Source of the DNA: Thermus caldilimi
Lineage (GTDB): Bacteria; Deinococcota; Deinococci; Deinococcales; Thermaceae
DNA: 64,000 bases
Assembly: GCF_004684245.1 (NCBI RefSeq)
Contig: NZ_CP038452.1
Span: 1,350,796 to 1,414,795 of the forward strand
Direction: 5' to 3'
Shown: positions 1-64,000 of the stretch, piece after piece
Layout: every line of letters begins with the position of its first letter
How positions within the stretch are numbered: the stretch's first letter is position 1
Made by a program: the position numbers and the translations under genes
The notes under the pieces: generated by a model
What the model saw: only the letters and a program-made list of their open reading frames with translations
The model's database searches: none
What the model was told of the DNA's origin: nothing

Positions 1-165
1 GCCCAGGGCCCTTAGGGCCCGGTACAGGCCTAGGGAGCTTCCGATGGCGTCTCCATCGGGGTCCACGTGGGTGGCGATGTAGATGGGGCCCTCCACCGCC
101 TTCAAGACCTCGGCCACTAGGCGCATCTTCTCCCAATACCTAGGGTCGGGAGCGTTCCCGTCCAT
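1..165 (-). CDS. DHH-family phosphoesterase (NrnA-like), N-terminal part
   Basis: Partial gene that starts at the ATG at 165 and runs off the left edge of the window; 55 residues are visible. After a short helix the protein reads IATHVDPDGDAIGSSLGL. This is the first metal-binding motif (HxDPDGDAxGS) of the DHH/DHHA1 phosphoesterases, the family of nanoRNase / pAp-phosphatase NrnA and RecJ. By family knowledge such enzymes use two Mn2+ ions to degrade very short RNAs or 3'-phosphoadenosine-5'-phosphate in the cytoplasm. The position of the motif about 30 residues from the start favours NrnA over RecJ, which has a longer N-terminus. The DHH motif itself lies outside the window, so the exact family member is inferred. 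Confidence 0.8.
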   Translation of the reverse strand, partial: MDGNAPDPRYWEKMRLVAEVLKAVEGPIYIATHVDPDGDAIGSSLGLYRALRALG

Positions 166-175
166 AGGTTATAAC

Positions 176-310
176 CTACCACGCAAAGGGGTTTCTCACC
201 TCTAGCCCTCCATAGGCCCCAGGGTGTAGGTCCTCGCTCCATACCCCTTGGGCATTTAGGGCCCGGCGCACCAGCTCTGGGGGAAGCCTTAAGGTTAGGT
301 TCCGGCTCAT
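176..310 (-). CDS. small ORF, possible antitoxin remnant
   Basis: A 44-codon ORF of unknown function. The first 16 residues, MSRNLTLRLPPELVRR, look like the DNA-binding strand and first helix of a ribbon-helix-helix or VapB-type antitoxin. The rest does not continue the fold, and the protein ends after 44 residues, about half the normal length. A TAACCT -10-like box lies just upstream on the minus strand. No toxin gene follows; the next gene downstream is the NrnA-like phosphoesterase. It is best read as a decayed antitoxin or a chance ORF. Confidence 0.3.
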   Translation of the reverse strand: MSRNLTLRLPPELVRRALNAQGVWSEDLHPGAYGGLEVRNPFAW

Positions 311-379
311 GCCCTCAGGTTAGCGCAACATGATGTGCGTGTGGGTAGGCTAGACCCAAAGAAAAGGTTCTTCCCGGGC

Positions 380-407
380 CCCCACCCTGGCTTTTGCCAG
401 GGTGGGG
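380..407 (-). terminator. terminator of the aroA-to-SDR operon
   Basis: A perfect 12-bp inverted repeat (380-391 with 396-407) with a TTTT/AAAA loop lies six bases beyond the SDR stop codon. On the minus strand a T-containing stretch follows about ten bases later. It is positioned to end the minus-strand operon that begins with aroA. Confidence 0.7.
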
Positions 408-412
408 TAGCG

Positions 413-1117
413 CTAGAGGTTCCACCCCCCCGCCACCTCGAGGACCTGGCCGGTCACGTAGGGCTCCCGCACAAAAAAGAGCACCGCCCGGGCGATCTCC
501 TCGAGCAGGGCCAGACGGGCCATGGGGATTTCCTGAAGAGGTTGGGACACGGAGTTTTCCGCCACGCCCGGGGCCACCACGTTGGCGGTGATCCCCACCT
601 GGGCAAAGCGCTTGGCGATGGCCTTGGTGTAGAGGATCACCCCGGTCTTGGCGATGGCGTAGGGGGTGATGTGGGGCCGGGCCAGAAGGTTCCCTGCCCC
701 GGCGTAGCCCAGGTTCACGATGCGCCCATACCCCTGGGCCACCATGAGGGGAAGGATCTTCTGGGTGAGGAGGAAGGTGCTGGTAAGGTTGGAGTCCAGG
801 ATCCACCGCCACTCCTCCAGGGAAACCTCCTCTATGGGCTTATAGAGGTAATCCCCCACGTTGTTCACCAAAATGCCGATCCCTCCCAGGTGGTAGCGCA
901 CCTCCTCCACCAGGGTCAAGACCTCCTCCTCCCGGGTGAGGTCGGCCCGCACCTTGAGGGCCTTAACTCCCAGGGCCTCCGCCTCGAGGCGGGTGGCCTC
1001 CGCTAGGCCCTCCGATGTGCGGTAGTGCACCACCACGTGGAAACCCTCCTTGGCCAAGGCCAGGAGGATAGCCCGGCCAATGCCCTTGGCGCTTCCCGTG
1101 ACCAAAGCGACCCTCAT
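413..1117 (-). CDS. short-chain dehydrogenase/reductase (FabG-like)
   Basis: A 234-residue classical SDR, the usual length for the family. The Rossmann fold starts with [10 protein letters not shown] (TGxxxGxG, residues 7-16). NNVG near residue 85 is the NNAG motif, and the catalytic Tyr-Lys pair lies in PYAIAKTG. By family knowledge it is an NAD(P)H-dependent oxidoreductase; FabG (3-oxoacyl-ACP reductase) is the closest familiar type, but the substrate cannot be read from sequence. It is the last gene of the aroA-cmk-CDP-alcohol transferase-Nudix-SDR operon and overlaps the Nudix stop by 4 bases, so it is translationally coupled. Confidence 0.85.
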
Positions 1118-1533
1118 CCCTCCCCCTTTACCACCAGGTAGGTTTCCAGCAAAACCCGGGTGAAGCTATTTAGCGGAAAGGAAAAGCCCTCTTCCGGTCT
1201 TACCCACACCCATTCCAAAATCTCCTCGCCCGGCCGCACCTCCCCTTCCCCTCGGGCAAAGTAGTTGAAGAGGAGCATGTGGGTGGGCTTGTAAAACTCC
1301 GGGCTGAAGATGGCCTCCTGCACCAGGGCAAAGCGCACCTCCCTAAGGTCAAGGCCCACCTCCTCCCGAAACTCCCGCCTCAAGGCCTCCTCGAGGCTTT
1401 CCCCCCACTCCACCTTTCCCCCGGGCACCCCCCATAGCCCCCGCCACTTCGGGGTGCGCACCAGAAGCACCCGGCCCCCTTGTTCCACCAGGGCCCCTAC
1501 CGTGGGAACGGGATGGCGCGGAGGATTCTCCAT
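1114..1533 (-). CDS. Nudix hydrolase
   Basis: A 139-residue Nudix protein. The Nudix box GX5EX7REXXEEXG is complete: [20 protein letters not shown] followed by EVGLD. By family knowledge such proteins hydrolyse nucleoside diphosphates linked to another moiety, using Mg2+ bound by the REXXEE glutamates; the substrate here is unknown. I chose the ATG at 1533; a TTG three codons upstream is also possible. The start lies inside the end of the CDP-alcohol transferase gene (overlap about 37 bases) and no ribosome-binding site is obvious, which suggests coupled translation. Confidence 0.85.
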
Positions 1534-2270
1534 AGATACCAAAGGACAAGATACAGGGCCTGAAGGAGCACGAAGGTGAGGTAGGCCTCAGGCCTTTGCC
1601 AAAGCAAAAAGACCCCCAGGAAGAAAAGCTGGGTGGTGAGGCCCAGGTTCACCACTCCCGCCAAAGCCCATTCGTCCCAAAAGCGCGCGGGAACAAGGCG
1701 AAAACGCCGGAGCACAAAGCCCTCCAAGGCCCTAATGCCCCAGTCCTGGGGGAGGAAGAGGAAGCGGTACACCCCCCGTAGGAAGACGAGAAGCGGGGTG
1801 GGGGGATCCCGTTTCTCAATGGGCAGGGGAAGACCCCGGGCCTCCCGGTAAAGCCTCTCCAGGTTGAAGTCATAGGACTGGACCAGGGTGAAAACCCAAA
1901 AGGCTGCAAAGGCCAGCTCCCAGGCTCCGGTGCGCGCCCCCAGGGCCAGGAAGAGGAAGAGGTTCCCCAAAAGGTCCAGCTCCGTGTCCAGGTACCGCCC
2001 GAGCTCCGTGACCTCCCCCCTGAGGCGCGCCAGCTGGCCATCGGCGTTGTCCAAAACGGTTTTTAGTTGGAGAAGAACGGCCGCGGGTACATCCTGAGCC
2101 AGATGGATCAACCTGGCGGTGAGCAGGACCAAGAGCGTGTGGAAGAGGACCAGGTGGTGAGGCCTAACGGGAGTGCGGTACAGCAGGAGGACCACCAGGT
2201 GGGCCAAGGGGCGGAAGACCAGGACGTTAAGGAACTCCTGTACCGGCCTTTCCTTGGCTCCCGGCACCAT
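1497..2270 (-). CDS. CDP-alcohol phosphatidyltransferase family membrane protein
   Basis: A 257-residue polytopic membrane protein. Residues around 95-117 fit the family signature DG-x2-AR-x8-G-x3-D-x3-D exactly (DGQLAR..., G, D, D). This signature binds the CDP group and two metal ions. Family members move a phosphoryl-alcohol group from a CDP-alcohol to a second alcohol in phospholipid or osmolyte synthesis. Hydrophobic segments surround the signature and fill the C-terminal third. The acceptor alcohol is not predictable; phosphatidylglycerophosphate and inositol-phosphate synthases are both in the family. It follows cmk by 2 bases and precedes the Nudix gene with an overlap. Confidence 0.85.
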
Positions 2271-2272
2271 GG

Positions 2273-2911
2273 TCAGTCCTGGATGTGGGAGAGCACCCGG
2301 GCCACCACCTGCTCGAGGGTCATCCCGCTGGTATCGATCACGATGGCCTCGGGAGCAGGGGCGCTTTGGACCCGGTCCAGTTCATCCCGCCTTATCAGTT
2401 CCTTCAGCACCTCCTGGTAATCCTGTGGCCGCTCCAGGGTGCGCCGCCTGGCCCGCACCTCCGGCGTGGCCGTGAGGTAGAACTTGTGGGGCGCCTCGGG
2501 GAAGACCGCCGTCCCCATATCCCGCCCCTCGGCCACGAAGGGAGGAGGCGCTTCTCTAAGCCTCTCGTTCACCCAGGCCCGCACCCCAGGATGGCGGGCC
2601 ACCTGGGAAACCACACGATCCACCTCCGGGGTATGGAGGTAGGGGGTCAGGTCCTCCAAGGTGGAAGCTCCCTCAGCCACCACCCGGTTGCCTTGAACCT
2701 CGGGGAGCAAACGCACCCGGTAAGTTTCCAAGAGAGCCAGGATACCCGGCTCATCCCCAGGGTCCACCCCCACCCTCCGGGCCAGGTAGGCGGCGGCGCG
2801 GTAGAGGAGGCCGCTACTCAGGTAGGGCACCCCCAAGGCCTCCGCCACCTTCTTGGCCACGGAGCTTTTTCCCGAGGCGGAAGGCCCGTCAATGGTCACG
2901 ATGCCCCGCAT
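2273..2911 (-). CDS. cmk: cytidylate kinase
   Basis: A 212-residue CMP/dCMP kinase; it makes CDP from CMP and ATP in the cytoplasm. The P-loop GPSASGKSS is at residues 9-17, and the family motif VAEGRDMGT lies near residue 127. Length matches bacterial Cmk. I chose the ATG at 2911 ([10 protein letters not shown]) rather than an in-frame start 20 codons upstream, because the fold begins here and this leaves only a 16-base overlap with aroA. The aroA-cmk pairing occurs in many bacteria. Confidence 0.95.
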
Positions 2912-4185
2912 AGCCGCTTCAGATCCTGAAAAAACCCAGGGTAGGAGATCTCCGCCCAATGGGGCTCCCAAACCCTAACCCCCACGGGAAGCGCCGCCAC
3001 GGCAAAGGCCATGGCGATGCGGTGGTCGTGGAAGGGTTCCACCTCCCCTGGTTTCACCCCACCGCCTTGGATCCTAAGCCAGTCCGGCCCCTCCTCCACC
3101 CCCACCCCCAAAGTCCTAAGGTTATGGGCGATGGCGGCCACGCGATCCGATTCCTTCACCCTCAGTTCGGAAAGACCTGGAATATAGGTTTCCCCTTCCG
3201 CCCAGGCGGCGGCGGCGGCCAGGATGGGCACCTCGTCCACCATGAGGGGGATGAGGGCGGGGTCCAGGGAAACCCCCTTCAGGGGGCTATGCCGAGCCCG
3301 TATCCAGCCCACGGGTTCCCCCGCCTCCCCTTCCAGCACCCGCCACTCCAGATCCGCCCCCATGGCCTTCAGCACCTCCAGAAGGCCGGTGCGGGTGGGG
3401 TTCAAGCCCACGCCCTCCACGGTGACCTCTGAACCCGGGACGATAAGGGCCGCCACCAGGAAAAAGGCCGCCGAGGAAAAATCCCCGGGCACGGTGAGGT
3501 CCTTGGCAGGGAAGGGCTCGGCCCTTCGGGTGCGGATATGCGGACCCTCGGCTTCCAGGGGAAGCCCGAAATGGCGGAAGAGCCTTTCCGTGTGGTCCCG
3601 GGTGGGAACAGGCTCCACCACCTCCGTGACGCCCTCGGCAAAAAGCCCGGCCAGGAGCAGGGCGCTCTTTACCTGGGCGCTGGGCACGGGAAGGGTGTAG
3701 GAAACTCCCTTTAAGCCCCTGCCCCGCACCGCCAGGGGAGCCTTTTTCCCTCCTTCCCTTCCGTCTATAGAGGCCCCCATGGCCCGGAGAGGCTCCGCCA
3801 CCCGGCCCATGGGACGGCGGCGCAGGGAAGCATCCCCCGTTAGAACCGCAAAAAGACCCTCCTGCCCCGCAAGGATACCCAGGATCAGGCGCATCAGGGT
3901 CCCGGCGTTGCCGCAGTCCAGCACATCCTCGGGCTCCCTCAAGCGTAGCCCCTGCCCCCGCACCCGGAAGTGGGGGCCCTCCTCGAAGACCTCCGCCCCC
4001 AAGGCCCGCAGGACCCGGGCAGTGGAAAGGGTGTCCCCAGCCTTGAGGGGATAGAAAAGCCTACCCTCCCCCTGGCTTAAGGCCAGAAGCATGAGCCCCC
4101 GGTGGGTGACAGACTTGTCCCCGGGAACGCGCAGGACCCCCCGCAAGGGGCCACAGGGGCCTAGGTCCAGGTAAGACCGGTCCAT
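2896..4185 (-). CDS. aroA: 3-phosphoshikimate 1-carboxyvinyltransferase (EPSP synthase)
   Basis: A 429-residue EPSP synthase, the usual length. It joins phosphoenolpyruvate to shikimate-3-phosphate, the sixth step of the shikimate pathway to aromatic amino acids. Visible motifs are [10 protein letters not shown] (residues 20-29, substrate-binding Lys/Ser), GNAGTLMR (the GNAGTxxR PEP/glyphosate loop, near residue 90), RPMGR, and RVKESDRV near residue 335. It is the first gene of the minus-strand operon. A GC-rich hairpin (4186-4213) abuts the start codon. Confidence 0.96.
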
Positions 4186-4213
4186 GCCCCCCAGTCTCGG
4201 GGGATTGGGGGGC
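4186..4213 (-). promoter_or_regulatory. hairpin directly before the aroA start codon
   Basis: GCCCCCCA at 4186-4193 pairs perfectly with TGGGGGGC at 4206-4213 (8 bp, 12-base loop). It ends one base before the aroA ATG at 4185 on the minus strand, so it occupies the place where a ribosome-binding site would be. It could restrain translation or be chance in GC-rich DNA. Confidence 0.4.
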
Positions 4214-4214
4214 T

Positions 4215-4242
4215 TTGGTCAAGGGTGACTCCCGCTTACAAT
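4215..4242 (+). promoter_or_regulatory. promoter of the BTAD regulator
   Basis: TTGGTC at 4215-4220 and TACAAT at 4237-4242, separated by 16 bases, lie upstream of the ATG at 4254. The predicted transcript would begin only a few bases before the start codon, as is common in Thermus. Confidence 0.5.
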
Positions 4243-4965
4243 AGGATCCAAGCATGGCCTTGGCCTGGCAAAGCCCGGTTTACCTGGAACGGGAAAGGCT
4301 TCTGGAACGGCTACCCGAAGAACCAGGCTTCGCCGTTCACCTCGAGGCCCCCGCCGGCTTCGGAAAAAGCGTCCTAGCAGGGCAGCTTGCCGCCCAACTG
4401 GGCCTTCGCACCCTCTGGGCCAGCAGCCTTCTGGGCGAGCCCCGAAGTCTTCTGGCCAAAGCCTTGGGCCTGCCCCAGGAGGTGCCCTGGGGGGCGGTGG
4501 TGGAGGCCCTTCGGGCTGAACCCACCCTGGTCGTCCTGGAGGACCTGACGGGAACGGAGGACCTCTCCCCCCTCCTCCGCACCCTGCCCTGCCTCCTGGT
4601 GCTGGCCAGCCGGAAACCCCTCCCCTACCCCGAGCTCCCCAAGCTCCTCTCCGAGGGAAGGCTCGTGCACCTGAAGGCGGTGGACCTGGCCTTCACCCTG
4701 GAGGAAGCCAGGCTCCTCTTCGCCGGCAAGGAGGGGTATGAGGAAGCCCACCGGGCCACCGGGGGCTGGCCCCTTCCCCTTTTCCTCTCCGCCCTCACGG
4801 GAAGCCCCCCCGAGCCCATGGCCCTGGTCCAGGGCCTGAAGGAGAGCCTATCCCCGGAGGAATTCCAAGAAGGCCTCCTGCTGGCCGCTTTGCCCCACCT
4901 GCCCCTTGCCCTCGCCCGGCCGGAAACGGAAAGCCTCTTCCAAAAAGGGCTTCTAAGGCGCTTAT

Positions 4966-6171
4966 CTCAAAACTTGCACCTCCCGAATACCCTGCATGAA
5001 CACCCCCTTCCCCCCGCAGGCGGGGGCCAAAGACCCAAAGCTCCCAGCTCGGCCATGAGGACCCGCAAGACCACCTCCGGCAGCAGCAGGCGCGCCGCTG
5101 CCCACCCAGCCTCCCGCCAAGAAAGACCTCTCCCGTCTGGAGCTAGCCTCACCCAGTGGGCCAGCAGGTAAGCCAGGAAGGACAGCACCAGAAACCGATG
5201 CACCCCCAAGGCCGTCCGCTGCCCAAAACGCCCCAGGGAAAACTCGCTCTTTACCGTGCGGAAGAAGTGCTCAATGGTAAACCGCCGCCGCCCCCACACC
5301 AGCACAGTCCGTGGCCCCGCAGGAAAGGTGGCCACCACGTACCGCCACTCCCACCCTCCCCCGGGTAAGGGATAGCGGTACCAGCTCACCCACACGGGAA
5401 AGGGAAGTCCCCGCAGATGCACCCGACTCCCCTGCCGTCTGAGCCCAAAGAGGGGAAGCCCCTCCCGCGCTCTCCGGTCCCGCCGCATCCCCACCACCGC
5501 TTCCAGACCCAACCCCCGCACCCCCACAAGAAACCGGGCGGTGCCGAAGGCAGCATCGGCCACCACCCGAAGGTGGAAGGACTTGCGCATCCAGGGGGGC
5601 AGGGAGGCCAGAAGACGCAGGGCAAGGAGGGAAAGGGCCTTCTCCCCCTTCCCCCGCCACACCCGGTAGGCCCAGGGGATGCGCAGCTCTCCCAGCACCA
5701 GATAGAGCACCACCAGGTGGAGCCCCCACTTGCCGTGGAAAAAGGAGAGGGGCAAGGCGGGGAAGAGGCCCCGCTTCTCCAGGGTGACCAGGTCCAGGAC
5801 CACCAGGAGCCTGGGCTTGGGCCCCCGCCTGGGCCTGGCCCGGTGGAGGGTTTCCTGGGCCTTCTTGCGAGCCAGGCGGATGAGGGCGCGGGTGGGCCAG
5901 GGATAGCGGTTGAGGAAGCGGGAGAGGGCGGAAGGGGACTTGGTCTTGCTGTGCTGGGGCCTGGCCTTGCCGTGGCCGGTGAGAAGGAGGAGAAGAAGCG
6001 CTTTGAGGGATTCGCGGAGGTGGGGGGTTGGCAGGAGGGCCAGGAGGGTCCAGAGTAGAGAATGGGCCGTTTGGGTCATGGCACCCTTCATCCGAAGGGA
6101 ACCCGGCGGCCCTTTTCAAGTGGTCCCCTGGCGCATGGGTATGCGGGGGGTGGATAAGTGCAAGTTTTGAG
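4966..6171 (-). mobile_element. insertion sequence with IS4-type transposase, complete
   Basis: A 1206-bp element with perfect 14-bp terminal inverted repeats, CTCAAAACTTGCAC at 4966-4979 and its complement at 6158-6171. It is flanked by the direct repeat CTTAT (4961-4965 and 6172-6176), a 5-bp target-site duplication. It carries one transposase gene on the minus strand whose stop codon lies inside the left repeat. The perfect ends and intact transposase suggest a recent insertion. Confidence 0.93.
4967..6091 (-). CDS. IS4-superfamily transposase
   Basis: A 374-residue DDE transposase. The likely catalytic residues are Asp in LVVLDLVTLEK, Asp in RVVADAAFG, and Glu in RRRFTIEHFFRTVK. The last motif fits the R-x3-E-x6-K part of the IS4 signature, but the preceding Tyr is absent. 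The N-terminus is basic and hydrophobic. ATG at 6091 gives 374 residues; the ATG at 6079, with AAGGG four bases before it, gives MTQTAHSLL and may be the true start. The gene has no frameshift and fills almost the whole element, so it is probably active. The family name within Thermus IS elements was not determined. Confidence 0.85.
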   Translation of the reverse strand: MKGAMTQTAHSLLWTLLALLPTPHLRESLKALLLLLLTGHGKARPQHSKTKSPSALSRFLNRYPWPTRALIRLARKKAQETLHRARPRRGPKPRLLVVLDLVTLEKRGLFPALPLSFFHGKWGLHLVVLYLVLGELRIPWAYRVWRGKGEKALSLLALRLLASLPPWMRKSFHLRVVADAAFGTARFLVGVRGLGLEAVVGMRRDRRAREGLPLFGLRRQGSRVHLRGLPFPVWVSWYRYPLPGGGWEWRYVVATFPAGPRTVLVWGRRRFTIEHFFRTVKSEFSLGRFGQRTALGVHRFLVLSFLAYLLAHWVRLAPDGRGLSWREAGWAAARLLLPEVVLRVLMAELGALGLWPPPAGGRGCSCRVFGRCKF

Positions 6172-8068
6172 CTTATCTGAGGGCTACGCCCTTCATCCCC
6201 TCCTGAAGGAGATGGCCAAGCGTAGCCTGCGCAAGGAAGTGCAGGAGGCCGTACGCCAAAGCGCCACCCGCCTTCCCCCTCTTCCTCTGGCCGAGGCTTA
6301 CTGGGAAGCGGGCCTCGAGGGGGAACTTTTGGACCTGCTGGAGCGCCCCGTCACCCTTTCCATCCCCGCAGAAAGGCTTTTGGAGTGGGAAAACCTCCTG
6401 CGCCGCGGGGGCCCCAGGGCCCATCTGCGGCTCGGGGAGGCCCTGGCCCAGTGCGGAAGGAAGGAGGGGCTATCCCTTCTGGAAAAACTGGCGGAATCCC
6501 AGGCGGACAAGGACCCGCCCCTTGCCCTCACCGCCTTAGGGCACCTGGCCTACTACTTTTCCGAAACCCTTTTGGGGAAGGATCTTTCCCGGGCCCGCAC
6601 CTACCTGGAAAAGGGTCTGGAGCTGGTTCCAAGGGTGAAGCCGGAGCTGGCTGGCCGCTTCCTGAACGACGTGGCCCGGGTGCCCTTCGCCGAGGGCAAG
6701 CCGGAGGAGGCCGCCCGCCTCCTGGAGGAAGCCCTCAGGTACCTCCCCCGGAAAGCCCCTACCGCATCGCCCCCCTTTCCAACCTGGCCCTGCTTCGCTT
6801 TGAGCTTCAGGGTCGCCTTGGGGAGAGGATCCAGGCCCTGGAGGGAGCCTTAAGGCTCATGGAGGAGCACATGCCCCAGAACATCCCGGGGCACCTCCGG
6901 GACCTGGGGTGGCTCCACCTTCTCCTGGGGCAAAGGGAAAAGGCCCGCACCTACCTGGAAAAGGCCGCCCAAGCCCCCGGAAGCCCCTTGGCTTCCCTCG
7001 AGGCCAAGATGCTCCTTGCCCACCTGGAAGGGGATGCCGAGGCCCTTGGTCGGCTCGTGGTCCAAGCAGAGCTTTGGGAAACGCAAAACCTGGTGGAAAA
7101 AGGACGGGCCCTTTTGGCTGGGTTGAAAGGGGATCCGGCCCCTCTTGAGGGGCTTTCCGGCTTTTTCCCAAGCCTCACCCGGGCCCTCCTGCAAAAAGAC
7201 CCAGGCCTCCTTCCCCCCTACCCCGAAAGCCGGGAGGAAAGGCTTTTCTGGCATGCCGCCCGCTACCGCCTCTTGCGGAAAGAGGGGGATCTGGAAGCCC
7301 TCCTCGCCCTAACCGACGCCAAGGAGGGCATCCTCCCCGGCCTCCTTCCCCTGGAAAGCCTGCCTAGGAAGCGGCCCGAGCTTTCCCGGGCCTACCCCCT
7401 CTTGGACCTCTTGCGCCTGGGCTGGAAGGAGGCCATCGCCCTGAGGCTTCCAGAGATACCCCCTTTGAAGGTCCAGGTGGTGGGGCGCTTCCATGTGGAA
7501 AACCCCTTGGGGCCCGTGGAGCTAAGGGGCAAGGCCAAGGAGGTCTTCGCCCTTTTGCTCCTCCGCCTTCCCCGGGAGGAGGTGGCCTTCGCCCTTTGGC
7601 CGGACATACCCGAGGCGGCGGCCCTGAACAACCTGTACGTTTGGCTAGCCCGCCTGCGGAAGCTCCTGGAGCCCTGGGGGGTTCCCACCTACCTGGGGGA
7701 GGAGGGGTTGGTACGGGTGACCTCCGACCTGGAGGCTCTGGAAGAAGTCCTTGTGCAGGAGGATGCGGAAGAGGTCCTTCGCCTTTACCAGGAACCCCTG
7801 TTCCCCGGCCTGGACCACCCTCATCTGGACCGCAAGCGGGAGGAGGTCTTCCACCGGGTGCGGAACCTTTTCCTAAAGAGGAGGGAACCCCGCTTTCTGG
7901 AGCGCCTCTTGGAGCTGGACCCCCTGGACGAGGAAGCCCTCATCCCCCTGGTGGAATCCTGCCTATCCCAGGGGCAACGGGCCCGGGCCCGAAAGCTCTT
8001 GGAACACTACCGAAAAAGGCTTTGGGCGGAGCTTGGGGAAAAACCCTCCCCCAGGGTGGAAGCCCTTT

Positions 8069-8842
8069 TCAGGACCCTGTAGGGCTCGCCCCGAGGAAAA
8101 ACCCCTCCCCTTTCACCCGGACCCCTTCCCCCGGCTCCAGAAGGAAGGTGGCCGGGGGTGCCAAGGAAGTACCCTCCACCTGGGCTTCGCCCTGCAGGAG
8201 GGTGAGGAGAAGGGGAGCCTGGGGCTTAAGATGAAGGACCCCCCGCAAGGGATAGCGATAGAGGTGGAAATAGGGCGTCTTGAGGAGGCACTCTCCCCCT
8301 TCCACCGGCTCGGGCCGGACTGGGGGTAACGGGATGGGCTCCAGAATGGCCACCTCGAGGGCCTTGTCCAGATGTAGCTCCCGGGGGCGGCCGTAATCGT
8401 AAAGCCGGTAGGTGAGGTCCGAGGGCGTCTGCACCTCGTAGACCCTCACCCCCGGGCCCAAGGCATGCACCACCCCGGCGGGCAGGTAGAGCACCTGGCC
8501 CGGGGCCACGGGAATCCGGTTCAGGATAGGGTCCAGGTTCCCGCTGGCCACAGCATCCCTAAGCTCCTCGGGGCCCACCCTCCGGGAAAAGCCGTAAATC
8601 ACCTCCCCCGGGGTAAGCACGTACCAGGCCTCGTATTTGCCGGGCCTCCCTTCCTTCTCTAGGGCATAGGCATGGGGTGGGTGAACCTGCACGGAAAGCC
8701 ATTCCGCTGGGTCCAGGATCTTCACCAGGAGGGGCTCTTCCGAAAGCCATACCTCCCCCACCCCAGGGCCGAAGCCCAGGGCACCTCCCCCCCAGGGACG
8801 CGGTACCGGATTGGGACGGAAAAGCCTCACGAGGGTTAGCAT
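8069..8842 (-). CDS. manA: mannose-6-phosphate isomerase (class I, cupin)
   Basis: A 257-residue zinc-dependent phosphomannose isomerase of the short type. It interconverts mannose-6-phosphate and fructose-6-phosphate. Zinc-binding motifs are SVQVHPPH (residues 51-58) and LPAGVVHALG; the signature KYEAWYVL follows the first. The gene is divergent from the phosphoglucose/phosphomannose isomerase gene, with only 7 bases between the two start codons. Its 3' end overlaps the broken regulator by 14 bases. Together the two genes suggest a sugar-phosphate interconversion locus. Confidence 0.92.
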   Translation of the reverse strand: MLTLVRLFRPNPVPRPWGGGALGFGPGVGEVWLSEEPLLVKILDPAEWLSVQVHPPHAYALEKEGRPGKYEAWYVLTPGEVIYGFSRRVGPEELRDAVASGNLDPILNRIPVAPGQVLYLPAGVVHALGPGVRVYEVQTPSDLTYRLYDYGRPRELHLDKALEVAILEPIPLPPVRPEPVEGGECLLKTPYFHLYRYPLRGVLHLKPQAPLLLTLLQGEAQVEGTSLAPPATFLLEPGEGVRVKGEGFFLGASPTGS

Positions 8843-8849
8843 AAGGGGT

Positions 8850-9722
8850 ATGCGCGACCTGGACCGCGAGGAAACCTATCTCTCGGACCGCCGGGGCCTG
8901 GCCCTGGAGCTTCGCGATCTGGTGGGCTCGGGACCCGTGCCCACCCGGTCCTACCCCACACCCCACGCCGCCTTGGGCTATGGGGAGGGCCACTTCGCCG
9001 CCCGGCTGTCCGGCCTTCCCGACTGGACGGAGGAGGGAACCCTGTTCGTGCTGGAGGGAGGGTACGACCTGGGAGAGGCCGCTGCCCTTTCCCTTCTGGC
9101 GGAAACGGAGCGGGTGCAGGTGGTCAAGGTGGGCCTCCGCCCCGGGGTTGAGGTCTACCTGTCCCCTAGCCCCCTGAACCCTTACCGCTACCTGCGCTTC
9201 CTCCTTCTGGCCACGGGACAGGAGGAAGCCCTCTCAGAGGTGGATAGGGCTTTGCTGGAGGAACGAAAACGCCTCACCCCGGAAATCCCCCTCGAGGAGA
9301 ACCCCGCCAAGTTCCTGGCCTACACCCTGGTGGAGCGGATCCCCCTCCTCTACGCTCCCTTTTACCGTCCCTTGGAGGAAGCGGCGCAAAGCCTTTTCGC
9401 CCGCATCGGGAAAAGCCTGACCCTCACCCCACCCCATAGCGCCCTGGAGTTTTTCCTCACGGGCCTCGAAGCCCGCCACGAGCAGGGAGACCCCCTGGCC
9501 GCCGTCCTCCTAGGGGAGGGGGAGGCGGTGAGGCTCGCCAAGGAAATCCTGGAAACCCGGGTGGACGCCATCGCCGAGGTGCCCGCCCCCACGGGAAGCC
9601 GCCTGGCCCAGGCCCTGGCCCTCTGGTACCGGTTGGCCTGGACCGCCTACTACCTGGCCCTCCTCTACGGGGTAGATCCCTCCGACCTGGAGGTGCTGGA
9701 GCGCCTCCGGGAGGCCACCTGA
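8850..9722 (+). CDS. SIS-domain phosphoglucose/phosphomannose isomerase
   Basis: A 291-residue protein resembling bifunctional phosphoglucose/phosphomannose isomerases. The N-terminal part is a weak SIS (sugar isomerase) domain. The C-terminal half (roughly residues 145-290) fits the family's C-terminal isomerase domain, with LVERIPLLYAP and a conserved hydrophobic helix WYRLAWTAYYLALLYGVDP at the end. I chose ATG at 8850 (MRDLDREETYLSD) over an upstream in-frame ATG at 8811, because the latter would lie inside manA. A leaderless promoter is likely. By family knowledge it acts in the cytoplasm on glucose-6-P/fructose-6-P and mannose-6-P, as does its neighbour manA. Confidence 0.8.
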   Translation: MRDLDREETYLSDRRGLALELRDLVGSGPVPTRSYPTPHAALGYGEGHFAARLSGLPDWTEEGTLFVLEGGYDLGEAAALSLLAETERVQVVKVGLRPGVEVYLSPSPLNPYRYLRFLLLATGQEEALSEVDRALLEERKRLTPEIPLEENPAKFLAYTLVERIPLLYAPFYRPLEEAAQSLFARIGKSLTLTPPHSALEFFLTGLEARHEQGDPLAAVLLGEGEAVRLAKEILETRVDAIAEVPAPTGSRLAQALALWYRLAWTAYYLALLYGVDPSDLEVLERLREAT

Positions 9723-9735
9723 CCCTGGGAGTTTT

Positions 9736-10419
9736 GTGGAGACGCCCCCCTTTCCCAAACCGGGAAGCCTCGAGGCGGCCCTTGCCCTGCAAAAGGCCCT
9801 GGCCCAGCGGGTGGTCCTGGAGGGGAGCCTGGAGGGAGTGAAGCGCATTGCTGCCCTGGACGCTTCCCATAAAAGGGGGAAGCCCCTGGTAGCCGTGGCG
9901 GTGCTCTATCACCTGGAAAGGGGCCCCCTGGCCCTGGGGGTAGGGGTGGTGCCCGAGGAAGCCCTCTTCCCCTACATCCCCGGCTTCCTCTCCTTCCGCG
10001 AGGCTCCTGCCTATCTCCAGGCTCTACAGGCGCTTCCCGAGCCACCCGAGGCCCTTTTGGTGGATGGCCAGGGCATCGCCCATCCCCGAGGCCTGGGCAT
10101 CGCCAGCCACCTGGGGGTACACCTGGACCTCCCTAGCATCGGGGTGGCCAAGGGTTTGCTCTACGGCCACCTCGAGGCTCCCTTGCCCCTGGAAGCGGGA
10201 GGTGCGGTAAGGCTTCTCTCCCCGGAAGGCCGCCCCCTGGGCTACGCCTACCGCAGCCGAAAGGGGGTCAAGCCCCTTTTCATCTCCCCAGGGCACAGGG
10301 TGGGCCTGGAGGAAGCCTTGGCCTTCGTGAAGCACCTTCCCACCCGCTTCCGCCTACCGGAACCCTTGCGCCTGGCCCACCTCGAGGCGGGCAAGGCCCT
10401 CCGCAGGCTGGACCCGTAA
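9736..10419 (+). CDS. nfi: endonuclease V
   Basis: A 227-residue deoxyinosine 3'-endonuclease that starts alternative excision repair of deaminated adenine. Motifs include AALDASHKRG (first catalytic Asp), YIPGFLSFREAPAYL (the wedge region typical of EndoV), and LLVDGQGIAHPRGLGIASHL with SIGVAKGLL. Start is GTG at 9736, 13 bases after the isomerase stop, so it is probably cotranscribed with it. Deamination repair suits a thermophile, since the reaction speeds up with temperature. Confidence 0.93.
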   Translation: METPPFPKPGSLEAALALQKALAQRVVLEGSLEGVKRIAALDASHKRGKPLVAVAVLYHLERGPLALGVGVVPEEALFPYIPGFLSFREAPAYLQALQALPEPPEALLVDGQGIAHPRGLGIASHLGVHLDLPSIGVAKGLLYGHLEAPLPLEAGGAVRLLSPEGRPLGYAYRSRKGVKPLFISPGHRVGLEEALAFVKHLPTRFRLPEPLRLAHLEAGKALRRLDP

Positions 10420-10429
10420 ACTGGAACCC

Positions 10430-11065
10430 GTGGAGGCACACCGGCCGAATCCCGTCTACCGGGCCGCCTGGTACCTGGCCCGGTTTCTCCTGCACCTCCT
10501 TTTCGGCTACCGGGTGGAGGGAGCGGAAAACGTTCCGCAAGAGGGCCCCGTCATCCTGGTCAGCAACCACCTCTCCATCCTGGACCCCATCGCCATCGGA
10601 GCTGGGGTGCGCCGTCCCGTGAGTTTCCTGGCCCGGGCCGACGTCTTCCGCCTACCCTTCCTCTCCTGGCTTTTGCCCCGGCTCTACGCCATCCCCGTGG
10701 AGCGGGGGCAAAGCGACCTTTCCGCCATCAAGGGCGCCATCCGGGCCCTGGAACGGGGCATGGCCTTCGGCATCTTCCCGGAAGGCACCCGAAGCCGCAC
10801 AGGCAGGCTCCAGCCCTTCAAAACCGGAGTGGCGGCCATCGCCCTGCGCACCGGAAGCCCGGTGGTACCCGTGGCCGTGGTGGGCACGGAAGAGGCTTGG
10901 CCCGTGGGCCGAAAGCTCTTCCGCCTGCGCAGGCCCATCCGGGTGATCTACGGCAAACCTATACCAGTTCCGAGGCTCTCCCGCTTTACCCACCAGGAGC
11001 TGGAAAGCCTGACCCAGGAGATAGAGGCCCGGGTACGGGAACTCCTGCCACCCCAGTACCGCTAG
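10430..11065 (+). CDS. plsC: 1-acyl-sn-glycerol-3-phosphate acyltransferase
   Basis: A 211-residue acyltransferase of the PlsC family. It adds the second acyl chain to lysophosphatidate at the inner membrane face. The catalytic HX4D motif is NHLSILD (residues 46-52), and the phosphate-binding motif is FPEGTRSRTG. A hydrophobic helix precedes HX4D. The start is GTG at 10430, ten bases after the nfi stop, so it is likely in the same transcript. Confidence 0.92.
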   Translation: MEAHRPNPVYRAAWYLARFLLHLLFGYRVEGAENVPQEGPVILVSNHLSILDPIAIGAGVRRPVSFLARADVFRLPFLSWLLPRLYAIPVERGQSDLSAIKGAIRALERGMAFGIFPEGTRSRTGRLQPFKTGVAAIALRTGSPVVPVAVVGTEEAWPVGRKLFRLRRPIRVIYGKPIPVPRLSRFTHQELESLTQEIEARVRELLPPQYR

Positions 11066-11123
11066 AGCCAATACTTCCGTTATCACACATTGCTATACAC
11101 AGGTATACAAATAGGTCGGAGTA

Positions 11124-11153
11124 TTGCGTGGTTGCATTCAGGCGTGCTATAGT
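11124..11153 (+). promoter_or_regulatory. promoter of the HU gene
   Basis: TTGCGT (11124-11129) and TATAGT (11148-11153), 18 bases apart, lie in a visibly AT-richer stretch. A strong ribosome-binding site AAGGAGGTGA follows at 11175-11184, before the ATG at 11188. This suits a highly expressed gene. Confidence 0.65.
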
Positions 11154-11187
11154 CCTTGCGGAAGGGAAAAGAGGAAGGAGGTGAAGA

Positions 11188-11480
11188 ATGGCAACAAAGA
11201 AAACGGTCACCAAAGCGGATCTGGTGGATCAGGTGGCTGCCACCACGGGCCTCAAGAAGAAGGACGTGAAGGCAGCGGTGGATGCGTTCCTCTCCAAGGT
11301 GGAAGAGGCCCTCTCTGGGGGAACAAGGTCCAGCTCACCGGCTTCGGCACCTTTGAGGTGCGCAAGCGCAAGGCCCGCACCGGCGTGAAGCCCGGCACCA
11401 AGGAGAAGATCAAGATCCCCGCCACCCAGTATCCTGCCTTCAAGCCGGGCAAGGCCCTCAAGGAAAAGGTCAAGAAGTAA
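11188..11480 (+). pseudogene. hup: DNA-binding protein HU, with one-base frameshift
   Basis: Codes for a nucleoid protein of the HU/IHF family, about 97 residues if the frame is restored. Residues 1-45 ([19 protein letters not shown]...) are in one frame. After the G run at 11317-11321 the second half ([20 protein letters not shown]..., [20 protein letters not shown]) is in another. One extra G, six instead of five, would give an intact protein with the HU signature [13 protein letters not shown] and the DNA-contacting arm. HU is expected to be essential or nearly so, and promoter, ribosome-binding site and terminator look excellent. A sequencing error in the G run is therefore the simplest explanation. 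Confidence 0.9.
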
Positions 11481-11493
11481 GGTATTCCCTTCC

Positions 11494-11524
11494 CCCGGGG
11501 GGCTAAAGCTCCCCGGGTTTATTC
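11494..11524 (+). terminator. terminator of the HU gene
   Basis: CCCGGGGGG (11494-11502) pairs with CTCCCCGGG (11509-11517), including one G-T pair, around the loop CTAAAG. TTTATT follows directly. It lies 14 bases after the HU stop. Confidence 0.8.
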
Positions 11525-11593
11525 CGCCTCCTACCCCTATGCCGTGCCCGTAGGTGTCCCAGAACACCACGCGGGCAAGGATTTTCCGGGGCC

Positions 11594-11617
11594 CTCACCT
11601 TGGCTTTCGCCAAGGCG
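11594..11617 (-). terminator. terminator of ftsH
   Basis: CCTTGGC (11598-11604) and GCCAAGG (11609-11615) form a 7-bp stem with a 4-base loop, shortly after the ftsH stop codon on the minus strand. It resembles the CCTGGC-loop-GCCAGG terminator at 380-407, so the two may be a recurrent terminator type in this genome. Confidence 0.6.
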
Positions 11618-11625
11618 GGATGGTA

Positions 11626-13509
11626 TCAAGCTCCGCCCAGGGCTCCTCCGGGTTTGACCTTGGGCACCACCCGGGGGGTTTCCTTTTCCGGGCGCTCCTG
11701 AGGGGTGCTTTCCTCCTCCTCCAGGGGCAGGCCCTCCACCACCTTTTGGAACTCCTCGGCGGTGAGGGTTTCCCGCTCCAGGAGGGTCTCCGCCACCCGC
11801 TCTAGGATCTCCCGCTTCTCCTGAAGGAGATTCTTCACCCGCTGGTACTGCTCCTCGATGAGGCGGCGTACCGCCTCGTCGATGCGCTTAGCGGTTTCCT
11901 CGGAGTACTGGCGCACGTCGTACCCGCCCAGGTAGGTGTCCTCTCGCACGGCGTAGGCCACGGGGCCAAACTCGGGGTGCATGCCCCACTCGGTGATCAT
12001 GCGCCGGGCCAGCTCCGTGGCCTGGCGGAAGTCGTTTTCTGCCCCCGTGGTCACGTCCTCAAAGATGAGCTCCTCTGCCACCCGCCCGGCCAGGGCCACG
12101 GCGATCTGGTCCAGGAGGCGGTTTCGGCTCCAGTGGAGCATATCCTCCCGCCTGGGCATCATGAAGCCCAAAGCCCGTCCCCGGGGCACGATGGTCACCT
12201 TGTGCACCCCGTCGGCGTGCTCCAGGAAGTGGGCGGCCAGGGCATGCCCCGCCTCATGGTAGGCGGTGATCTTGCGGTCGCGGGGAGTGAGGACCAGGCT
12301 CTTCTTGGCCGGCCCCATCATCACCCGGTCGGCGGCCTCCTCCAGGTCCTTCATGGTGATCTTCTTCCGGCCTTCCCGGGCCGCCAGGAGGGCCGCCTCG
12401 TTCAAGAGGTTCTCCAGGTCCGCACCCACGAAGCCCGGGGTACGCTTGGCCAGAAGGGCCAGGTCCACATCCTCCGCCAGGGGCTTACCCCGGGCGTGGA
12501 TGCGGAGGATCTGCTCCCTACCCCTCACGTCAGGGGCATCGATGGCCACCTGGCGGTCAAAGCGCCCCGGGCGCAGGAGGGCCGGGTCCAGGACATCGGG
12601 CCGGTTGGTGGCGGCCATGACGATGATGGTAGAGTCCTTTTCAAACCCGTCCATCTCCACCAGGAGCTGGTTCAGGGTCTGCTCCCGTTCGTCGTTGCCG
12701 CCCCCAACACCTGCCCCGCGCTTGCGGCCCACGGCGTCGATCTCGTCGATGAAGACGATGCAGGGGGCGTGGCGCTTGGCGGTTTCAAAGAGGTCCCTGA
12801 CCCTGGCCGCCCCCACCCCCACGAACATCTCCACGAAGTCGGAACCGCTTGCGGTGATGAAGGGCACCTTGGCCTCCCCGGCCACCGCCCGGGCGATGTG
12901 GGTCTTCCCCACCCCAGGGGGGCCCACCAGAAGGACCCCCTTGGGAATCCTGGCCCCCATCTCGTGGAAGCGGGCGGGGTTTTTGAGGAACTCCACGATC
13001 TCCTTGAGCTCCTCCTTGGCCTCTTCCGCCCCGGCCACGTCCTTGAAGGTGACCTTGGGGGCTTCGGTAAGCACCTTGGCCCGGCTCTTGGTAAAGCTGA
13101 AGGCGGAGTCCGAGGGCCCAGTGCGCCCATTGCGGGAGAAGTAGAAGAGGGCGCCCACCAAAAGGCCCACCAGGAGAAGGGGCCACAGGAAGCCCAAAGG
13201 GCTTTGGCCCTGGGGGGGCTCCACCCGCACGTTGACCCCCTTGCGCATCCAGGCCTCGAGGGTCTGGTTGTCCGGGGGGCTGGCGGCGTAGGTGGTGAAG
13301 GTGGAGCCATCGGTGAGGGTGCCCTGGATGCGGGTATCCCCGGCCCGCACCACCACCTCCTTCACCCGCCCCGCCTGCAGGTCCTCCAGGAAGGTGGTGT
13401 AGTTCACTCCACCCCCAGGGTTCCCCGCCGTGCCCGCCAGGCTGAAGGCCCAGGCCAAAAGGAGCAGGCCCAACACGAAGACCAAAAAGTTCAAGGGAAG
13501 CCGGGACAT
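11626..13509 (-). CDS. ftsH: ATP-dependent zinc metalloprotease FtsH
   Basis: A 627-residue membrane AAA+ protease that removes damaged or short-lived membrane and cytosolic proteins. Two membrane helices flank a periplasmic region of about 80 residues (residues 5-25 and near 115-132). The AAA domain has Walker A GPPGVGKT (Lys202) and Walker [10 protein letters not shown], with the pore motif FVEMFVG. The protease domain has the zinc site HEAGH (His418-His422). I chose the ATG at 13509 ([11 protein letters not shown]), because an earlier in-frame start adds 18 residues that are not membrane-like. It is divergent from dnaK, so the two may share regulation. Confidence 0.96.
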
Positions 13510-13585
13510 GTCTTCTTTTAGGGTACACGCCCCCGGGGAAATCCGGGTAGCCCAAAGCACCATGATATAAGCATGCTCAAGTCTC

Positions 13586-13615
13586 TTGACTTATCCATGT
13601 GGCATGGTCTATGCT
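13586..13615 (+). promoter_or_regulatory. promoter of dnaK
   Basis: TTGACT (13586-13591) and TATGCT (13610-13615) are 18 bases apart. The -10 box is part of TATGCTTGA, also seen at the clpB promoter. TCAAG-TCT-CTTGA forms a short inverted repeat over the -35 region and could bind a heat-shock repressor. Confidence 0.65.
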
Positions 13616-13634
13616 TGAAACGAGAGGTGTAGCT

Positions 13635-15494
13635 ATGGCTAAGGCAGTGGGCATTGACTTGGGCACCACCAACAGCGTGATCGCCGTCATGGAGGGCGGC
13701 AAGCCCGTGGTTCTGGAAAACGCCGAGGGGGAACGCACCACCCCCAGCGTGGTGGCCTTCCGGGATGGCGAAACCCTGGTGGGCCGCATGGCCAAGCGCC
13801 AGGCGGTCCTGAACCCCGAGGGCACCGTCTTTGAGATCAAGCGGTTTATCGGCCGCCGCTGGGAGGAGGTCCAGGAGGAGGCCAAGCGGGTCCCCTACAA
13901 GGTGGTCCCCGGGCCCGATGGCGGGGTGCGGGTGGAGATCAAGGGCAAGCTCTACACCCCCGAGGAGATCAGCGCCATGGTCCTCCGCAAGCTGGTGGAG
14001 GACGCCTCCAAGAAGCTCGGGGAAAGGATCACCAAGGCGGTGATCACCGTGCCCGCCTACTTCAACAACGCCCAGCGGGAGGCCACGGCCAACGCCGGGC
14101 GGATTGCGGGCCTCGAGGTCCTGCGCATCATCAACGAGCCCACCGCGGCCGCCTTGGCCTACGGCCTGGACAAGAAGGGGAACGAGACCGTCTTGGTCTT
14201 CGACCTGGGGGGCGGCACCTTTGACGTGACGGTGCTGGAGATCGGCGAAGGGGTCTTTGAGGTGAAGTCCACCTCCGGGGACACCCACCTGGGCGGCAGC
14301 GACATGGACCACGCCATCGTGAACTGGCTGGCCGAGGAGTTCAAGCGGGAGTACGGGGTGGACCTCAAGGCGGACCGCCAGGCCCTCCAGCGCCTCATCG
14401 AGGCGGCGGAAAAGGCCAAGATCGAGCTTTCCAGCACCTTGGAAACCACCATCAGCCTCCCCTTCATCGCCCTGGACCCCGCCAGCAAAACCCCCTTGCA
14501 CCTGGAGAAGCGGCTCACCCGGGCCAAGTTTGAAGAGCTGATCGAGCCCCTTCTGAAGCGCCTCCGCGCGCCTGTGGAGCAGGCCCTGAAGGACGCGGGG
14601 CTCTCCCCGAGCCAGATCGACGAGGTCATCCTGGTGGGCGGGGCCACCCGGGTTCCCGCGGTACAGCGGGTGGTGAAGGAGCTTTTGGGCAAGGAGCCTA
14701 ACCGCTCCGTGAACCCCGACGAGGTGGTGGCCATGGGAGCCGCCATCCAGGCCGGGGTGCTGATGGGCGAGGTGCGGGACGTGGTCCTCTTGGACGTCAC
14801 CCCCCTCTCCCTGGGGGTGGAGACCAAAGGTGGGGTGATGACCGTGCTCATCCCCAGGAACACCACCATCCCCACCCGCAAGTGCGAGATCTTCACCACC
14901 GCCGAGCACAACCAGACCGCGGTGGAGATCCACGTCCTCCAGGGGGAACGCCCCATGGCCCAGGACAACAAGAGCCTGGGCCGCTTCCGCCTCGAGGGCA
15001 TCCCCCCTATGCCCGCTGGAGTCCCCCAGATCGAGGTCTGCTTCGACATCGACGCCAACGGCATCCTCCACGTGACCGCCAAGGAGAAGTCCACCGGCAA
15101 GGAGGCCTCCATCACCATCCAGAACACCACCACCCTCTCCGAGGAAGAAATCCAGCGCATGATCCAGGAAGCCCAGCGCCACGCGGAGGAGGACCGCCGC
15201 CGCAAGGAGCACGCCGAGCTCAAGAACACCTTGGACTCGGCCCGCGTGCAGGCGGAAAGGGTGCTTCAGGAGAAGCAAGGCAGCCCCGAGGCGCGCTCCC
15301 ATCTGGAGGCGGCCATCGCCAAGGCCAAGGAGCTTTCGGAGAAGGATGCCTCCGACCCCGAGCTGAAGGCCGCCACGGAGGAGCTTCTTAAGGCAGTGGA
15401 GGCCTACGAGAAGGCCGCCACCGCCGGGACCACTGGGGCATCCAGCCGTGGCCCTGACGACGTGATCGACGCCGACTACAAGCCCGCCGACTAA
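13635..15494 (+). CDS. dnaK: molecular chaperone DnaK (Hsp70)
   Basis: A 619-residue Hsp70. The ATPase domain begins at once with [17 protein letters not shown]; the second phosphate loop [13 protein letters not shown] lies near residue 190, and the adenosine motif [13 protein letters not shown] near 330. The substrate-binding domain starts near residue 375 ([13 protein letters not shown]). The C-terminus is an alpha lid, with an acidic end [13 protein letters not shown] chose ATG at 13635 ([10 protein letters not shown]) over an in-frame ATG 12 codons upstream that sits inside the promoter region. It works with GrpE, DnaJ and DafA, encoded just downstream. Confidence 0.97.
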
Positions 15495-15509
15495 AGCCCC
15501 CCTGCCCTG

Positions 15510-15529
15510 GCCCCTGCCGGGGCAGGGGC
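15510..15529 (+). terminator. intercistronic hairpin between dnaK and grpE
   Basis: GCCCCTGC (15510-15517) pairs perfectly with GCAGGGGC (15522-15529) around CGGG. No T run follows, only TTCCCC. It more likely weakens read-through, or protects the dnaK transcript end, than stops transcription; grpE has no separate promoter that I can see. Confidence 0.5.
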
Positions 15530-15555
15530 TTCCCCTTACCCCCTTTGGAGGAAGC

Positions 15556-16110
15556 ATGGAGAAGGAACGTGAGGAAACCCAACAGGAGCAGGCCGCCCAG
15601 GTGGAGCAAGACCTTAAGGCGGTGGGCGAGGAGGCCATGGCCCTGGAACAACGCCTCCTGTCCCTGGAGGAAGAGCTCCGAGCCCTGAAGGACCGGTATG
15701 TGCGCCTCCTTGCCGACTTTGACAACTACCGCAAGCGCATGGAGGAGGAACTTAAGCTTAGGGAGCGGGAAGGGATCCTCAGGGCGGTCAGGGCCCTTCT
15801 CCCCGTCCTGGACGACCTGGAGCGGGCCTTAGAGTTCGCCGAGGCCAATCCAGAGAGCATCCTCAGAGGGGTTAAAGCGGTGCGGGAGGGCTTCTTCCGC
15901 ATCCTGGCGGGGCTTGGGATCGAGGAGGTACCCGGGGAAGGGGAGGCCTTTGACCCCCGCTACCACGAGGCCATCGGCCTCCTCCCTGGAGAGCCCGGCA
16001 AGGTGGCCCGGGTTTTCCAGCGGGGCTTCCGCCTGGGCGAGGCCCTGGTGCGCCCGGCCCGGGTGGCGGTGGGAGAGGAGAAAAACCCTGAGGACGAGGG
16101 CATGGAGTAG
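15556..16110 (+). CDS. grpE: nucleotide exchange factor GrpE
   Basis: A 184-residue GrpE, which releases ADP from DnaK. The first 55 or so residues form a long charged coiled coil, followed by LADFDNYRKRMEEE, the conserved start of the four-helix part. The C-terminal beta domain contains EVPGEGEAFDPRYHEAIG, with the DnaK-contacting signature. The start ATG at 15556 has GGAGGAAGC before it. It lies second in the dnaK operon and ends 3 bases before dnaJ. Confidence 0.95.
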   Translation: MEKEREETQQEQAAQVEQDLKAVGEEAMALEQRLLSLEEELRALKDRYVRLLADFDNYRKRMEEELKLREREGILRAVRALLPVLDDLERALEFAEANPESILRGVKAVREGFFRILAGLGIEEVPGEGEAFDPRYHEAIGLLPGEPGKVARVFQRGFRLGEALVRPARVAVGEEKNPEDEGME

Positions 16111-16113
16111 GCC

Positions 16114-17176
<1,063 letters not shown>

Positions 17177-17288
17177 TCCGGGACATCCTTACTCTTCCCT
17201 TCCCCCTACAATAGGGCTAAAGCGCTTCCTCCCTCTCGATCCGCGCGTTCCCCCTTTCCCTACCTCCCAGAGCTCATTTACAACTATC

Positions 17289-17317
17289 TTGACATTAGCT
17301 TTATCAAGCGATATGCT
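17289..17317 (+). promoter_or_regulatory. promoter of clpB, with inverted repeat
   Basis: TTGACA (17289-17294) and TATGCT (17312-17317) have 17 bases between them. A perfect inverted repeat, TCAAGC (17304-17309) and GCTTGA (17315-17320), overlaps the -10 box. The 165-base gap after dafA and this strong promoter mean clpB can be transcribed separately. The repeat resembles half-sites of the HspR operator (CTTGAGT) but in the opposite orientation. Confidence 0.7.
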
Positions 17318-17340
17318 TGAGTTAGCTGGAGGCAAGGGGT

Positions 17341-19905
17341 ATGAACCTGGAACGCTGGACGCAAGCCGCCCGCGAAACCCTGGCCCAGGCGCAGGTCCTG
17401 GCCCGGCAGATGCGGCACCAAGCCATCGACCTGCCCCACCTTTGGGCGGTGCTCCTGCGGGATCCCTCCGGCCTGGCCTGGAGGCTTTTGGGAAAGGCTG
17501 GGGCCGATCCCAAAGCCCTGAAAGAGAGCCAAGAGAAGGAGCTGGCCCGCCTGCCCCGGGTGGAGGGGGCGGAGGGCGGGCAATACCTGACCCCCCGGCT
17601 CTCCGGAGCCTTTGGCCGGGCCGAGGCCCTCATGGAGGAGCTCAAAGACCGCTTCGTGGCCCTGGACACCCTGGTCCTGGCCCTGGCGGAGGCCACCCCC
17701 GGCCTCCCAGGGCTGGAAGCCTTGAAGAAGGCCCTGCAAGAACTAAGAGGAGGTAAGACCGTGCAGACGGAACACGCGGAAAGCACCTACAACGCCCTGG
17801 AGCAGTACGGCATCGACCTGACCCGGCTCGCCGCCGAGGGCAAGCTGGACCCGGTCATCGGCCGCGACGAGGAGATAAGGCGCACCATCCAGATCCTCCT
17901 CCGCCGCACCAAGAACAACCCCGTGCTCATCGGCGAGCCGGGGGTGGGCAAAACCGCCATCGTGGAGGGCCTGGCCCAACGCATCGTCAAGGGGGACGTG
18001 CCGGAGGGGTTGAAGGGCAAGCGCCTCATCTCCTTGCAGATGGGCTCCCTGCTGGCCGGAGCCAAGTACCGGGGGGAGTTTGAGGAGCGCCTGAAGGCGG
18101 TGATCGGGGAGGTGGTGGGAAGCCAAGGGGAGATCATCCTCTTCATCGACGAGCTCCACACCGTGGTGGGTGCGGGTAAAGCCGAAGGTGCGGTGGATGC
18201 GGGCAACATGCTGAAGCCCGCCCTGGCCCGGGGGGAGCTAAGGCTCATCGGGGCCACCACCCTGGACGAGTACCGGGAGATCGAGAAGGACCCTGCCTTG
18301 GAAAGGCGCTTCCAGCCCGTCTACGTGGACGAGCCCAGCGTGGAGGACACCATCTCCATCCTGCGGGGCATCAAGGAGAAGTACGAGGTGCACCACGGGG
18401 TGCGTATCTCCGACCCGGCCATCGTGGCGGCGGCAGTCCTCTCCCACCGCTACATCACGGAAAGGCGCCTCCCCGACAAGGCCATCGACCTCATCGATGA
18501 GGCGGCGGCCCGCCTGCGCATGGCCCTGGAAAGTGCCCCTGAGGAGATCGATACCCTGGAGCGCAAAAAGCTCCAGCTGGAGATTGAGCGTGAGGCCCTC
18601 AAGAAGGAGAAGGACCCGGACTCCCTGGAGCGCCTGAAGGCCATCGAAGGGGAGATCGCTACCCTCACCCAGGAGATCGAAAAGCTCAAAAGGGAGTGGG
18701 AGGCAGAGCGGGAGGTCCTGAAGCGGCTCCGCGAGGCCCAGCACCGCCTGGACGAGGTAAGGCGGCAGATCGAGCTGGCCGAACGCCAGTACGACCTGAA
18801 CCGGGCCGCGGAGCTCCGCTACGGGGAGCTTCCCCGCCTCGAGGCCGAGGTGGAGGCCCTCTCCGAAAGGCTCAAAAACGCCCGCTTCGTGCGCCTGGAG
18901 GTAACCGAGGAGGACATCGCCGAGATCGTCTCCCGCTGGACGGGGATCCCCGTCTCCAAGCTCCTGGAAGGGGAAAGGGAGAAGCTCTTACGGCTTGAGG
19001 ACGAGCTCCACAAGCGGGTGGTGGGGCAGGAGGAGGCCATCCGGGCCGTGGCCAACGCCATTCGCCGGGCCCGGGCGGGCCTCAAGGACCCGAACCGCCC
19101 CATCGGAAGCTTCCTCTTCCTGGGCCCCACGGGGGTAGGTAAGACCGAGCTGGCCAAGACCCTGGCCGCCACCCTCTTCGACACCGAGGAGGCCATGGTG
19201 CGCATCGACATGACGGAGTACATGGAGAAGCACGCCGTCTCCCGCCTCATCGGGGCCCCGCCCGGCTACGTGGGCTACGAGGAAGGTGGGCAGCTCACCG
19301 AGGCGGTGAGGCGGCGGCCCTACACGGTCATCCTCTTCGACGAGATCGAGAAGGCCCACCCCGACGTCTTCAACCTCCTCCTGCAGATCCTGGACGACGG
19401 CCGCCTCACCGACTCCCACGGGCGCACCGTGGACTTCCGCAACACGGTGATCATCCTCACCTCCAACCTGGGAAGCCCCCTGATCCTCGAGGGCATCCAG
19501 AAGGGCTGGCCCTACGAGCGCATCCGGGAGGAGGTCTTCACCGTGTTGCAACGGCACTTCCGCCCCGAGTTCCTGAACCGTCTGGACGAGATCGTGGTCT
19601 TTAGGCCCCTCACCCGGGAGCAGCTGCGGGAGATCGTGGAGATCCAGCTCCAAAGCCTCAGGGCCCGCTTGGCGGAAAAGCGTATCACCCTTACCCTCAC
19701 CGAGGCCGCCAAGGACTACCTGGCCGAGCGGGGCTATGACCCGGTCTTCGGGGCTAGGCCCCTGAAGCGGGTGATCTCCCGGGAGCTGGAAACTCCTCTG
19801 GCGGTGAAGATCCTGGCCGGGGAGGTCAAGGAGGGGGATGCCGTGGTGGTGGACGCTGGCCCCACGGGGCTGATCTTCCGCACCCCCGAGCGGGTAGAGG
19901 CCTGA
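17341..19905 (+). CDS. clpB: ATP-dependent disaggregase ClpB
   Basis: An 854-residue Hsp104-type AAA+ chaperone that rescues aggregated proteins with the DnaK system. It has an N-terminal Clp repeat domain (about 1-140), then NBD1 with Walker A GEPGVGKT (near 204) and Walker [12 protein letters not shown] charged coiled-coil middle domain (about 395-520) separates this from NBD2 with GPTGVGKT (near 600) and [11 protein letters not shown]. The C-terminal region [13 protein letters not shown] is the sensor-2 motif. The length matches the structurally characterised T. thermophilus ClpB. RBS GGAGG lies about 9 bases before the ATG. Confidence 0.97.
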
Positions 19906-19918
19906 GAAAGGAGGCGGC

Positions 19919-20308
19919 ATGAGCGTGGTGGAAGTCCTGCAAAAGGCCTACCAGGATGAGCTTCTGGATGCCCTGCGGGCGGAGCGGGCGGCGGAAAGGG
20001 TCCCCTACCCCCACATCCGGGCCCTCCTCCTGGAGGTGGCCCGTAGGGAGCGGGGCCACGCCGAGACCATCGCCGAGGCCCTCCGCCGCCTCGGGGCCTC
20101 CCTTCCCCCTACCCCCAAGGCGGAGGAAGAGGGCTGGGAAGCGCTGCTCCGCCTCCTTTCCGAGGAGGGGTTTGACCGAAGCTACTACCTGGAGAGCACC
20201 TTCCCTGACCCCGAACTGGAGCGTCTCTTCACCCGGCTGGGCCAGGAGGAAAGGCTCAACCAAGAAGCCGTGCGCAAAGCCGTGGCCCTTTTAGGAGGTG
20301 GCCTATGA
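19919..20308 (+). CDS. ferritin-like helical-bundle protein
   Basis: A 129-residue all-helical protein that starts 13 bases after clpB, behind a good ribosome-binding site (AAAGGAGGC). Helix 1 carries DELLDALRAERAA and helix 2 EVARRERGHAETIAEAL, an ExxH pattern typical of ferritin-like or rubrerythrin-like diiron carboxylate proteins. A third and fourth helix carry LGQEERLNQEAV. The full ligand set of a diiron centre is not evident, so it may be a degenerate member with a structural or protective role. Its place in a chaperone operon suggests a stress function (inference). Confidence 0.6.
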   Translation: MSVVEVLQKAYQDELLDALRAERAAERVPYPHIRALLLEVARRERGHAETIAEALRRLGASLPPTPKAEEEGWEALLRLLSEEGFDRSYYLESTFPDPELERLFTRLGQEERLNQEAVRKAVALLGGGL

Positions 20309-21489
20309 TCGGAAAGGAAGAAATCCGGCGCATCAAGGAAACCCTGGCTATCGCAGAGGGGCCGATCCTCTCCCTCTACCTGGACATCAACCCCGCCAAG
20401 CCGGAAAACGCCGGCAGGGCCTACGCCCTGAGGGCCAAGGACGCCATGAAGGCCCTGGGGGTGCCCCAGGACCTGCAGGATAAGGTCCTGGAAGTGTTGA
20501 AAAACCAGGTTCTGGAGGCCAAGACCGCCGTCTTCTTCGCCAAGGACAAGCTCTTTGAAACCCTCTTGCTCCAGGTGGAACTGCCCTTGGTCTCCAGCCT
20601 CAAGACCACCTTCTTGGGGGAAAAGGAAAGCCGCTTCCTCACGGACGGGGCCTTAGCCCACTACGGCGAACCCTTCCCCCTCCCCCTCATCTACGCCCTG
20701 GACGAGTACGAGCGCTATGGCGTGGTTTACTTAGACCAGGAGCGCTGGCGGGTGTTTGAAATCTTCCTGGGCGAGATTCAGGAAGTGGGGGATGCTTTCC
20801 TCGCTCTGGATACCGAGGCCTGGCGGCGGCTTTCCCTGGACGCCCCAGGGCGCCGCTTCAACCTGGCGGGTATCTCCCGGGGCGGGGCGGGACAGGACCT
20901 CTTCGCCAAGCGCCTGGCTGCCTGGGAGGAGCGCTTCTACAAGAACCTGGCCCACGAGCTGGAGAAGTTGACCCAGGAAAGGGGCTTCACCCGCCTGGTC
21001 CTCATGGGCCCCGAGGAGCACACCAAGCTTTTCCTGGGCTACCTGCCCAAGCGCCTCAAGGAAAAGCTGGTGGCCCTGCTTCCCTCCCTGCCCCACCCCG
21101 GGGCCAGCCCTGGCGAGGTGCTCAAGCGGCTGGAGCCTGTCCTGGAGGAGATAGAACGCAAGGGAGAGGTGGAGCTTCTCGAGAAGCTGGAGGAAGCCTA
21201 CCCCAAAGCGGTCTTCGGCCCCGAGGCGCTGGAGAGGGTGCAGGAGGGACGGGTGGAACTCTGGGTGCTTCCCTGGCACCTGGACCAGACCGCCTACGCC
21301 TGCGACGGGATCCTCTTCCCCGATGAGGCCCGGGCCCTGGCCCAGTGCCAAAACCCCGAGGCCAAGCCCCTGGCCGTGGTCCTGCCCGAGCTGGCCGCAG
21401 GGTATGCCGCCAAGCTGGAGTTCGTGCGGGGGGAAGCGGAGAAAGAACTTCTGGAGCGCGGGGGCATGGCCGCGCTCCTGAGGTGGTGA
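20305..21489 (+). CDS. baeRF/VLRF1-type release-factor-like protein
   Basis: A 394-residue protein with the overall plan of bacterial relatives of archaeo-eukaryotic release factor 1 (baeRF/VLRF1). It opens with a helix and strand, GPILSLYLDINPAK. Near residues 190-197 is a loop RGGAGQ that resembles the catalytic GGQ or GxxQ of eRF1 and Vms1/VLRF1, followed by a helix DLFAKRLAAWEERFYKNLA. A Rossmann-like region then reads FTRLVLMGPEEHTKLF, and the C-terminal part an L7Ae-like fold. By family knowledge such proteins may cleave peptidyl-tRNA on stalled ribosomes. The start overlaps the ferritin-like stop by 4 bases. Function is inferred. Confidence 0.65.
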   Translation: MIGKEEIRRIKETLAIAEGPILSLYLDINPAKPENAGRAYALRAKDAMKALGVPQDLQDKVLEVLKNQVLEAKTAVFFAKDKLFETLLLQVELPLVSSLKTTFLGEKESRFLTDGALAHYGEPFPLPLIYALDEYERYGVVYLDQERWRVFEIFLGEIQEVGDAFLALDTEAWRRLSLDAPGRRFNLAGISRGGAGQDLFAKRLAAWEERFYKNLAHELEKLTQERGFTRLVLMGPEEHTKLFLGYLPKRLKEKLVALLPSLPHPGASPGEVLKRLEPVLEEIERKGEVELLEKLEEAYPKAVFGPEALERVQEGRVELWVLPWHLDQTAYACDGILFPDEARALAQCQNPEAKPLAVVLPELAAGYAAKLEFVRGEAEKELLERGGMAALLRW

Positions 21490-21504
21490 GAGGAGGTGAG
21501 GAGA

Positions 21505-21921
21505 ATGGTGCGGTTTGATCCTTTTAGGGAGCTGGAGGAGTTGCAGGAGCGTTTGGCGCGGGCCTTCGGTGCCGCCCCGCAACAGGGGCCTCGGGTCTTC
21601 GCCCCCCCGGTGGACGTGATGGAGGACGCGGAGGGGCTCCACATCCTGGTCTACCTGCCTGGGGTGGAACCGGAGCGGGTGGAAGTGGTGGCGGAGGAAG
21701 GGGTGCTCTCGGTGAAAGCCGAACGTCCTTTTGAGAAGAAGGAGGGCGTGGTGTACCACCGCCTGGAAGGCTCCTACGGCACCTTCGCCCGCAGCTTCAA
21801 CGTGCCCAGCACCTTTGCCCTCTCCCGGGTGCAGGCCCGCTTCCGCCACGGGGTGCTCCACCTTCTGGTGCCCAAGGCCGAGGAAAGTAGGCCCAAGAGG
21901 ATCCAGGTGCAGGTGGAATAA
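21505..21921 (+). CDS. small heat-shock protein Hsp20 (first copy)
   Basis: A 138-residue alpha-crystallin-type holdase. The N-terminal arm starts MVRFDPFRELEELQERLARAF. The alpha-crystallin domain spans about residues 32-120, with VDVMEDAEGLHILVYLPGV and HRLEGSYGTFARSF (the GxFxRxF-like signature). A C-terminal tail RPKRIQVQVE ends with an IxV-like motif. I chose ATG at 21505, 8 bases after AGGAGG, rather than the GTG at 21496. It binds unfolding proteins during heat stress and hands them to DnaK/ClpB, encoded just upstream. Confidence 0.92.
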   Translation: MVRFDPFRELEELQERLARAFGAAPQQGPRVFAPPVDVMEDAEGLHILVYLPGVEPERVEVVAEEGVLSVKAERPFEKKEGVVYHRLEGSYGTFARSFNVPSTFALSRVQARFRHGVLHLLVPKAEESRPKRIQVQVE

Positions 21922-21932
21922 GGGGGTGAGGT

Positions 21933-22619
21933 ATGCGGCGGACCACGCGGTACATCCTGGCCACTTCCAACCCCATGGGCGACCTCGAGGCCCTGGAGAA
22001 GCTGGTGAAGCTGGCTCCGGAAACGGGGGCAGACGCCTTGGCCCTGGTGGGCAACCTCATGCCCAAGACGGCGAAAAGCCGCGACTACGCCGCCTTCTTC
22101 CGCATCCTTTCCGAGGCCCATCTGCCCACCGCCTACATCCCCGGGCCCCAGGACGCCCCCATCTGGGAATACCTCCGGGAGGCCGCCAACATCGAGCTGG
22201 TGCGACCCGATATGCGCAATGTCCACGAAACCTTCACCTTCTGGAAAGGGCCTTACCTGGTGGCCGGGATAGGCGGGGAGATCACCGATGACGGCGAGCC
22301 CGAGGAGCATGAAGCCCTGCACTACCCCGCCTGGGTAGCGGAGTACCACTTGAAAGCCCTTTGGGACCTTAAGGACTACCCCAAGATCTTCCTCTTCCAC
22401 ACCAACCCCCACCACAAGGGCCTGGGGGAGGGAGGCTCCCACGAGGTGGCCCACCTCATCAAGACCCATAACCCCCTCCTGGTGATCACCGCAGGCAGGG
22501 GCCAGAAGCACGAGATGCTGGGGGCAAGCTGGGTGGTGGTGCCGGGCGACCTCTCCGAGGGGGAGTACAGCCTCCTGGACCTGAGGGCAAGGAAGCTGGA
22601 AACCGGGAACGTGCGCTAA
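21933..22619 (+). CDS. calcineurin-fold metallophosphoesterase-like protein (TT1561 family)
   Basis: A 228-residue protein that I recognise as the orthologue of T. thermophilus TT1561, a calcineurin-like fold known from a structural-genomics structure. The metal-ligand motifs of active phosphoesterases are altered: TSNPMGDLEAL replaces the DxHG motif, VGNLMPK replaces GDxxD, and PGPQDAP replaces GNHE. One or two later histidines remain (FHTNPHHKG and TAGRGQKHE). It may therefore bind metal weakly or have another role. It sits between two Hsp20 genes in the stress operon, 11 bases after the first. Confidence 0.7.
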   Translation: MRRTTRYILATSNPMGDLEALEKLVKLAPETGADALALVGNLMPKTAKSRDYAAFFRILSEAHLPTAYIPGPQDAPIWEYLREAANIELVRPDMRNVHETFTFWKGPYLVAGIGGEITDDGEPEEHEALHYPAWVAEYHLKALWDLKDYPKIFLFHTNPHHKGLGEGGSHEVAHLIKTHNPLLVITAGRGQKHEMLGASWVVVPGDLSEGEYSLLDLRARKLETGNVR

Positions 22620-22626
22620 GGCCGTA

Positions 22627-22650
22627 GGGCCCCGCCTTTGGGCGGGGCCC
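22627..22650 (+). terminator. hairpin between the phosphoesterase-like gene and second Hsp20
   Basis: A perfect 10-bp stem (GGGCCCCGCC at 22627-22636 with its complement at 22641-22650) around TTTG. No U-tract follows (TATACCCTAAA). It may act as a partial terminator or as an mRNA-stabilising hairpin before the second hsp20. Confidence 0.55.
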
Positions 22651-22672
22651 TATACCCTAAAAGGAGGTCAGG

Positions 22673-23086
22673 ATGCTGGAGAAGCTTTGGCCCTTCGGTC
22701 GGAATCGGGTGCGCAAGGCTTTTGAGGAAGCCCTCGAGAAGGTTTTTAAGGAAGAGGGGGGAACCCTGGAGCCCCTCTCGGAACTTTCCGAGCACGAGGA
22801 CCACTACCTGTTGCGGGTGGAAGTGCCGGGCCTGGGCCCGGAGAACCTGGAGGTGCGCCTCGAGGGGGACCAGCTGGTGGTGGAGGGGGAGAAAAAGGAG
22901 GAAAAGCGCACCAAACACCTCTCGGAGATCGTCTACGGGCGTATCTACCGCGCTTACCTCCTCCCCAAGGACGCCAAGAGGGAAGGCCTCGAGGCCAAGC
23001 TCCACAAGGGCGTGCTGGAGATAAGGATCCCCCGGGAGAAGCGCCCGCCCGAACCCCCCGTGAAGATCCCCGTGCAAGAGAGCTAA
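22673..23086 (+). CDS. small heat-shock protein Hsp20 (second copy)
   Basis: A 137-residue alpha-crystallin-type holdase, clearly different in sequence from the first copy. The N-terminal arm (MLEKLWPFGRNRVRKAFEEA) is amphipathic. The core includes EDHYLLRVEVPGLGPENLEVRL and YGRIYRAYLLPKDAKREGL, and the tail has VKIPVQES with a C-terminal IxV motif. AAAGGAGG stands 9 bases before the ATG. It ends the long stress operon; a strong terminator follows. Two divergent Hsp20s could form mixed oligomers or serve different clients. Confidence 0.92.
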   Translation: MLEKLWPFGRNRVRKAFEEALEKVFKEEGGTLEPLSELSEHEDHYLLRVEVPGLGPENLEVRLEGDQLVVEGEKKEEKRTKHLSEIVYGRIYRAYLLPKDAKREGLEAKLHKGVLEIRIPREKRPPEPPVKIPVQES

Positions 23087-23091
23087 GTCCC

Positions 23092-23135
23092 CCACCAACC
23101 CCAGGCTCCCCGCCTCGGGTTGGTGGCTCTTTTAT
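23092..23135 (+). terminator. terminator of the stress operon
   Basis: CCACCAACCC (23092-23101) pairs perfectly with GGGTTGGTGG (23117-23126). The 15-base loop has its own small AGGC/GCCT stem. CTCTTTTATC follows, giving a T run. It is the clearest end to the clpB-hsp20 gene string. Confidence 0.85.
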
Positions 23136-23143
23136 CAGGTGTC

Positions 23144-23171
23144 TTGACACGATTGATGTCAATCTTTATCT
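23144..23171 (+). promoter_or_regulatory. promoter with operator-like palindrome, DUF1931 gene
   Basis: TTGACA at 23144-23149 and TTATCT at 23166-23171 (16-base spacing) precede the gene at 23201. TTGACA and its inverted copy TGTCAA (23157-23162), seven bases apart, make a palindrome just downstream of the -35 box. It may be a repressor site or chance. Confidence 0.55.
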
Positions 23172-23200
23172 TGGAACTTGGAACAAAGAGGTGAGCGAGT

Positions 23201-23647
23201 ATGTTGATGAAAACAGCCGAGTTTGAAAAGCTCTTCCGCCTGGCGGCGGGGCTGGACGTGGACAAGAACGACCTCAAACGCCTTTCCGATTTCCTCAGGA
23301 ACAAAATCTACGACCTTCTGGTGGTAGCGGAGCGCCATGCCAAGTACAACGGCCGGGACATCATCCTTGAGCCTGACCTGCCCCTGACCAAGGGGCTTCA
23401 GGAAACCCTAAAGGAGTTCCGGACCATGGACACCCTTCTGGAGCTCAAGCCCGTGCTGGACGCCCTGGCCTCTTTGCCCCCTTTGGACCTGGAGATCTCC
23501 GAGGACGTGCGCCAGCTGCTCCCCGAGGTGGCCGGGGCTCTGGTGGTGGCCTACGCCCGGGTGCTCAAGGAACTGGACCCCAGGCTTAAGAATCCGCAAA
23601 CCGAACACCACGAGCGTGCTGAGCGGGTCTTTAACCTTCTTCTCTAG
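23201..23647 (+). CDS. DUF1931 histone-fold protein
   Basis: A 148-residue protein I recognise as the DUF1931 family, which has a pair of histone folds in one chain (structures are known from Aquifex and T. thermophilus). The first fold spans roughly residues 1-65 (FEKLFRLAAGLDVDKNDLKR, then a second long helix). The second spans 75-148, with AGALVVAYARVLKELDPRL. By family knowledge, relatives are proposed to bind DNA like small archaeal histones. GAGGTGAG lies 5-10 bases before ATG 23201; a second ATG at 23207 is possible. The gene is first in a string with PsiE and KhtTU-like genes. Confidence 0.8.
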   Translation: MLMKTAEFEKLFRLAAGLDVDKNDLKRLSDFLRNKIYDLLVVAERHAKYNGRDIILEPDLPLTKGLQETLKEFRTMDTLLELKPVLDALASLPPLDLEISEDVRQLLPEVAGALVVAYARVLKELDPRLKNPQTEHHERAERVFNLLL

Positions 23648-23649
23648 GC

Positions 23650-24069
23650 ATGAGCCAGGACCTGCTTCTTTCCCTATACCGCCGGGCTACCCGCTTGGTC
23701 TTCAACCTAGTGGTGGTGGCCCTCCTGGTGGGGCTCTTCGTGGGGGTGGGGCGCACCTTCCTGGAGCTGGGCCTCACCCTTACCGAGCCCACGGTGCGCC
23801 TGGGCCTTAAGGAACTGGTAACCAACGTCCTCAGCCTGGTCATCGTCCTGGAGCTGGTGCGGGTCTTCGTGGAGTACTTTGAGTTCGAAAGGGTGCGCCT
23901 CGAGGTCCTCCTGGAGATCGGGGTGGCCCTGAGCCTGCGGGAGCTTCTCCTTCTCCTCTTTGCGGAGAAGCTTTCTGGTCTGGATCTCTTCTTCTGGACC
24001 CTGGGCATCCTGGCCCTGGTGGCCGGGCGCACCCTGGCGGTGCGGTTTCCTCCTGGGAGGCGCGCATGA
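23650..24069 (+). CDS. PsiE-family membrane protein
   Basis: A 139-residue integral membrane protein with four likely membrane helices (about residues 18-38, 52-78, 88-108 and 112-132). Between helices 2 and 3 it has ELVRVFVEYFEFERVRLE, the conserved segment of the phosphate-starvation-inducible PsiE family. Its biochemical role is unknown. It starts 2 bases after the DUF1931 stop and its own stop overlaps the next start, so the genes are coupled. Confidence 0.7.
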   Translation: MSQDLLLSLYRRATRLVFNLVVVALLVGLFVGVGRTFLELGLTLTEPTVRLGLKELVTNVLSLVIVLELVRVFVEYFEFERVRLEVLLEIGVALSLRELLLLLFAEKLSGLDLFFWTLGILALVAGRTLAVRFPPGRRA

Positions 24070-24539
24070 GGGTGGAGGAAGCGGTGCTTCCCGGCGTGGG
24101 GCGGAAGTATACCATCACGGTGCAAAGCGGCGACCGGATCGTCATCGTGGTCCACCACTCGGGGAAACGGGAACTTCAGTACTTTGAGGCGGGGGAGGAA
24201 GAGGAGCCCACCATGGCCTTGGACCTCACCGATGAGGAGGCCCGGGAGCTGGGGGCCATCCTGGCGGGGGTGCTTTTCCACCCCGAGGCGGTGGGGGACA
24301 CCCAAAGCAAACTGGGCGAGAAGGTCATCGAGTGGATCAAGGTCCTGCCCGGCTCCAAGCTGGTGGGCAAGCGGGCGGGAGAGCTTGCCCTACCCCCTGG
24401 GGCCCATCTCCTGGCCGTGGACCGGCCTGGGGCGCCCATGATTCCCAACCCCCCGCCCGAGGTGGTGCTGGAGGTGGGAGACACCTTGGTGGTGGCGGGA
24501 AGCCGCGAAGCGGTGGAAGCCCTTAAGAGGACCCTCTGA
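24066..24539 (+). CDS. RCK_C-domain regulatory subunit (KhtT-like)
   Basis: A 157-residue cytosolic protein. The N-terminal part resembles KhtT-type subunits (VEEAVLPGVGRKYTITVQSG). The C-terminal half (about 85-155) is an RCK_C/TrkA-C ligand-binding domain with GSKLVGKRAGELALPPGA and EVGDTLVVAGSREAVEALKR. By family knowledge it gates a partner cation/proton antiporter in response to a nucleotide or ion. The partner is encoded next, with a 1-base overlap of stop and start (TGATG). Confidence 0.85.
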   Translation: MRVEEAVLPGVGRKYTITVQSGDRIVIVVHHSGKRELQYFEAGEEEEPTMALDLTDEEARELGAILAGVLFHPEAVGDTQSKLGEKVIEWIKVLPGSKLVGKRAGELALPPGAHLLAVDRPGAPMIPNPPPEVVLEVGDTLVVAGSREAVEALKRTL

Positions 24540-25672
24540 TGCACCCTTCTGTGGAGGCCTTTACCCTGGCCGCAGGGCTTTTGGCCCTGGGAGCCCTCCT
24601 GGTCCACCGCTTCGGTTTCCCTCCTCTACCCGTCTACCTCCTCACCGGCCTCCTGGTGGGACAAGGGCTGCCCGTGGAAGAGCTGGAACCCCTCCCCTCC
24701 TTGGGGCTTCTCCTCCTCCTCTTCTCCGTGGGGCTGGAGTTCGGTCCCGACCGGCTCAAGGGGTTATCGGGCAAGGCGATCCAGGCGGGCCTGTACGACG
24801 CCCTCGCCCTGCCCCTGGGGTTTCTCCTGGGGCTCCTCGCCGGGCTGGACCTTCGGGGCGCCGCCCTCTTGGCCGGGGTCATTTACGTGAGCTCCAGTGC
24901 GGTGATCGTCAAGCTAATCATCGACCTGCGGCGAGCGGCCAATCCGGAAAGCGAGGTGGTCCTTGGAGTTTTAGTCCTTGAAGACCTGGTGGTGGCCATC
25001 CTCCTGGCCCTCCTGGGGGGACACGGCCCCGTGGGCTTTCTGGGAGGGGTGGCCTTAGCCCTGGCCTACCTGCTCTTCGCCCGCTTCGTCGGTCCCAAGC
25101 TGGTCTCCTGGATGGAAGGGCTATCTGATGAGCTCATCCTCCTCCTTGGGGCCACCTTCACCACCGGGACCGCCCTGCTTTTCCACGCCATCGGGGCTTC
25201 GGAAGGTGTGGGGGCGTTTCTTGCCGGAGTCATCGCCGCCGCCTTGGGCCTTCGAGAAAGGCTAGAGCACCTCTTCGGCTCCGTGCGAGATCTGGGCGTG
25301 GCCCTTTTCTTCCTGGTGGTGGGAGCCAAGGCCTTGAGTCTTTTCCAAGGTGTGACGCCTGGCGTTCTGGGGCTAGCCCTTCTCGGGCTCCTTGTGAAGC
25401 TTCCCCTAAACCATGCGGGGGGTACCCGAGTGGGGCTTTCCCGCAAACGCCGGCTCTACAGCGCCCTTTACCTGGTGCCTCGAGGGGAGTTCAACCTGGT
25501 CCTGGGTGCCTTGGCCCAGGCCCAGGGCTACCCCCTGGTGGCCCAGGTGGCGGTGCTGTTGGTGCTCCTTTCCATCCCTTTGGGGGCCCTCCTCATCCGG
25601 TTTGCCCCCGAGCTTGGCAGGCTCCTTCTCCGGGAAGCCCCTAGGCCCCGCCGTCCCGCCCGCTCCCCCTAA
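24539..25672 (+). CDS. cation/proton antiporter, CPA2 family (KhtU-like)
   Basis: A 377-residue membrane antiporter with about eleven hydrophobic segments. Features are the glycine-rich helix LTGLLVGQGLPVEELEPLPS and LFSVGLEFGPDRL. The functional motif SSSAVIVKLIIDLR precedes VLGVLVLEDLVVAILLALL, with Glu/Asp in place of the NapA Asp-Asp pair. With the KhtT-like gene upstream it probably forms a K+(or Na+)/H+ efflux system; the ion cannot be decided from sequence. Confidence 0.85.
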   Translation: MHPSVEAFTLAAGLLALGALLVHRFGFPPLPVYLLTGLLVGQGLPVEELEPLPSLGLLLLLFSVGLEFGPDRLKGLSGKAIQAGLYDALALPLGFLLGLLAGLDLRGAALLAGVIYVSSSAVIVKLIIDLRRAANPESEVVLGVLVLEDLVVAILLALLGGHGPVGFLGGVALALAYLLFARFVGPKLVSWMEGLSDELILLLGATFTTGTALLFHAIGASEGVGAFLAGVIAAALGLRERLEHLFGSVRDLGVALFFLVVGAKALSLFQGVTPGVLGLALLGLLVKLPLNHAGGTRVGLSRKRRLYSALYLVPRGEFNLVLGALAQAQGYPLVAQVAVLLVLLSIPLGALLIRFAPELGRLLLREAPRPRRPARSP

Positions 25673-25724
25673 GCGCCCCGCCACGGCCCAAGCCACGGTG
25701 GAACCCCGCGGCGCGGCCTTTGGT

Positions 25725-25730
25725 TATACT
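25725..25730 (+). promoter_or_regulatory. -10 box of a leaderless promoter (membrane protease gene)
   Basis: TATACT ends 6 bases before the ATG at 25737, so the transcript would start at or just before the start codon. I see no good -35 box. Confidence 0.45.
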
Positions 25731-25736
25731 CTCCTC

Positions 25737-26570
25737 ATGGAAATCTTCTTCCAGCTTTTCTGGCTCTTCTTCATCCTTTCTGCCCTAACCCCCTACCTGC
25801 AACAGCAGATGCTCCTGGGAGCCAGGGCCCGGAAGATCGCCGAGCTGGAGCGCAAGCGGAAAAGCCGGGTCATTACCCTCATCCACCGCCAGGAGGCCGT
25901 GAGCTTCTTGGGCATCCCCATCAGCCGCTTCATCAACATCGACGACTCGGAGCAGGTCCTAAGGGCCATCCGCCTCACGGACAAGAACATGCCCATCGAC
26001 CTCATCCTCCACACCCCAGGGGGCCTGGTCCTGGCGGCGGAGCAGATCGCCGAGGCCCTGTTGCGCCACCCCGCCAAGGTCACGGTCTTCGTGCCCCACT
26101 ACGCCATGTCCGGGGGTACCCTCATCGCCTTGGCCGCGGACGAGATCGTCATGGACGAGAACGCGGTCTTGGGCCCCGTGGACCCTCAGCTTGGCCAGTA
26201 CCCGGCGGCCAGCATCCTCAAGGTGCTGGAGAAAAAGCCCATCCAGGAGATCGACGACCAGACCCTGATCCTGGCGGACGTGGCGGAAAAGGCCCTCAAA
26301 CAGGTGAAGGCCACGGTGAAAAGCCTCCTCATGAAACGCATGCCCGAAGAGAAGGCCGAGGAGGTGGCCACCCTCCTCTCCCAGGGCACCTGGACCCACG
26401 ACTACCCCATCGACGTGGCCCAGGCTCGGGATATGGGCCTACCCGTGAGCACGGAGATGCCTCTGGAGGTCTACGAGCTCATGGACCTCTACCCCCAGGC
26501 CCAGGGGGGTAAGCCCAGCGTGCAGTACGTGCCCGTACCCTATCGTCACCAGCAGCCCGGGAGGCCTTAG
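25737..26570 (+). CDS. ClpP-class membrane serine protease (SDH/SppA-like)
   Basis: A 277-residue protein with one N-terminal membrane helix (FFQLFWLFFILSALTPYL) and a crotonase-fold protease domain of the serine dehydrogenase proteinase (SDH) family. The core reads IDLILHTPGGLVLAAEQIAEA, then VPHYAMSGGTLIALAADEIV (nucleophile Ser in AMSGG), and VLGPVDPQLG. These match SppA-like and NfeD-partner proteases. I chose ATG at 25737; a long upstream reading frame is a shadow of the antiporter gene. The adjacent rhomboid protease gene suggests a membrane proteolysis pair. Confidence 0.85.
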   Translation: MEIFFQLFWLFFILSALTPYLQQQMLLGARARKIAELERKRKSRVITLIHRQEAVSFLGIPISRFINIDDSEQVLRAIRLTDKNMPIDLILHTPGGLVLAAEQIAEALLRHPAKVTVFVPHYAMSGGTLIALAADEIVMDENAVLGPVDPQLGQYPAASILKVLEKKPIQEIDDQTLILADVAEKALKQVKATVKSLLMKRMPEEKAEEVATLLSQGTWTHDYPIDVAQARDMGLPVSTEMPLEVYELMDLYPQAQGGKPSVQYVPVPYRHQQPGRP

Positions 26571-26571
26571 G

Positions 26572-27204
26572 GTGTTTCCCCTCTACGACATCAACCACGC
26601 CCGCCGGCCCGCCTATGGGGTGAAAGGGCTGGTCTTAGCCAATGCCCTGGCCTTTCTTTGGCAACTCTCCGTGGGCCTGGAGTGGTCTGCCGAAGCCTAC
26701 GGCTTTATCCCTGCCTTGTTCTTTCAGGACCCTGCGGGCCAGGGCTACCGCCTCCTCACCAGCATGTTCCTCCACGGGAGTTTCTTTCACATTCTCTCCA
26801 ATATGTGGTTCCTCTGGGTCTTTGGAGACAACGTGGAGGACCGCATGGGCCACGGGCGCTTCCTCCTCTTCTACCTCCTCGGGGGGCTGGCCGCGGCCCT
26901 AGCCCAGGGGCTTTTCTCCCTCACCTCCACCCTCCCCATGATCGGGGCCAGCGGGGCGGTCTCGGCGGTGCTGGGGGCGTATTACATCCTCTTCCCCAGG
27001 GCCTACGTGGTCTCGGTGATCCTCTTCATTTTCCCCCTCTTCGTCACCTTCCCCGCGGGGTTCTACATCGGGTATTGGGCCTTTCTTCAACTCTTCCAGG
27101 GGCTTTTGGGCCTACCTGGGGTGGCCTGGTGGGCCCACCTGGGGGGATTCCTTTTCGGCGTCCTCACGGCCCAGCGCTTTGCCCCCAGGTGGCGGCGCTG
27201 GTAA
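26572..27204 (+). CDS. rhomboid family intramembrane serine protease
   Basis: A 210-residue rhomboid. Six membrane segments are visible. Catalytic Ser is in IGASGAV (GxSG) in helix 4 and His in WWAHLGGFLFG in helix 6. The conserved SNMWFLWVFGDNVEDRMGH after helix 2 contains the HxxxN-like region and the WR-like loop. It cleaves transmembrane substrates within the bilayer. Start is GTG at 26572, one base after the preceding protease stop, so the two are cotranscribed. Confidence 0.9.
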   Translation: MFPLYDINHARRPAYGVKGLVLANALAFLWQLSVGLEWSAEAYGFIPALFFQDPAGQGYRLLTSMFLHGSFFHILSNMWFLWVFGDNVEDRMGHGRFLLFYLLGGLAAALAQGLFSLTSTLPMIGASGAVSAVLGAYYILFPRAYVVSVILFIFPLFVTFPAGFYIGYWAFLQLFQGLLGLPGVAWWAHLGGFLFGVLTAQRFAPRWRRW

Positions 27205-27214
27205 ACTTTAGCCC

Positions 27215-27667
27215 ATGAAGGTAGCCGAACTCATGACCCCAAACCCCGACACCATCGGGCCCGAGGCCACCTTGGAAGAGGCCGCCCGGCGCATCCTGGA
27301 AAAGCGCTACGGCAGCCTGCCTGTGGTGGATCGGGAGGGATGCCTACTGGGGCTACTCCAGGTGGAGGAACTCCTTCCCCGCCCCGAGAACATCCCCTTC
27401 TCCGATGTGGAGGCTCTGCAGCTTTTCGGGGAGTGGGTGGACGGGGAATTTTTAGAGGATATCTACCGACGCTACCAGAAAACGCCGGTAAAGGCTGTGA
27501 TGCGTACGGACATCCCCCGTTTGCACCCTGAAGACCCGGTGGGCAAGGCCTTGGAAACCCTCCTCACCAGCGAGGTGCGCCACCTTCCGGTGGTAGACCA
27601 AGGCAACAGGGTGGTGGGCATCCTCACCCGGAGCGACTTCCTCAAGCTCATCCTGAGGAGGCGGTGA
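27215..27667 (+). CDS. CBS-domain protein
   Basis: A 150-residue protein made of a tandem CBS pair (Bateman module), residues about 3-60 and 88-150: AELMTPNPDTIGPEATLEEA ... GSLPVVDREG, and VKAVMRTDIPRL ... VRHLPVVDQGNRVVGILTRS. By family knowledge such modules bind adenosyl ligands (AMP, ATP, SAM) and control attached or partner proteins. Its stop overlaps the napA start (TGATG), so it may regulate NapA or sense energy charge or ionic strength. This is inference. Confidence 0.85.
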   Translation: MKVAELMTPNPDTIGPEATLEEAARRILEKRYGSLPVVDREGCLLGLLQVEELLPRPENIPFSDVEALQLFGEWVDGEFLEDIYRRYQKTPVKAVMRTDIPRLHPEDPVGKALETLLTSEVRHLPVVDQGNRVVGILTRSDFLKLILRRR

Positions 27668-28830
27668 TGCATGGAGCTGGGCACATCCTCGAGGTCTTCT
27701 ACCTCATCCTGGCCGCCCAGGTCATGGCCTTCCTCTTCAAGCGCCTGAACCAACCCGTGGTGATCGGGGAGGTGCTGGCCGGCATCCTGGTGGGCCCCGC
27801 CCTCCTGGGTTGGGTGCACGAGGGGGAGATCCTGGAGTTCATCGCCGAGCTCGGGGCCATCTTCCTCCTCTTCATGGTAGGCCTGGAAACCCGCCTCCGG
27901 GACATCTTGGCCGTGGGCAAGGAGGCCTTCCTGGTAGCCGTCTTGGGGGTGGCCTTCCCCTTCGTGGGGGGGTACCTCTTCGGCCTCCAGATCGGCTTCG
28001 CTACCCTGCCCTCCTTATTCCTGGGCACCGCCTTAGTGGCCACCAGCGTGGGCATCACCGCCCGGGTGCTGCAGGAGCTTGGGGTCCTCGCCCGCCCCTA
28101 CGCCCGCATCATCCTGGGGGCTGCGGTCATCGACGACGTGCTGGGCCTCATCGTCCTGGCGGTGGTGAACGGGGTAGCCAAAACAGGGCAGGTGGAGCTG
28201 GGGGCCATTCTGCAACTTATCCTGCTCTCCGTGGTGTTCGTGGGGCTAGCGGTCCTCCTCTCCCCCCTTTTCGCCCGCCTGCCCTTGGAGCGGCTCCCGG
28301 TGGGTAGCCCGGTGGGCTTCGCCCTGGCCCTGGGGGTGGGCATGGCCGCCTTAGCGGCCTCCATCGGCCTGGCCCCCATCGTGGGGGCCTTCCTAGGAGG
28401 CATGCTCCTTTCCGAGTTGCGGGAAAAGTACCGCCTGGAGGAGCCCATCTTCGCCATCGAGGGCTTCCTGGCCCCCATCTTTTTCGCCATGGTAGGGGTG
28501 CGGCTGGAGCTCGCCGCCCTCGTCTCCCCCGCCACCTTGGTGGCGGGGACCATGGTCACGGTGATCGCCATCCTGGGCAAGGTCCTGGGGGGGTTCCTGG
28601 GTTCCTTGACCCAAGGGGTACGGTCCGCCCTCACCGTGGGAGTGGGCATGGCCCCTCGAGGGGAGGTAGGGCTCATCGTGGCCGCCTTGGGCCTGGCCGC
28701 GGGAGCGGTGAACGAGGAGGAGTACGCCATCGTCCTCTTCATGGTGGTCTTCACTACCCTCTTTGCCCCCTTCGCCCTCAAGCCCCTCATTGCCTGGACG
28801 GAAAGGAGCCTACGCCAGGCTAAGGAATAG
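27667..28830 (+). CDS. napA: Na+/H+ antiporter NapA
   Basis: A 387-residue CPA2 antiporter that I recognise as the orthologue of T. thermophilus NapA (crystal structure known). MHGAGHILEVFYLILAAQVM begins the protein. The ion-binding pair is in GAAVIDDVLGLIV (Asp residues 156 and 157 in NapA numbering). It exports Na+ (or Li+) for two H+ across the membrane. Start is ATG at 27667 by homology; a GTG codon lies one codon upstream. It ends convergently with the lytic transglycosylase gene, overlapping by 11 bases. Confidence 0.95.
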   Translation: MHGAGHILEVFYLILAAQVMAFLFKRLNQPVVIGEVLAGILVGPALLGWVHEGEILEFIAELGAIFLLFMVGLETRLRDILAVGKEAFLVAVLGVAFPFVGGYLFGLQIGFATLPSLFLGTALVATSVGITARVLQELGVLARPYARIILGAAVIDDVLGLIVLAVVNGVAKTGQVELGAILQLILLSVVFVGLAVLLSPLFARLPLERLPVGSPVGFALALGVGMAALAASIGLAPIVGAFLGGMLLSELREKYRLEEPIFAIEGFLAPIFFAMVGVRLELAALVSPATLVAGTMVTVIAILGKVLGGFLGSLTQGVRSALTVGVGMAPRGEVGLIVAALGLAAGAVNEEEYAIVLFMVVFTTLFAPFALKPLIAWTERSLRQAKE

Positions 28831-30472
28831 CCCGGTAGGCGGCGTAGGCGGAAAGCACCTTAGCCAGGTACTCCCGGGGCTCATCCCGCTCCTGGAAGCG
28901 CAGGAAGGCGTAAAGATCTCCTTCCCGGGCGATGCCCCTCAGGGTGTAGCCAATCCCCCCGTTGTAGGCGGTGAGGGCGCAGGCCACCTGCTCCAGGCCT
29001 TCGAAGGCGGCGCACCGCTCCATGAGCCAGCGCAGGTAGCGGGCGGCGTAGCGGACGCTGACCTCTGGATCGAAGGGGTCGGCGGGGGGCTCCCCCAGCA
29101 CGCGGGCCACGTCCGCCCAGGTGCTCCGCAGAAACTGGGCCAGCCCCAAGGCGCCTGTGGGGCTCACCGCCCGGGGGTCAAAGCGGCTTTCCACGTGGAG
29201 GAGGGCATAAAGCAGGTTGGGGTCTAAACCCTCCTTCCCGGCATAGGCCTCCACCCATTCCCGGTAGGGGCGGGGGTAGGCCAAGAGGGTGGGCCAGGCG
29301 ACCCGGATCCCCTCCCGGTAGGCCCCCAGGCGGTAAAGGAGAGGCACCAGGGCAGGCCAGTCCCCAGGCCTTTGCCAAAGGGCGTAGCGCACCACCCCCC
29401 GGGCCCAGGCCGCCTTGCCCGAGGCCACCAAAGCCTCCACCAGGGGGGCCTCAGGGGGCGGGGGGGAAGAAAGGGCGGGGGGTGGAGGCGGAGGCTCCTT
29501 CCCCAAGAGGAGGCCTAGCCCTCCCTCAAGAAGGCTTAAGGCCTCTCCCCGAACCTCCCCAAGCCCCAGTTGCTCCGCCAGGAAATAGGCCCGCAAGGCG
29601 GCGTCGTCCGCATAGGGGCTCTTCGTCCGGGCAAGTTCCAGGTAGAGCCCCAAAGCCTCCCGCCCAAGCCCTTGCTTCTCCAAAAGAGCCGTGGCCCGCC
29701 AGAGGCCCTCAGGGGTGCTCTGGCGGTAAGCGGCCACCGCCTCGAGGGTCCTCCCCATTTCCTCCCAGATCCTTCCCTGGGCGTAGCGGCTTTCCGGGTG
29801 GTCATAGCGGGCCAGAGCTTCCAGGGCCTCCTCCCTTCGCCCAAGCCGCCACAGGGCGTAGCCCAGGCCCAAGTACCCCCTGGGATCCCGCCTGGCCCAC
29901 GCCTGATAAAAGGGTAGGGCCTCCTGGTAGCGCCCCAGCTGGAAAAGGGCCTGGGCCCGGAGGTCGGGCCGCGCCCCCTCGGGGAGCACCCGCAGCAGGG
30001 CCTCGTAGGCCCGCCCCTGGAAGAGGGCTTCCCAAAGCCGCTCCCCTTCTCCCAAGGCCAGAAGGGCCGAAACGGCCTCCTCCTCCGGCAAAAGCCTCTG
30101 CCAGGCGGAGAAGGCCCTGGGATCCCCGGCGGCGGTGAGCAAGGGGGCGGCCTTGCGCCAGGCCTCCTTCGCCTCCCAGCCCGGCTCAAAGGCCCGCACC
30201 TCTTCTAAAAAAAGGGCGTAGCGCCAGGCGTACTCCGCCCGCTCGGCCAGGGGCACCTCCTCCTGCTCCCGCAAATCTGTTTGCCCGCTGGGCCAAGCAT
30301 CCCGGTCTACAAGAAGCCAGCCCGCCAGCATGCGGGCGTACCCCTCTCCCCCCAAGGCCACCTGGCGCACCTCCTCCGTCACGCCCCTTTCCAGGCTGGC
30401 AAAGGGTTCAGGCAAAGCCTGGCTCCGGCAAGAGGTAAGGGCAACCCAAGAAAGGACGAGAAGCCACCGCAC
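28820..30472 (-). CDS. Slt-type lytic transglycosylase, lipoprotein
   Basis: A 550-residue cell-wall enzyme. A lipoprotein signal peptide is present (WLLVLSWVALTSC, lipobox Cys near residue 15). The centre is a long superhelical region with TPR-like repeats, as in Slt70. The C-terminal domain (about 415-550) is a soluble lytic transglycosylase: catalytic Glu in HVESRFDPRAVSPTGALGLAQ, followed by the AYNGG motif. It cleaves peptidoglycan between MurNAc and GlcNAc, giving 1,6-anhydromuramyl products. It is transcribed away from dnaB. Confidence 0.9.
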   Translation of the reverse strand: MRWLLVLSWVALTSCRSQALPEPFASLERGVTEEVRQVALGGEGYARMLAGWLLVDRDAWPSGQTDLREQEEVPLAERAEYAWRYALFLEEVRAFEPGWEAKEAWRKAAPLLTAAGDPRAFSAWQRLLPEEEAVSALLALGEGERLWEALFQGRAYEALLRVLPEGARPDLRAQALFQLGRYQEALPFYQAWARRDPRGYLGLGYALWRLGRREEALEALARYDHPESRYAQGRIWEEMGRTLEAVAAYRQSTPEGLWRATALLEKQGLGREALGLYLELARTKSPYADDAALRAYFLAEQLGLGEVRGEALSLLEGGLGLLLGKEPPPPPPALSSPPPPEAPLVEALVASGKAAWARGVVRYALWQRPGDWPALVPLLYRLGAYREGIRVAWPTLLAYPRPYREWVEAYAGKEGLDPNLLYALLHVESRFDPRAVSPTGALGLAQFLRSTWADVARVLGEPPADPFDPEVSVRYAARYLRWLMERCAAFEGLEQVACALTAYNGGIGYTLRGIAREGDLYAFLRFQERDEPREYLAKVLSAYAAYRAIP

Positions 30473-30599
30473 ACCCCCACCCTAAGGGAAAAAGGTGAGA
30501 AGGGGATGGCCCATGGCCGAGGCCTTGGGAAGGCATGGCTTACCTTGGGGATAGCCCCCTGGCAAAACCCGGGAGGGTGGGCGTAGCCTGGTAAGGCCT

Positions 30600-33224
30600 A
30601 TGGGTATGGAAGGCCGTATTCCCCCCCACAACCTCGAGGCGGAACAGAGCGTCCTGGGGGCCATTCTCCTGGATTCGGATGTGCTGGACGGGCTGGAAGG
30701 CCTCCTCCCCTCCCCCGAGGCCTTTTACGCGGAGGCCCACCGCAAGATCTACGCCGCCATGCAGGCCCTAAGGTCCCAGGGCAAGCCCGTGGACCTGGTG
30801 ACCTTGGCGGAGGAGCTTTCCCGCCGGGGGGAGCTGGAAGCCCTGGGAGGGGTTAGCTACCTGGTCCAGCTTTCCGAGGCCACCCCCACCGCCGCCTACG
30901 CGGAGCACTACGCCCGCATCGTGGCGGAGAAATGGACCCTAAGAAAGCTCATCCAGGCGGCAGGCGAGGCCATGCGCCTGGCCTACGAGGAGGCGGGAAG
31001 CCTGGACGAGATCCTGGACACCGCGGGCAAGAAGATCCTCGAGGTGGCCCTCACCCAGACGGACACCGAGGCCCGCGCCATGCGGGAGCTGGTCCACGAG
31101 ACCTTTGAGCACATCGAGGCCCTTTTCCAAAACAAGGGCGAGGTTTCCGGGGTGCGCACCGGCTTCAAGGAACTGGACCAGCTCATCGGTACCCTGGCCC
31201 CGGGCTCCTTAAACATCATCGCCGCCCGCCCCGCCATGGGCAAAACCGCCTTCGCCCTCACCATTGCCCAGCACGCCGCCCTGAAGGAAGGCGTGGGGGT
31301 GGGCATCTACTCCCTGGAGATGCCCGCCTCCCAGCTCACCCTGCGCCTCATGTGTTCGGAAGCCCGCATCGACATGAACCGGGTGCGCCTGGGCCAGCTC
31401 ACGGACCGCGACTTTTCCCGCCTGGTGGATGTGGCGGGAAGGCTTTCCGAGGCCCCCATCTTCATCGACGACACCCCGGACCTAACCCTGATGGAGCTCA
31501 GGGCCCGGGCCAGAAGGCTCAGGAGCCAGTACGAGGTGGGCCTTCTCATCATCGATTACCTCCAGCTTATGTCCGGCCCCGGGGCGGGCAAGCAAGGGGA
31601 GAACCGGCAGCAGGAGATCGCCGCCATCTCCCGGGGGCTCAAGGCCCTGGCCCGGGAGCTCAACGTGCCCGTGATCGCCCTAAGCCAGCTTTCCCGGGCG
31701 GTGGAGGCCAGGCCCAACAAGCGCCCCATGCTCTCGGACCTAAGGGAGTCGGGTTGCTTGGCTGGAGACACCCTAGTCCAGCTGGCCGATGGCTCAAGGA
31801 AACCCATACGCGACCTGGTAGGCAGGTCGGGGTTTTCCGTTCTGGCCCTCAACGAAGCCACTTTGAAGCTGGAGGCAGCTAGGGTAAGCCGGGCCTTTGC
31901 CACGGGGGTAAAACCCGTCTTTGTTTTCACCACGCAGCTGGGCCGCCAGATCCGTGCCACCGCCAACCACAAGTTCCTAACCTCAAAGGGATGGAAGCGT
32001 CTGGATGAGCTTCGGCCCGGGGATTGGGTAGCCTTACCTCGGAGGCTAGATGTGGCCACCCAACAAACCCTTAGGGACGAGGAACTGGCCCTTCTCGGGC
32101 ACCTCATCGGGGATGGTTGCATCCTACCCCGTCATACCCTCCAATACACGACGCGAGACCCGGACCTTGCCGACGGAGTAGCTCAACTGGCCACAGCCGT
32201 GTTTGGGGACGCACTCAATCCCCAGATCAAGGCTGAACGGGGGTGGTTCCAGGTTTACTTGAGCGCAAGCCGGCGTCTTGGGAAGGGTATCCGCAATCCC
32301 CTAGCGGAGTGGTTGGAGGAACTAGGTATCTGGGGACTAAGGGCTCACGAAAAGCGGGTGCCAGAACCGGTATTCACTCACCCTCCCTCTGCTATCGCTC
32401 GATTTCTTCGTCACCTCTGGTCCACCGACGGGTGTTTTCACATGTCAAGGGGGGAAAAACCTTACCCAAAGGTCTACTACGCCACCAGTAGCGAACAGCT
32501 GGCTTTGGATGTCCAGACCCTTCTGCTCCGCTTAGGCATCAACTCCCGTGTTCGGCGCATTTCGCAAAAGGGAAAGGGCCGCGACCAGTTCCATGTCATC
32601 ATTAGTGGACACCATGACCTAAGTGCTTTCCTCGATCAGGTGGGCGTTGTGGGCGTCCGTCAGGCTAAGGTTGCAAAGGAAGTGGAGGCTTACCTTCAAA
32701 GCCATAGCGGCAATCCTAACCGGGATGTGATCCCTGCAGAAGTTTGGCTGCCTACCATTCGGCCCGTGTTAGGGGCATCAGGGCTTTCCCAGCGGGAACT
32801 CTACCGCGCCGTGGGCGTGGCCTACGCAGGCAGCACGCTCTTTAGGCAAAACCTAAGCCGGGACCGGGCCTTGCGAATGGCCCATGCTCTGAAATGGGAG
32901 GCCTTAAGCCAAATGGCTACCAGCGATGTTTACTGGGACAAGGTAGCCTCCATCCAACCGGACGGAATAGAGGAAGTATTTGACCTCACCGTCCCTGGCT
33001 TGCACAACTTCGTTGCCAACAACATCATCGTCCACAACTCCATCGAGCAGGACGCAGACCTGGTGATGTTCATCTACCGGGACGAGTACTATAACCCCCA
33101 CTCCGAAAAGGCAGGGATTGCGGAGATCATCGTGGGCAAGCAGCGCAACGGCCCCACAGGCACGGTGGAACTCCAGTTCCACGCTGCCCACGTGCGCTTC
33201 AACGACCTGGCCCGGGAGCCCTAG
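30600..33224 (+). CDS. dnaB: replicative DNA helicase DnaB, with intein
   Basis: An 874-residue precursor: 446 residues of DnaB and a 428-residue intein. The N-terminal domain (about 1-110) is PHNLEAEQSVLGAILLD and onwards; the RecA-like ATPase domain starts near 185, with Walker A AARPAMGKTA. The intein splits ...LSDLRESG from SIEQDADLVMFIYRDE, a conserved DnaB motif. DnaB is a hexameric 5'-3' helicase at the replication fork. ATG at 30600 is used; ATG two codons later is equally plausible. The excision product must be spliced for DnaB to work. Confidence 0.95.
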   Translation: MGMEGRIPPHNLEAEQSVLGAILLDSDVLDGLEGLLPSPEAFYAEAHRKIYAAMQALRSQGKPVDLVTLAEELSRRGELEALGGVSYLVQLSEATPTAAYAEHYARIVAEKWTLRKLIQAAGEAMRLAYEEAGSLDEILDTAGKKILEVALTQTDTEARAMRELVHETFEHIEALFQNKGEVSGVRTGFKELDQLIGTLAPGSLNIIAARPAMGKTAFALTIAQHAALKEGVGVGIYSLEMPASQLTLRLMCSEARIDMNRVRLGQLTDRDFSRLVDVAGRLSEAPIFIDDTPDLTLMELRARARRLRSQYEVGLLIIDYLQLMSGPGAGKQGENRQQEIAAISRGLKALARELNVPVIALSQLSRAVEARPNKRPMLSDLRESGCLAGDTLVQLADGSRKPIRDLVGRSGFSVLALNEATLKLEAARVSRAFATGVKPVFVFTTQLGRQIRATANHKFLTSKGWKRLDELRPGDWVALPRRLDVATQQTLRDEELALLGHLIGDGCILPRHTLQYTTRDPDLADGVAQLATAVFGDALNPQIKAERGWFQVYLSASRRLGKGIRNPLAEWLEELGIWGLRAHEKRVPEPVFTHPPSAIARFLRHLWSTDGCFHMSRGEKPYPKVYYATSSEQLALDVQTLLLRLGINSRVRRISQKGKGRDQFHVIISGHHDLSAFLDQVGVVGVRQAKVAKEVEAYLQSHSGNPNRDVIPAEVWLPTIRPVLGASGLSQRELYRAVGVAYAGSTLFRQNLSRDRALRMAHALKWEALSQMATSDVYWDKVASIQPDGIEEVFDLTVPGLHNFVANNIIVHNSIEQDADLVMFIYRDEYYNPHSEKAGIAEIIVGKQRNGPTGTVELQFHAAHVRFNDLAREP
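31755..33038 (+). mobile_element. DnaB intein with LAGLIDADG homing endonuclease
   Basis: A 1284-bp in-frame insertion (428 residues). It begins with Cys (CLAGDTLVQLADGSRKPIRD, block A), has block B TANHKFLTSKGWKRL, and ends VPGLHNFVANNIIVHN before Ser+1 (blocks F/G). Between these is a LAGLIDADG domain with LLGHLIGDGCIL and FLRHLWSTDGCFH. It is a complete splicing intein with an apparently intact endonuclease. Codon use is less GC-biased than in the flanking DnaB sequence, consistent with horizontal spread. The same insertion point is used by cyanobacterial and Rhodothermus DnaB inteins. Confidence 0.93.
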
Positions 33225-33778
33225 GTGTGGCCCGCCTGCAAAAGGGCAGCCGCCCCTTGGGCCAAGGCCTCCTTCAGGTCCCGGTGGCCCAGGGAGAGGC
33301 CCAAGGCAAGGGCCTCGAGGTAGCTTTCCTCGATGAGTCCGATCTCCACGGCCACGATCTTCTCAAAGGCCTCCACCGCACTAAAAACCTCGGGACCGCG
33401 CAAGGCGGTGCGCAGGTGCTCCAGGGAAAGCTCCTGCACGATCCCCATAGCGGGAATCATGGCCCTGGGTCCGATGCCCAGCCTGGCATGGACCAGCCCG
33501 ATGCGCCTGCGCCCTTCCGCATAGGCCCGGTCGTAGGTGCCCCCGAAAAGCTCGGCATACCAGCGGGCGAAGGTGCCGTAAAGCCGCTCCACCCTGCCGG
33601 GCACGGCGTGAAGGATTTCCGAAAGCTCCGGATCCCGCCCCAGGTAGTCGTAGAAGGCCAGGGCCACTTCGGGGGCGATGGGGACCATCACCTGGCCCAG
33701 CTCCCGCAGAAGGGCAGTGTGGGCCTCGGTAAAGCCGGTGCGCCCCTTGAGGAGGTCGAGGAGTTCGCCCGGGTCCAC
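33221..33778 (-). CDS. protoglobin-domain protein
   Basis: A globin-fold protein, 185 residues from GTG 33778 (205 if the ATG at 33838 is used). It matches the protoglobin / globin-coupled-sensor domain: RIGLVHARLGIGPRAMIPAM contains the likely proximal haem His. By family knowledge such proteins bind haem with O2, NO or CO. No methyl-accepting or cyclase domain follows, so it is a lone globin. I prefer the GTG at 33778 because TACATT lies 7 bases upstream (leaderless promoter). The ATG at 33838 falls inside the ttrA terminator hairpin. It lies directly downstream of ttrA on the same strand. Confidence 0.75.
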   Translation of the reverse strand: MDPGELLDLLKGRTGFTEAHTALLRELGQVMVPIAPEVALAFYDYLGRDPELSEILHAVPGRVERLYGTFARWYAELFGGTYDRAYAEGRRRIGLVHARLGIGPRAMIPAMGIVQELSLEHLRTALRGPEVFSAVEAFEKIVAVEIGLIEESYLEALALGLSLGHRDLKEALAQGAAALLQAGHT

Positions 33779-33820
33779 GGGACAAATGTACCTCACCGGC
33801 CGCCCCCCGTCTAGGGCAAA

Positions 33821-33849
33821 GGCTCCAGGGGACGTCATCCCCTGGAGCC
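33821..33849 (-). terminator. terminator of the ttrBCA operon
   Basis: A perfect 12-bp inverted repeat, GGCTCCAGGGGA (33821-33832) and its complement (33838-33849), with a 5-base loop. On the minus strand it is followed by TTTGCCC, after the ttrA stop. Confidence 0.75.
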
Positions 33850-33863
33850 TGGCCCCTCGGCTT

Positions 33864-36800
33864 CTAGACCTTTTGGCTCAAACCCAGCTGGCTTGCCACC
33901 TCCCGCCTCAAGGCCTCCGGTTCCAGCTCCCCTCGGGCGGCCTTAAGGGCTTTTTCCAGTATCTCCTCGGCCCGGACGCCCGCTGGGCCCTCGAGGGCCC
34001 CCCTCCGCACTCCCTCCCCATAAGTCCGGGCTTCCTCGGGGGTAGGACGGACCAAGCGCACCTTGGAATCGTAGAAGACAGCGCTTCCTCCGGTAGTGTC
34101 CGTCAGCCCCACGTCCTTAAGGACGGGGTCCACCCGCATGGCAGCATTGGCATGGATACCTGTAGCCCGCCTAGGGTCAGCCTTGATCACCTGGCCGTTG
34201 ATCTCCAGGTCGCTTGCGCCATAGGCCCAGTGGCCAAAACCCAAGGCAAAGGCCAGATGCCCGGGGCGGATGCCCTCCATGACCTTCACCTTGCCCACCA
34301 TGGGCTTTTTGCCCAAAGGCCCCAGGTCCCAAATCCCCACCTCGTTGCTGGCGGAAACCACCTTGACCAGCTCCCCATCCTTGAAGCCCAACCGCTTGGC
34401 ATCCTCGGGGTTGATGGCAATGTAGTTCTCAGGGGTGATGTTAAGAAGCCAGTAGTTGGAAATGGTCCGGCTCTTGGTCATGGTGATCCAGCGGTGGGTG
34501 ATCAGGGTGAACTCGAAACCCTTTTCCTCGTCCTGGATGGGCTGGCCCAAGGCATCCGTGTAGGGGGCGAAGAAGCGGGGCAAGGGCCAGTAGGGCTTGC
34601 CGGTCATGCTGTTCTTGCTCTTGGCGTGCTTCTCCAAGTACAGGTTGATCTGCCTGCCGTAGGCATTAGCCAGGGTGCCGTCGGGCTTAAAGGCCTTCTC
34701 AAAGGCCTGGAAACGCCCACCCCGGTTCAGAACATACACCGCTCGACGGAAAAGACCCTCATCCCCGATGGCCGCTTTCCACTTCTCCAGGTCGAACACC
34801 GAGGGGGGCAGGTGACGGCGGGCTTGCCTGAAGATTTCCATTTCCCTGTCGTCGGCCTCAGGCACCGCATCCGACCCATCCGCCTTCTCGCCAAACGCCA
34901 GGTTGGCCACCATCTTCAGGTAGAAGTCCTCGGGCCTGCGGAAGGGCATGCCGTTGGCAAAGCCCTTCTCCCCAAATCCCGGCACCCCCAAGTGCTCCGC
35001 CAGGGCCAGTAGGAAAGCCTCTGCGGACAGGGGCATCCCCTCCCCAAAGACCTTCACCTCCTCAGGAATGGGTGCGATGGTGGGCTGCCGCACGGTTTGC
35101 ACCTTCCAGATCACGTTGGGGTGGCTTCCATGGAACTCCCAGCGCTCCAGGTAGGAGAGATCGGGAATAATGTAGTCAGCGTAGAGATACGTATCCCCGA
35201 CCACGATGTCAAAGGCCACGATGAGGGGAATCCTGGCGGGGTCCAGCATGGCCTGGATCTGGGTGTGGCCGGCGGGAAGGGCATAGGCAGGGGAGCCCAT
35301 GTAGTGGAAAAGGATCTTCACCGGGTACGGGTACCCTTGGGCAGCGGAGGGCAGAATCTCCTGGTAGATGTCCGAGCTGTGGGGGAACCAGGGACGTTTG
35401 GCGGGATAGCCCTCAAAGAGGGTCGTTTTTTCGTAGTCCACCTCATGGCGGATGATGCTGATACCGAAGGGCTCCAGCTTCTTGGGGTGGAGCTTGTCCA
35501 GGTAGAAGGGCCCTTCTGCCTTCTTGCCTATGATGTCATAGGTGCTGGCCCGGACGTACCCACCGTGGTGGTCGTAGTTGCCAATCAAGGCGTTAAGAAC
35601 ATTCCAGGCAAAGGCGTTGTAGAAGCCGTTGGTGTGCTGGCTGGCTCCCCGGTGGATATCCACCACCGCCCTCTTGCCGTGGCTGGTGAACTCATGGGCC
35701 AGCCAGACGATCTCCTCGGGCTCAACCCCCGCAAGCTCCGCCCACTCCTCGAGGCTCCGGCTGAAGGCCTCCTCCCGAATCAGCTGGAGGGCGCTCTTCA
35801 CCCGGATGCCGTTAAGGGTGGTGTCCACAAAGAGGTCTCCGAAAACAGGCTTATCCTCGCTCTGCGGGTCCACCGGGGTGGGTTTCCCCTGTACCAAGAC
35901 AATGGGATGATCGAAGACCACCTCCTTGCTGTCCATGACCCGGACCTCGGGAGCCATTCCCAGGTGGCTCATGCGCAGAAGCTTGGCGGGAAAGCCCTTC
36001 TCGTCTATCTCCACCAGCCAGGTGGCGTTGGTCCAGCTGGGCTCGCCAATGGCCTTGGCCGCTCCTTTGTTGGCGGCAGAGAGGAAGCGGGCGTCAAACC
36101 GCCCCTTCGCAAACATCCAGCGCATCATGCCAAAGGCAACGGCGGCATCGTAGCCCGACTTGGTGGGGATCCACTTGGTGGCATGGGCCACGCCCTTTTG
36201 GGCTCGAGGGTCCAGGACCACATACCTCAACTTCCCGGTTGCCGATCCCTGGGTAACCTCCTTCACCCGGAGGGGCGGACCGTAGTTGCCCTCAAAGATG
36301 TTGGACCCCACGAAGATGACGAATTCCGCCCCCGTCAGGTCCGCCTGCCAGTAGAACTTTTCGGCCCCCGTCCAGGTGTACTCCCCCTTCTTCTCGTCGT
36401 AGGCCAGCTGGTAGCTCATGGCCTTGCCCGTGAAGTAGAGGGAGCCCTGGCACACGGTGGTGTGCCCGTGGAAATTAACGGTACCCAGGCCGTTCTGGAA
36501 GAACCACTTGAAGAACTCACTCCGCCCGGCCTTTAGGCGGCCATAGGCAAACACCACCTGATTGTTCCTGGGTCCCAGGTCGGGGTGATCGGGGTCGATG
36601 AGTGCGTCCAGGTAATCCTTGAATTCCTCCTTAAAGCGCTCCACCAAGGCCCTTTTCTTGGCTGGATCCTTTTCGTGCCAAATTTCCTCCACCCGGGCCT
36701 TCATGGCCTTCATCACCTCGGGGTCCTTCAGGGCCCAGACCTCCTTCAGACCCGGGTAGACCCGTTCGTCCCCGATCTCGGCAAAGAGTTTCCCTCCTTC

Positions 36801-37253
36801 GGCGATCTCCCTCACCGCCTGTTCGAAGGGAATCTCCTTCCACTTGCCGCTTCCCCTGGGGCCTGCCCGCTTGAGAACCTTGCGTATGCGGTAAGGATCG
36901 TAGGCCGTCTGCAAACCAGACTGCCCCTTGGGGCAGATGCCCCCATCCACCTTGGCTGCTTTCTCCACCGATGTTTCCAGGGGAAGGTGCGGGTAGAGGG
37001 TCCAAGGCGAATAAGGGCTCCCGTCTATCTTAGCCGCCGCCCCCTCGTAGATCTTTACCTTGATAGGGCAGCCGGTGTTGCACTGGAGGCAAACCGAATA
37101 GATCTGATTTTCTGGATCGTTCAAAGGATAGAAGCCAGGAGTCCTTTGAGCCGCCGCCTCGGCTTTGGAAATGAGTTCTGTGGCCTTCTCCCCCAGAAGA
37201 ACCCCGCTTCCGGAAAGGACGCCCAGCTTGACCAGTTCCCGCCGGGAAAGCAT
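33864..37253 (-). CDS. ttrA: molybdopterin oxidoreductase, tetrathionate-reductase-like catalytic subunit
   Basis: An 1129-residue DMSO-reductase-family enzyme. A Tat signal SRRELVKLGVLSG lies at residues 3-15. The [4Fe-4S] motif CLQCNTGCPIKV ... GGICPKGQ follows near residues 55-110. A Cys in HTTVCQGSLYFTG is the likely Mo ligand. Length and the partner genes (ferredoxin, NrfD) favour TtrA; arsenate reductase ArrA is a smaller relative. It is exported folded by Tat, probably to the periplasmic side. I chose ATG 37253, where the Tat motif begins; it overlaps the ttrC stop (TGATG). The exact electron acceptor is inferred. Confidence 0.75.
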   Translation of the reverse strand: MLSRRELVKLGVLSGSGVLLGEKATELISKAEAAAQRTPGFYPLNDPENQIYSVCLQCNTGCPIKVKIYEGAAAKIDGSPYSPWTLYPHLPLETSVEKAAKVDGGICPKGQSGLQTAYDPYRIRKVLKRAGPRGSGKWKEIPFEQAVREIAEGGKLFAEIGDERVYPGLKEVWALKDPEVMKAMKARVEEIWHEKDPAKKRALVERFKEEFKDYLDALIDPDHPDLGPRNNQVVFAYGRLKAGRSEFFKWFFQNGLGTVNFHGHTTVCQGSLYFTGKAMSYQLAYDEKKGEYTWTGAEKFYWQADLTGAEFVIFVGSNIFEGNYGPPLRVKEVTQGSATGKLRYVVLDPRAQKGVAHATKWIPTKSGYDAAVAFGMMRWMFAKGRFDARFLSAANKGAAKAIGEPSWTNATWLVEIDEKGFPAKLLRMSHLGMAPEVRVMDSKEVVFDHPIVLVQGKPTPVDPQSEDKPVFGDLFVDTTLNGIRVKSALQLIREEAFSRSLEEWAELAGVEPEEIVWLAHEFTSHGKRAVVDIHRGASQHTNGFYNAFAWNVLNALIGNYDHHGGYVRASTYDIIGKKAEGPFYLDKLHPKKLEPFGISIIRHEVDYEKTTLFEGYPAKRPWFPHSSDIYQEILPSAAQGYPYPVKILFHYMGSPAYALPAGHTQIQAMLDPARIPLIVAFDIVVGDTYLYADYIIPDLSYLERWEFHGSHPNVIWKVQTVRQPTIAPIPEEVKVFGEGMPLSAEAFLLALAEHLGVPGFGEKGFANGMPFRRPEDFYLKMVANLAFGEKADGSDAVPEADDREMEIFRQARRHLPPSVFDLEKWKAAIGDEGLFRRAVYVLNRGGRFQAFEKAFKPDGTLANAYGRQINLYLEKHAKSKNSMTGKPYWPLPRFFAPYTDALGQPIQDEEKGFEFTLITHRWITMTKSRTISNYWLLNITPENYIAINPEDAKRLGFKDGELVKVVSASNEVGIWDLGPLGKKPMVGKVKVMEGIRPGHLAFALGFGHWAYGASDLEINGQVIKADPRRATGIHANAAMRVDPVLKDVGLTDTTGGSAVFYDSKVRLVRPTPEEARTYGEGVRRGALEGPAGVRAEEILEKALKAARGELEPEALRREVASQLGLSQKV

Positions 37254-38488
37254 CACGCCACCTCCTTTAGAAGCTTGCCCTCGATCACGGGCAGAACGCA
37301 CACCAGAATGTAGGTCACGGTAAAGCCCAGTACCACCGAAAAGACCACCACGCTCCATTCAAACCAGGTGGGGAGGTAGGCAAAGACAAGGCGATGGTCC
37401 CGGTAAGCGTTTACCAGGCCCTCCAGCTTGGGGTGGACCAGGCTGGGAATGACCAGGTTGAGGCGGATGGCCAGGAAGGTGAAGGCCACCAGAAAGCTGG
37501 CGAGACCTACGGCCCCTATCTGGCCCCGCAAGCCAAAGGCCAACAGGAGCCAGATGGGAACCACCACCCCGAGCAGGATGTGGAACACCCAGTACACGTA
37601 CCAGAAGGGGCCGAACAGGGTGTTCCACAGCGCCTTGAACTCGGAACCCACCCCGTACCACATGGGAATGGAGTACTCCGCCCATTCCAAGAGGAGGTCA
37701 AAAAGGATAAGCCCTAACACGATCCGGCCCAGGAGAAGGCTAAGCTCCCTCCACTCCCCGTCCTTCCTGGGCCAGAAGAACACGTAGGCTGCGGTCATCA
37801 GCGCCCCGCCCGAGAGGAGGGCACCCGTGAGAAAGAGGATGGGGTAGATGGGGCTATGCCACAGATCCTGGGCTACCACCGTACCGAAGAGGGCACCCAC
37901 ACCCCCGTGGAAGGCGATAGCCAAGGGGACGCCAATGGTCCCCAAAACCCTGGTGATGCCCTCGTCCCGCTGTATCTCCTCCTGGGTAAAGGGGGTCTTC
38001 CGCCCCTTGACGAGGAAGCGCGCCAGAAATCCGGTTATGCCACCCCTATCCGCATACCGGGGCAGGTGGCGCCTCAGGGCGTAGTAGAGCTCCGCAAGAA
38101 GGAGCAACCCATAGGCGGTATAAAGCCACACCATCCAGGCCATCATGGAGCGGAAGTTGGGCCTCAGGTAGACGTAATAAAACCGCTCCATGTGTCCCAG
38201 GTCAAACCAGATGGTAACCAGAGCCATTAGTAGGCTGGCCAAGGCCACCACCAGGGCCAAGGGAGCGATGGGCTCCAGCTTGCGCACCCCAAAGACATAG
38301 ACCAAGGCGGAAAGCAGGAAAGCTCCCGCCGAGAGGCCAATGAAGTAGATATACGCGGCCACCCACAGACCCCAGGGCACGTAGCTGCCGTATCCCGCCA
38401 GTTGGTGGCCGGTGGCGAAGCGCAAGAAGAAACCCACAAGGCCTATGGCCGCTAAAACCCCGTAGAGGATCCGACCCCAAACGCGCAT
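37253..38488 (-). CDS. ttrC: NrfD/TtrC-type membrane quinol oxidoreductase subunit
   Basis: A 411-residue integral membrane protein of the NrfD/PsrC family with about nine or ten helices (AAIGLVGFFLRFATGHQLAGYG near the start). Such subunits oxidise menaquinol and pass electrons to the Fe-S subunit. An extra loop with YADRGGITGFLARFLVKGRK is unusual. It sits between the Fe-S subunit gene and the molybdoenzyme gene, all on the minus strand and nearly touching, so an operon is certain. Confidence 0.8.
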   Translation of the reverse strand: MRVWGRILYGVLAAIGLVGFFLRFATGHQLAGYGSYVPWGLWVAAYIYFIGLSAGAFLLSALVYVFGVRKLEPIAPLALVVALASLLMALVTIWFDLGHMERFYYVYLRPNFRSMMAWMVWLYTAYGLLLLAELYYALRRHLPRYADRGGITGFLARFLVKGRKTPFTQEEIQRDEGITRVLGTIGVPLAIAFHGGVGALFGTVVAQDLWHSPIYPILFLTGALLSGGALMTAAYVFFWPRKDGEWRELSLLLGRIVLGLILFDLLLEWAEYSIPMWYGVGSEFKALWNTLFGPFWYVYWVFHILLGVVVPIWLLLAFGLRGQIGAVGLASFLVAFTFLAIRLNLVIPSLVHPKLEGLVNAYRDHRLVFAYLPTWFEWSVVVFSVVLGFTVTYILVCVLPVIEGKLLKEVA

Positions 38489-38500
38489 CCTTGCCCTCCT

Positions 38501-39376
38501 TTACACCAGGTAGTAGACCCTGGGTTCCGTACCCAGCTCTTCCTTAAGCCGCATGGCATTGGGCTGGTGGATGAGCTGGAAAACCAGGCTTTCCGGATCG
38601 GAGGCATCCCCGAAAAAGGTAGCCCGACCGATGCAGGTGGCCACGCACTGGGGCAAGAGCCCGTGCTCGATGCGGTGCAAGCAGAAGCTGCACTTGCGGG
38701 CGTTGCCCACGGGGCTACCGGGTGCCACCCCTTCCTTACGCACGTGAACTTCACCCCACTCAAATGTGGGAAGTTCCTCGTAGGGCATCTGCCCATGGCC
38801 CGGGGTATCCTGCGTCCAATTCTCCCCAAAGTCGAAGGTGCGGGCCTGGTAGGGGCAGGAAACCAGGCAGTAGCGGCAGCCGATACAGGCGTCGTAGTCG
38901 ATCTCCACGATGCCGTCTTCCCGCTTCCAAGTAGCCCCCACCGGGCAGACGGGAACGCAAGGAGGGTTGTCGCACTGCATGCAAGGCCGGGGCAGGAACT
39001 TCCAGGTCACCTGCGGGTAGACACCCACCTGCTCCTCCACCACAGGACGGTAGACCACCCCAGGGGGAAGCTTGTTCTCCACGGCGCAGGAGATGGTGCA
39101 GGCGTGGCAACCCACGCACTTGCGGGTGTCGATCACCATGACCCACTTGGGAGTGGTGCCCTTGTTCAGGGCCCGCTCCAGATCCCGTTGCATGCGCAAA
39201 AGAACATCCTCATACTCCAGCTCGAGCAGGATGGGCCCATCGGGAGGTCTTGGGGGTAGCTCCACCTTGGAAGGTTCGGCCCCAGCCTTCACCGGCTGAC
39301 CCCCCAGCACCATGCCGGCGAAGACCGTGGAGGCCACCTTCTCCAGAAAGGCCCTGCGGCTTTCCACCTCGTTCAT
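38501..39376 (-). CDS. ttrB: 4x[4Fe-4S] ferredoxin subunit, TtrB-like
   Basis: A 291-residue electron-transfer subunit with a Tat signal ([12 protein letters not shown]). It carries four cysteine clusters: [35 protein letters not shown], and CSFCLHRI with CVATC. I chose ATG 39376, as it places the Tat motif at residues 5-12 and has GGAGGTG before it; an ATG at 39421 is also possible. By family knowledge it transfers electrons from TtrC to TtrA. First gene of the ttrBCA operon, divergent from its sensor genes. Confidence 0.85.
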
Positions 39377-39433
39377 ACCCACCTCCACGGCCAGGTTAGG
39401 AAAGTCAAAGGCGGTCTTCATCGGCGTTTCTCC

Positions 39434-39456
39434 GACAACCCGCCCGGACGGGTGTC
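39434..39456. promoter_or_regulatory. inverted repeat in the ttr divergent promoter region
   Basis: GACAACCCG (39434-39442) faces CGGGTGTC (39449-39456), an imperfect inverted repeat differing by one base insertion. It lies between ttrB and the PhnD-like gene and could be the site for the response regulator. Confidence 0.4.
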
Positions 39457-39507
39457 CTCGGGAAAACACCTACAAACCCCGGGACCTTCGTCACGGGCAA
39501 GCCTGGG

Positions 39508-39513
39508 CATACT
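39508..39513 (+). promoter_or_regulatory. -10 box of the ttr sensor genes
   Basis: CATACT ends 6 bases before the ATG at 39520, implying a leaderless transcript. No clear -35 box was found. Confidence 0.4.
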
Positions 39514-39519
39514 AAAGAC

Positions 39520-40347
39520 ATGGCCCGAATCTGGCCCCTGGTGTTTCTCCTCCTGGGCTGCGCCCGGATCCCGGAAGCCGGGCCCTTGGCTCCCCTTCCC
39601 CCCATCCGCCTCGAGGAAGAAGCCACCCTGCGCATCGCCGTGGCGGGCATCCTCTCCCCCAAAAGGAGCTACCCCTACTGGACCCTGGCCCACACCCTCT
39701 GGCCCCAGGCCACGGTATTGGGGCGGAGGGGGTACGGGGAGGTGCTGGACCTTCTGCACAAGGGCCAGGTGGAGATAGCCTTCCTATGCACCTTCGCCGC
39801 AGCCAAAGCGGTAGCGGAGGGTTACGGGGAGGTCATCGCCCGGTCGGTGCCCGCAAGCTGGACCCGGTACCGCAGCGTGGTCATCGTGCCGGCCACCTCG
39901 GACCGACAAAGCCTGGGGGATCTGGCGGGAGCCACCATGGCCTTTGTGGACCCCTTATCCAACACGGGCTACCTCCGCCCCATCCGGGAGCTCAAGGGGA
40001 GGGGCTATCGGCCGGAAATCTTTCTGGGCAAGATCCTCTTCACCTACGCCCACGACCGAGCGGTGGAGGCCGTGATCCGGGGCCTGGTGGAGGCCGCAGC
40101 GGTGGACGGAATGGTGCTGGATGCCATGATACGAAAGGACGCCGGGCTCAAGGAAAAGATCCGGGTCATCTGGGAAGGGCCCGAAGACCCACCCCCACCC
40201 GTGGTAGTGCGGAAGGGTGTAGCTCCTGAGCTCAAGCGGGAGATCCTAAAACGCTTGGAGGAAGCTGGACAGCTTCCGGAAGCGGGAATAGCCGGCTTCG
40301 CTCCCGCTAGCGACGCCCAGTATCGCCGCTTCCTGTTGGGGTTCTAG
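39520..40347 (+). CDS. PhnD-like substrate-binding lipoprotein of the ttr sensor
   Basis: A 275-residue protein with a lipoprotein signal (WPLVFLLLGC, Cys14). The mature part is a periplasmic binding fold of the PhnD/phosphonate type (ATLRIAVAGILSPKRSYPYW ... VPATSDRQSLGDLAGATMAF). In TtrS of Salmonella such a domain is fused to the kinase; here it is a separate protein directly before the kinase gene. It probably senses the electron acceptor outside the membrane. Ligand is not determined from sequence. Confidence 0.75.
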   Translation: MARIWPLVFLLLGCARIPEAGPLAPLPPIRLEEEATLRIAVAGILSPKRSYPYWTLAHTLWPQATVLGRRGYGEVLDLLHKGQVEIAFLCTFAAAKAVAEGYGEVIARSVPASWTRYRSVVIVPATSDRQSLGDLAGATMAFVDPLSNTGYLRPIRELKGRGYRPEIFLGKILFTYAHDRAVEAVIRGLVEAAAVDGMVLDAMIRKDAGLKEKIRVIWEGPEDPPPPVVVRKGVAPELKREILKRLEEAGQLPEAGIAGFAPASDAQYRRFLLGF

Positions 40348-40349
40348 TC

Positions 40350-41987
40350 ATGAAGGGAAGCTTCCGTGCGCGCCTGCTGGCGACCTTCGCTCTGGGCATG
40401 CTCTTCCTGGGGCTCGGACTCGGGGGAACCGCTTTCTTCCTGGTGAAGACAGGCCTGGAGGCCAGCCTCGAGGCCCGGGGCAAAGCCCAGACCCTCTACC
40501 TGGCCCGGCAGCTGGAAGAGGACCTCTTGGTCAACGACCTCTATGCCGTTTTCCGCCAGCTGGAGTCCCTGGTGGCAGAAGGCGTGTTGGGGTTTGTCCT
40601 AGGCCCCAAGGGGGAGGTGATGGTGCACACCTTCCCGGGCGGATTTCCCCTGAATCTAAAAACCCTAAAGGGTCGCTTCCGTTTCCAAGGGGAAATCTAT
40701 AGGCTTTACCGTAGCCCCATCGGGGATGGCTCTGTGGGTGCCTTGGCCTTGGCCTTTCCCGAAACCCCCCTCTGGCAGAAGCTGGCCCACCTTTTGGTCC
40801 TGGGCGCCTGGCTGGCCCTGGGGGTGGCCGCTTTGGCCTTCCTCCTGGTGAGCCGTGCGGCGGACCAGTTTCTTAAGCCCCTCGAGGCCCTGGTCCAAGG
40901 CGTGCGGGCCTGGCAAGAGGGACGGGAAGCAGTCCTTCCCGATCCCGGTGGGGAACTAAGGGTCCTCCACCAGGCTCTGGTGGCATACCGGGAAGGGGTG
41001 AAGCGACGGGAACAGGAGCTTTCCACCCTGAACCAGGTGGCGGAGGCCGTGAACCGGGCGGAAACCCCAGAAGAGGTGTTGCACAACGCCCTGGAAACCC
41101 TGGCCCAAAGCGGACTCTTCCGTTGCGGGGAAGCCTGGCTGGGCGAGGTGCGGGTGGGTAAGGTTCTCTGCCCCTACCAGGAGGAGAGGGACTGCCTCCT
41201 ACGGAAAGGCGTGCAAGGGCTCTACCACACCCTGGAACTTCCCGGAGCCCGCCTCTACCTGAACGCCGAAGCCCCCAAGGCCTTCCGGGAGGCTATCAAA
41301 GCCCCTATCGAAGCCGGGCTACACCGGGCCCGGTACACCCAGGCCCTAAAGGAAAGGGACCAGGAGCGTTCCCAGCTCCTCAAGGCCCTCATTCAGGCCC
41401 AAGAGGCGGAAAGGGCGCGCATCGCCCGCGATCTTCACGACCAGATAGGCCAGGTCCTTACGGGCATCGACCTGGGCTTGAGAGCGGTGAAGGAGGGGCG
41501 GCTGGAGGCGGTGCCCGCCCTGCAAGAGTTGGTGCGAAGCGCCATCCAGGATGTGCGCCACCTCTCCCGCTCCCTGCGCCCCTCCGCCTTGGACACCCTG
41601 GGCCTCGAGGCCGCTTTGAAACGCATGGCCGAAGAGTTCCAGGAAAGAACGGGGATCCGGGTCAACCTCCTTTGCCGCCTAAAGGGGCGGTTGCCGGAAA
41701 CCCACGAAACCACCCTCTACCGGGTGGTACAGGAGGCCCTCACCAACGTGGCCCGCCATGCCAAGGCAAAGCAGGTTTCCGTTGTCTTGCAACAAGAAGA
41801 GGAGGGGATCAACCTGGTGGTGGAGGACGACGGCCAAGGCTTCCCCCCGCAGGTCCAGCCTGGGTTGGGGATCCTGGGTATGCGGGAGAGGATAGAACTC
41901 CTAGGAGGCCGGTTCCAGATGGAAAGCCTCCAGGGGCTTGGCACCACCCTCTACGCCCGCATTCCCTTAAAGGAGGTGGAGGCGTGA
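40350..41987 (+). CDS. sensor histidine kinase, TtrS-like
   Basis: A 545-residue membrane kinase. Helices at about 8-32 and 150-170 flank a periplasmic region. A HAMP-like segment follows, then a GAF-like stretch (about 235-330). The HisKA_3 box is ARIARDLHDQIGQVLTGIDL (phospho-accepting His). The HATPase domain has VVQEALTNVARHAKA (N box), EDDGQGF and GLGILGMRERIELLGG. It lies 2 bases after the lipoprotein gene. With the adjacent regulator it forms a two-component system of the NarX/TtrS kind. Confidence 0.85.
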   Translation: MKGSFRARLLATFALGMLFLGLGLGGTAFFLVKTGLEASLEARGKAQTLYLARQLEEDLLVNDLYAVFRQLESLVAEGVLGFVLGPKGEVMVHTFPGGFPLNLKTLKGRFRFQGEIYRLYRSPIGDGSVGALALAFPETPLWQKLAHLLVLGAWLALGVAALAFLLVSRAADQFLKPLEALVQGVRAWQEGREAVLPDPGGELRVLHQALVAYREGVKRREQELSTLNQVAEAVNRAETPEEVLHNALETLAQSGLFRCGEAWLGEVRVGKVLCPYQEERDCLLRKGVQGLYHTLELPGARLYLNAEAPKAFREAIKAPIEAGLHRARYTQALKERDQERSQLLKALIQAQEAERARIARDLHDQIGQVLTGIDLGLRAVKEGRLEAVPALQELVRSAIQDVRHLSRSLRPSALDTLGLEAALKRMAEEFQERTGIRVNLLCRLKGRLPETHETTLYRVVQEALTNVARHAKAKQVSVVLQQEEEGINLVVEDDGQGFPPQVQPGLGILGMRERIELLGGRFQMESLQGLGTTLYARIPLKEVEA

Positions 41988-42601
41988 TCCGGGTCTTCCT
42001 GGTGGACGACCATCCCGTGGTGCGGGCAGGGATGCGCTACCTGTTGCAAGGAAAGGTGGAGATTGTGGGCGAGGCGGAAACAGGCCAGGAGGCCTTGCTG
42101 AAGATCCCCCAAGCCAGGCCCCAGGTAGTGATCTTGGATATCGCCCTACCTGACATGGACGGCATCCAGGTGGCGGAAAAGCTGAAGGCTCTTTACCCCG
42201 AAGCCCGGCTCCTGGCCCTGTCCATGTATGCGGAACCGGAGTATGCGGAACGTTTCCTCCAGGCCGGGGGCTCCGGGTACCTGCCCAAGGAGGCCATCGA
42301 GCGGGAACTGGAGGATGCCGTGTTGGCAGTGTCCCGAGGAGAGCACTACCTGCCGCAGAACCTCCTTTACCGCATGATCCAGGCCCAAACCGTCCGCAAG
42401 CCGGGGCCAGAGGTCCTCACGGAGCGCGAACTCATGGTGGTCCGTTATCTGGCCCAGGGCCTTTCCTACAGGGAGATCGCCGAGGCCATGGGTATCTCGG
42501 AAAAGACCGTGGCCACCTACCGGGAACGGGCGGCGGAAAAGCTCGGTCTGAGAAGCCGGGCCGAGCTGGTACGCTGGGCGGTAGAGGAAAAGCTTGTGTA
42601 A
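41984..42601 (+). CDS. LuxR/NarL-type response regulator, TtrR-like
   Basis: A 205-residue regulator. The receiver domain (1-118) has DD (FLVDDHPVV), the phospho-Asp in VILDIALPDMDG, and Lys in YLPKEA. The HTH domain (about 145-200) reads LTERELMVVRYLAQGLSYRE and ISEKTVATYRERAAEKLGL. The start is GTG at 41984, overlapping the kinase stop by 4 bases. It likely activates the divergent ttrBCA genes in the presence of the sensed acceptor. Confidence 0.85.
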   Translation: MIRVFLVDDHPVVRAGMRYLLQGKVEIVGEAETGQEALLKIPQARPQVVILDIALPDMDGIQVAEKLKALYPEARLLALSMYAEPEYAERFLQAGGSGYLPKEAIERELEDAVLAVSRGEHYLPQNLLYRMIQAQTVRKPGPEVLTERELMVVRYLAQGLSYREIAEAMGISEKTVATYRERAAEKLGLRSRAELVRWAVEEKLV

Positions 42602-42617
42602 GGGCCTCGAGGGCCCC

Positions 42618-42636
42618 ACCCCGCCCAGGGCGGGGT
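42618..42636. terminator. hairpin between the response regulator and gltB
   Basis: ACCCCGC (42618-42624) pairs with GCGGGGT (42630-42636) around CCAGG. It sits between two convergent genes, so it could terminate transcripts from both sides. No T run accompanies it. The palindrome GGGCCTCGAGGGCCC lies just before it. Confidence 0.4.
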
Positions 42637-42640
42637 ACCC

Positions 42641-45600
42641 CTACTCCGTGCTCACCCCCTGCTCCACCTGCTGGCTCACGGGCTCCACCATGCGGAAGTG
42701 CTGGGCGGGGTCCAAAAGGAGCTTCTCCAGGCGGGCCGCCTTCTCCTTCCGCTTGGCCTCGCGGAGAACGCGGATGTAAGCGGAAAGGAGCTCCCGCACG
42801 TCCTCCACCCCCCTGAGGTCCAAAGGCTTCACCGCCACCTTGGCCCCCTTGGCCAGGCGGCGCCGCATGGCCTCCTCCGTGAGGCCCATCTCCGGCCAGT
42901 GGCGCAGGTAGACCCGCCCCCCGGTCATGCCCGAGCAGATCCAGGGCCCAGGGTCCCCCAGGACCAAGGCCCGCCCCCGGGTCATGTACTCAAAGGCAAA
43001 CCCCTTGGCCTGGGCCCGGGCGGCCAGGTTGCCGAGCTCGTCCCTCAGGGGCCTTTCCGGCTCCCCGCCCAGGACCACATCCGCCCCGGAAAGCCGGATG
43101 CAGAAGCGGCTATCCGCCACCCCTTCCACGATGAGGAGACCCCCTATGGCCCCGTAGGCGAAGCTCTTGCCCACGGAGCCATCCACGTAGGCCCCGTAGG
43201 GGTTCCGGCCCTTGAGGATGGCCACCGTGCCCCCGAAAGCGCTCTTGGCCACCCCGTCCTGGGCACCTCCTTCCACCACCACCTTCATGCCCTCGAGGTT
43301 GAAGGCCGCCAGGCCATTCCCGGCCACGCTTCCCGCGTCAAAGCGGAGCTCCACCTCGGCGTCAAACCCCTTACCGTAAAGGCGCCTTCTTGCGATCTCC
43401 CCTGCCAGGTGGGCCCCCAGGGCGCGGTCGGTGGAGTTCACCGGGCCCTCCTGGAAGACCAGCTTGCGGCTTCCCTCCCCATAAGCCCCCATCACCACCT
43501 CGGTGACCGTGCGGGTGAGCTGGTTCAAGGGTTTCCTGAGCACATGGGCCGAGGTATCCTTAAGCCACTCGGGCTCCTCCACGGGCAGGAAGAAGTAGGA
43601 AAGGTCCAGCTCCTCTAGGTGGTCCCGCTGGTAGAGGAGGTCCACCCGGCCCCTCAGCTCCTTAAGGGAGCGGGCCCCCAAAGCGGCCACCAGCTCGCGC
43701 AGGGCCTCCCCCTTGGCCTCGAAGAAACGGGTGAGGTGCTCCACCGCCCGATCCAGGTCCTGGGGCACGAAGCGCTTGAGGCCGTGGGCCAAAGCCTCCT
43801 CCACCGTCTCGATCTGGGTGGTGATGCCCACGTGGCAGGTGTCCAGCTGGCATCCCCGGCAGATGGTGCAGCCGATGGCCACCATGGCCATGGTGGCCAT
43901 GCCCACCCGGTCCGCCCCCAGGAGGACCATGCGCAAGACGTCGTAGGCGGTCTTGAGGCCGCCATCCGCCCAGATCTCCACCCGGTCGCGAAGCCCCGCC
44001 CGCACCAAGGCCCGGTGGGCCCGCCGCACCCCGATCTCCACGGGAAGCCCCGCATACTTGAGGGCGTGGAGCCTGGCCGCCCCCGTCCCCCCCTCAAACC
44101 CTGAGAGGGTGATCACATCCGCTCCCGCCTTGGCGATCCCCACGGCGATGGTGCCGATCCCAGGGATGACGGGCACCTTCACGGAAACCAGGGCCTTGGG
44201 GTTCACCGTCTTTAGCTCTTCGATGAGCTGGGCCAGGTCCTCGATGGAGTAGAGGTCGTGGTTGTTGGAGGGGCTGATGAGGTCCACCCCGGGCACGGCG
44301 TTGCGGGCGGCGGCCACCTTGGGGGAAACCTTTTTGCCCGGCAGGTGCCCTCCCTCCCCCGGCTTGGCCCCCTGGCCGATCTTGATCTCGATGACCGTGG
44401 CGGAGTTCAGCATGTAGGCGTGGACGCCAAACCGACCACTGGCCACCTGCTGCCCCCGCCAGTGGGTGTACCGGCCCAGCATGTCGGGGATCTCCCCACC
44501 TTCCCCGTTGATGCAGAGCATGTTGAGGCGCTTGGCCGCCTCCACATAGGCGCGGAAGGAGGCTTCCCCTTGCGAACCGAAGCTCATGGCGCTGATGAGG
44601 AAGGGCAGGGAGTGCCCCCCCACGGAGAGGTCCACCTCCTCGGGGGAAACCTCGCTCCTTTCCGGGAAGCGCACCTCCAGAAGCTGCCTGGCCGCCACCG
44701 GGCTTTCCCGCTCCAGGGAGCGGACCTTTTCCTGGAAGTGGCTGTAGGGGGCCTGACCGCTGGCCACCTCCTGGGCCGCCTTGTAGATCCGGGGGTTGAA
44801 GCGGAAGTCCTTGGCGGGCATGACCTTCTCCGCCCGGAATAAGCCCTCCCGCTCCAAAAGGGTGCGCTCCAGCTCCAAAAAGCCGTAGCCTCCGGTCTCC
44901 GAACCCAGGAAGTTCCGGGTACCGAAGTAGTCGGCCAGCTCCGGCTTGAGCCCGAGGGCGCTGAAGATCTTCCCGTAGCCCCTTAGCTCGTGGATGCCCA
45001 TGGTGGAGATGACCTTCTCCAGACCCTTGCGCAGGGCCTCGAGGACATTGGCCACCCCCTTCCTCCCCTCCAGGGCCCGGGCCTTGTCCTCAAGAAGCCA
45101 AGGGGCCACCGCCTCCGCCCCCAGGCCCAGGAGGAAGGCCACGTCGTGAAGGTTTCTCACCCCTCCGGAGTGCACCAGGAGGGAGGTGCGCCGCCTCAAG
45201 GCGATCCCCTCGGCGTCCCGCTTCATGAGGGCCCGGTTCACCGCCGCCACCGCCAGGCCGATATCGATCCAGACCCCTCCTTGGAAAGCCTCCCGGTCGG
45301 AGAGGATGAGGACCTCGGCCCCCGCCTCCACCGCCCGCACCGCCTCCTCCTCCAGCCGCCTAAGCCCCAGGAGGAGGCCCTCCTCCACGGTGAACTGGGG
45401 CACCAGGGTATGGGTCTGGAAGCGCTCCTTGACCTCGGCCAGGGTCAGGGTGCCGAAGGCCTCCGCCAGGCCCTGGTCCTCCTCCAAGACGATGGGCAAA
45501 AGAAGCTCCTCCACCCTGCCCCCGCCCCGGCCGTCGGGCAAGGGGCGGCGGCCCAGGAGGGTGCGGGTGGAGAAGTGTTCGATCTCCCTTTCGCGGTCGA

Positions 45601-47119
45601 TGGCGGGGTTGGTCACCACCGCCACGGTCTCCTTGAAGAACTCGGAGAGGTTGGGCTTCTCCGGGTTCAAAGCGGCCAGGGGGCCGTCGTAGCCCAGGGA
45701 GCCGATGGGCTCGTTGCCCGTCTTGGCCAGGGCCTCGAGGTAGGCTCCATCCCACCGGTCCCAGCCGAAGGCCCGCTCCAAGCCCAAGGGAGGTGGAGCA
45801 GGCTTTTCCTCCACCTCTACCCCGCTCCCCCCGGCCACGGGGGGCGGGGCCTGGCGGATGGGCCCCGCAAGGTGGACCCGGTACCCCGCCACCGGGGTGC
45901 GGGCGGCGATCCGCTCCAGCACCAGGCGCTGGTGGCGGTCAAAGGGGTAGACCTTGGGCCCTTCCGGGGTCAGGCGCAGGTAAACCTTCTCCCCGGGAGC
46001 CAGGGGCTTGGGCTCGGCCACGAACTCCTCGGCGTTGAAAACCCCCCTTTCGGAGGAGAAGACGATCTCGTAAGGCGTTTCGAACTGCCAGAGGGGCCTC
46101 AAGCCCATGGCGTCGGTGGCGAAGACCGCCTCGTCCCGGTGGCGGCTCACGATGGCGGCAGGCCCCTGGGCCAAAGGCCCAAAGCGCTGGCGCAGGGCCA
46201 GATAAAGGTCCTGAAGCTCAGGAGCGAGCCCCTTCACCTCCCCCAGGACCGGGGGGAAGACCAGGTCCATGGCCTCGGGCAGGGAAAGCCCGTAGCGGTA
46301 GATGAGCCCCTCCAGCATGCGGTTCAGGTCCTGGGAGTCCGAGCCCCCGGTGCGGGGGATGCCCAGGTAATCCAGCTCCCTCCGGAGGCGCTCGATGGTG
46401 TTGATCTCCCCGTTGTGGCCCAGAAGGCCAAAGGGCTGGACCTGCTCGAAGGTGGAGAGGGTGTTGGTGGAGTAACGGTTGTGCCCCAGGGCGATGGCGC
46501 TTTTGAACTCGGGGCGGGAAAGCTCGGGGTAGTAGCGCTTCAGAAGCTCCGCCGCCCCCCGCACCTTATAGACCACGCTGTAGGTGGAGAGGGAAACCAC
46601 GTGGACGGGGAAGCTGGCCTCGAGCCTCAGGCCCAGCTCCCACAGGGGCGCATCCCCATCGGGGCTAAGCCCCGCCACCTGCACAAAGAGGGGCTCGGTG
46701 CGACGGCCCACGGGGCCCAGCACCTCGCTCACCACCTCCCCCAGGCGGAAGTGCACGGGCCGCACCCCAAGGGGCTGGCCCTCCCGCCTCAGGAGCTCTT
46801 GGAACTCCTCGAGGCGCCCCGCCTCGGTTTTGGGCAGGAAAAAGTGCCCCACGAAGAAGCGGGGATTAAAGGCCAGCTCCGGATCGAGCCCCGCCTCCTC
46901 CAGGAAGCGGGCCCACAGCTCCCGGGGGATGTCGGTTTGGATCCCGGTCCCATCTCCCTCGCCTCGGATGGCCCCCGCCCGGTGGGCCATGCGGTAAAGG
47001 CTTTCCAGGGTCCTCCGCACGATGCGGTGGGAGGGCTTGCCGCTTTTCTCCGCCATGGCGATGATGCCACAGGCATCCTGGCCTAGGGGGATATCCGGGT
47101 AGGCTTCCTTCCAGGTCAT
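42641..47119 (-). CDS. gltB: glutamate synthase, large subunit
   Basis: A 1492-residue enzyme that makes two glutamates from glutamine and 2-oxoglutarate. The class II amidotransferase domain begins after a 16-residue propeptide at Cys17 (GQDACGII), which becomes the N-terminal nucleophile. The central and FMN domains span about 480-1200. The [3Fe-4S] cysteines are in CTICRGCQLDTCHVGITTQ. The C-terminal GXGXG domain carries GGTVAILKGRNPYGAYVDGS. I chose ATG at 47119, since an upstream in-frame ATG gives a non-conserved extension. The small subunit gene gltD is not next to it. Confidence 0.95.
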   Translation of the reverse strand: MTWKEAYPDIPLGQDACGIIAMAEKSGKPSHRIVRRTLESLYRMAHRAGAIRGEGDGTGIQTDIPRELWARFLEEAGLDPELAFNPRFFVGHFFLPKTEAGRLEEFQELLRREGQPLGVRPVHFRLGEVVSEVLGPVGRRTEPLFVQVAGLSPDGDAPLWELGLRLEASFPVHVVSLSTYSVVYKVRGAAELLKRYYPELSRPEFKSAIALGHNRYSTNTLSTFEQVQPFGLLGHNGEINTIERLRRELDYLGIPRTGGSDSQDLNRMLEGLIYRYGLSLPEAMDLVFPPVLGEVKGLAPELQDLYLALRQRFGPLAQGPAAIVSRHRDEAVFATDAMGLRPLWQFETPYEIVFSSERGVFNAEEFVAEPKPLAPGEKVYLRLTPEGPKVYPFDRHQRLVLERIAARTPVAGYRVHLAGPIRQAPPPVAGGSGVEVEEKPAPPPLGLERAFGWDRWDGAYLEALAKTGNEPIGSLGYDGPLAALNPEKPNLSEFFKETVAVVTNPAIDREREIEHFSTRTLLGRRPLPDGRGGGRVEELLLPIVLEEDQGLAEAFGTLTLAEVKERFQTHTLVPQFTVEEGLLLGLRRLEEEAVRAVEAGAEVLILSDREAFQGGVWIDIGLAVAAVNRALMKRDAEGIALRRRTSLLVHSGGVRNLHDVAFLLGLGAEAVAPWLLEDKARALEGRKGVANVLEALRKGLEKVISTMGIHELRGYGKIFSALGLKPELADYFGTRNFLGSETGGYGFLELERTLLEREGLFRAEKVMPAKDFRFNPRIYKAAQEVASGQAPYSHFQEKVRSLERESPVAARQLLEVRFPERSEVSPEEVDLSVGGHSLPFLISAMSFGSQGEASFRAYVEAAKRLNMLCINGEGGEIPDMLGRYTHWRGQQVASGRFGVHAYMLNSATVIEIKIGQGAKPGEGGHLPGKKVSPKVAAARNAVPGVDLISPSNNHDLYSIEDLAQLIEELKTVNPKALVSVKVPVIPGIGTIAVGIAKAGADVITLSGFEGGTGAARLHALKYAGLPVEIGVRRAHRALVRAGLRDRVEIWADGGLKTAYDVLRMVLLGADRVGMATMAMVAIGCTICRGCQLDTCHVGITTQIETVEEALAHGLKRFVPQDLDRAVEHLTRFFEAKGEALRELVAALGARSLKELRGRVDLLYQRDHLEELDLSYFFLPVEEPEWLKDTSAHVLRKPLNQLTRTVTEVVMGAYGEGSRKLVFQEGPVNSTDRALGAHLAGEIARRRLYGKGFDAEVELRFDAGSVAGNGLAAFNLEGMKVVVEGGAQDGVAKSAFGGTVAILKGRNPYGAYVDGSVGKSFAYGAIGGLLIVEGVADSRFCIRLSGADVVLGGEPERPLRDELGNLAARAQAKGFAFEYMTRGRALVLGDPGPWICSGMTGGRVYLRHWPEMGLTEEAMRRRLAKGAKVAVKPLDLRGVEDVRELLSAYIRVLREAKRKEKAARLEKLLLDPAQHFRMVEPVSQQVEQGVSTE

Positions 47120-47183
47120 CTTGGGGCTCCTTCTTGCGGCTCGGGGGTTTGGTGTAGGCAAAGATATGCGCGTCGTTCCTCGG

Positions 47184-47212
47184 ATTATACACCCCCCTGG
47201 GGGTAGGGTCAA
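47184..47212 (-). promoter_or_regulatory. promoter of gltB
   Basis: On the minus strand TTGACC (47212-47207) and TATAAT (47189-47184) are 17 bases apart, the best promoter in this region. The leader is about 58 bases. Confidence 0.8.
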
Positions 47213-47280
47213 GGCGGCTTTTCCCAACCCCGCCGAGGATCCATCCCTCTGGCCCGGCCAAACCGTTAGTATGGGGGCAA

Positions 47281-47991
47281 ATGCGGGTAGCCCTCTTCAT
47301 CACCTGCCTGGCCGACCAGTTCTACGCGGAAGCGGGGGTGGCCACGGTACGCCTCCTGAGGGCTTTAGGGGTGGAGGTGGACTTCCCCGAGGAGCAGACC
47401 TGCTGCGGCCAGCCCGCCTTCAACGCCGGCCACTGGAACGAGGCCCGGCACCTGGCCCAGCGGACCCTAGGCATCTTCCAGGATGCCGAGTATGTGGTCC
47501 TGCCCTCAGGAAGCTGCGCCAGCATGGTGAAAAACCACTACCTCGAGCTCCTTCCCGGGGACGGGGAGGCCCTTAGGCTTTCGGAGAAGACCTACGAGCT
47601 ATCCCAGTTCCTGGTGCGGGTGCTGGGGGTGACCGAGCTGGGGAAGGGGCTTCAGGGGAAAACCATAGCCTACCACCACGGCTGCCACGCCTTAAGGGAG
47701 CTTGGGGTCAAGGAGGAACCCCTCTTGCTCCTGAAAAACAGCGGGGCGGAGATCCTCCCCTGGGAGGCGGCGGAGGAGTGCTGCGGCTTTGGGGGGCTCT
47801 TCTCGGTGAAGCTTCCCGAGGTCTCCCTGGCCATGGCCGACCGCAAGATTTCCACCCTGCCCAAGGCGGATGCCCTCACCTCCACGGACGCCGGGTGCCT
47901 CCTCCACCTAACCGGGCGCATGGGCAAGCAGGGAAGGAACATGCGGGTGGTTCCCCTGGCCACCCTTCTATGGGAGGCGTATGCGGGTTAA
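47281..47991 (+). CDS. lutA: lactate utilization protein LutA (CCG-domain Fe-S protein)
   Basis: A 236-residue (Fe-S)-binding protein with two cysteine-rich CCG domains. EEQTCCGQPAFNAGH and WEAAEECCGFGGLFS are the characteristic motifs. In family terms it is a subunit of the LutABC iron-sulphur L-lactate oxidation complex. It is first in a three-gene operon; the LutB start overlaps its stop region by 11 bases. Confidence 0.9.
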   Translation: MRVALFITCLADQFYAEAGVATVRLLRALGVEVDFPEEQTCCGQPAFNAGHWNEARHLAQRTLGIFQDAEYVVLPSGSCASMVKNHYLELLPGDGEALRLSEKTYELSQFLVRVLGVTELGKGLQGKTIAYHHGCHALRELGVKEEPLLLLKNSGAEILPWEAAEECCGFGGLFSVKLPEVSLAMADRKISTLPKADALTSTDAGCLLHLTGRMGKQGRNMRVVPLATLLWEAYAG

Positions 47992-49363
47992 GGCCAAGCT
48001 CTATCCCAAGGAAGCCGCCAGGCTCTTAAGGGAACAACCTGGGGTGCGGGAGGCGGTCACCGGAGCCACCTTGCACTTTGAGGCCAACCGCAAGAGAGCC
48101 TACCAGGAGATCGACGCCGAGGCCTGGCGGGAAAGGGCCAGGAGGGTCAAGGACCACCTCCTCACCCACCTGGACCATTACCTGGAGCTGGCGGAAAAGA
48201 GGCTTCAGGAAAAGGGCGTCCAGGTGCACTGGGCGGAAGATCCCGAGGAAGCCCACCGCATCCTGAGGGAGATCGTGGCCCGCCACGGGGTGAAGCGGGC
48301 GGTGAAGGCCAAGAGCATGCTCACCGAGGAGCTTGGGGTCAATCCCCTCCTGGAGTCCCTGGGGGTGGAGGTGTACGAAACCGACCTCGGGGAATATTTG
48401 ATCCAGCTCCTGGGGGAACCCCCAAGCCACATCGTAGGCCCAGCCATCCACCTGGCCCTTTCCGATATCCAAAGGCTTTTCCACCAGCGCTTCGGCACCC
48501 CCCTGGACGCCTCCCCCGAGGCCCTGGCCGCCGTGGCTAGGAAGGTCTTGCGGGAAGCCTTCCTCACCGCCGACTTGGGCATCAGCGGGGCCAACTTCCT
48601 GGTGGCGGAAACCGGCACCCTGGCCCTCATGGAGAACGAAGGGAACATCCGCCTTTCCACCAGCCTCCCCAGGGTGCACGTGGCCTTCGTGGGAATCGAA
48701 AAGCTCCTCCCCCGCTTCGCCGACCTGGCCCTCTTCCTTCCCCTCACCGCCCGGGCGGCCACGGGGCAGCGGCTTTCCACCTATGTCTCCCTCATCCAAG
48801 GGCCGGCGAAGGAGGGAGAGGAGGGGCCTCAGGAGGTCCACGTGGTCCTGGTGGACCACGGCCGCACCGCCCTTCTCCACGACCCCGAGGCCTGGGAGGT
48901 CCTAAGGTGCCTCCGCTGTGGGGCCTGCCTCAACGCCTGCCCCGTCTACCGCCAGACCGGAGGCCACCCTTACGGCTACGTCTACTCGGGGCCCATCGGG
49001 GCGGTTTTGGACCCCGGGCTTCTGGGCCTCGAGGACACCTACCCCCTTCCCTACGCCTCCACCCTCTGCGGAGCCTGCTACGAAGCCTGTCCGGTGAAGA
49101 TCCCCATCCCTAAGCTCCTCCTCGCCTGGCGAAACCGGGCGGTGGAACGGGGCCTCGCCCCCACCTGGGAAAAAGGTGCTATGCAGGCCTTTGCCAAGGT
49201 GATGCAAAGCCCAAGCCTGTACCGGCTCCTCTCCAAGGCCCTAAGGGGCTTCCCCCTGCCCCAAGACCTCCTTCCCCTTCTTAAGGCCTGGACCGAGGGA
49301 CGGGGCCCCTTACAGCCCAGCCCTAAGCCCTTCCACCAGCTTTGGCAGGAACTCAAGGAGTAA
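47981..49363 (+). CDS. lutB: lactate utilization protein LutB
   Basis: A 460-residue Fe-S protein. The main domain (about 60-290) is of the LUD family. Two ferredoxin-like clusters follow: LRCLRCGACLNACPVYRQTG and STLCGACYEACPVKI. Length and order fit LutB, which joins LutA and LutC in lactate oxidation to pyruvate. The start codon lies in the last codons of lutA. Confidence 0.9.
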   Translation: MRVKAKLYPKEAARLLREQPGVREAVTGATLHFEANRKRAYQEIDAEAWRERARRVKDHLLTHLDHYLELAEKRLQEKGVQVHWAEDPEEAHRILREIVARHGVKRAVKAKSMLTEELGVNPLLESLGVEVYETDLGEYLIQLLGEPPSHIVGPAIHLALSDIQRLFHQRFGTPLDASPEALAAVARKVLREAFLTADLGISGANFLVAETGTLALMENEGNIRLSTSLPRVHVAFVGIEKLLPRFADLALFLPLTARAATGQRLSTYVSLIQGPAKEGEEGPQEVHVVLVDHGRTALLHDPEAWEVLRCLRCGACLNACPVYRQTGGHPYGYVYSGPIGAVLDPGLLGLEDTYPLPYASTLCGACYEACPVKIPIPKLLLAWRNRAVERGLAPTWEKGAMQAFAKVMQSPSLYRLLSKALRGFPLPQDLLPLLKAWTEGRGPLQPSPKPFHQLWQELKE

Positions 49364-49367
49364 GGCC

Positions 49368-49937
49368 ATGGACGCCAAATCCCGCATCCTAAGCCGCATA
49401 CGGCATGCCCTCAAGGACAGGCCCAAGGCCCTTCTCCCCGAACACCCCCACCCCGCCTTTTCCCAAGATACCATGGAGCTTTTCCTAAAACGCCTGGCGG
49501 AAAACGGGGCCGAAGGCCACCTCGTGGATAAGGAAGGGGCCAGGAAGCTCCTTGCCGACCTGGCCCAGGGGCTTCCTGGGGCCGCTTACGGCAAAGGAGT
49601 GCCCGACGCCCTCCGCCTCCTGCCGGAGCTCCCTCCCGAAGAGGCCCCCCTAGGGGTTTCCCGAGCCCTCTTCGCCGTGGCGGAAACGGGGACGGTGGCC
49701 CTCTCCTCGGAGGACGGGAGGAGGACCCAGCTCTTACCCCCCGTTCACCTGGTCCTGGTGGAGGAAAAAAGGGTCTACCCCAGTCTCCTCGAGGCCTTCT
49801 TAGACCTGAAATCCCTTCCCAGCGCCATAGGCCTTCACTCGGGCCCCTCCAAAAGCGCCGACATCGGCCAGGTGATGGTCAAAGGGGTACACGGCCCCGG
49901 CCGGTTGGTGGTGGCTGTGCTTCAGGGCACCTGGTAG
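49368..49937 (+). CDS. lutC: lactate utilization protein LutC
   Basis: A 189-residue LUD-domain protein, third subunit of the LutABC lactate oxidation system. FAVAETGTVALSSEDG and LVLVEEKRVYPSLLEAF are family sequences. It starts 4 bases after lutB. Its end overlaps the convergent lepB by 16 bases. Confidence 0.9.
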   Translation: MDAKSRILSRIRHALKDRPKALLPEHPHPAFSQDTMELFLKRLAENGAEGHLVDKEGARKLLADLAQGLPGAAYGKGVPDALRLLPELPPEEAPLGVSRALFAVAETGTVALSSEDGRRTQLLPPVHLVLVEEKRVYPSLLEAFLDLKSLPSAIGLHSGPSKSADIGQVMVKGVHGPGRLVVAVLQGTW

Positions 49938-50728
49938 GCGGGGGGTGGGGAAAGCCTCCTCAGGTTCAGGCGAATCCCCCCTTCGTCCCGTACGAAGATG
50001 GGCCACCACACGAAGCTGGCCCTGCCGGCGATGGCTTCCTGGGGCACCGGGCCAAAGGTGCGGGAGTCCTCAGAACCCCCCAGGGTACGGTTATCCCCCA
50101 TGACGAAGTAGTACCCCTTCTTGAGGCGGATTTTCCCCACCTCGCAGGCCTCGGTGAGGCGGCTTCGGGCCAGGACCTCCTGGGAAGGGGGCAGAAGCAT
50201 CTCTTTTAGAGGCTTCAGGTAAGCGGGCAGAAGCTCCACGGGGAAATCCCCTTGCTGGGTGAGGATCCGGGTCATGCGCCCGTCCTTGTAGCAGACCCCG
50301 GGAAAGGAGTCCGGCCAGGGGGCGATGCGGTCGGTGATGTGCCTCTCGTCCAGGGGCTTGCCGTTGATGTACACCACCCCCCGCTCCACATAGACCTCGT
50401 CCCCAGGCACCGCCACGATGCGCTTGATGAAGAAGGCCCTGAAGCTAAATCCCAGGATGGGAAAGCGGGCGGTGGCGTTTGGGGTGCCCTCCGGAGGTTT
50501 CAGGATGGCGATCTCCCCCCTTCGCCACTCCATCAGACCAAAGCGCACCAACCAGGTTTCCCACTTGGGCACCAGGACCCGTTCCCCGTTTTGCAGGGTG
50601 GGAAACATGCTCTGCCCCACCACCCCCACGGTGGTGAAGACAAAGGTGGTGACCAAAAACGCCACCAGGAGGGCTTCTCCCACCTGGCGGAACCACTCCT
50701 TGAAAAGATAGTCCCAAAACGCCTTCAT
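49922..50728 (-). CDS. lepB: signal peptidase I
   Basis: A 268-residue type I signal peptidase. An N-terminal membrane helix (VGEALLVAFLVTTFVFTTVG) precedes box B with the nucleophile Ser (GQSMFPTLQNGERVLV). The general-base Lys is in FIKRIVAVPGDEV, and box E is MGDNRTLGGSEDSRTFGPV. It removes signal peptides at the outer face of the membrane. It overlaps the patatin-like gene by 4 bases. Confidence 0.95.
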   Translation of the reverse strand: MKAFWDYLFKEWFRQVGEALLVAFLVTTFVFTTVGVVGQSMFPTLQNGERVLVPKWETWLVRFGLMEWRRGEIAILKPPEGTPNATARFPILGFSFRAFFIKRIVAVPGDEVYVERGVVYINGKPLDERHITDRIAPWPDSFPGVCYKDGRMTRILTQQGDFPVELLPAYLKPLKEMLLPPSQEVLARSRLTEACEVGKIRLKKGYYFVMGDNRTLGGSEDSRTFGPVPQEAIAGRASFVWWPIFVRDEGGIRLNLRRLSPPPAYQVP

Positions 50729-51480
50729 ACTCCTCCTACTCTACCCGTTATCGCTTGCCTTGCCGCCTTGCGCCCTGCTTCCACAATCTCCTCCAGCCGG
50801 CGGAAGTCCTCTATGCCCACCCCAGCCAGATTGGGCCTCACGTACACCTCAGGGGCATACAGGGCGAGGCGGACCGAGGTCAGGTGGAGCTGCATGAGGT
50901 CCACCGCCCGCCGGGCCAGGGCCAGAAGGCCCCTGGGAGCCCCTGCCACCTCCCGCTCCGGCGTTACATCCACGGCCCAGACCTCCGTGGCCCCCAAAAG
51001 ACGGGCGGCATCCACCGGCAGGTTGTCCAAGACCCCCCCATCAAAGAGGAGTTTTCCCTCCCGCTCCACCGGGGCAAGAAGCCCCGGGTAAGCGGCGGAA
51101 GCCAGGACGGCGCTGGGCAGATCCCCATGGGTAAGAAAGAGAAGCCTCCCGGAAACCACGTCCACGGCGGTGACCGCCAGGGGCTTTTTCAGCCCGTCAA
51201 AGCTTGGGGGAAGGTGCTCGGCCAGGAAGTCCCGAAGCTTGCGCCGGGAAAAGATCCCCTCCCGGGGGGAGAAACCCAAAAGGCCAAGCCAAGGAGTACG
51301 CCGGGCTAAGGCCAGCATCTCCTCCGGGGTTTTGCCCGCGGCGAAAAGCGCTCCCACGATGGCCCCCATGCTGGTCCCCGCCACCACCTGGAAATCCAGC
51401 CCTGCCTCCAGGAAGACCTCGAGGGCCCCAATGTGGGCCAGCCCCCTGGCCCCCCCACCGGAAAGCGCCAAGCCACGCAC
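50725..51480 (-). CDS. patatin-like phospholipase
   Basis: A 251-residue patatin of the RssA/NTE kind. Motifs: oxyanion loop SGGGARGLAHIGAL, the nucleophile elbow GTSMGAIVG (GxSxG), and the Asp dyad partner in FDGGVLDNLP. By family knowledge it hydrolyses acyl chains of lipids or lysophospholipids in the cytosol or at the membrane; substrate not known. It precedes lepB on the minus strand with a 4-base overlap, so the two form an operon. Confidence 0.88.
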   Translation of the reverse strand: MRGLALSGGGARGLAHIGALEVFLEAGLDFQVVAGTSMGAIVGALFAAGKTPEEMLALARRTPWLGLLGFSPREGIFSRRKLRDFLAEHLPPSFDGLKKPLAVTAVDVVSGRLLFLTHGDLPSAVLASAAYPGLLAPVEREGKLLFDGGVLDNLPVDAARLLGATEVWAVDVTPEREVAGAPRGLLALARRAVDLMQLHLTSVRLALYAPEVYVRPNLAGVGIEDFRRLEEIVEAGRKAARQAITGRVGGV

Positions 51481-51529
51481 GCCAAGAATCCTAACGGCTT
51501 CTGGGTGAAAGAGGTGAGGGCTTTATATA

Positions 51530-52306
51530 GTGGAGGCGGTGAGCCTGGCGGGGAAGGTTCTTCTGAACCGATACCGGGTGGTGCGCCCCTTGGGCCAGGG
51601 CGCCTTGGCCACCGTCTACCTGGCCTTCGACCGCTTCGGCACCCCTTACGCCCTCAAGGTCTTCCCCATGGGGTCCGAGGCCAGGCGGAACCGGGAGTTC
51701 TGGGTGGGTAGGCAGCTTTCCCACCCCAACCTGAACCCGGTTCTGGAGAGCCTGGACCTCGAGGAAGGCCCCGCCCTCCTCCTGGCCTACGCCCCTGGGG
51801 AGGAGATGGGGCGCTGGATCCTGCGCCGCCCCGAGCGCCCTAGGGCCCTCTACGTCTTCCGCCAGCTCCTCCTGGCCCTGGCCCACATGCACGGCAAGGG
51901 CCTGGTGCACCGGGACGTGAAGCCGGAGAACATCATCGTGGCAGGGACGGACGAGGCCAAGCTGGTGGACTTTGACCTCTCGGGGCCGGCCCTGGAGGCC
52001 TTCAAGAAACCCTTAAGAGTGGGTACCCTTCCCTACCTGGCCCCCGAACAGGTCCTGGGGCAAAGCCCGGGCCCCGAGGCGGATGTTTACGCCGCAGGCA
52101 TCATCCTCTACTGGATCCTCTCCGGGGAACACCCCTTTGTGGGTGGGCCGGAGGAGGTCCTCCTCGGCCACCTCCAGGAACCCGTTCCCCCTGTCCCCGG
52201 CCTAGCCCCTCCGCAGCGGGCCTATCTGGAGCGCCTCCTGGCCAAATCCCCCAAGGAACGCTTCCCCTCGGCAAGGGAGGCCCTCGAGGGGTTTCCCTTC
52301 CCCTGA
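51530..52306 (+). CDS. Hanks-type Ser/Thr protein kinase with DFD motif
   Basis: A 258-residue kinase domain with no extra domain. It shows the glycine loop LGQGALATVY, the Lys in ALKVF, the catalytic loop VHRDVKPENI, APE in YLAPEQ, and DVYAAG. The metal motif is VDFDLSG: Gly of DFG is Asp. HRD Asp and DFx Asp remain, so it may still be active. The GTG at 51530 is used; GTG at 51539 is possible because a TATATA box at 51524 is so close. The next gene follows immediately, so its product may be the substrate or partner. Confidence 0.8.
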   Translation: MEAVSLAGKVLLNRYRVVRPLGQGALATVYLAFDRFGTPYALKVFPMGSEARRNREFWVGRQLSHPNLNPVLESLDLEEGPALLLAYAPGEEMGRWILRRPERPRALYVFRQLLLALAHMHGKGLVHRDVKPENIIVAGTDEAKLVDFDLSGPALEAFKKPLRVGTLPYLAPEQVLGQSPGPEADVYAAGIILYWILSGEHPFVGGPEEVLLGHLQEPVPPVPGLAPPQRAYLERLLAKSPKERFPSAREALEGFPFP

Positions 52307-52307
52307 A

Positions 52308-53372
52308 ATGGCTTCCTGCTGGATCCTCTCCACCCTTCTGGGCTCCGCCCTTTTCGCAGGGCTGGGGGAGATGGCGGTGGGGCGGTTCCTGGTGGAGGGG
52401 GGCCACCAAGCCCTGGTGGTGACCCAGGAGGGAGCCCACACCCTGGCGGAGAAGGACTCCGCCCTCTATGGGCTCGCCCGTACACCCGAGGGGTTCCTGG
52501 CTGTGGGCCACCTGGGAAAGAGCCTCCTCCGGGTGGGGCTGGACCCCAAGGGGAAGCCCCTTTGGGCCGAGGCGGGGGGCCAGGGTATCCTCTGGGGCAC
52601 GGACGGCCGATTCGCCTGGGGAGGGTATATGGGCCCTGGGGGCTGGGAGGCTTTGGTGCTAGACCTGCTTGGGGAAAGGGCCTTCCGCCTTCCCCTGCCC
52701 GGCCAGGGGTACGCCTATGGGGGCCTGTACCGGCAGGGCGTTCTTTTCCTGGTGGGCCGGGTGGAGGGGGCGGGAGGGTTTGACGGCTTCCTTCTGGGCC
52801 TTCCGGTGACCGGCCCCGGGCAGCCTTGGGCCTACGGGTACCGTAGCGGCTGGCCGGAAAACGACTACCTCCGCTTCCTAGGAGGAAGGGGGGCGGTGGG
52901 CCGGCTGGAGGTAAAGGGGGATTCCGAGGGCCTCCTTTTGGACTGGCTGGGCCTTAGCCAGGGAAAGGCCCGGCTTCTTCGCCGCCCCGGTTTTGACTAC
53001 TTCAGGGCCTGGCGCGGGGCCTTCCTGGTGGGGGAAGCGGAGGTGGACGGGATTTTGGAGGGCCTTTGGATCGGCCCACAAGGAGCCCGGTACGCAGGCG
53101 GTCCCATGGCCTCCCTGCGCGCCCTGGATCCCCCTTTTGCCTACGGGTACTCCTACCGTTCCCTTTTCCAGGGAGAGGGTTTGGTCCTGAACCTGGAGGA
53201 ACAGGTGGGTAGACCCCTGGCTTACCGCCTCGAGGTGCTACGGCTTCCCTGGTTGCCCTTCAGGGCTAGGCCCCGCGCCCTCTTCCTAACCTGGAAACCT
53301 GTGGCCTGGAACCCCGAACCCACCTTAAGGCTCAAAACCTGCCCTCCTGGCCCCGATTCCAAGCCGGACTGA
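52308..53372 (+). CDS. hypothetical beta-rich protein downstream of the kinase
   Basis: A 354-residue protein I do not recognise. It starts one base after the kinase stop. The first 20 residues (MASCWILSTLLGSALFAGLG) are a possible signal peptide. The rest consists of short beta-like repeats rich in Gly, Trp and Leu, such as GKPLWAEAGGQGILWGTDGR and AYGYRSGWPENDYLRFLGGR, which suggest a beta-propeller of about six blades. No catalytic motif is visible. Its position implies an envelope partner or substrate of the kinase. Confidence 0.55.
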   Translation: MASCWILSTLLGSALFAGLGEMAVGRFLVEGGHQALVVTQEGAHTLAEKDSALYGLARTPEGFLAVGHLGKSLLRVGLDPKGKPLWAEAGGQGILWGTDGRFAWGGYMGPGGWEALVLDLLGERAFRLPLPGQGYAYGGLYRQGVLFLVGRVEGAGGFDGFLLGLPVTGPGQPWAYGYRSGWPENDYLRFLGGRGAVGRLEVKGDSEGLLLDWLGLSQGKARLLRRPGFDYFRAWRGAFLVGEAEVDGILEGLWIGPQGARYAGGPMASLRALDPPFAYGYSYRSLFQGEGLVLNLEEQVGRPLAYRLEVLRLPWLPFRARPRALFLTWKPVAWNPEPTLRLKTCPPGPDSKPD

Positions 53373-53397
53373 GCGTTCCCTTCCCCCTCCTTAGCCC

Positions 53398-54504
53398 TCA
53401 GCGGGCATAGGCCCCGTTGGCCAAAAAGGTGAGGATGCCCGAAAGAAGCCCCTGGGCTACCTTTTCCCGGTAAGCGGGGTCGGCCAGCCGCCTTCCCTCC
53501 ACCGGGTGGTCCCCGAAGCCGATCTCCACCAAGACCGCGGGCACCTTGGCGTAGCGGAGCACGAAGAAATCGCCGGGGAAACTCCCACGGAAGGGGCTTC
53601 CCGTGGCCTGGGAAAGCTTCCTCCCCAGGGTCTCCGCCAGGCGCTGGCTATAGCGCTGGTTGGCCTGGGCCACGATGTCAAAGAGGATCCTCTCCGCCAC
53701 AGTACGGGCCTCCTGGGTAAGGCGTTGCCCCAGCTCCCCCCCGCCGTTTTCCCGGATCACCTGGGCCAGAACCCCTGAGCTCTGGGCCTGGCCGAAGTAG
53801 AAGACCTCGAGGCCCTGGGCAGTGCGGGTGGGGGTAGCGTTCACGTGAATGGAGATAAAAAGGTTCACCTGAGAGCTATCGGCCAAGGCCGCCCTTCGGG
53901 AGAGATCCTCCCGCTTATCGGGGGAGAGGTGCATGTCCCGGTCCCGGGTAAGGCGCACCTCTATCCCCTCCTTCTCCAGAAGGCGCTTAAGGCGCAGGGC
54001 CACGTCCAGGACCACCTCCTTTTCCACCACGTACCCCACCATCCCCGGGTCCACCCCCCCGTGGCCGGGGTCCAGGAGAACCACGGGCTTGGGAGGCTTG
54101 GGCGGACGGCTGCGGGGTGGGTCCACGTTTGCCTGGGCCGGCTTGGCCGGGGTGGAGGCCTCCTTTTTCAAGCTCAGGTCCACCACCAACCGCTCCGGGT
54201 CGGAATAGCGGCGCACCGTGGCCTCCACTGCCCCCTTCAAGCGCACCAAAACCCGTACCTGCCCCTCCTCGGGCACCGTCTGCACCGAGGCCACCTCGGA
54301 AGAGTTCACCACCTGATCCAAGGGAGCTGCCTTTACCCCCTTCAGGATCAGGACCAGCAGGCCATTCTCCTGGGAAAGCGTGTGCTGTACCTCTTTAGAG
54401 GGCAGATCAAAGACCAAGCGGGTGAAGCCCTCGTGCACCCCTATGCGGGGAAAAGCTAAAGCCAGGCTCCATAGCCAGACGCCAACCAAAAGAAATACCC
54501 GCAT
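53398..54504 (-). CDS. N-acetylmuramoyl-L-alanine amidase (Amidase_3)
   Basis: A 368-residue exported amidase that cuts the MurNAc-L-Ala bond of peptidoglycan. A signal peptide is present (MRVFLLVGVWLWSLALAF). An AMIN-like beta domain follows (about 20-115), then a Pro-rich linker. The zinc-amidase domain has VVLLDPGHGGVDPG (His), FISIHVNATPT (His) and VLVEIGFGDHP (Glu). By family knowledge it works in cell separation or wall turnover. Leaderless promoter: TAGAAT 8 bases upstream. Confidence 0.92.
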   Translation of the reverse strand: MRVFLLVGVWLWSLALAFPRIGVHEGFTRLVFDLPSKEVQHTLSQENGLLVLILKGVKAAPLDQVVNSSEVASVQTVPEEGQVRVLVRLKGAVEATVRRYSDPERLVVDLSLKKEASTPAKPAQANVDPPRSRPPKPPKPVVLLDPGHGGVDPGMVGYVVEKEVVLDVALRLKRLLEKEGIEVRLTRDRDMHLSPDKREDLSRRAALADSSQVNLFISIHVNATPTRTAQGLEVFYFGQAQSSGVLAQVIRENGGGELGQRLTQEARTVAERILFDIVAQANQRYSQRLAETLGRKLSQATGSPFRGSFPGDFFVLRYAKVPAVLVEIGFGDHPVEGRRLADPAYREKVAQGLLSGILTFLANGAYAR

Positions 54505-54512
54505 CTACGCCC

Positions 54513-54545
54513 ATTCTAGCGGGAAAGGTTAAAGCCTGATAAAAT
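54513..54545. promoter_or_regulatory. divergent leaderless promoters of the amidase and OsmC genes
   Basis: On the minus strand TAGAAT (54518-54513) lies 8 bases before the amidase ATG. On the plus strand TAAAAT (54540-54545) lies 7 bases before the OsmC ATG at 54553. Both fit leaderless Thermus promoters; the -35 boxes are weak. Confidence 0.55.
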
Positions 54546-54552
54546 CCGGCTC

Positions 54553-54981
54553 ATGACGAAGAAGGTCGTGATCCACCATCTGGTAGGCCACCGCTTCCTG
54601 GGAATGAACGAGCAAGGGGACAAGGTGATGATCGACGGGGATCAGCCCGCCACCGGCCCCCGCCCCATGGAACTTCTCCTCATGGCCTTAGGGGCCTGCA
54701 CCGCCTACGACGTGGTGGACATCATGAAGAAGAAAAAGCAGCCCCTGGCCCGCTACCGGGTGGAGGTGGAGGGAGTGCGGGCGGAGACCCATCCCAAGCG
54801 TTACACCCACATCACCGTCACCCACATCGCCTCAGGGCCCAACGTGACCCTGGAGGCCCTCGAGCGCGCCGCCCACCTCTCCCACACCAAGTACTGCTCC
54901 GCCTCCGCCAATCTCAACGCCGAAATCACCGTCAAGGTGGTGCTGGAGCCCTGGGAAGAAGGCCAAGAAAGCCAAGGCTAA
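54553..54981 (+). CDS. OsmC-family protein
   Basis: A 142-residue protein of the OsmC/YhfA fold. MELLLMALGACTAYDVVDIM contains the first conserved Cys; a second Cys lies in LSHTKYCSASANL. These two form the peroxidatic pair of organic hydroperoxide reductases, although the Arg/Glu surroundings place it in the broader OsmC group. It probably reduces organic peroxides or has a related redox role. coaX starts 5 bases after it. Confidence 0.85.
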   Translation: MTKKVVIHHLVGHRFLGMNEQGDKVMIDGDQPATGPRPMELLLMALGACTAYDVVDIMKKKKQPLARYRVEVEGVRAETHPKRYTHITVTHIASGPNVTLEALERAAHLSHTKYCSASANLNAEITVKVVLEPWEEGQESQG

Positions 54982-54986
54982 GCGCC

Positions 54987-55745
54987 ATGCTCCTGGCCAT
55001 AGACATCGGCAACACCTCCACGGTCTTGGGGGTTTTTTCCGGAGACGACCTCATCGCCCATTTCCGCATCCACACCGATCGGATGCGCATGGAAAGCGAG
55101 TACCGGGTGATGCTACGCAACCTCTTCGCCCTCGAGGACCTTCCCCCTCCCAAAGCCGCCCTCCTCTCCAGCGTGGTGCCCCCCGTGGAAAGGGAGGTGA
55201 AGGAGGCCATAGAGAAGCTCTTCGGCATCCAAGCCCAGGTGGTGGATGCCGGGGCCACAGGGCTCGAGGTGTGCATAGACAACCCTAAGGAAGCCGGTAC
55301 CGACCGCCTGGTGAACGCGGTGGGGGCCTTGGGCTACGAAAGCCCCACGGGCCGCTACATCGTGGTGGACTTCGGCACCGCCACCACCTTTGACCTGGTG
55401 GAGGCCCCGGGCCGCTACCTGGGCGGGGCCATCACCATCGGCCCCCAGACCGCCGCCGACGCCCTGGCCGCCAGAACCGCCAAGCTCCCCCGCATAGACC
55501 TGGTCCCCCCCGCCCAGGTGGTGGGCAAAAACACCCTGGACGCCCTGCGCTCGGGCCTGGTCCTGGGGTACGCCGCCTTGGTGGAGGGCATGGTGCGCCG
55601 CTTTAAAGAGGAAGCCGGGGAAGCCCTGGTGATCGCCACCGGGGGCTTTGCGGAAACCCTTAAAGACCTTTGCCCCTCCTTTGACGTGGTGGACGAGGAC
55701 CTAACCCTTAAAGGGCTTCTCCGCATTCATCTGGGACAAGGGTGA
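54987..55745 (+). CDS. coaX: type III pantothenate kinase
   Basis: A 252-residue CoaX, the first step of coenzyme A synthesis. Phosphate loop LLAIDIGNTSTVLGVF at the start, substrate motif AGTDRLVNAVGAL near residue 108, and VVDFGTATTFDLVE near 125 are diagnostic. Type III kinases need a monovalent cation (K+ or NH4+). It probably shares a transcript with the OsmC gene. Its end overlaps the convergent SRA-like gene by 38 bases. Confidence 0.95.
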   Translation: MLLAIDIGNTSTVLGVFSGDDLIAHFRIHTDRMRMESEYRVMLRNLFALEDLPPPKAALLSSVVPPVEREVKEAIEKLFGIQAQVVDAGATGLEVCIDNPKEAGTDRLVNAVGALGYESPTGRYIVVDFGTATTFDLVEAPGRYLGGAITIGPQTAADALAARTAKLPRIDLVPPAQVVGKNTLDALRSGLVLGYAALVEGMVRRFKEEAGEALVIATGGFAETLKDLCPSFDVVDEDLTLKGLLRIHLGQG

Positions 55746-56073
55746 ACCAGTACACCCACCGTCCTTCCTCAGGTAAAAGGGCGTACCGGTGCCCCTCCAC
55801 CCGGTAGCACCCCAGGTCCCGCCAGAGGCCGGACCGCTCCCGGAGGAAAACCCTTAAGGGGGTTCCCGCCTGTTGGGCCAAAAGAAGCCGGAGGTTTCCC
55901 CTAAGGGGCTCCTGGTTTCCCCGCTTGCCCTCCCCCTGGTAGAGGATGCGGCCATCGGGCAAGAAAACATTCCGGTACCCCGACTCCCCCCGGTCCACCA
56001 AGAGGCTTTGCCGCCCAATCCCCTTCCGGGTCCGGTGGTAGGCGAAAACCTCGCTCCAGCTTAAGCTTGACAC
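55708..56073 (-). CDS. lone SRA-like domain protein, hypothetical
   Basis: A 121-residue protein. The sequence FLPDGRILYQGEGKRGNQEP and onwards (NLRLLLAQQAGTPLRVF) resembles the conserved core of the SRA-like modified-base-reader domains at the N-terminus of McrA-like restriction enzymes (YTGEGxxGDQ...GNxAL). Here there is no HNH nuclease or other domain, and no restriction gene nearby. It could read modified DNA bases, or belong to another OB/PUA-like family. Start is GTG at 56073, with GGGGGAAAGG before it; it lies on the -35 box of the divergent tRNA promoter. Confidence 0.5.
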   Translation of the reverse strand: MSSLSWSEVFAYHRTRKGIGRQSLLVDRGESGYRNVFLPDGRILYQGEGKRGNQEPLRGNLRLLLAQQAGTPLRVFLRERSGLWRDLGCYRVEGHRYALLPEEGRWVYWFTLVPDECGEAL

Positions 56074-56095
56074 CGCCCTTTCCCCCGGCTATCAT
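56067..56095 (+). promoter_or_regulatory. promoter of the tRNA-Asp / tRNA-Phe unit
   Basis: TTGACA (56067-56072) and TATCAT (56090-56095), 17 bases apart, lie about 45 bases before tRNA-Asp. GC-rich sequence follows the -10 box, as in stable-RNA promoters. Confidence 0.7.
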
Positions 56096-56138
56096 CCTAA
56101 GTGCCCGGTCGGACGCCCCCGACCCGGCAACAACCCAA

Positions 56139-56215
56139 GGCCCCGTGGTGTAGTTGGTTAACACACCCGCCTGTCACGTGGGAGATCGCGGGTTCGAGTC
56201 CCGTCGGGGCCGCCA
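56139..56215 (+). tRNA. tRNA-Asp (GTC)
   Basis: The acceptor stem GGCCCCG pairs with CGGGGCC; the anticodon GTC is in CTGTCAC. The T loop has GGTTCGAGTCC. The CCA end is encoded (56213-56215). Standard cloverleaf, no intron. First of a tandem pair. Confidence 0.95.
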
Positions 56216-56216
56216 G

Positions 56217-56292
56217 GCCGAGGTAGCTCAGTTGGTAGAGCATGCGACTGAAAATCGCAGTGTCGGCGGTTCGATTCCGCCCCTCGGCACCA
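56217..56292 (+). tRNA. tRNA-Phe (GAA)
   Basis: The acceptor stem GCCGAGG pairs with CCTCGGC; the anticodon is GAA in CTGAAAA. The D arm has AGCTCAGTTGGTAGAGC, and the T arm GGTTCGATTCC. CCA is encoded. Only one base separates it from tRNA-Asp, so they share a precursor. Confidence 0.95.
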
Positions 56293-56308
56293 GTGGGAAA
56301 GCGGAACT

Positions 56309-56337
56309 GCCCTCACATGGAGGGCGGTTTTTCTTTT
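56309..56337 (+). terminator. terminator after the tRNA genes
   Basis: GCCCTC (56309-56314) pairs with GAGGGC (56320-56325) around ACATG, followed by GG and TTTTTCTTTT. A typical intrinsic terminator. Confidence 0.85.
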
Positions 56338-56480
56338 CCTTAATCTAGGATCGCCATTTTTGCTACACTACCCCTGAAGGGGGTGGGAACCTGAAGCAAA
56401 CCTCTCCTCTGGGATTCCGGGTGGGTATTCAGGATAGAGATTTTCGGCGCTGAAGGCATTCATTCTTAAGGTATTGCCGG

Positions 56481-56501
56481 TGAATTTACGGGGTAAATTC
56501 A
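56481..56501. repeat. 9-bp inverted repeat
   Basis: TGAATTTAC and GTAAATTCA pair perfectly around GGG. AT-rich palindromes like this are rare in Thermus DNA. May be an operator, an RNA hairpin or a relic of mobile DNA. Confidence 0.6.
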
Positions 56502-56607
56502 AAAGGCTGTATTGGGCAAGCCGCGCCGGGCATCCCTGCCCCGCGGCTCCCTTTATTTTCTGACGGGCATTCCCCCAAACCCGGAAGGTTCCCCCTCTCC
56601 AACAGGG

Positions 56608-56647
56608 TACTACCCAGCTGGCCAGGGATGTGCTAAGCTGGGTAGTA
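56608..56647. repeat. 12-bp inverted repeat
   Basis: TACTACCCAGCT (56608-56619) and AGCTGGGTAGTA (56636-56647) are perfectly complementary with 16 bases between. Right arm ends in TATAAA, a possible -10 box. Part of the left arm, ACTACCC, also occurs at 56367. It could be the end of a small mobile element or an RNA stem. Confidence 0.6.
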
Positions 56648-56720
56648 TAAATCTGACTCACTCCCAAAAATTGTTAGGGTAATGGCGATTTTCACCGTTC
56701 TGATACCTATTCTTTCCCTC

Positions 56721-56749
56721 TTGACAGTATTGACAGACCCCCCTAAAGT
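56721..56749 (+). promoter_or_regulatory. promoter of the 29-residue peptide gene
   Basis: TTGACA (56721-56726) and TAAAGT (56744-56749) are 17 bases apart. A second TTGACAG copy begins 9 bases after the first (56730), giving a tandem repeat TTGACAGTA-TTGACAGAC. The repeat may bind a regulator. The transcript leader is about 50 bases, with a GGGG-CCGAA-CCCC stem. Confidence 0.7.
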
Positions 56750-56805
56750 GAAAGACAAGCAAACGGGGCCGAACCCCCGGAGGCGGAAGAAAAGGAGGGA
56801 TGAAG

Positions 56806-56895
56806 ATGAAGAAGCTGATCGCTAAGGTTCTGGCGCTTCTCGGCTCTCTGGTGGCTTTGGGACTGGCGGCTGGGGCGAGCACGCACTGGCAGTAA
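56806..56895 (+). CDS. 29-residue signal-peptide-like small protein
   Basis: MKKLIAKVLALLGSLVALGL followed by AAGASTHWQ. Positive N-terminus, a hydrophobic core of about 15 residues, then AGA, a possible signal-peptidase site that would release STHWQ. I chose ATG 56806, 7 bases after AGGAGG; an ATG two codons earlier sits only 1 base after it and is less likely. Own promoter, own terminator. It resembles exported pheromone precursors, and its N-terminus recalls AgrD-type cyclic-lactone precursors, but there is no Cys and no AgrB neighbour. It might also be a small membrane peptide or a toxin of type I. Function unknown. Confidence 0.6.
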   Translation: MKKLIAKVLALLGSLVALGLAAGASTHWQ

Positions 56896-56925
56896 AACGG
56901 CCATAAAAGGGCCGTTTTTTCTTTT
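56894..56925 (+). terminator. terminator of the peptide gene
   Basis: AAAACGGCC (56894-56902) pairs with GGCCGTTTT (56910-56918), loop ATAAAAG, then a T run TTTTTTCTTTT. It begins at the stop codon, so the gene is monocistronic. A strong terminator. Confidence 0.9.
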
Positions 56926-56946
56926 GCCCCCGGGAAGAGGGCCTTG

Positions 56947-56955
56947 TGCTATCCT
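56947..56955 (+). promoter_or_regulatory. extended -10 promoter of the HD-GYP gene
   Basis: TGC-TATCCT (56947-56955) matches an extended -10 element. It ends 9 bases before the ATG at 56965, behind the peptide terminator. Confidence 0.5.
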
Positions 56956-56964
56956 TAGGCCAGG

Positions 56965-58386
56965 ATGCTCCAAAAGCTCCGCAACTTGGAACTCCCTCCC
57001 CCCCGGGTCCTCGCCTTCATCCTGGCCGTCTTCGCCGCCTTTTGGCTCCTGGAAGGCTACCTCTTCCTACGCCAGGGGTTTCAGTTTCCCCCAGAGAACC
57101 TAAGCGGGTTGGACCTCCTCTTCTGGGCGGCCCTGATCTTCTGGAGCGTGCGGGTGGAGATCCGCCTTCCCTTGAACGCCAGCATGAGCCACCTCTTTCT
57201 CTTTGCCTTGGCCTTGGTGATCCTCGCTCCCCCCTGGCTTGCCCCCCTATGGGTCTTCCTCTTTCAATACAGCGGCAATACCTGGTACAAACAGCTCTTC
57301 AACCGCTCCCAGGACGCCCTGGCCACCCTGGCCGCCGCCTGGGTCTGGCAGTTTTTCCAGAGCAACCCCCTTTACCTAGGCAGCCTCAACCTCAGCGCCG
57401 GGGTGGGCATCGGCCTGGCCGCGGTGGTCTTTTTCGCCATCAACACCGGCTTGGTCACCCTCATCATCCACCTGGCCAGCGGGACCCCCTTGCGGAAGAT
57501 CTGGAAAAAGAACTATGGCTGGCTTGCCACCAGCTACTTCCTCCTCTCCCCCATCGCCCTCCTCCTGGCCCGGGCCTACGAGACCCCCCTCATGGCCAAC
57601 TGGGGGGGTTGGACGGTCCTCCTCTTCCTCATTCCCCTCTACTACAGCCGCTACTACTGGGACGAGAAGGTGCGCCTCGAGCAGGCCTTCGACGCCACCT
57701 TAGAGGTCCTCATGCACGCCCTCGAGGCCAAGGAACCGGAAACCCGCATGCACTCCGAGCGGGTGGCGGACATCGCCGCCGACCTGGCCCGGGCCTACTA
57801 CGGGGACGAGGCCAGGGCCATGGAGATCTACCGGGCGGCTCGCCTGCACGACATCGGCAAGATCGGCATCCCGGAAGCCCTCCTCCTCAAGCCCGACAAG
57901 CTCACGCCAAGGGAGTACCGGATCGTCCAGAGCCACACCACCCTGGGCGCCCAACTCCTGAAACCCGCGGAGAAGGTGGCCTTCGGCCCCCTGGTCTACA
58001 ACGTGATCCTCCACCACCACGAGCGCTGGGACGGCCGCGGTTACCCCAAGGAGCTTGCCGGGCACGAGATCCCCGAAGAGGCCCGTATCGTGGGCCTGGC
58101 CGACGCCTACGAGGCCATGACCGCAGGCCGCCCCTACCGCAAGGCCAAATCCTCCGAGGAGGCCTTGCGGGAAATCCAGGACCTTTCCGGCATCCAGTTT
58201 GATCCCAAGCTGGTCAAGCTCTTCACGGAGCTTTGGCACACCAACCCCCTGTGGCGCGACCGGGAAGCCTACCTACAGGCAAAGGAGGGATCGGTATCAC
58301 GCTTTACCTTGCCGCAGCTCTATTTGGAATCGGACTCGCCCTCGCCCTCGGAGCCAGGGCAAAGGACCTCGGAGGAATCGAGCTAA
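56965..58386 (+). CDS. membrane HD-GYP domain protein
   Basis: A 473-residue protein. The N-terminal half (1-240) has about eight hydrophobic segments and is a membrane sensor of unknown ligand. The C-terminal half is an HD-GYP domain: MHSERVADIAADL (His), ARLHDIGKIGIPEALLLKP (HD), HHHERWDGRGYP (GYP) and LADAYEAMTAGRPYR. By family knowledge HD-GYP enzymes degrade cyclic di-GMP. The C-terminus is a Ser/Pro-rich tail. It may control surface attachment or pili, encoded 2-4 kb away. Confidence 0.88.
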   Translation: MLQKLRNLELPPPRVLAFILAVFAAFWLLEGYLFLRQGFQFPPENLSGLDLLFWAALIFWSVRVEIRLPLNASMSHLFLFALALVILAPPWLAPLWVFLFQYSGNTWYKQLFNRSQDALATLAAAWVWQFFQSNPLYLGSLNLSAGVGIGLAAVVFFAINTGLVTLIIHLASGTPLRKIWKKNYGWLATSYFLLSPIALLLARAYETPLMANWGGWTVLLFLIPLYYSRYYWDEKVRLEQAFDATLEVLMHALEAKEPETRMHSERVADIAADLARAYYGDEARAMEIYRAARLHDIGKIGIPEALLLKPDKLTPREYRIVQSHTTLGAQLLKPAEKVAFGPLVYNVILHHHERWDGRGYPKELAGHEIPEEARIVGLADAYEAMTAGRPYRKAKSSEEALREIQDLSGIQFDPKLVKLFTELWHTNPLWRDREAYLQAKEGSVSRFTLPQLYLESDSPSPSEPGQRTSEESS

Positions 58387-58925
58387 GGGCCTCCTGGGCC
58401 TTTCTCCTGGCCGCCTTGGCGGAAGGGGGTCTGGCCTACGGCACCTACCGGGGCCTCTTCCAGCCCGAGTGGGCCGGGCCTCTGGCCAAGCTCCTGGTGC
58501 TGGCCCTGGTGGGCTATGGGCTTTACCGGAACCAGCACCTGAAAAGCCTCTACCTGGTGCTTTTCGGCCTTCTTCTGAACACCCTGGTCATCTTTGCCAA
58601 CGGGGGCCACATGCCGGTGAGCCTGGGTACCTTGAAAAAGGCAGGCATTGAGGGCTGGGAGGAGCTTTTAAAAACCAGGGGCGATGCGGTGCATAGCCTT
58701 TTGGACGAGTCCACCCGCCTCCCCTTCCTGGGGGATGTCATCCCCCTTCCCCCCTTGCGCAAGGCGGCGAGCCCGGGAGACCTCTTCATCCTGGCGGGAA
58801 TCGCCGGGGTGGTGGTGGAAGGAGCCTTGAGGGCAGGAGGAAGGCGGCTCCCCAGGCGCCAGGCAGGCCTCAGGGTGCTGGCCTTCCTCCTGCTGGTCTT
58901 TCTTCTCCTTGCCCTTCGCACCTGA
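58296..58925 (+). CDS. DUF5317 membrane protein
   Basis: A 209-residue protein with five or six hydrophobic segments and the DUF5317 hallmark NTLVIFANGGHMPVSLGTL. Its start is unclear. AGGAGG (58283-58288) is 7 bases before an ATC codon at 58296, but there is no ATG, GTG or TTG at that place. In-frame GTG at 58251 or TTG at 58233 would add 15-21 residues encoded within the HD-GYP gene. The end of the HD-GYP gene overlaps. Function unknown; DUF5317 proteins are often near regulators in thermophiles. Confidence 0.7.
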   Translation: MTLYLAAALFGIGLALALGARAKDLGGIELRASWAFLLAALAEGGLAYGTYRGLFQPEWAGPLAKLLVLALVGYGLYRNQHLKSLYLVLFGLLLNTLVIFANGGHMPVSLGTLKKAGIEGWEELLKTRGDAVHSLLDESTRLPFLGDVIPLPPLRKAASPGDLFILAGIAGVVVEGALRAGGRRLPRRQAGLRVLAFLLLVFLLLALRT

Positions 58926-58954
58926 GCCCGGCACCCCCTCGGCCCGGTGTAGTG

Positions 58955-58960
58955 TATATT
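58955..58960 (+). promoter_or_regulatory. -10 box upstream of hicDH
   Basis: TATATT at 58955-58960, without a good -35 box; the start codon is at 58998. GGAGG precedes it. Confidence 0.4.
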
Positions 58961-58997
58961 CCCAAGGAGGGGGCTTACCCCTAAGTCCGGAGGCAAT

Positions 58998-60002
<1,005 letters not shown>

Positions 60003-60018
60003 GGCTTCCGCCTGTGTG

Positions 60019-60055
60019 CCCCTCGAGGGAAGGGCCTCGAGGGGGTCGTCTTTCT
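60019..60055 (+). terminator. terminator of hicDH
   Basis: CCCCTCGAGG (60019-60028) pairs perfectly with CCTCGAGGGG (60035-60044), with loop GAAGGG, and GTCGTCTTTCTT follows. Confidence 0.8.
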
Positions 60056-60125
60056 TAAGGTCCTCGGGTATAACCCAAGGCGAAAAGGCCGGAAGCTCCC
60101 CTTCCCCACTACGGGCAAGAGCGTG

Positions 60126-60131
60126 TATACT
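60126..60131 (+). promoter_or_regulatory. -10 box of the pilMNOWQ operon
   Basis: TATACT at 60126-60131 lies 58 bases before the GTG at 60190, with AAGGAGG at 60179-60185. No clear -35 box. Confidence 0.5.
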
Positions 60132-60189
60132 GCAGGCAGGTTCGCTTATGGCTTATGGCGGCTACCCCGCTTTGTGTTAAGGAGGCAAC

Positions 60190-61322
60190 GTGCTTTCAGG
60201 TTTTAGCAAGCTATTCAAACCCCGCGTGGAGGCGCTGGGCCTGGAGATCGGCGCCGCCAATCTAAAGCTGGTGGAGCTCTCCGGAAATCCTCCCGCCCTC
60301 AGGACCCTGGCCACCCGGCCCACTCCCCCGGGAATGCTGGTGGAAGGGGTGATCGCCGAGCCCCAGGCCCTGGCTCAGGAACTCAAGGAACTTCTCACCG
60401 AAGCCCGGACCAAAAAGCGCTACGTGGTCACCGCCGTGCCCAACCCCAGCGTGATCCTGCGCACCCTTCAGGTGCCCAAGATGCCCCTCAAGGAGATGGA
60501 GGAGGCGGTTCGCTGGGAAGCGGAGCGCTACATCCCCTTCCCCGTTGACGAGGTGGTCCTGGACTTCGCCCCCTTAGATCCCCTGGCCGAGGTAGCTGAG
60601 GGGGAACAGGTGGAGGTGATGGTGGGGGCAGCCCGGCAGGAAGCGGTGGCCTCTTTGCTGGAAGCCCTGCGGGGAGCAGGCCTGACCCCCATCATTTTGG
60701 ATGTCAAACCCTTTGCCGGGCTTTATCCCCTGGAAGCCCAGCTCAGTAGCGACCCGGAGGGGATTTCCGTGGCGGTGGAGATCGGGGCGGAAAGCACCAG
60801 TCTGGTCCTCCTTAAGGGAAACCGCCCCTTGGCGGTGCGGATCCTCACCCTCTCCGGCAAAGACTTCACCGAGGCCATCGGCAAGAGCTTCGGCCTGGAT
60901 TTCCTCACGGCCGAGGAGGTGAAGCGCACGTATGGCCTCGCCACCATCCCCACCGAGGACGAGGAGCTCCTTCTGGACTTTGACGCCGAAAGGGAACGCT
61001 ACAGCCCCGCCAAAATCTACGACGCCATCCGCCCCGTTCTGGTGGAACTCACCCAGGAGATCCGCCGGAGCCTGGAGTTTTTCCGGGTGCAACTGGGGAC
61101 ATACAGCCGGAGGTAGGGTACCTCTATGGCGGGGGAAGCCGGCTTAGAGGCCTGTCCACCCTGCTTACCGATACCCTGGGGGTCGACTTCACCGTCCCCG
61201 ACCCCTGGCAGGGCATCCAGGTGGATCCCAGACGCTTCGACCTGGAAAAGATAAAGGAGATGGAACCGGAGTTCCTGGTGCCCGTGGGCCTGGCCTTACG
61301 GGGGGTGATGCCCCTTGATTAG
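60190..61322 (+). pseudogene. pilM: type IV pilus / competence protein PilM, with one-base frameshift
   Basis: Actin-like ATPase that anchors the inner-membrane pilus complex by binding the PilN N-terminus. MLSGFSKLFKPRVEALGLEI and LKLVELSG are the start; the ATPase fold runs to about residue 305. Then the frame breaks at the G run 61095-61098: LEFFRVQL is in one frame and DIQPEVGYLYGGGSRLRGLS, up to VGLALRGVMPLD, in another. One extra G would restore about 377 residues, the normal length. PilM is needed for natural transformation in T. thermophilus, and the rest of the operon is intact, so read error is likely. Confidence 0.9.
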
Positions 61323-61938
61323 GCTTAACCTTCTCCCCAAAAACCTGCGCCGCCGTATTGAACCGGGTTGGTGGCGTCTGGCAGCGGGGGCCTTTGCCCT
61401 GCTGACCCTTTCCCTTTTGGGCTTTCTCCACTACACCGCCTACACCGAACTTACCCTGGCCAAGCAGGAAAGGGATGCCCTGAAAGCGGAGGTGGAGGCC
61501 TTAAAACCCTTCATCGCCGAACAAAACCGCCTCCAGCAGGAGAGGAAGGCCCTCGAGGCCCTCCTCGCCATCCGGGAAGGCCTTAAGAAGAACTTTGTCC
61601 CCTGGTCCGAGTACCTGGCGGCCTTTATCCGGCAAATCCCTCAGCAAGGCGGACGCCTCCCCGTGGCCCTGCGCTCCGTGGGTACCCGGGCCATTCCCGA
61701 GGACGAGGCCAACCGGATGGCTCAAGCCGGGACCTATGACGGCAAAAAGGTCCAGGTGGAGTTCACCGTGCAGGGGGAAGCCCTGAACCAAAACGCCCTG
61801 GTGGGCTTCGTGCGGGCTTTTGAAACCTCGCCCCGATTCGGCATAGAGTTCCAGGGGGCTTCCCTGGACCAGAACCGGGGGCTTTACACCTTTAGCGCCC
61901 GGGTGGGCCTGGTGGGAGGTGGGGAAAGTGCTCGCTAG
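61315..61938 (+). CDS. pilN: type IV pilus / competence protein PilN
   Basis: A 207-residue inner-membrane protein. The N-terminal peptide IRLNLLPKNLRRR (the PilM-binding motif INLLP) precedes one membrane helix (LAAGAFALLTLSLLGFLHYT) and a coiled coil and globular domain. With PilM and PilO it forms the inner-membrane alignment complex. Start is TTG at 61315, inside the last codons of pilM (8-base overlap). Confidence 0.92.
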   Translation: MIRLNLLPKNLRRRIEPGWWRLAAGAFALLTLSLLGFLHYTAYTELTLAKQERDALKAEVEALKPFIAEQNRLQQERKALEALLAIREGLKKNFVPWSEYLAAFIRQIPQQGGRLPVALRSVGTRAIPEDEANRMAQAGTYDGKKVQVEFTVQGEALNQNALVGFVRAFETSPRFGIEFQGASLDQNRGLYTFSARVGLVGGGESAR

Positions 61939-62551
61939 ATTGGGACAGCGGGAGTGGGCCCTGATCGCCATCGCCCTCACCTTGGTGGTGGCCCTCCTCT
62001 GGTACTTTCTCCTCATCGTCCCCATGCGTCAGGAAACGGAAAGCGTGCGCCAGGAGATAGGCGCCCTTATCCCCGAGCGGGATAAAGGAAGGCAAGCCCA
62101 GCGCGCCCTTCCAGAACTCCGGGCCACCATCGCTGAGCTGCAAGCCGAGCGCCAAGCCTTTCTGAGGGCGCTTCCCAAGGAGGAACGGCTTTCCCAGGTT
62201 CTGAACGAGATCCTGACCGAAGCCCTAAGGAGCGGGGTCACGGTGCGCTCCTTCACCCGCTCCCCCACCTCGGCTCCGGTACCGGAGGTACGAGCGGTGA
62301 ACCTGGCCCTTTCCCTCGAGGCGCCCTTCCCCGAAACCTATGCCTACCTGAAGCGCCTGGAAGGACTTTCCCGTTTCAGCTCCCTTTCCGGGCTCAACCT
62401 CAGCGTCCAGGGCCAGGACTTGAATCCCCTTCTTTCCACCAGCTTGACCCTTACCCTCTACATGCTGGCCAAGGACCTCGGCCAACCCCAGGAAAACCCC
62501 CAGGCACAGGGGGCTCCATCCCCGCAAACCGGTCAAGGAGGTGGTCGGTGA
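61919..62551 (+). CDS. pilO: type IV pilus / competence protein PilO
   Basis: A 210-residue protein with one membrane helix (WALIAIALTLVVALLWYFLL), a coiled-coil linker (about 40-90) and a C-terminal ferredoxin-like domain. It pairs with PilN. A Gln/Pro-rich tail ends the protein. The start overlaps pilN by 20 bases (GTG at 61919; GTG at 61928 also possible). Confidence 0.9.
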   Translation: MGKVLARLGQREWALIAIALTLVVALLWYFLLIVPMRQETESVRQEIGALIPERDKGRQAQRALPELRATIAELQAERQAFLRALPKEERLSQVLNEILTEALRSGVTVRSFTRSPTSAPVPEVRAVNLALSLEAPFPETYAYLKRLEGLSRFSSLSGLNLSVQGQDLNPLLSTSLTLTLYMLAKDLGQPQENPQAQGAPSPQTGQGGGR

Positions 62552-63516
62552 AAGGTCTTCTAGCGCGCCTGGCCACGGCTTGGCGCAACCTACCCCAGTC
62601 CACCAAGCTCCTCCTGGCGGGCCTTCTCCTGGTGAGCGCCGTGGCGATTTGGTATGTGGGTTTCTACCTCCCGGCCCAGGTGCCCATGGAGGTGCAACCC
62701 ACCCCCGGCCAACCTCAGGTGCCCAGCCAGGGAGCGGAAGCCCCCAAGGCCATAGAAGCTCCACCCATCCCACCCCTCGCCGAAACCCCTCCACCGGGTC
62801 AAATGGCGAAGCTTAGCCCCGAGGCTTCTCCTTCCCAGGCCGCCCCTAAGGCAGGCGAGCCCATCTTGACCCCAGCCTTGCCCATCCCCAAAACCCAACA
62901 AGAGGCCCCCCTTCCAAACCCCTTTGTGCCCCTGGTGGTGGAAGCCCCACCTTCTCCCCCCGTGCCCTCCCCTGCCCCGGCACCTAGGCCCACTCCCGTA
63001 CCCCCAGGGGCCCCAGTCCGGGTAACCCAGGGAACACCCCTGCCCACCCCCAGCGTTCAAGCTCCACCCCGGCCTCTCCCGGGAAGCCAGGGAGCCCTGC
63101 CCGCTCCCAAGGTGCTTACCCCCGCTTTCCAGGTGGAAACCCCCAAAGCCCAGGTGGAAACCCCACCTCTCCTCACCCCACCCGCTGGCCTCGTGGAGGC
63201 TCCTTTACCCAGGGCACCCCAAACCCCAGAGGGGGGAAAGACCGAGCCTGCGCCTTCCCCCACCGCTTCCCCCAAAACCCCCTTGCAAGCCCTGGTGGAG
63301 GAGAAAGGCATCAAGCTGGCGGGTACGCTTTTGGGCCCGGTGAGCGTGGCTATCTTGGAAACCAAGGAAGGGTACCTGGTACTGCCCGTGGGCAGCCTTC
63401 TTCCAGGTAGCGAAGCAGTCCTCCGCCGCATAGAAAGCGACCGGGTGGTGCTGGCCTTGAAGGATGAAAGCTTGGAGATTGCTTTAGAAAAGATGCAAGC
63501 AGGAGGTGGTCAGTGA
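62548..63516 (+). CDS. pilW: pilus/competence protein PilW (PilP-like)
   Basis: A 322-residue protein. N-terminal membrane helix (LLLAGLLLVSAVAIWYVGFYL), then about 200 residues dominated by Pro, Ala and Thr, with repeats such as QVETPKAQVETPPLL, and a C-terminal beta domain (about 250-320) resembling PilP. In T. thermophilus the gene in this position is pilW, needed for transformation and for PilQ stability. The Pro-rich arm probably spans the periplasm to PilQ. GTG start overlaps pilO by 4 bases. Confidence 0.88.
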   Translation: MKGLLARLATAWRNLPQSTKLLLAGLLLVSAVAIWYVGFYLPAQVPMEVQPTPGQPQVPSQGAEAPKAIEAPPIPPLAETPPPGQMAKLSPEASPSQAAPKAGEPILTPALPIPKTQQEAPLPNPFVPLVVEAPPSPPVPSPAPAPRPTPVPPGAPVRVTQGTPLPTPSVQAPPRPLPGSQGALPAPKVLTPAFQVETPKAQVETPPLLTPPAGLVEAPLPRAPQTPEGGKTEPAPSPTASPKTPLQALVEEKGIKLAGTLLGPVSVAILETKEGYLVLPVGSLLPGSEAVLRRIESDRVVLALKDESLEIALEKMQAGGGQ

Positions 63517-64000
63517 GAAAGGCACTTATGAAACTTATGATCCCCGGCCTTTTGATCCTGGGCATGGGGGCTCTGGCGGGAAGCCTTCCCCAGGAACCCC
63601 GCTTTGACGCCAAGGTGGACCTGAAGGTATCCGAAAGCCAGGTGCGGGCCGGGTTTACCCTGCCCCTGGACGTGGTCCTGGAAGCCCTGGCCCGGAGCGT
63701 GGGCCTTCAGCCCCTTATCTACCGGGCCTACGATGCCTCCGGCGACCCAGCCAAGGCCCAGCCCCCTTTACCCAACATCAAGCTGGACTTCCAGGGCAAA
63801 CCCTTCCGGGAGGTCTGGGACCTCCTCTTCGCCACTTACGGCACCCAGTTCAACCTGGACTACCTCCTCCTGCCTCCCGACGTGGTGGTGGTGGCCCCCA
63901 CCCAGGTGATCACCGCCTTGGTAGACGCTCCAAGCCGCACCGGGGCCATGGAGCGGAAGCCCTACCTGGTGGCCATCCCCGAGATCGCCTACCGGCGCAC
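63513..64000 (+). CDS. pilQ: secretin PilQ, N-terminal part
   Basis: Starts with GTG at 63513, overlapping the pilW stop (GTGA), and runs off the right edge; about 162 residues seen. A signal peptide (LMIPGLLILGMGALAGSLPQ) is followed by an AMIN/STN-like domain with VRAGFTLPLDVVLEALARSV and IKLDFQGKPFREVWDLLFAT. By family knowledge and gene order, this is the outer-membrane DNA-uptake and pilus channel. The secretin core lies beyond the window. Confidence 0.9.
   Translation, partial: MRKALMKLMIPGLLILGMGALAGSLPQEPRFDAKVDLKVSESQVRAGFTLPLDVVLEALARSVGLQPLIYRAYDASGDPAKAQPPLPNIKLDFQGKPFREVWDLLFATYGTQFNLDYLLLPPDVVVVAPTQVITALVDAPSRTGAMERKPYLVAIPEIAYRR

Follow-up and report, generated by a model that had tools for sequence, protein, structure and literature searches.

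A Balon-related protein of baeRF family 10 encoded in the clpB cluster of Thermus caldilimi

The clpB cluster and its upstream region

The window considered here is a stretch of 64,000 nucleotides from Thermus caldilimi (assembly GCF_004684245.1, contig NZ_CP038452.1), and all coordinates of its features refer to it. At 20305-21489 it contains a plus-strand open reading frame for a protein of 394 amino acids, here called P0001, with the string RGGAGQ at residues 192-197. The original prediction had picked out this frame and this string and had placed the gene among chaperone genes. Both the frame and the string are real, and clpB indeed lies upstream and an Hsp20 gene downstream. The features of the locus are as follows:

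16940-17176, plus strand: 78-codon reading frame overlapping the end of dnaJ (read by translation)
17289-17317, plus strand: promoter-like TTGACA-N17-TATGCT upstream of clpB; the pattern holds in 17 of 18 distinct clpB upstream regions from Thermus and a single close relative
17341-19905, plus strand: clpB, first gene of a putative transcription unit (open reading frame; identity recognised from sequence)
19919-20308, plus strand: rubrerythrin/ferritin-like gene (PF02915, E 2.8e-7), whose last 4 bases are shared with the start of P0001
20305-21489, plus strand: P0001, baeRF family 10 / Balon-like protein, 394 residues (open reading frame; PF18854, 115.5 bits against a cut-off of 27.1)
20389-20394, plus strand: codons of an NP pair, P0001 residues 29-30, a candidate counterpart of the decoding-centre HP motif of Balon
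20683-21135, plus strand: stretch matched by PF18854 (middle domain), P0001 residues 127-277
20878-20895, plus strand: RGGAGQ codons, P0001 residues 192-197, of which R and GG are conserved while 195 and 197 vary
20896-20958, plus strand: P0001 residues 198-218 after the loop, with D198, R203, W207, R210 and F211 conserved
21496-21921, plus strand: Hsp20 gene, likely start ATG at 21505 (PF00011, E 1.4e-16)
21933-22619, plus strand: metallophosphoesterase gene (Metallophos_3; PF14582, E 1.1e-67), a downstream neighbour in Thermus loci too

Upstream of P0001 and on the same strand lie dnaK, grpE, dnaJ, the 78-codon reading frame, clpB and the ferritin-like gene; the first three and clpB were identified by recognising their protein sequences. 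The 78-codon reading frame occupies what we take to be the place of dafA. The ferritin-like frame follows clpB after 13 bases, and beyond the metallophosphoesterase gene a second Hsp20 gene and a DUF1931 gene are found.

In the spacer and -10 region of the promoter-like element, a conserved block, TATCAAGNGATATG, occurs in 9 of the 18 distinct upstream regions, and an exact palindrome TATCA-AG-TGATA precedes clpB in 5 of the 18, the window not being among these five. It is possible that the conserved block is an operator controlling clpB.

A family-10 match is present in the genome under study and in all 26 further genomes of the genus that were searched, and in each of these 27 Thermus genomes ClpB is encoded upstream of it on the same strand, so that the order clpB / ferritin-like / baeRF / hsp20 is a conserved Thermus cluster. 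No ClpB was found in the 13 loci examined from a related family, f4, some of which are short, and the link to clpB is thus mainly a trait of Thermus rather than of the whole family. What these loci do keep (some being short, and overlapping frames being skipped in the count) is a DUF1931 gene a few hundred bases downstream in at least 12 of 13, an Hsp20 gene directly downstream in at least 7 and a ferritin-like gene directly upstream in at least 6.

Two cases in Thermus deviate in the baeRF gene itself. In Thermus sp. JCM 17653 / G064 (L010 and L040, one species) it is split by frame changes, which may reflect sequencing error or gene decay. In G069 the baeRF gene (L061, 4859-5977) is alone in being strongly diverged, with 57% identity as compared with 96% for ClpB, 82% for the ferritin-like protein and 84% for Hsp20, which suggests local replacement or fast evolution.

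Family placement and nearest relatives

P0001 matches the Pfam model baeRF_family10 (PF18854) with an E-value of 3.1e-33 and is, by these sequence matches, a member of the aeRF1 superfamily and hence a bacterial cousin of eRF1. The same model is matched by 37 of 37 aligned homologues, and P0001 is the only family-10 match in its genome. Weaker matches to baeRF families 5, 12 and 2 and to Host_attach all exceed their own cut-offs. When a profile of the 37 homologues was compared with the PDB, the best solved relative was Balon MSMEG_1130 (8v9j, E 4.4e-21), with profile positions 9-386 of 386 aligned to residues 8-375 of the chain. The same profile matched Rv2629 (E 1.4e-7) and chains of eRF1 and aRF1 (E 1.3e-7 to 7e-4); a phmmer search of the homologue L080 against the PDB gave no match.

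The nearest NCBIfam model is likewise that of the MSMEG_1130 hibernation-factor family, which 34 of the 37 family members match at E 0.01 or better and of which P0001 is the sole match in its own genome at E 0.001 or better. The equivalog cut-off of this model is 480 bits and P0001 reaches 64.8, which makes it a distant relative of MSMEG_1130 and not that ortholog. PMC10901736 (2024) places Balon homologues in about 20% of bacteria, Thermus thermophilus included, and names DnaK, DnaJ and Hsp20 among the operon neighbours in the legend of its Fig. 2, where the label Dein-Therm is spelled out. Since the genome has no such gene besides P0001, the T. thermophilus homologue meant there is probably the ortholog of P0001. 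Among the titles and abstract starts listed for Balon, no title describes the Thermus protein itself.

The original prediction had assigned P0001 to the eRF1/Vms1/VLRF1 family by its motifs. The wider part of this assignment stands with the PF18854 match and the profile matches to eRF1 and aRF1, but Vms1 and VLRF1 are not the nearest kin. P0001 has no match to acVLRF1 (PF18859) up to E 1, a model that 4 of its 37 relatives match weakly, and no chain named Vms1/ANKZF1 or Pelota/Dom34 is among the best 60 of 73 PDB matches (weakest E 0.53). With no supporting match for P0001, its membership in Vms1/VLRF1 was dropped.

The same searches bear on whether P0001 could be a non-catalytic rescue factor of the Pelota/Dom34 kind, which would enter the A site of stalled ribosomes and promote their splitting or recycling rather than their storage. 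Pelota belongs to the same superfamily, a chaperone context suits the handling of stalled ribosomes, and PMC6514570 considers that baeRF proteins might relieve stalled ribosomes without catalysis, or inhibit or take apart ribosomes. We nevertheless regard this role as unlikely, since Pelota and Dom34 are missing by name from those best 60 matches, the bacterial relatives of known structure, MSMEG_1130 and Rv2629, are hibernation factors, and no GTPase was found among the five neighbouring genes searched.

An AlphaFold model of P0001 built from nine Thermus sequences has a mean pLDDT of 40.7 and a pTM of 0.33, and the fold assignment therefore depends on the sequence profiles. Residues 198-218 are probably the start of a helix; the low-confidence model places one at 195-226, which is to be read as a hint.

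The RGGAGQ loop and its register against eRF1

The string RGGAGQ had been read as a peptide-releasing loop of the GGQ/GxxQ kind. As a string it is little proof, because such patterns arise by chance: GxxQ occurred in 59% of 20,000 shuffles of P0001, which itself has three, and GGxxQ in 5.6% of the same number. More can be learned from homologues and from the register of the loop.

The conservation sample was drawn from a survey of 111 Deinococcota genomes, 82 of which gave 89 family-10 matches in all; the sub-threshold matches in G084 and G086 were excluded, and nine named Thermus loci were added. Six of the 99 reading frames recognised were set aside, namely two pieces each of L010 and L040, the partial L096, and L001, which duplicates the window. 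From the other 93, 84 distinct proteins were aligned, all of them from Deinococcota. A tree was calculated for 80 of these rows with the loop columns removed, L081 (Q at 197), L086, L088 and L094 being excluded. Searching genomes again around G083 led back to ones already in the sample; of the searches reaching beyond Deinococcota, a plasmid tblastn returned two Deinococcus records only and two viral scans none.

In the 84 rows, G193 is kept in 68 and G194 in 67, and the sites that follow the loop are still more constant, with D198 in 82, R203 in 81, F211 in 79, R210 in 78 and W207 in 77. Residue 197 is Q in 29, K in 22, T in 15, R in 7, M in 3, N in 3, S in 2, V in 2 and A in 1, whereas residue 195 is A in 47, S in 21, T in 9, M in 3 and P, G, F and W in one each, and never Q; GGQ is absent from all 84. 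On the tree, D198 and R203 show no changes, G193 one and G194 two, and R203, R210 and the GG pair are among the slowest sites. Site 197 shows 16 changes (median 13) and ranks 243rd of 394 in conservation. Thus, of a loop expected to be conserved among homologues, the GG pair is mostly kept and the glutamine is not. The partial L096, outside the alignment, has neither GG nor Q, and the frameshifted L010/L040 copy, also outside the 84, still reads RGGAGQ.

The glutamine is concentrated in the closest relatives: all 25 rows with more than 70% identity to P0001 have Q197, as do 4 of the remaining 59. In each of these 25 the W173-D198 loop is 26 residues long, whereas over the 84 rows its length ranges from 23 to 35 residues in 82 and is 13 and 15 in the other two. 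As evidence, retention among such similar proteins has limited weight. Among the 13 f4 genomes that carry the gene, residue 197 is R in 6, K in 4, Q in 2 and T in 1, and two f4 proteins that are 91% identical differ by R and K at this site. Within the genus itself, the G069 protein, 57% identical to P0001 and encoded in the same cluster, has M.

For the register, segments of human and S. pombe eRF1 were moved over 11 registers (191-201) of the family profile, without gaps and scoring residues from three after the glutamine onward, hence without GG and with compensating loop insertions outside the scope of the comparison. Placing the eRF1 glutamine on residue 195 gave about 0 bits, and the next best registers came to -21.5 (human) and -23.1 (S. 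pombe); with this glutamine on Q197 the scores were -52.3 and -53.4, respectively. The RAGQ loop of MSMEG_1130 also fits best at 195 (-1.7; next -24.7). These ungapped scores align the catalytic glutamine of eRF1 with A195 and put Q197 two residues further, an alignment to be taken with caution, as its best score is near zero in absolute terms. Compared with eRF1 and aRF1, P0001 is homologous over the middle and C-terminal parts with RGG in register, but the catalytic glutamine is replaced by A, S, T and others, and the NIKS string is missing from P0001 as judged by eye.

The reading of RGGAGQ as a peptide-releasing loop is therefore not upheld: its glutamine is not conserved outside the close relatives, and as the place of the eRF1 glutamine residue 195 outscores the next register by over 20 bits and Q197 by over 50. 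A GGQ-type catalytic loop was dropped as the leading reading on these two grounds. MSMEG_1130, a hibernation factor, has Q at the eRF1 place, so loop letters alone neither prove nor exclude activity.

It could still be argued that P0001 is a peptidyl-tRNA hydrolase and that in Thermus its GGAGQ works like the Vms1 GxxQ loop, releasing nascent chains when heat stalls ribosomes. Its residues G194-A-G-Q197 fit the GxuQ pattern given for VLRF-1 in PMC6514570 (2019), which also calls the family 10 glutamine well conserved and names the family as potentially active in hydrolysis; the fixed glutamine and loop length of the 25 close relatives point the same way. The genome has two RF-1-domain matches, RqcH and a single tmRNA match above the gathering score. 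Presumably the two RF-1-domain matches are RF1 and RF2, hence there would be no ArfB; with RqcH and the tmRNA match present, a further release factor could have a role. Against this stand the M of G069 in the same cluster, the mixture of residues in f4 where gene contexts mostly match, the register on A195 and the low rank of site 197, and we consider a hydrolase improbable. From conservation and register, P0001 is most likely not a hydrolase. Among family 10 proteins, the well-conserved glutamine proposed in PMC6514570 is not borne out in the Deinococcota sequences sampled, where it is present in 29 of 84 rows at 197 and in none at 195, although P0001 itself has Q at 197. Judged by title among the matches listed, that paper is alone on the subject of baeRF. 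Its activity prediction leans on a glutamine that is swapped for R, K, T or M in Deinococcota genes of similar context, and whether a family 10 baeRF cuts peptidyl-tRNA is now directly testable.

An intermediate case would be a Balon-like scaffold that secondarily gained a working release loop in Thermus (GGAGQ, with the glutamine two residues beyond the eRF1 place) and that both occupies and clears stalled ribosomes in a heat-linked manner. We think this quite improbable; if it were true, one residue of the loop would separate hydrolysing from storing members of the same family in different genera.

P0001 shares with Vms1/ANKZF1 and VLRF1 a GxxQ-type string, but the GxuQ-type glutamine of P0001 is not conserved among its homologues. 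Two Deinococcus plasmid homologues outside the 84 (L111, 3363-4166; L112, 3004-3849) are labelled 'VLRF1 family aeRF1-type release factor' in their records. By eye they read SGTDLF at the loop, and as both GG and glutamine are missing there, the label implies an activity that their sequence does not support.

A probable Balon-like role at the ribosome

We think that P0001 is probably an A-site binder of the Balon/baeRF kind, shaped like eRF1, which hibernates or shields ribosomes and does not hydrolyse peptidyl-tRNA. Ribosome binding, heat induction and a protective role are here inferred. P0001 would probably be made under heat stress. Its N-domain would sit at the decoding centre in the absence of mRNA, where NP at residues 29-30 may match the HP motif of Balon; its middle domain would bring the RGG loop and the helix with R203 and R210 up to the 23S rRNA close to the peptidyl-transferase centre; and its C-domain would point toward EF-Tu or the factor-binding site. 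In this way P0001 could fill the A site of ribosomes that are idle or stalled by heat, holding them inactive and shielded until the proteome has been restored by ClpB, DnaK and Hsp20. A transcription unit led by clpB fits such a heat-linked ribosome plug or shield.

The likeness to Balon (MSMEG_1130 and Rv2629; PMC10901736; 8v9j, 8v9k) lies in the nearly full-length profile match, the lack of GGQ, which that paper describes for MSMEG_1130 too, and the chaperone neighbours. The differences are a loop of the form R-GG-[mostly A/S/T]-x-x-D instead of RAGQ, the score well below the equivalog cut-off, and NP instead of HP at residues 29-30, if the two pairs are equivalent; in the 84 rows this pair is NP in 69 and HP in 2, and the profile alignment gives DP in MSMEG_1130. 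HPF is encoded elsewhere, the genome having a single HPF match, a frame of 186 residues away from P0001. The variable length of the W173-D198 loop was counted for the non-hydrolytic role, because PMC6514570 ties unconstrained loop length to families without the glutamine. Several points speak against a Balon-like role: Q197 and a loop of 26 residues are fixed in the close relatives, PMC6514570 regards the family 10 glutamine as well conserved, adjacency to ClpB is mainly a Thermus trait, and 64.8 bits are far from 480.

The free variation of residue 197 and of loop length could also be expected of an RNA-binding protein that belongs to the chaperone system, moonlights or works off the ribosome and no longer acts at the A site, and its flanking genes do encode chaperones, a ferritin-like protein and a phosphoesterase. 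The slow evolution of R203, R210 and the GG pair is what contact with rRNA would predict, and we judge this possibility very remote. If P0001 is instead a heat-linked relative of Balon, Thermus, a workhorse of ribosome structure determination, would offer a thermostable ribosome-protection system tied to the ClpB/DnaK/Hsp20 cluster.

Some relatives carry the gene twice. Two family-10 genes are present in seven genomes of the same family (G025, G027, G029, G035, G038, G041 and G043). In the six of these that belong to g4, one gene has an RAAA-type loop and the other a loop of the RGGSGKD type; in five of the six a CBS-domain gene lies upstream of the RGGSGKD copy.
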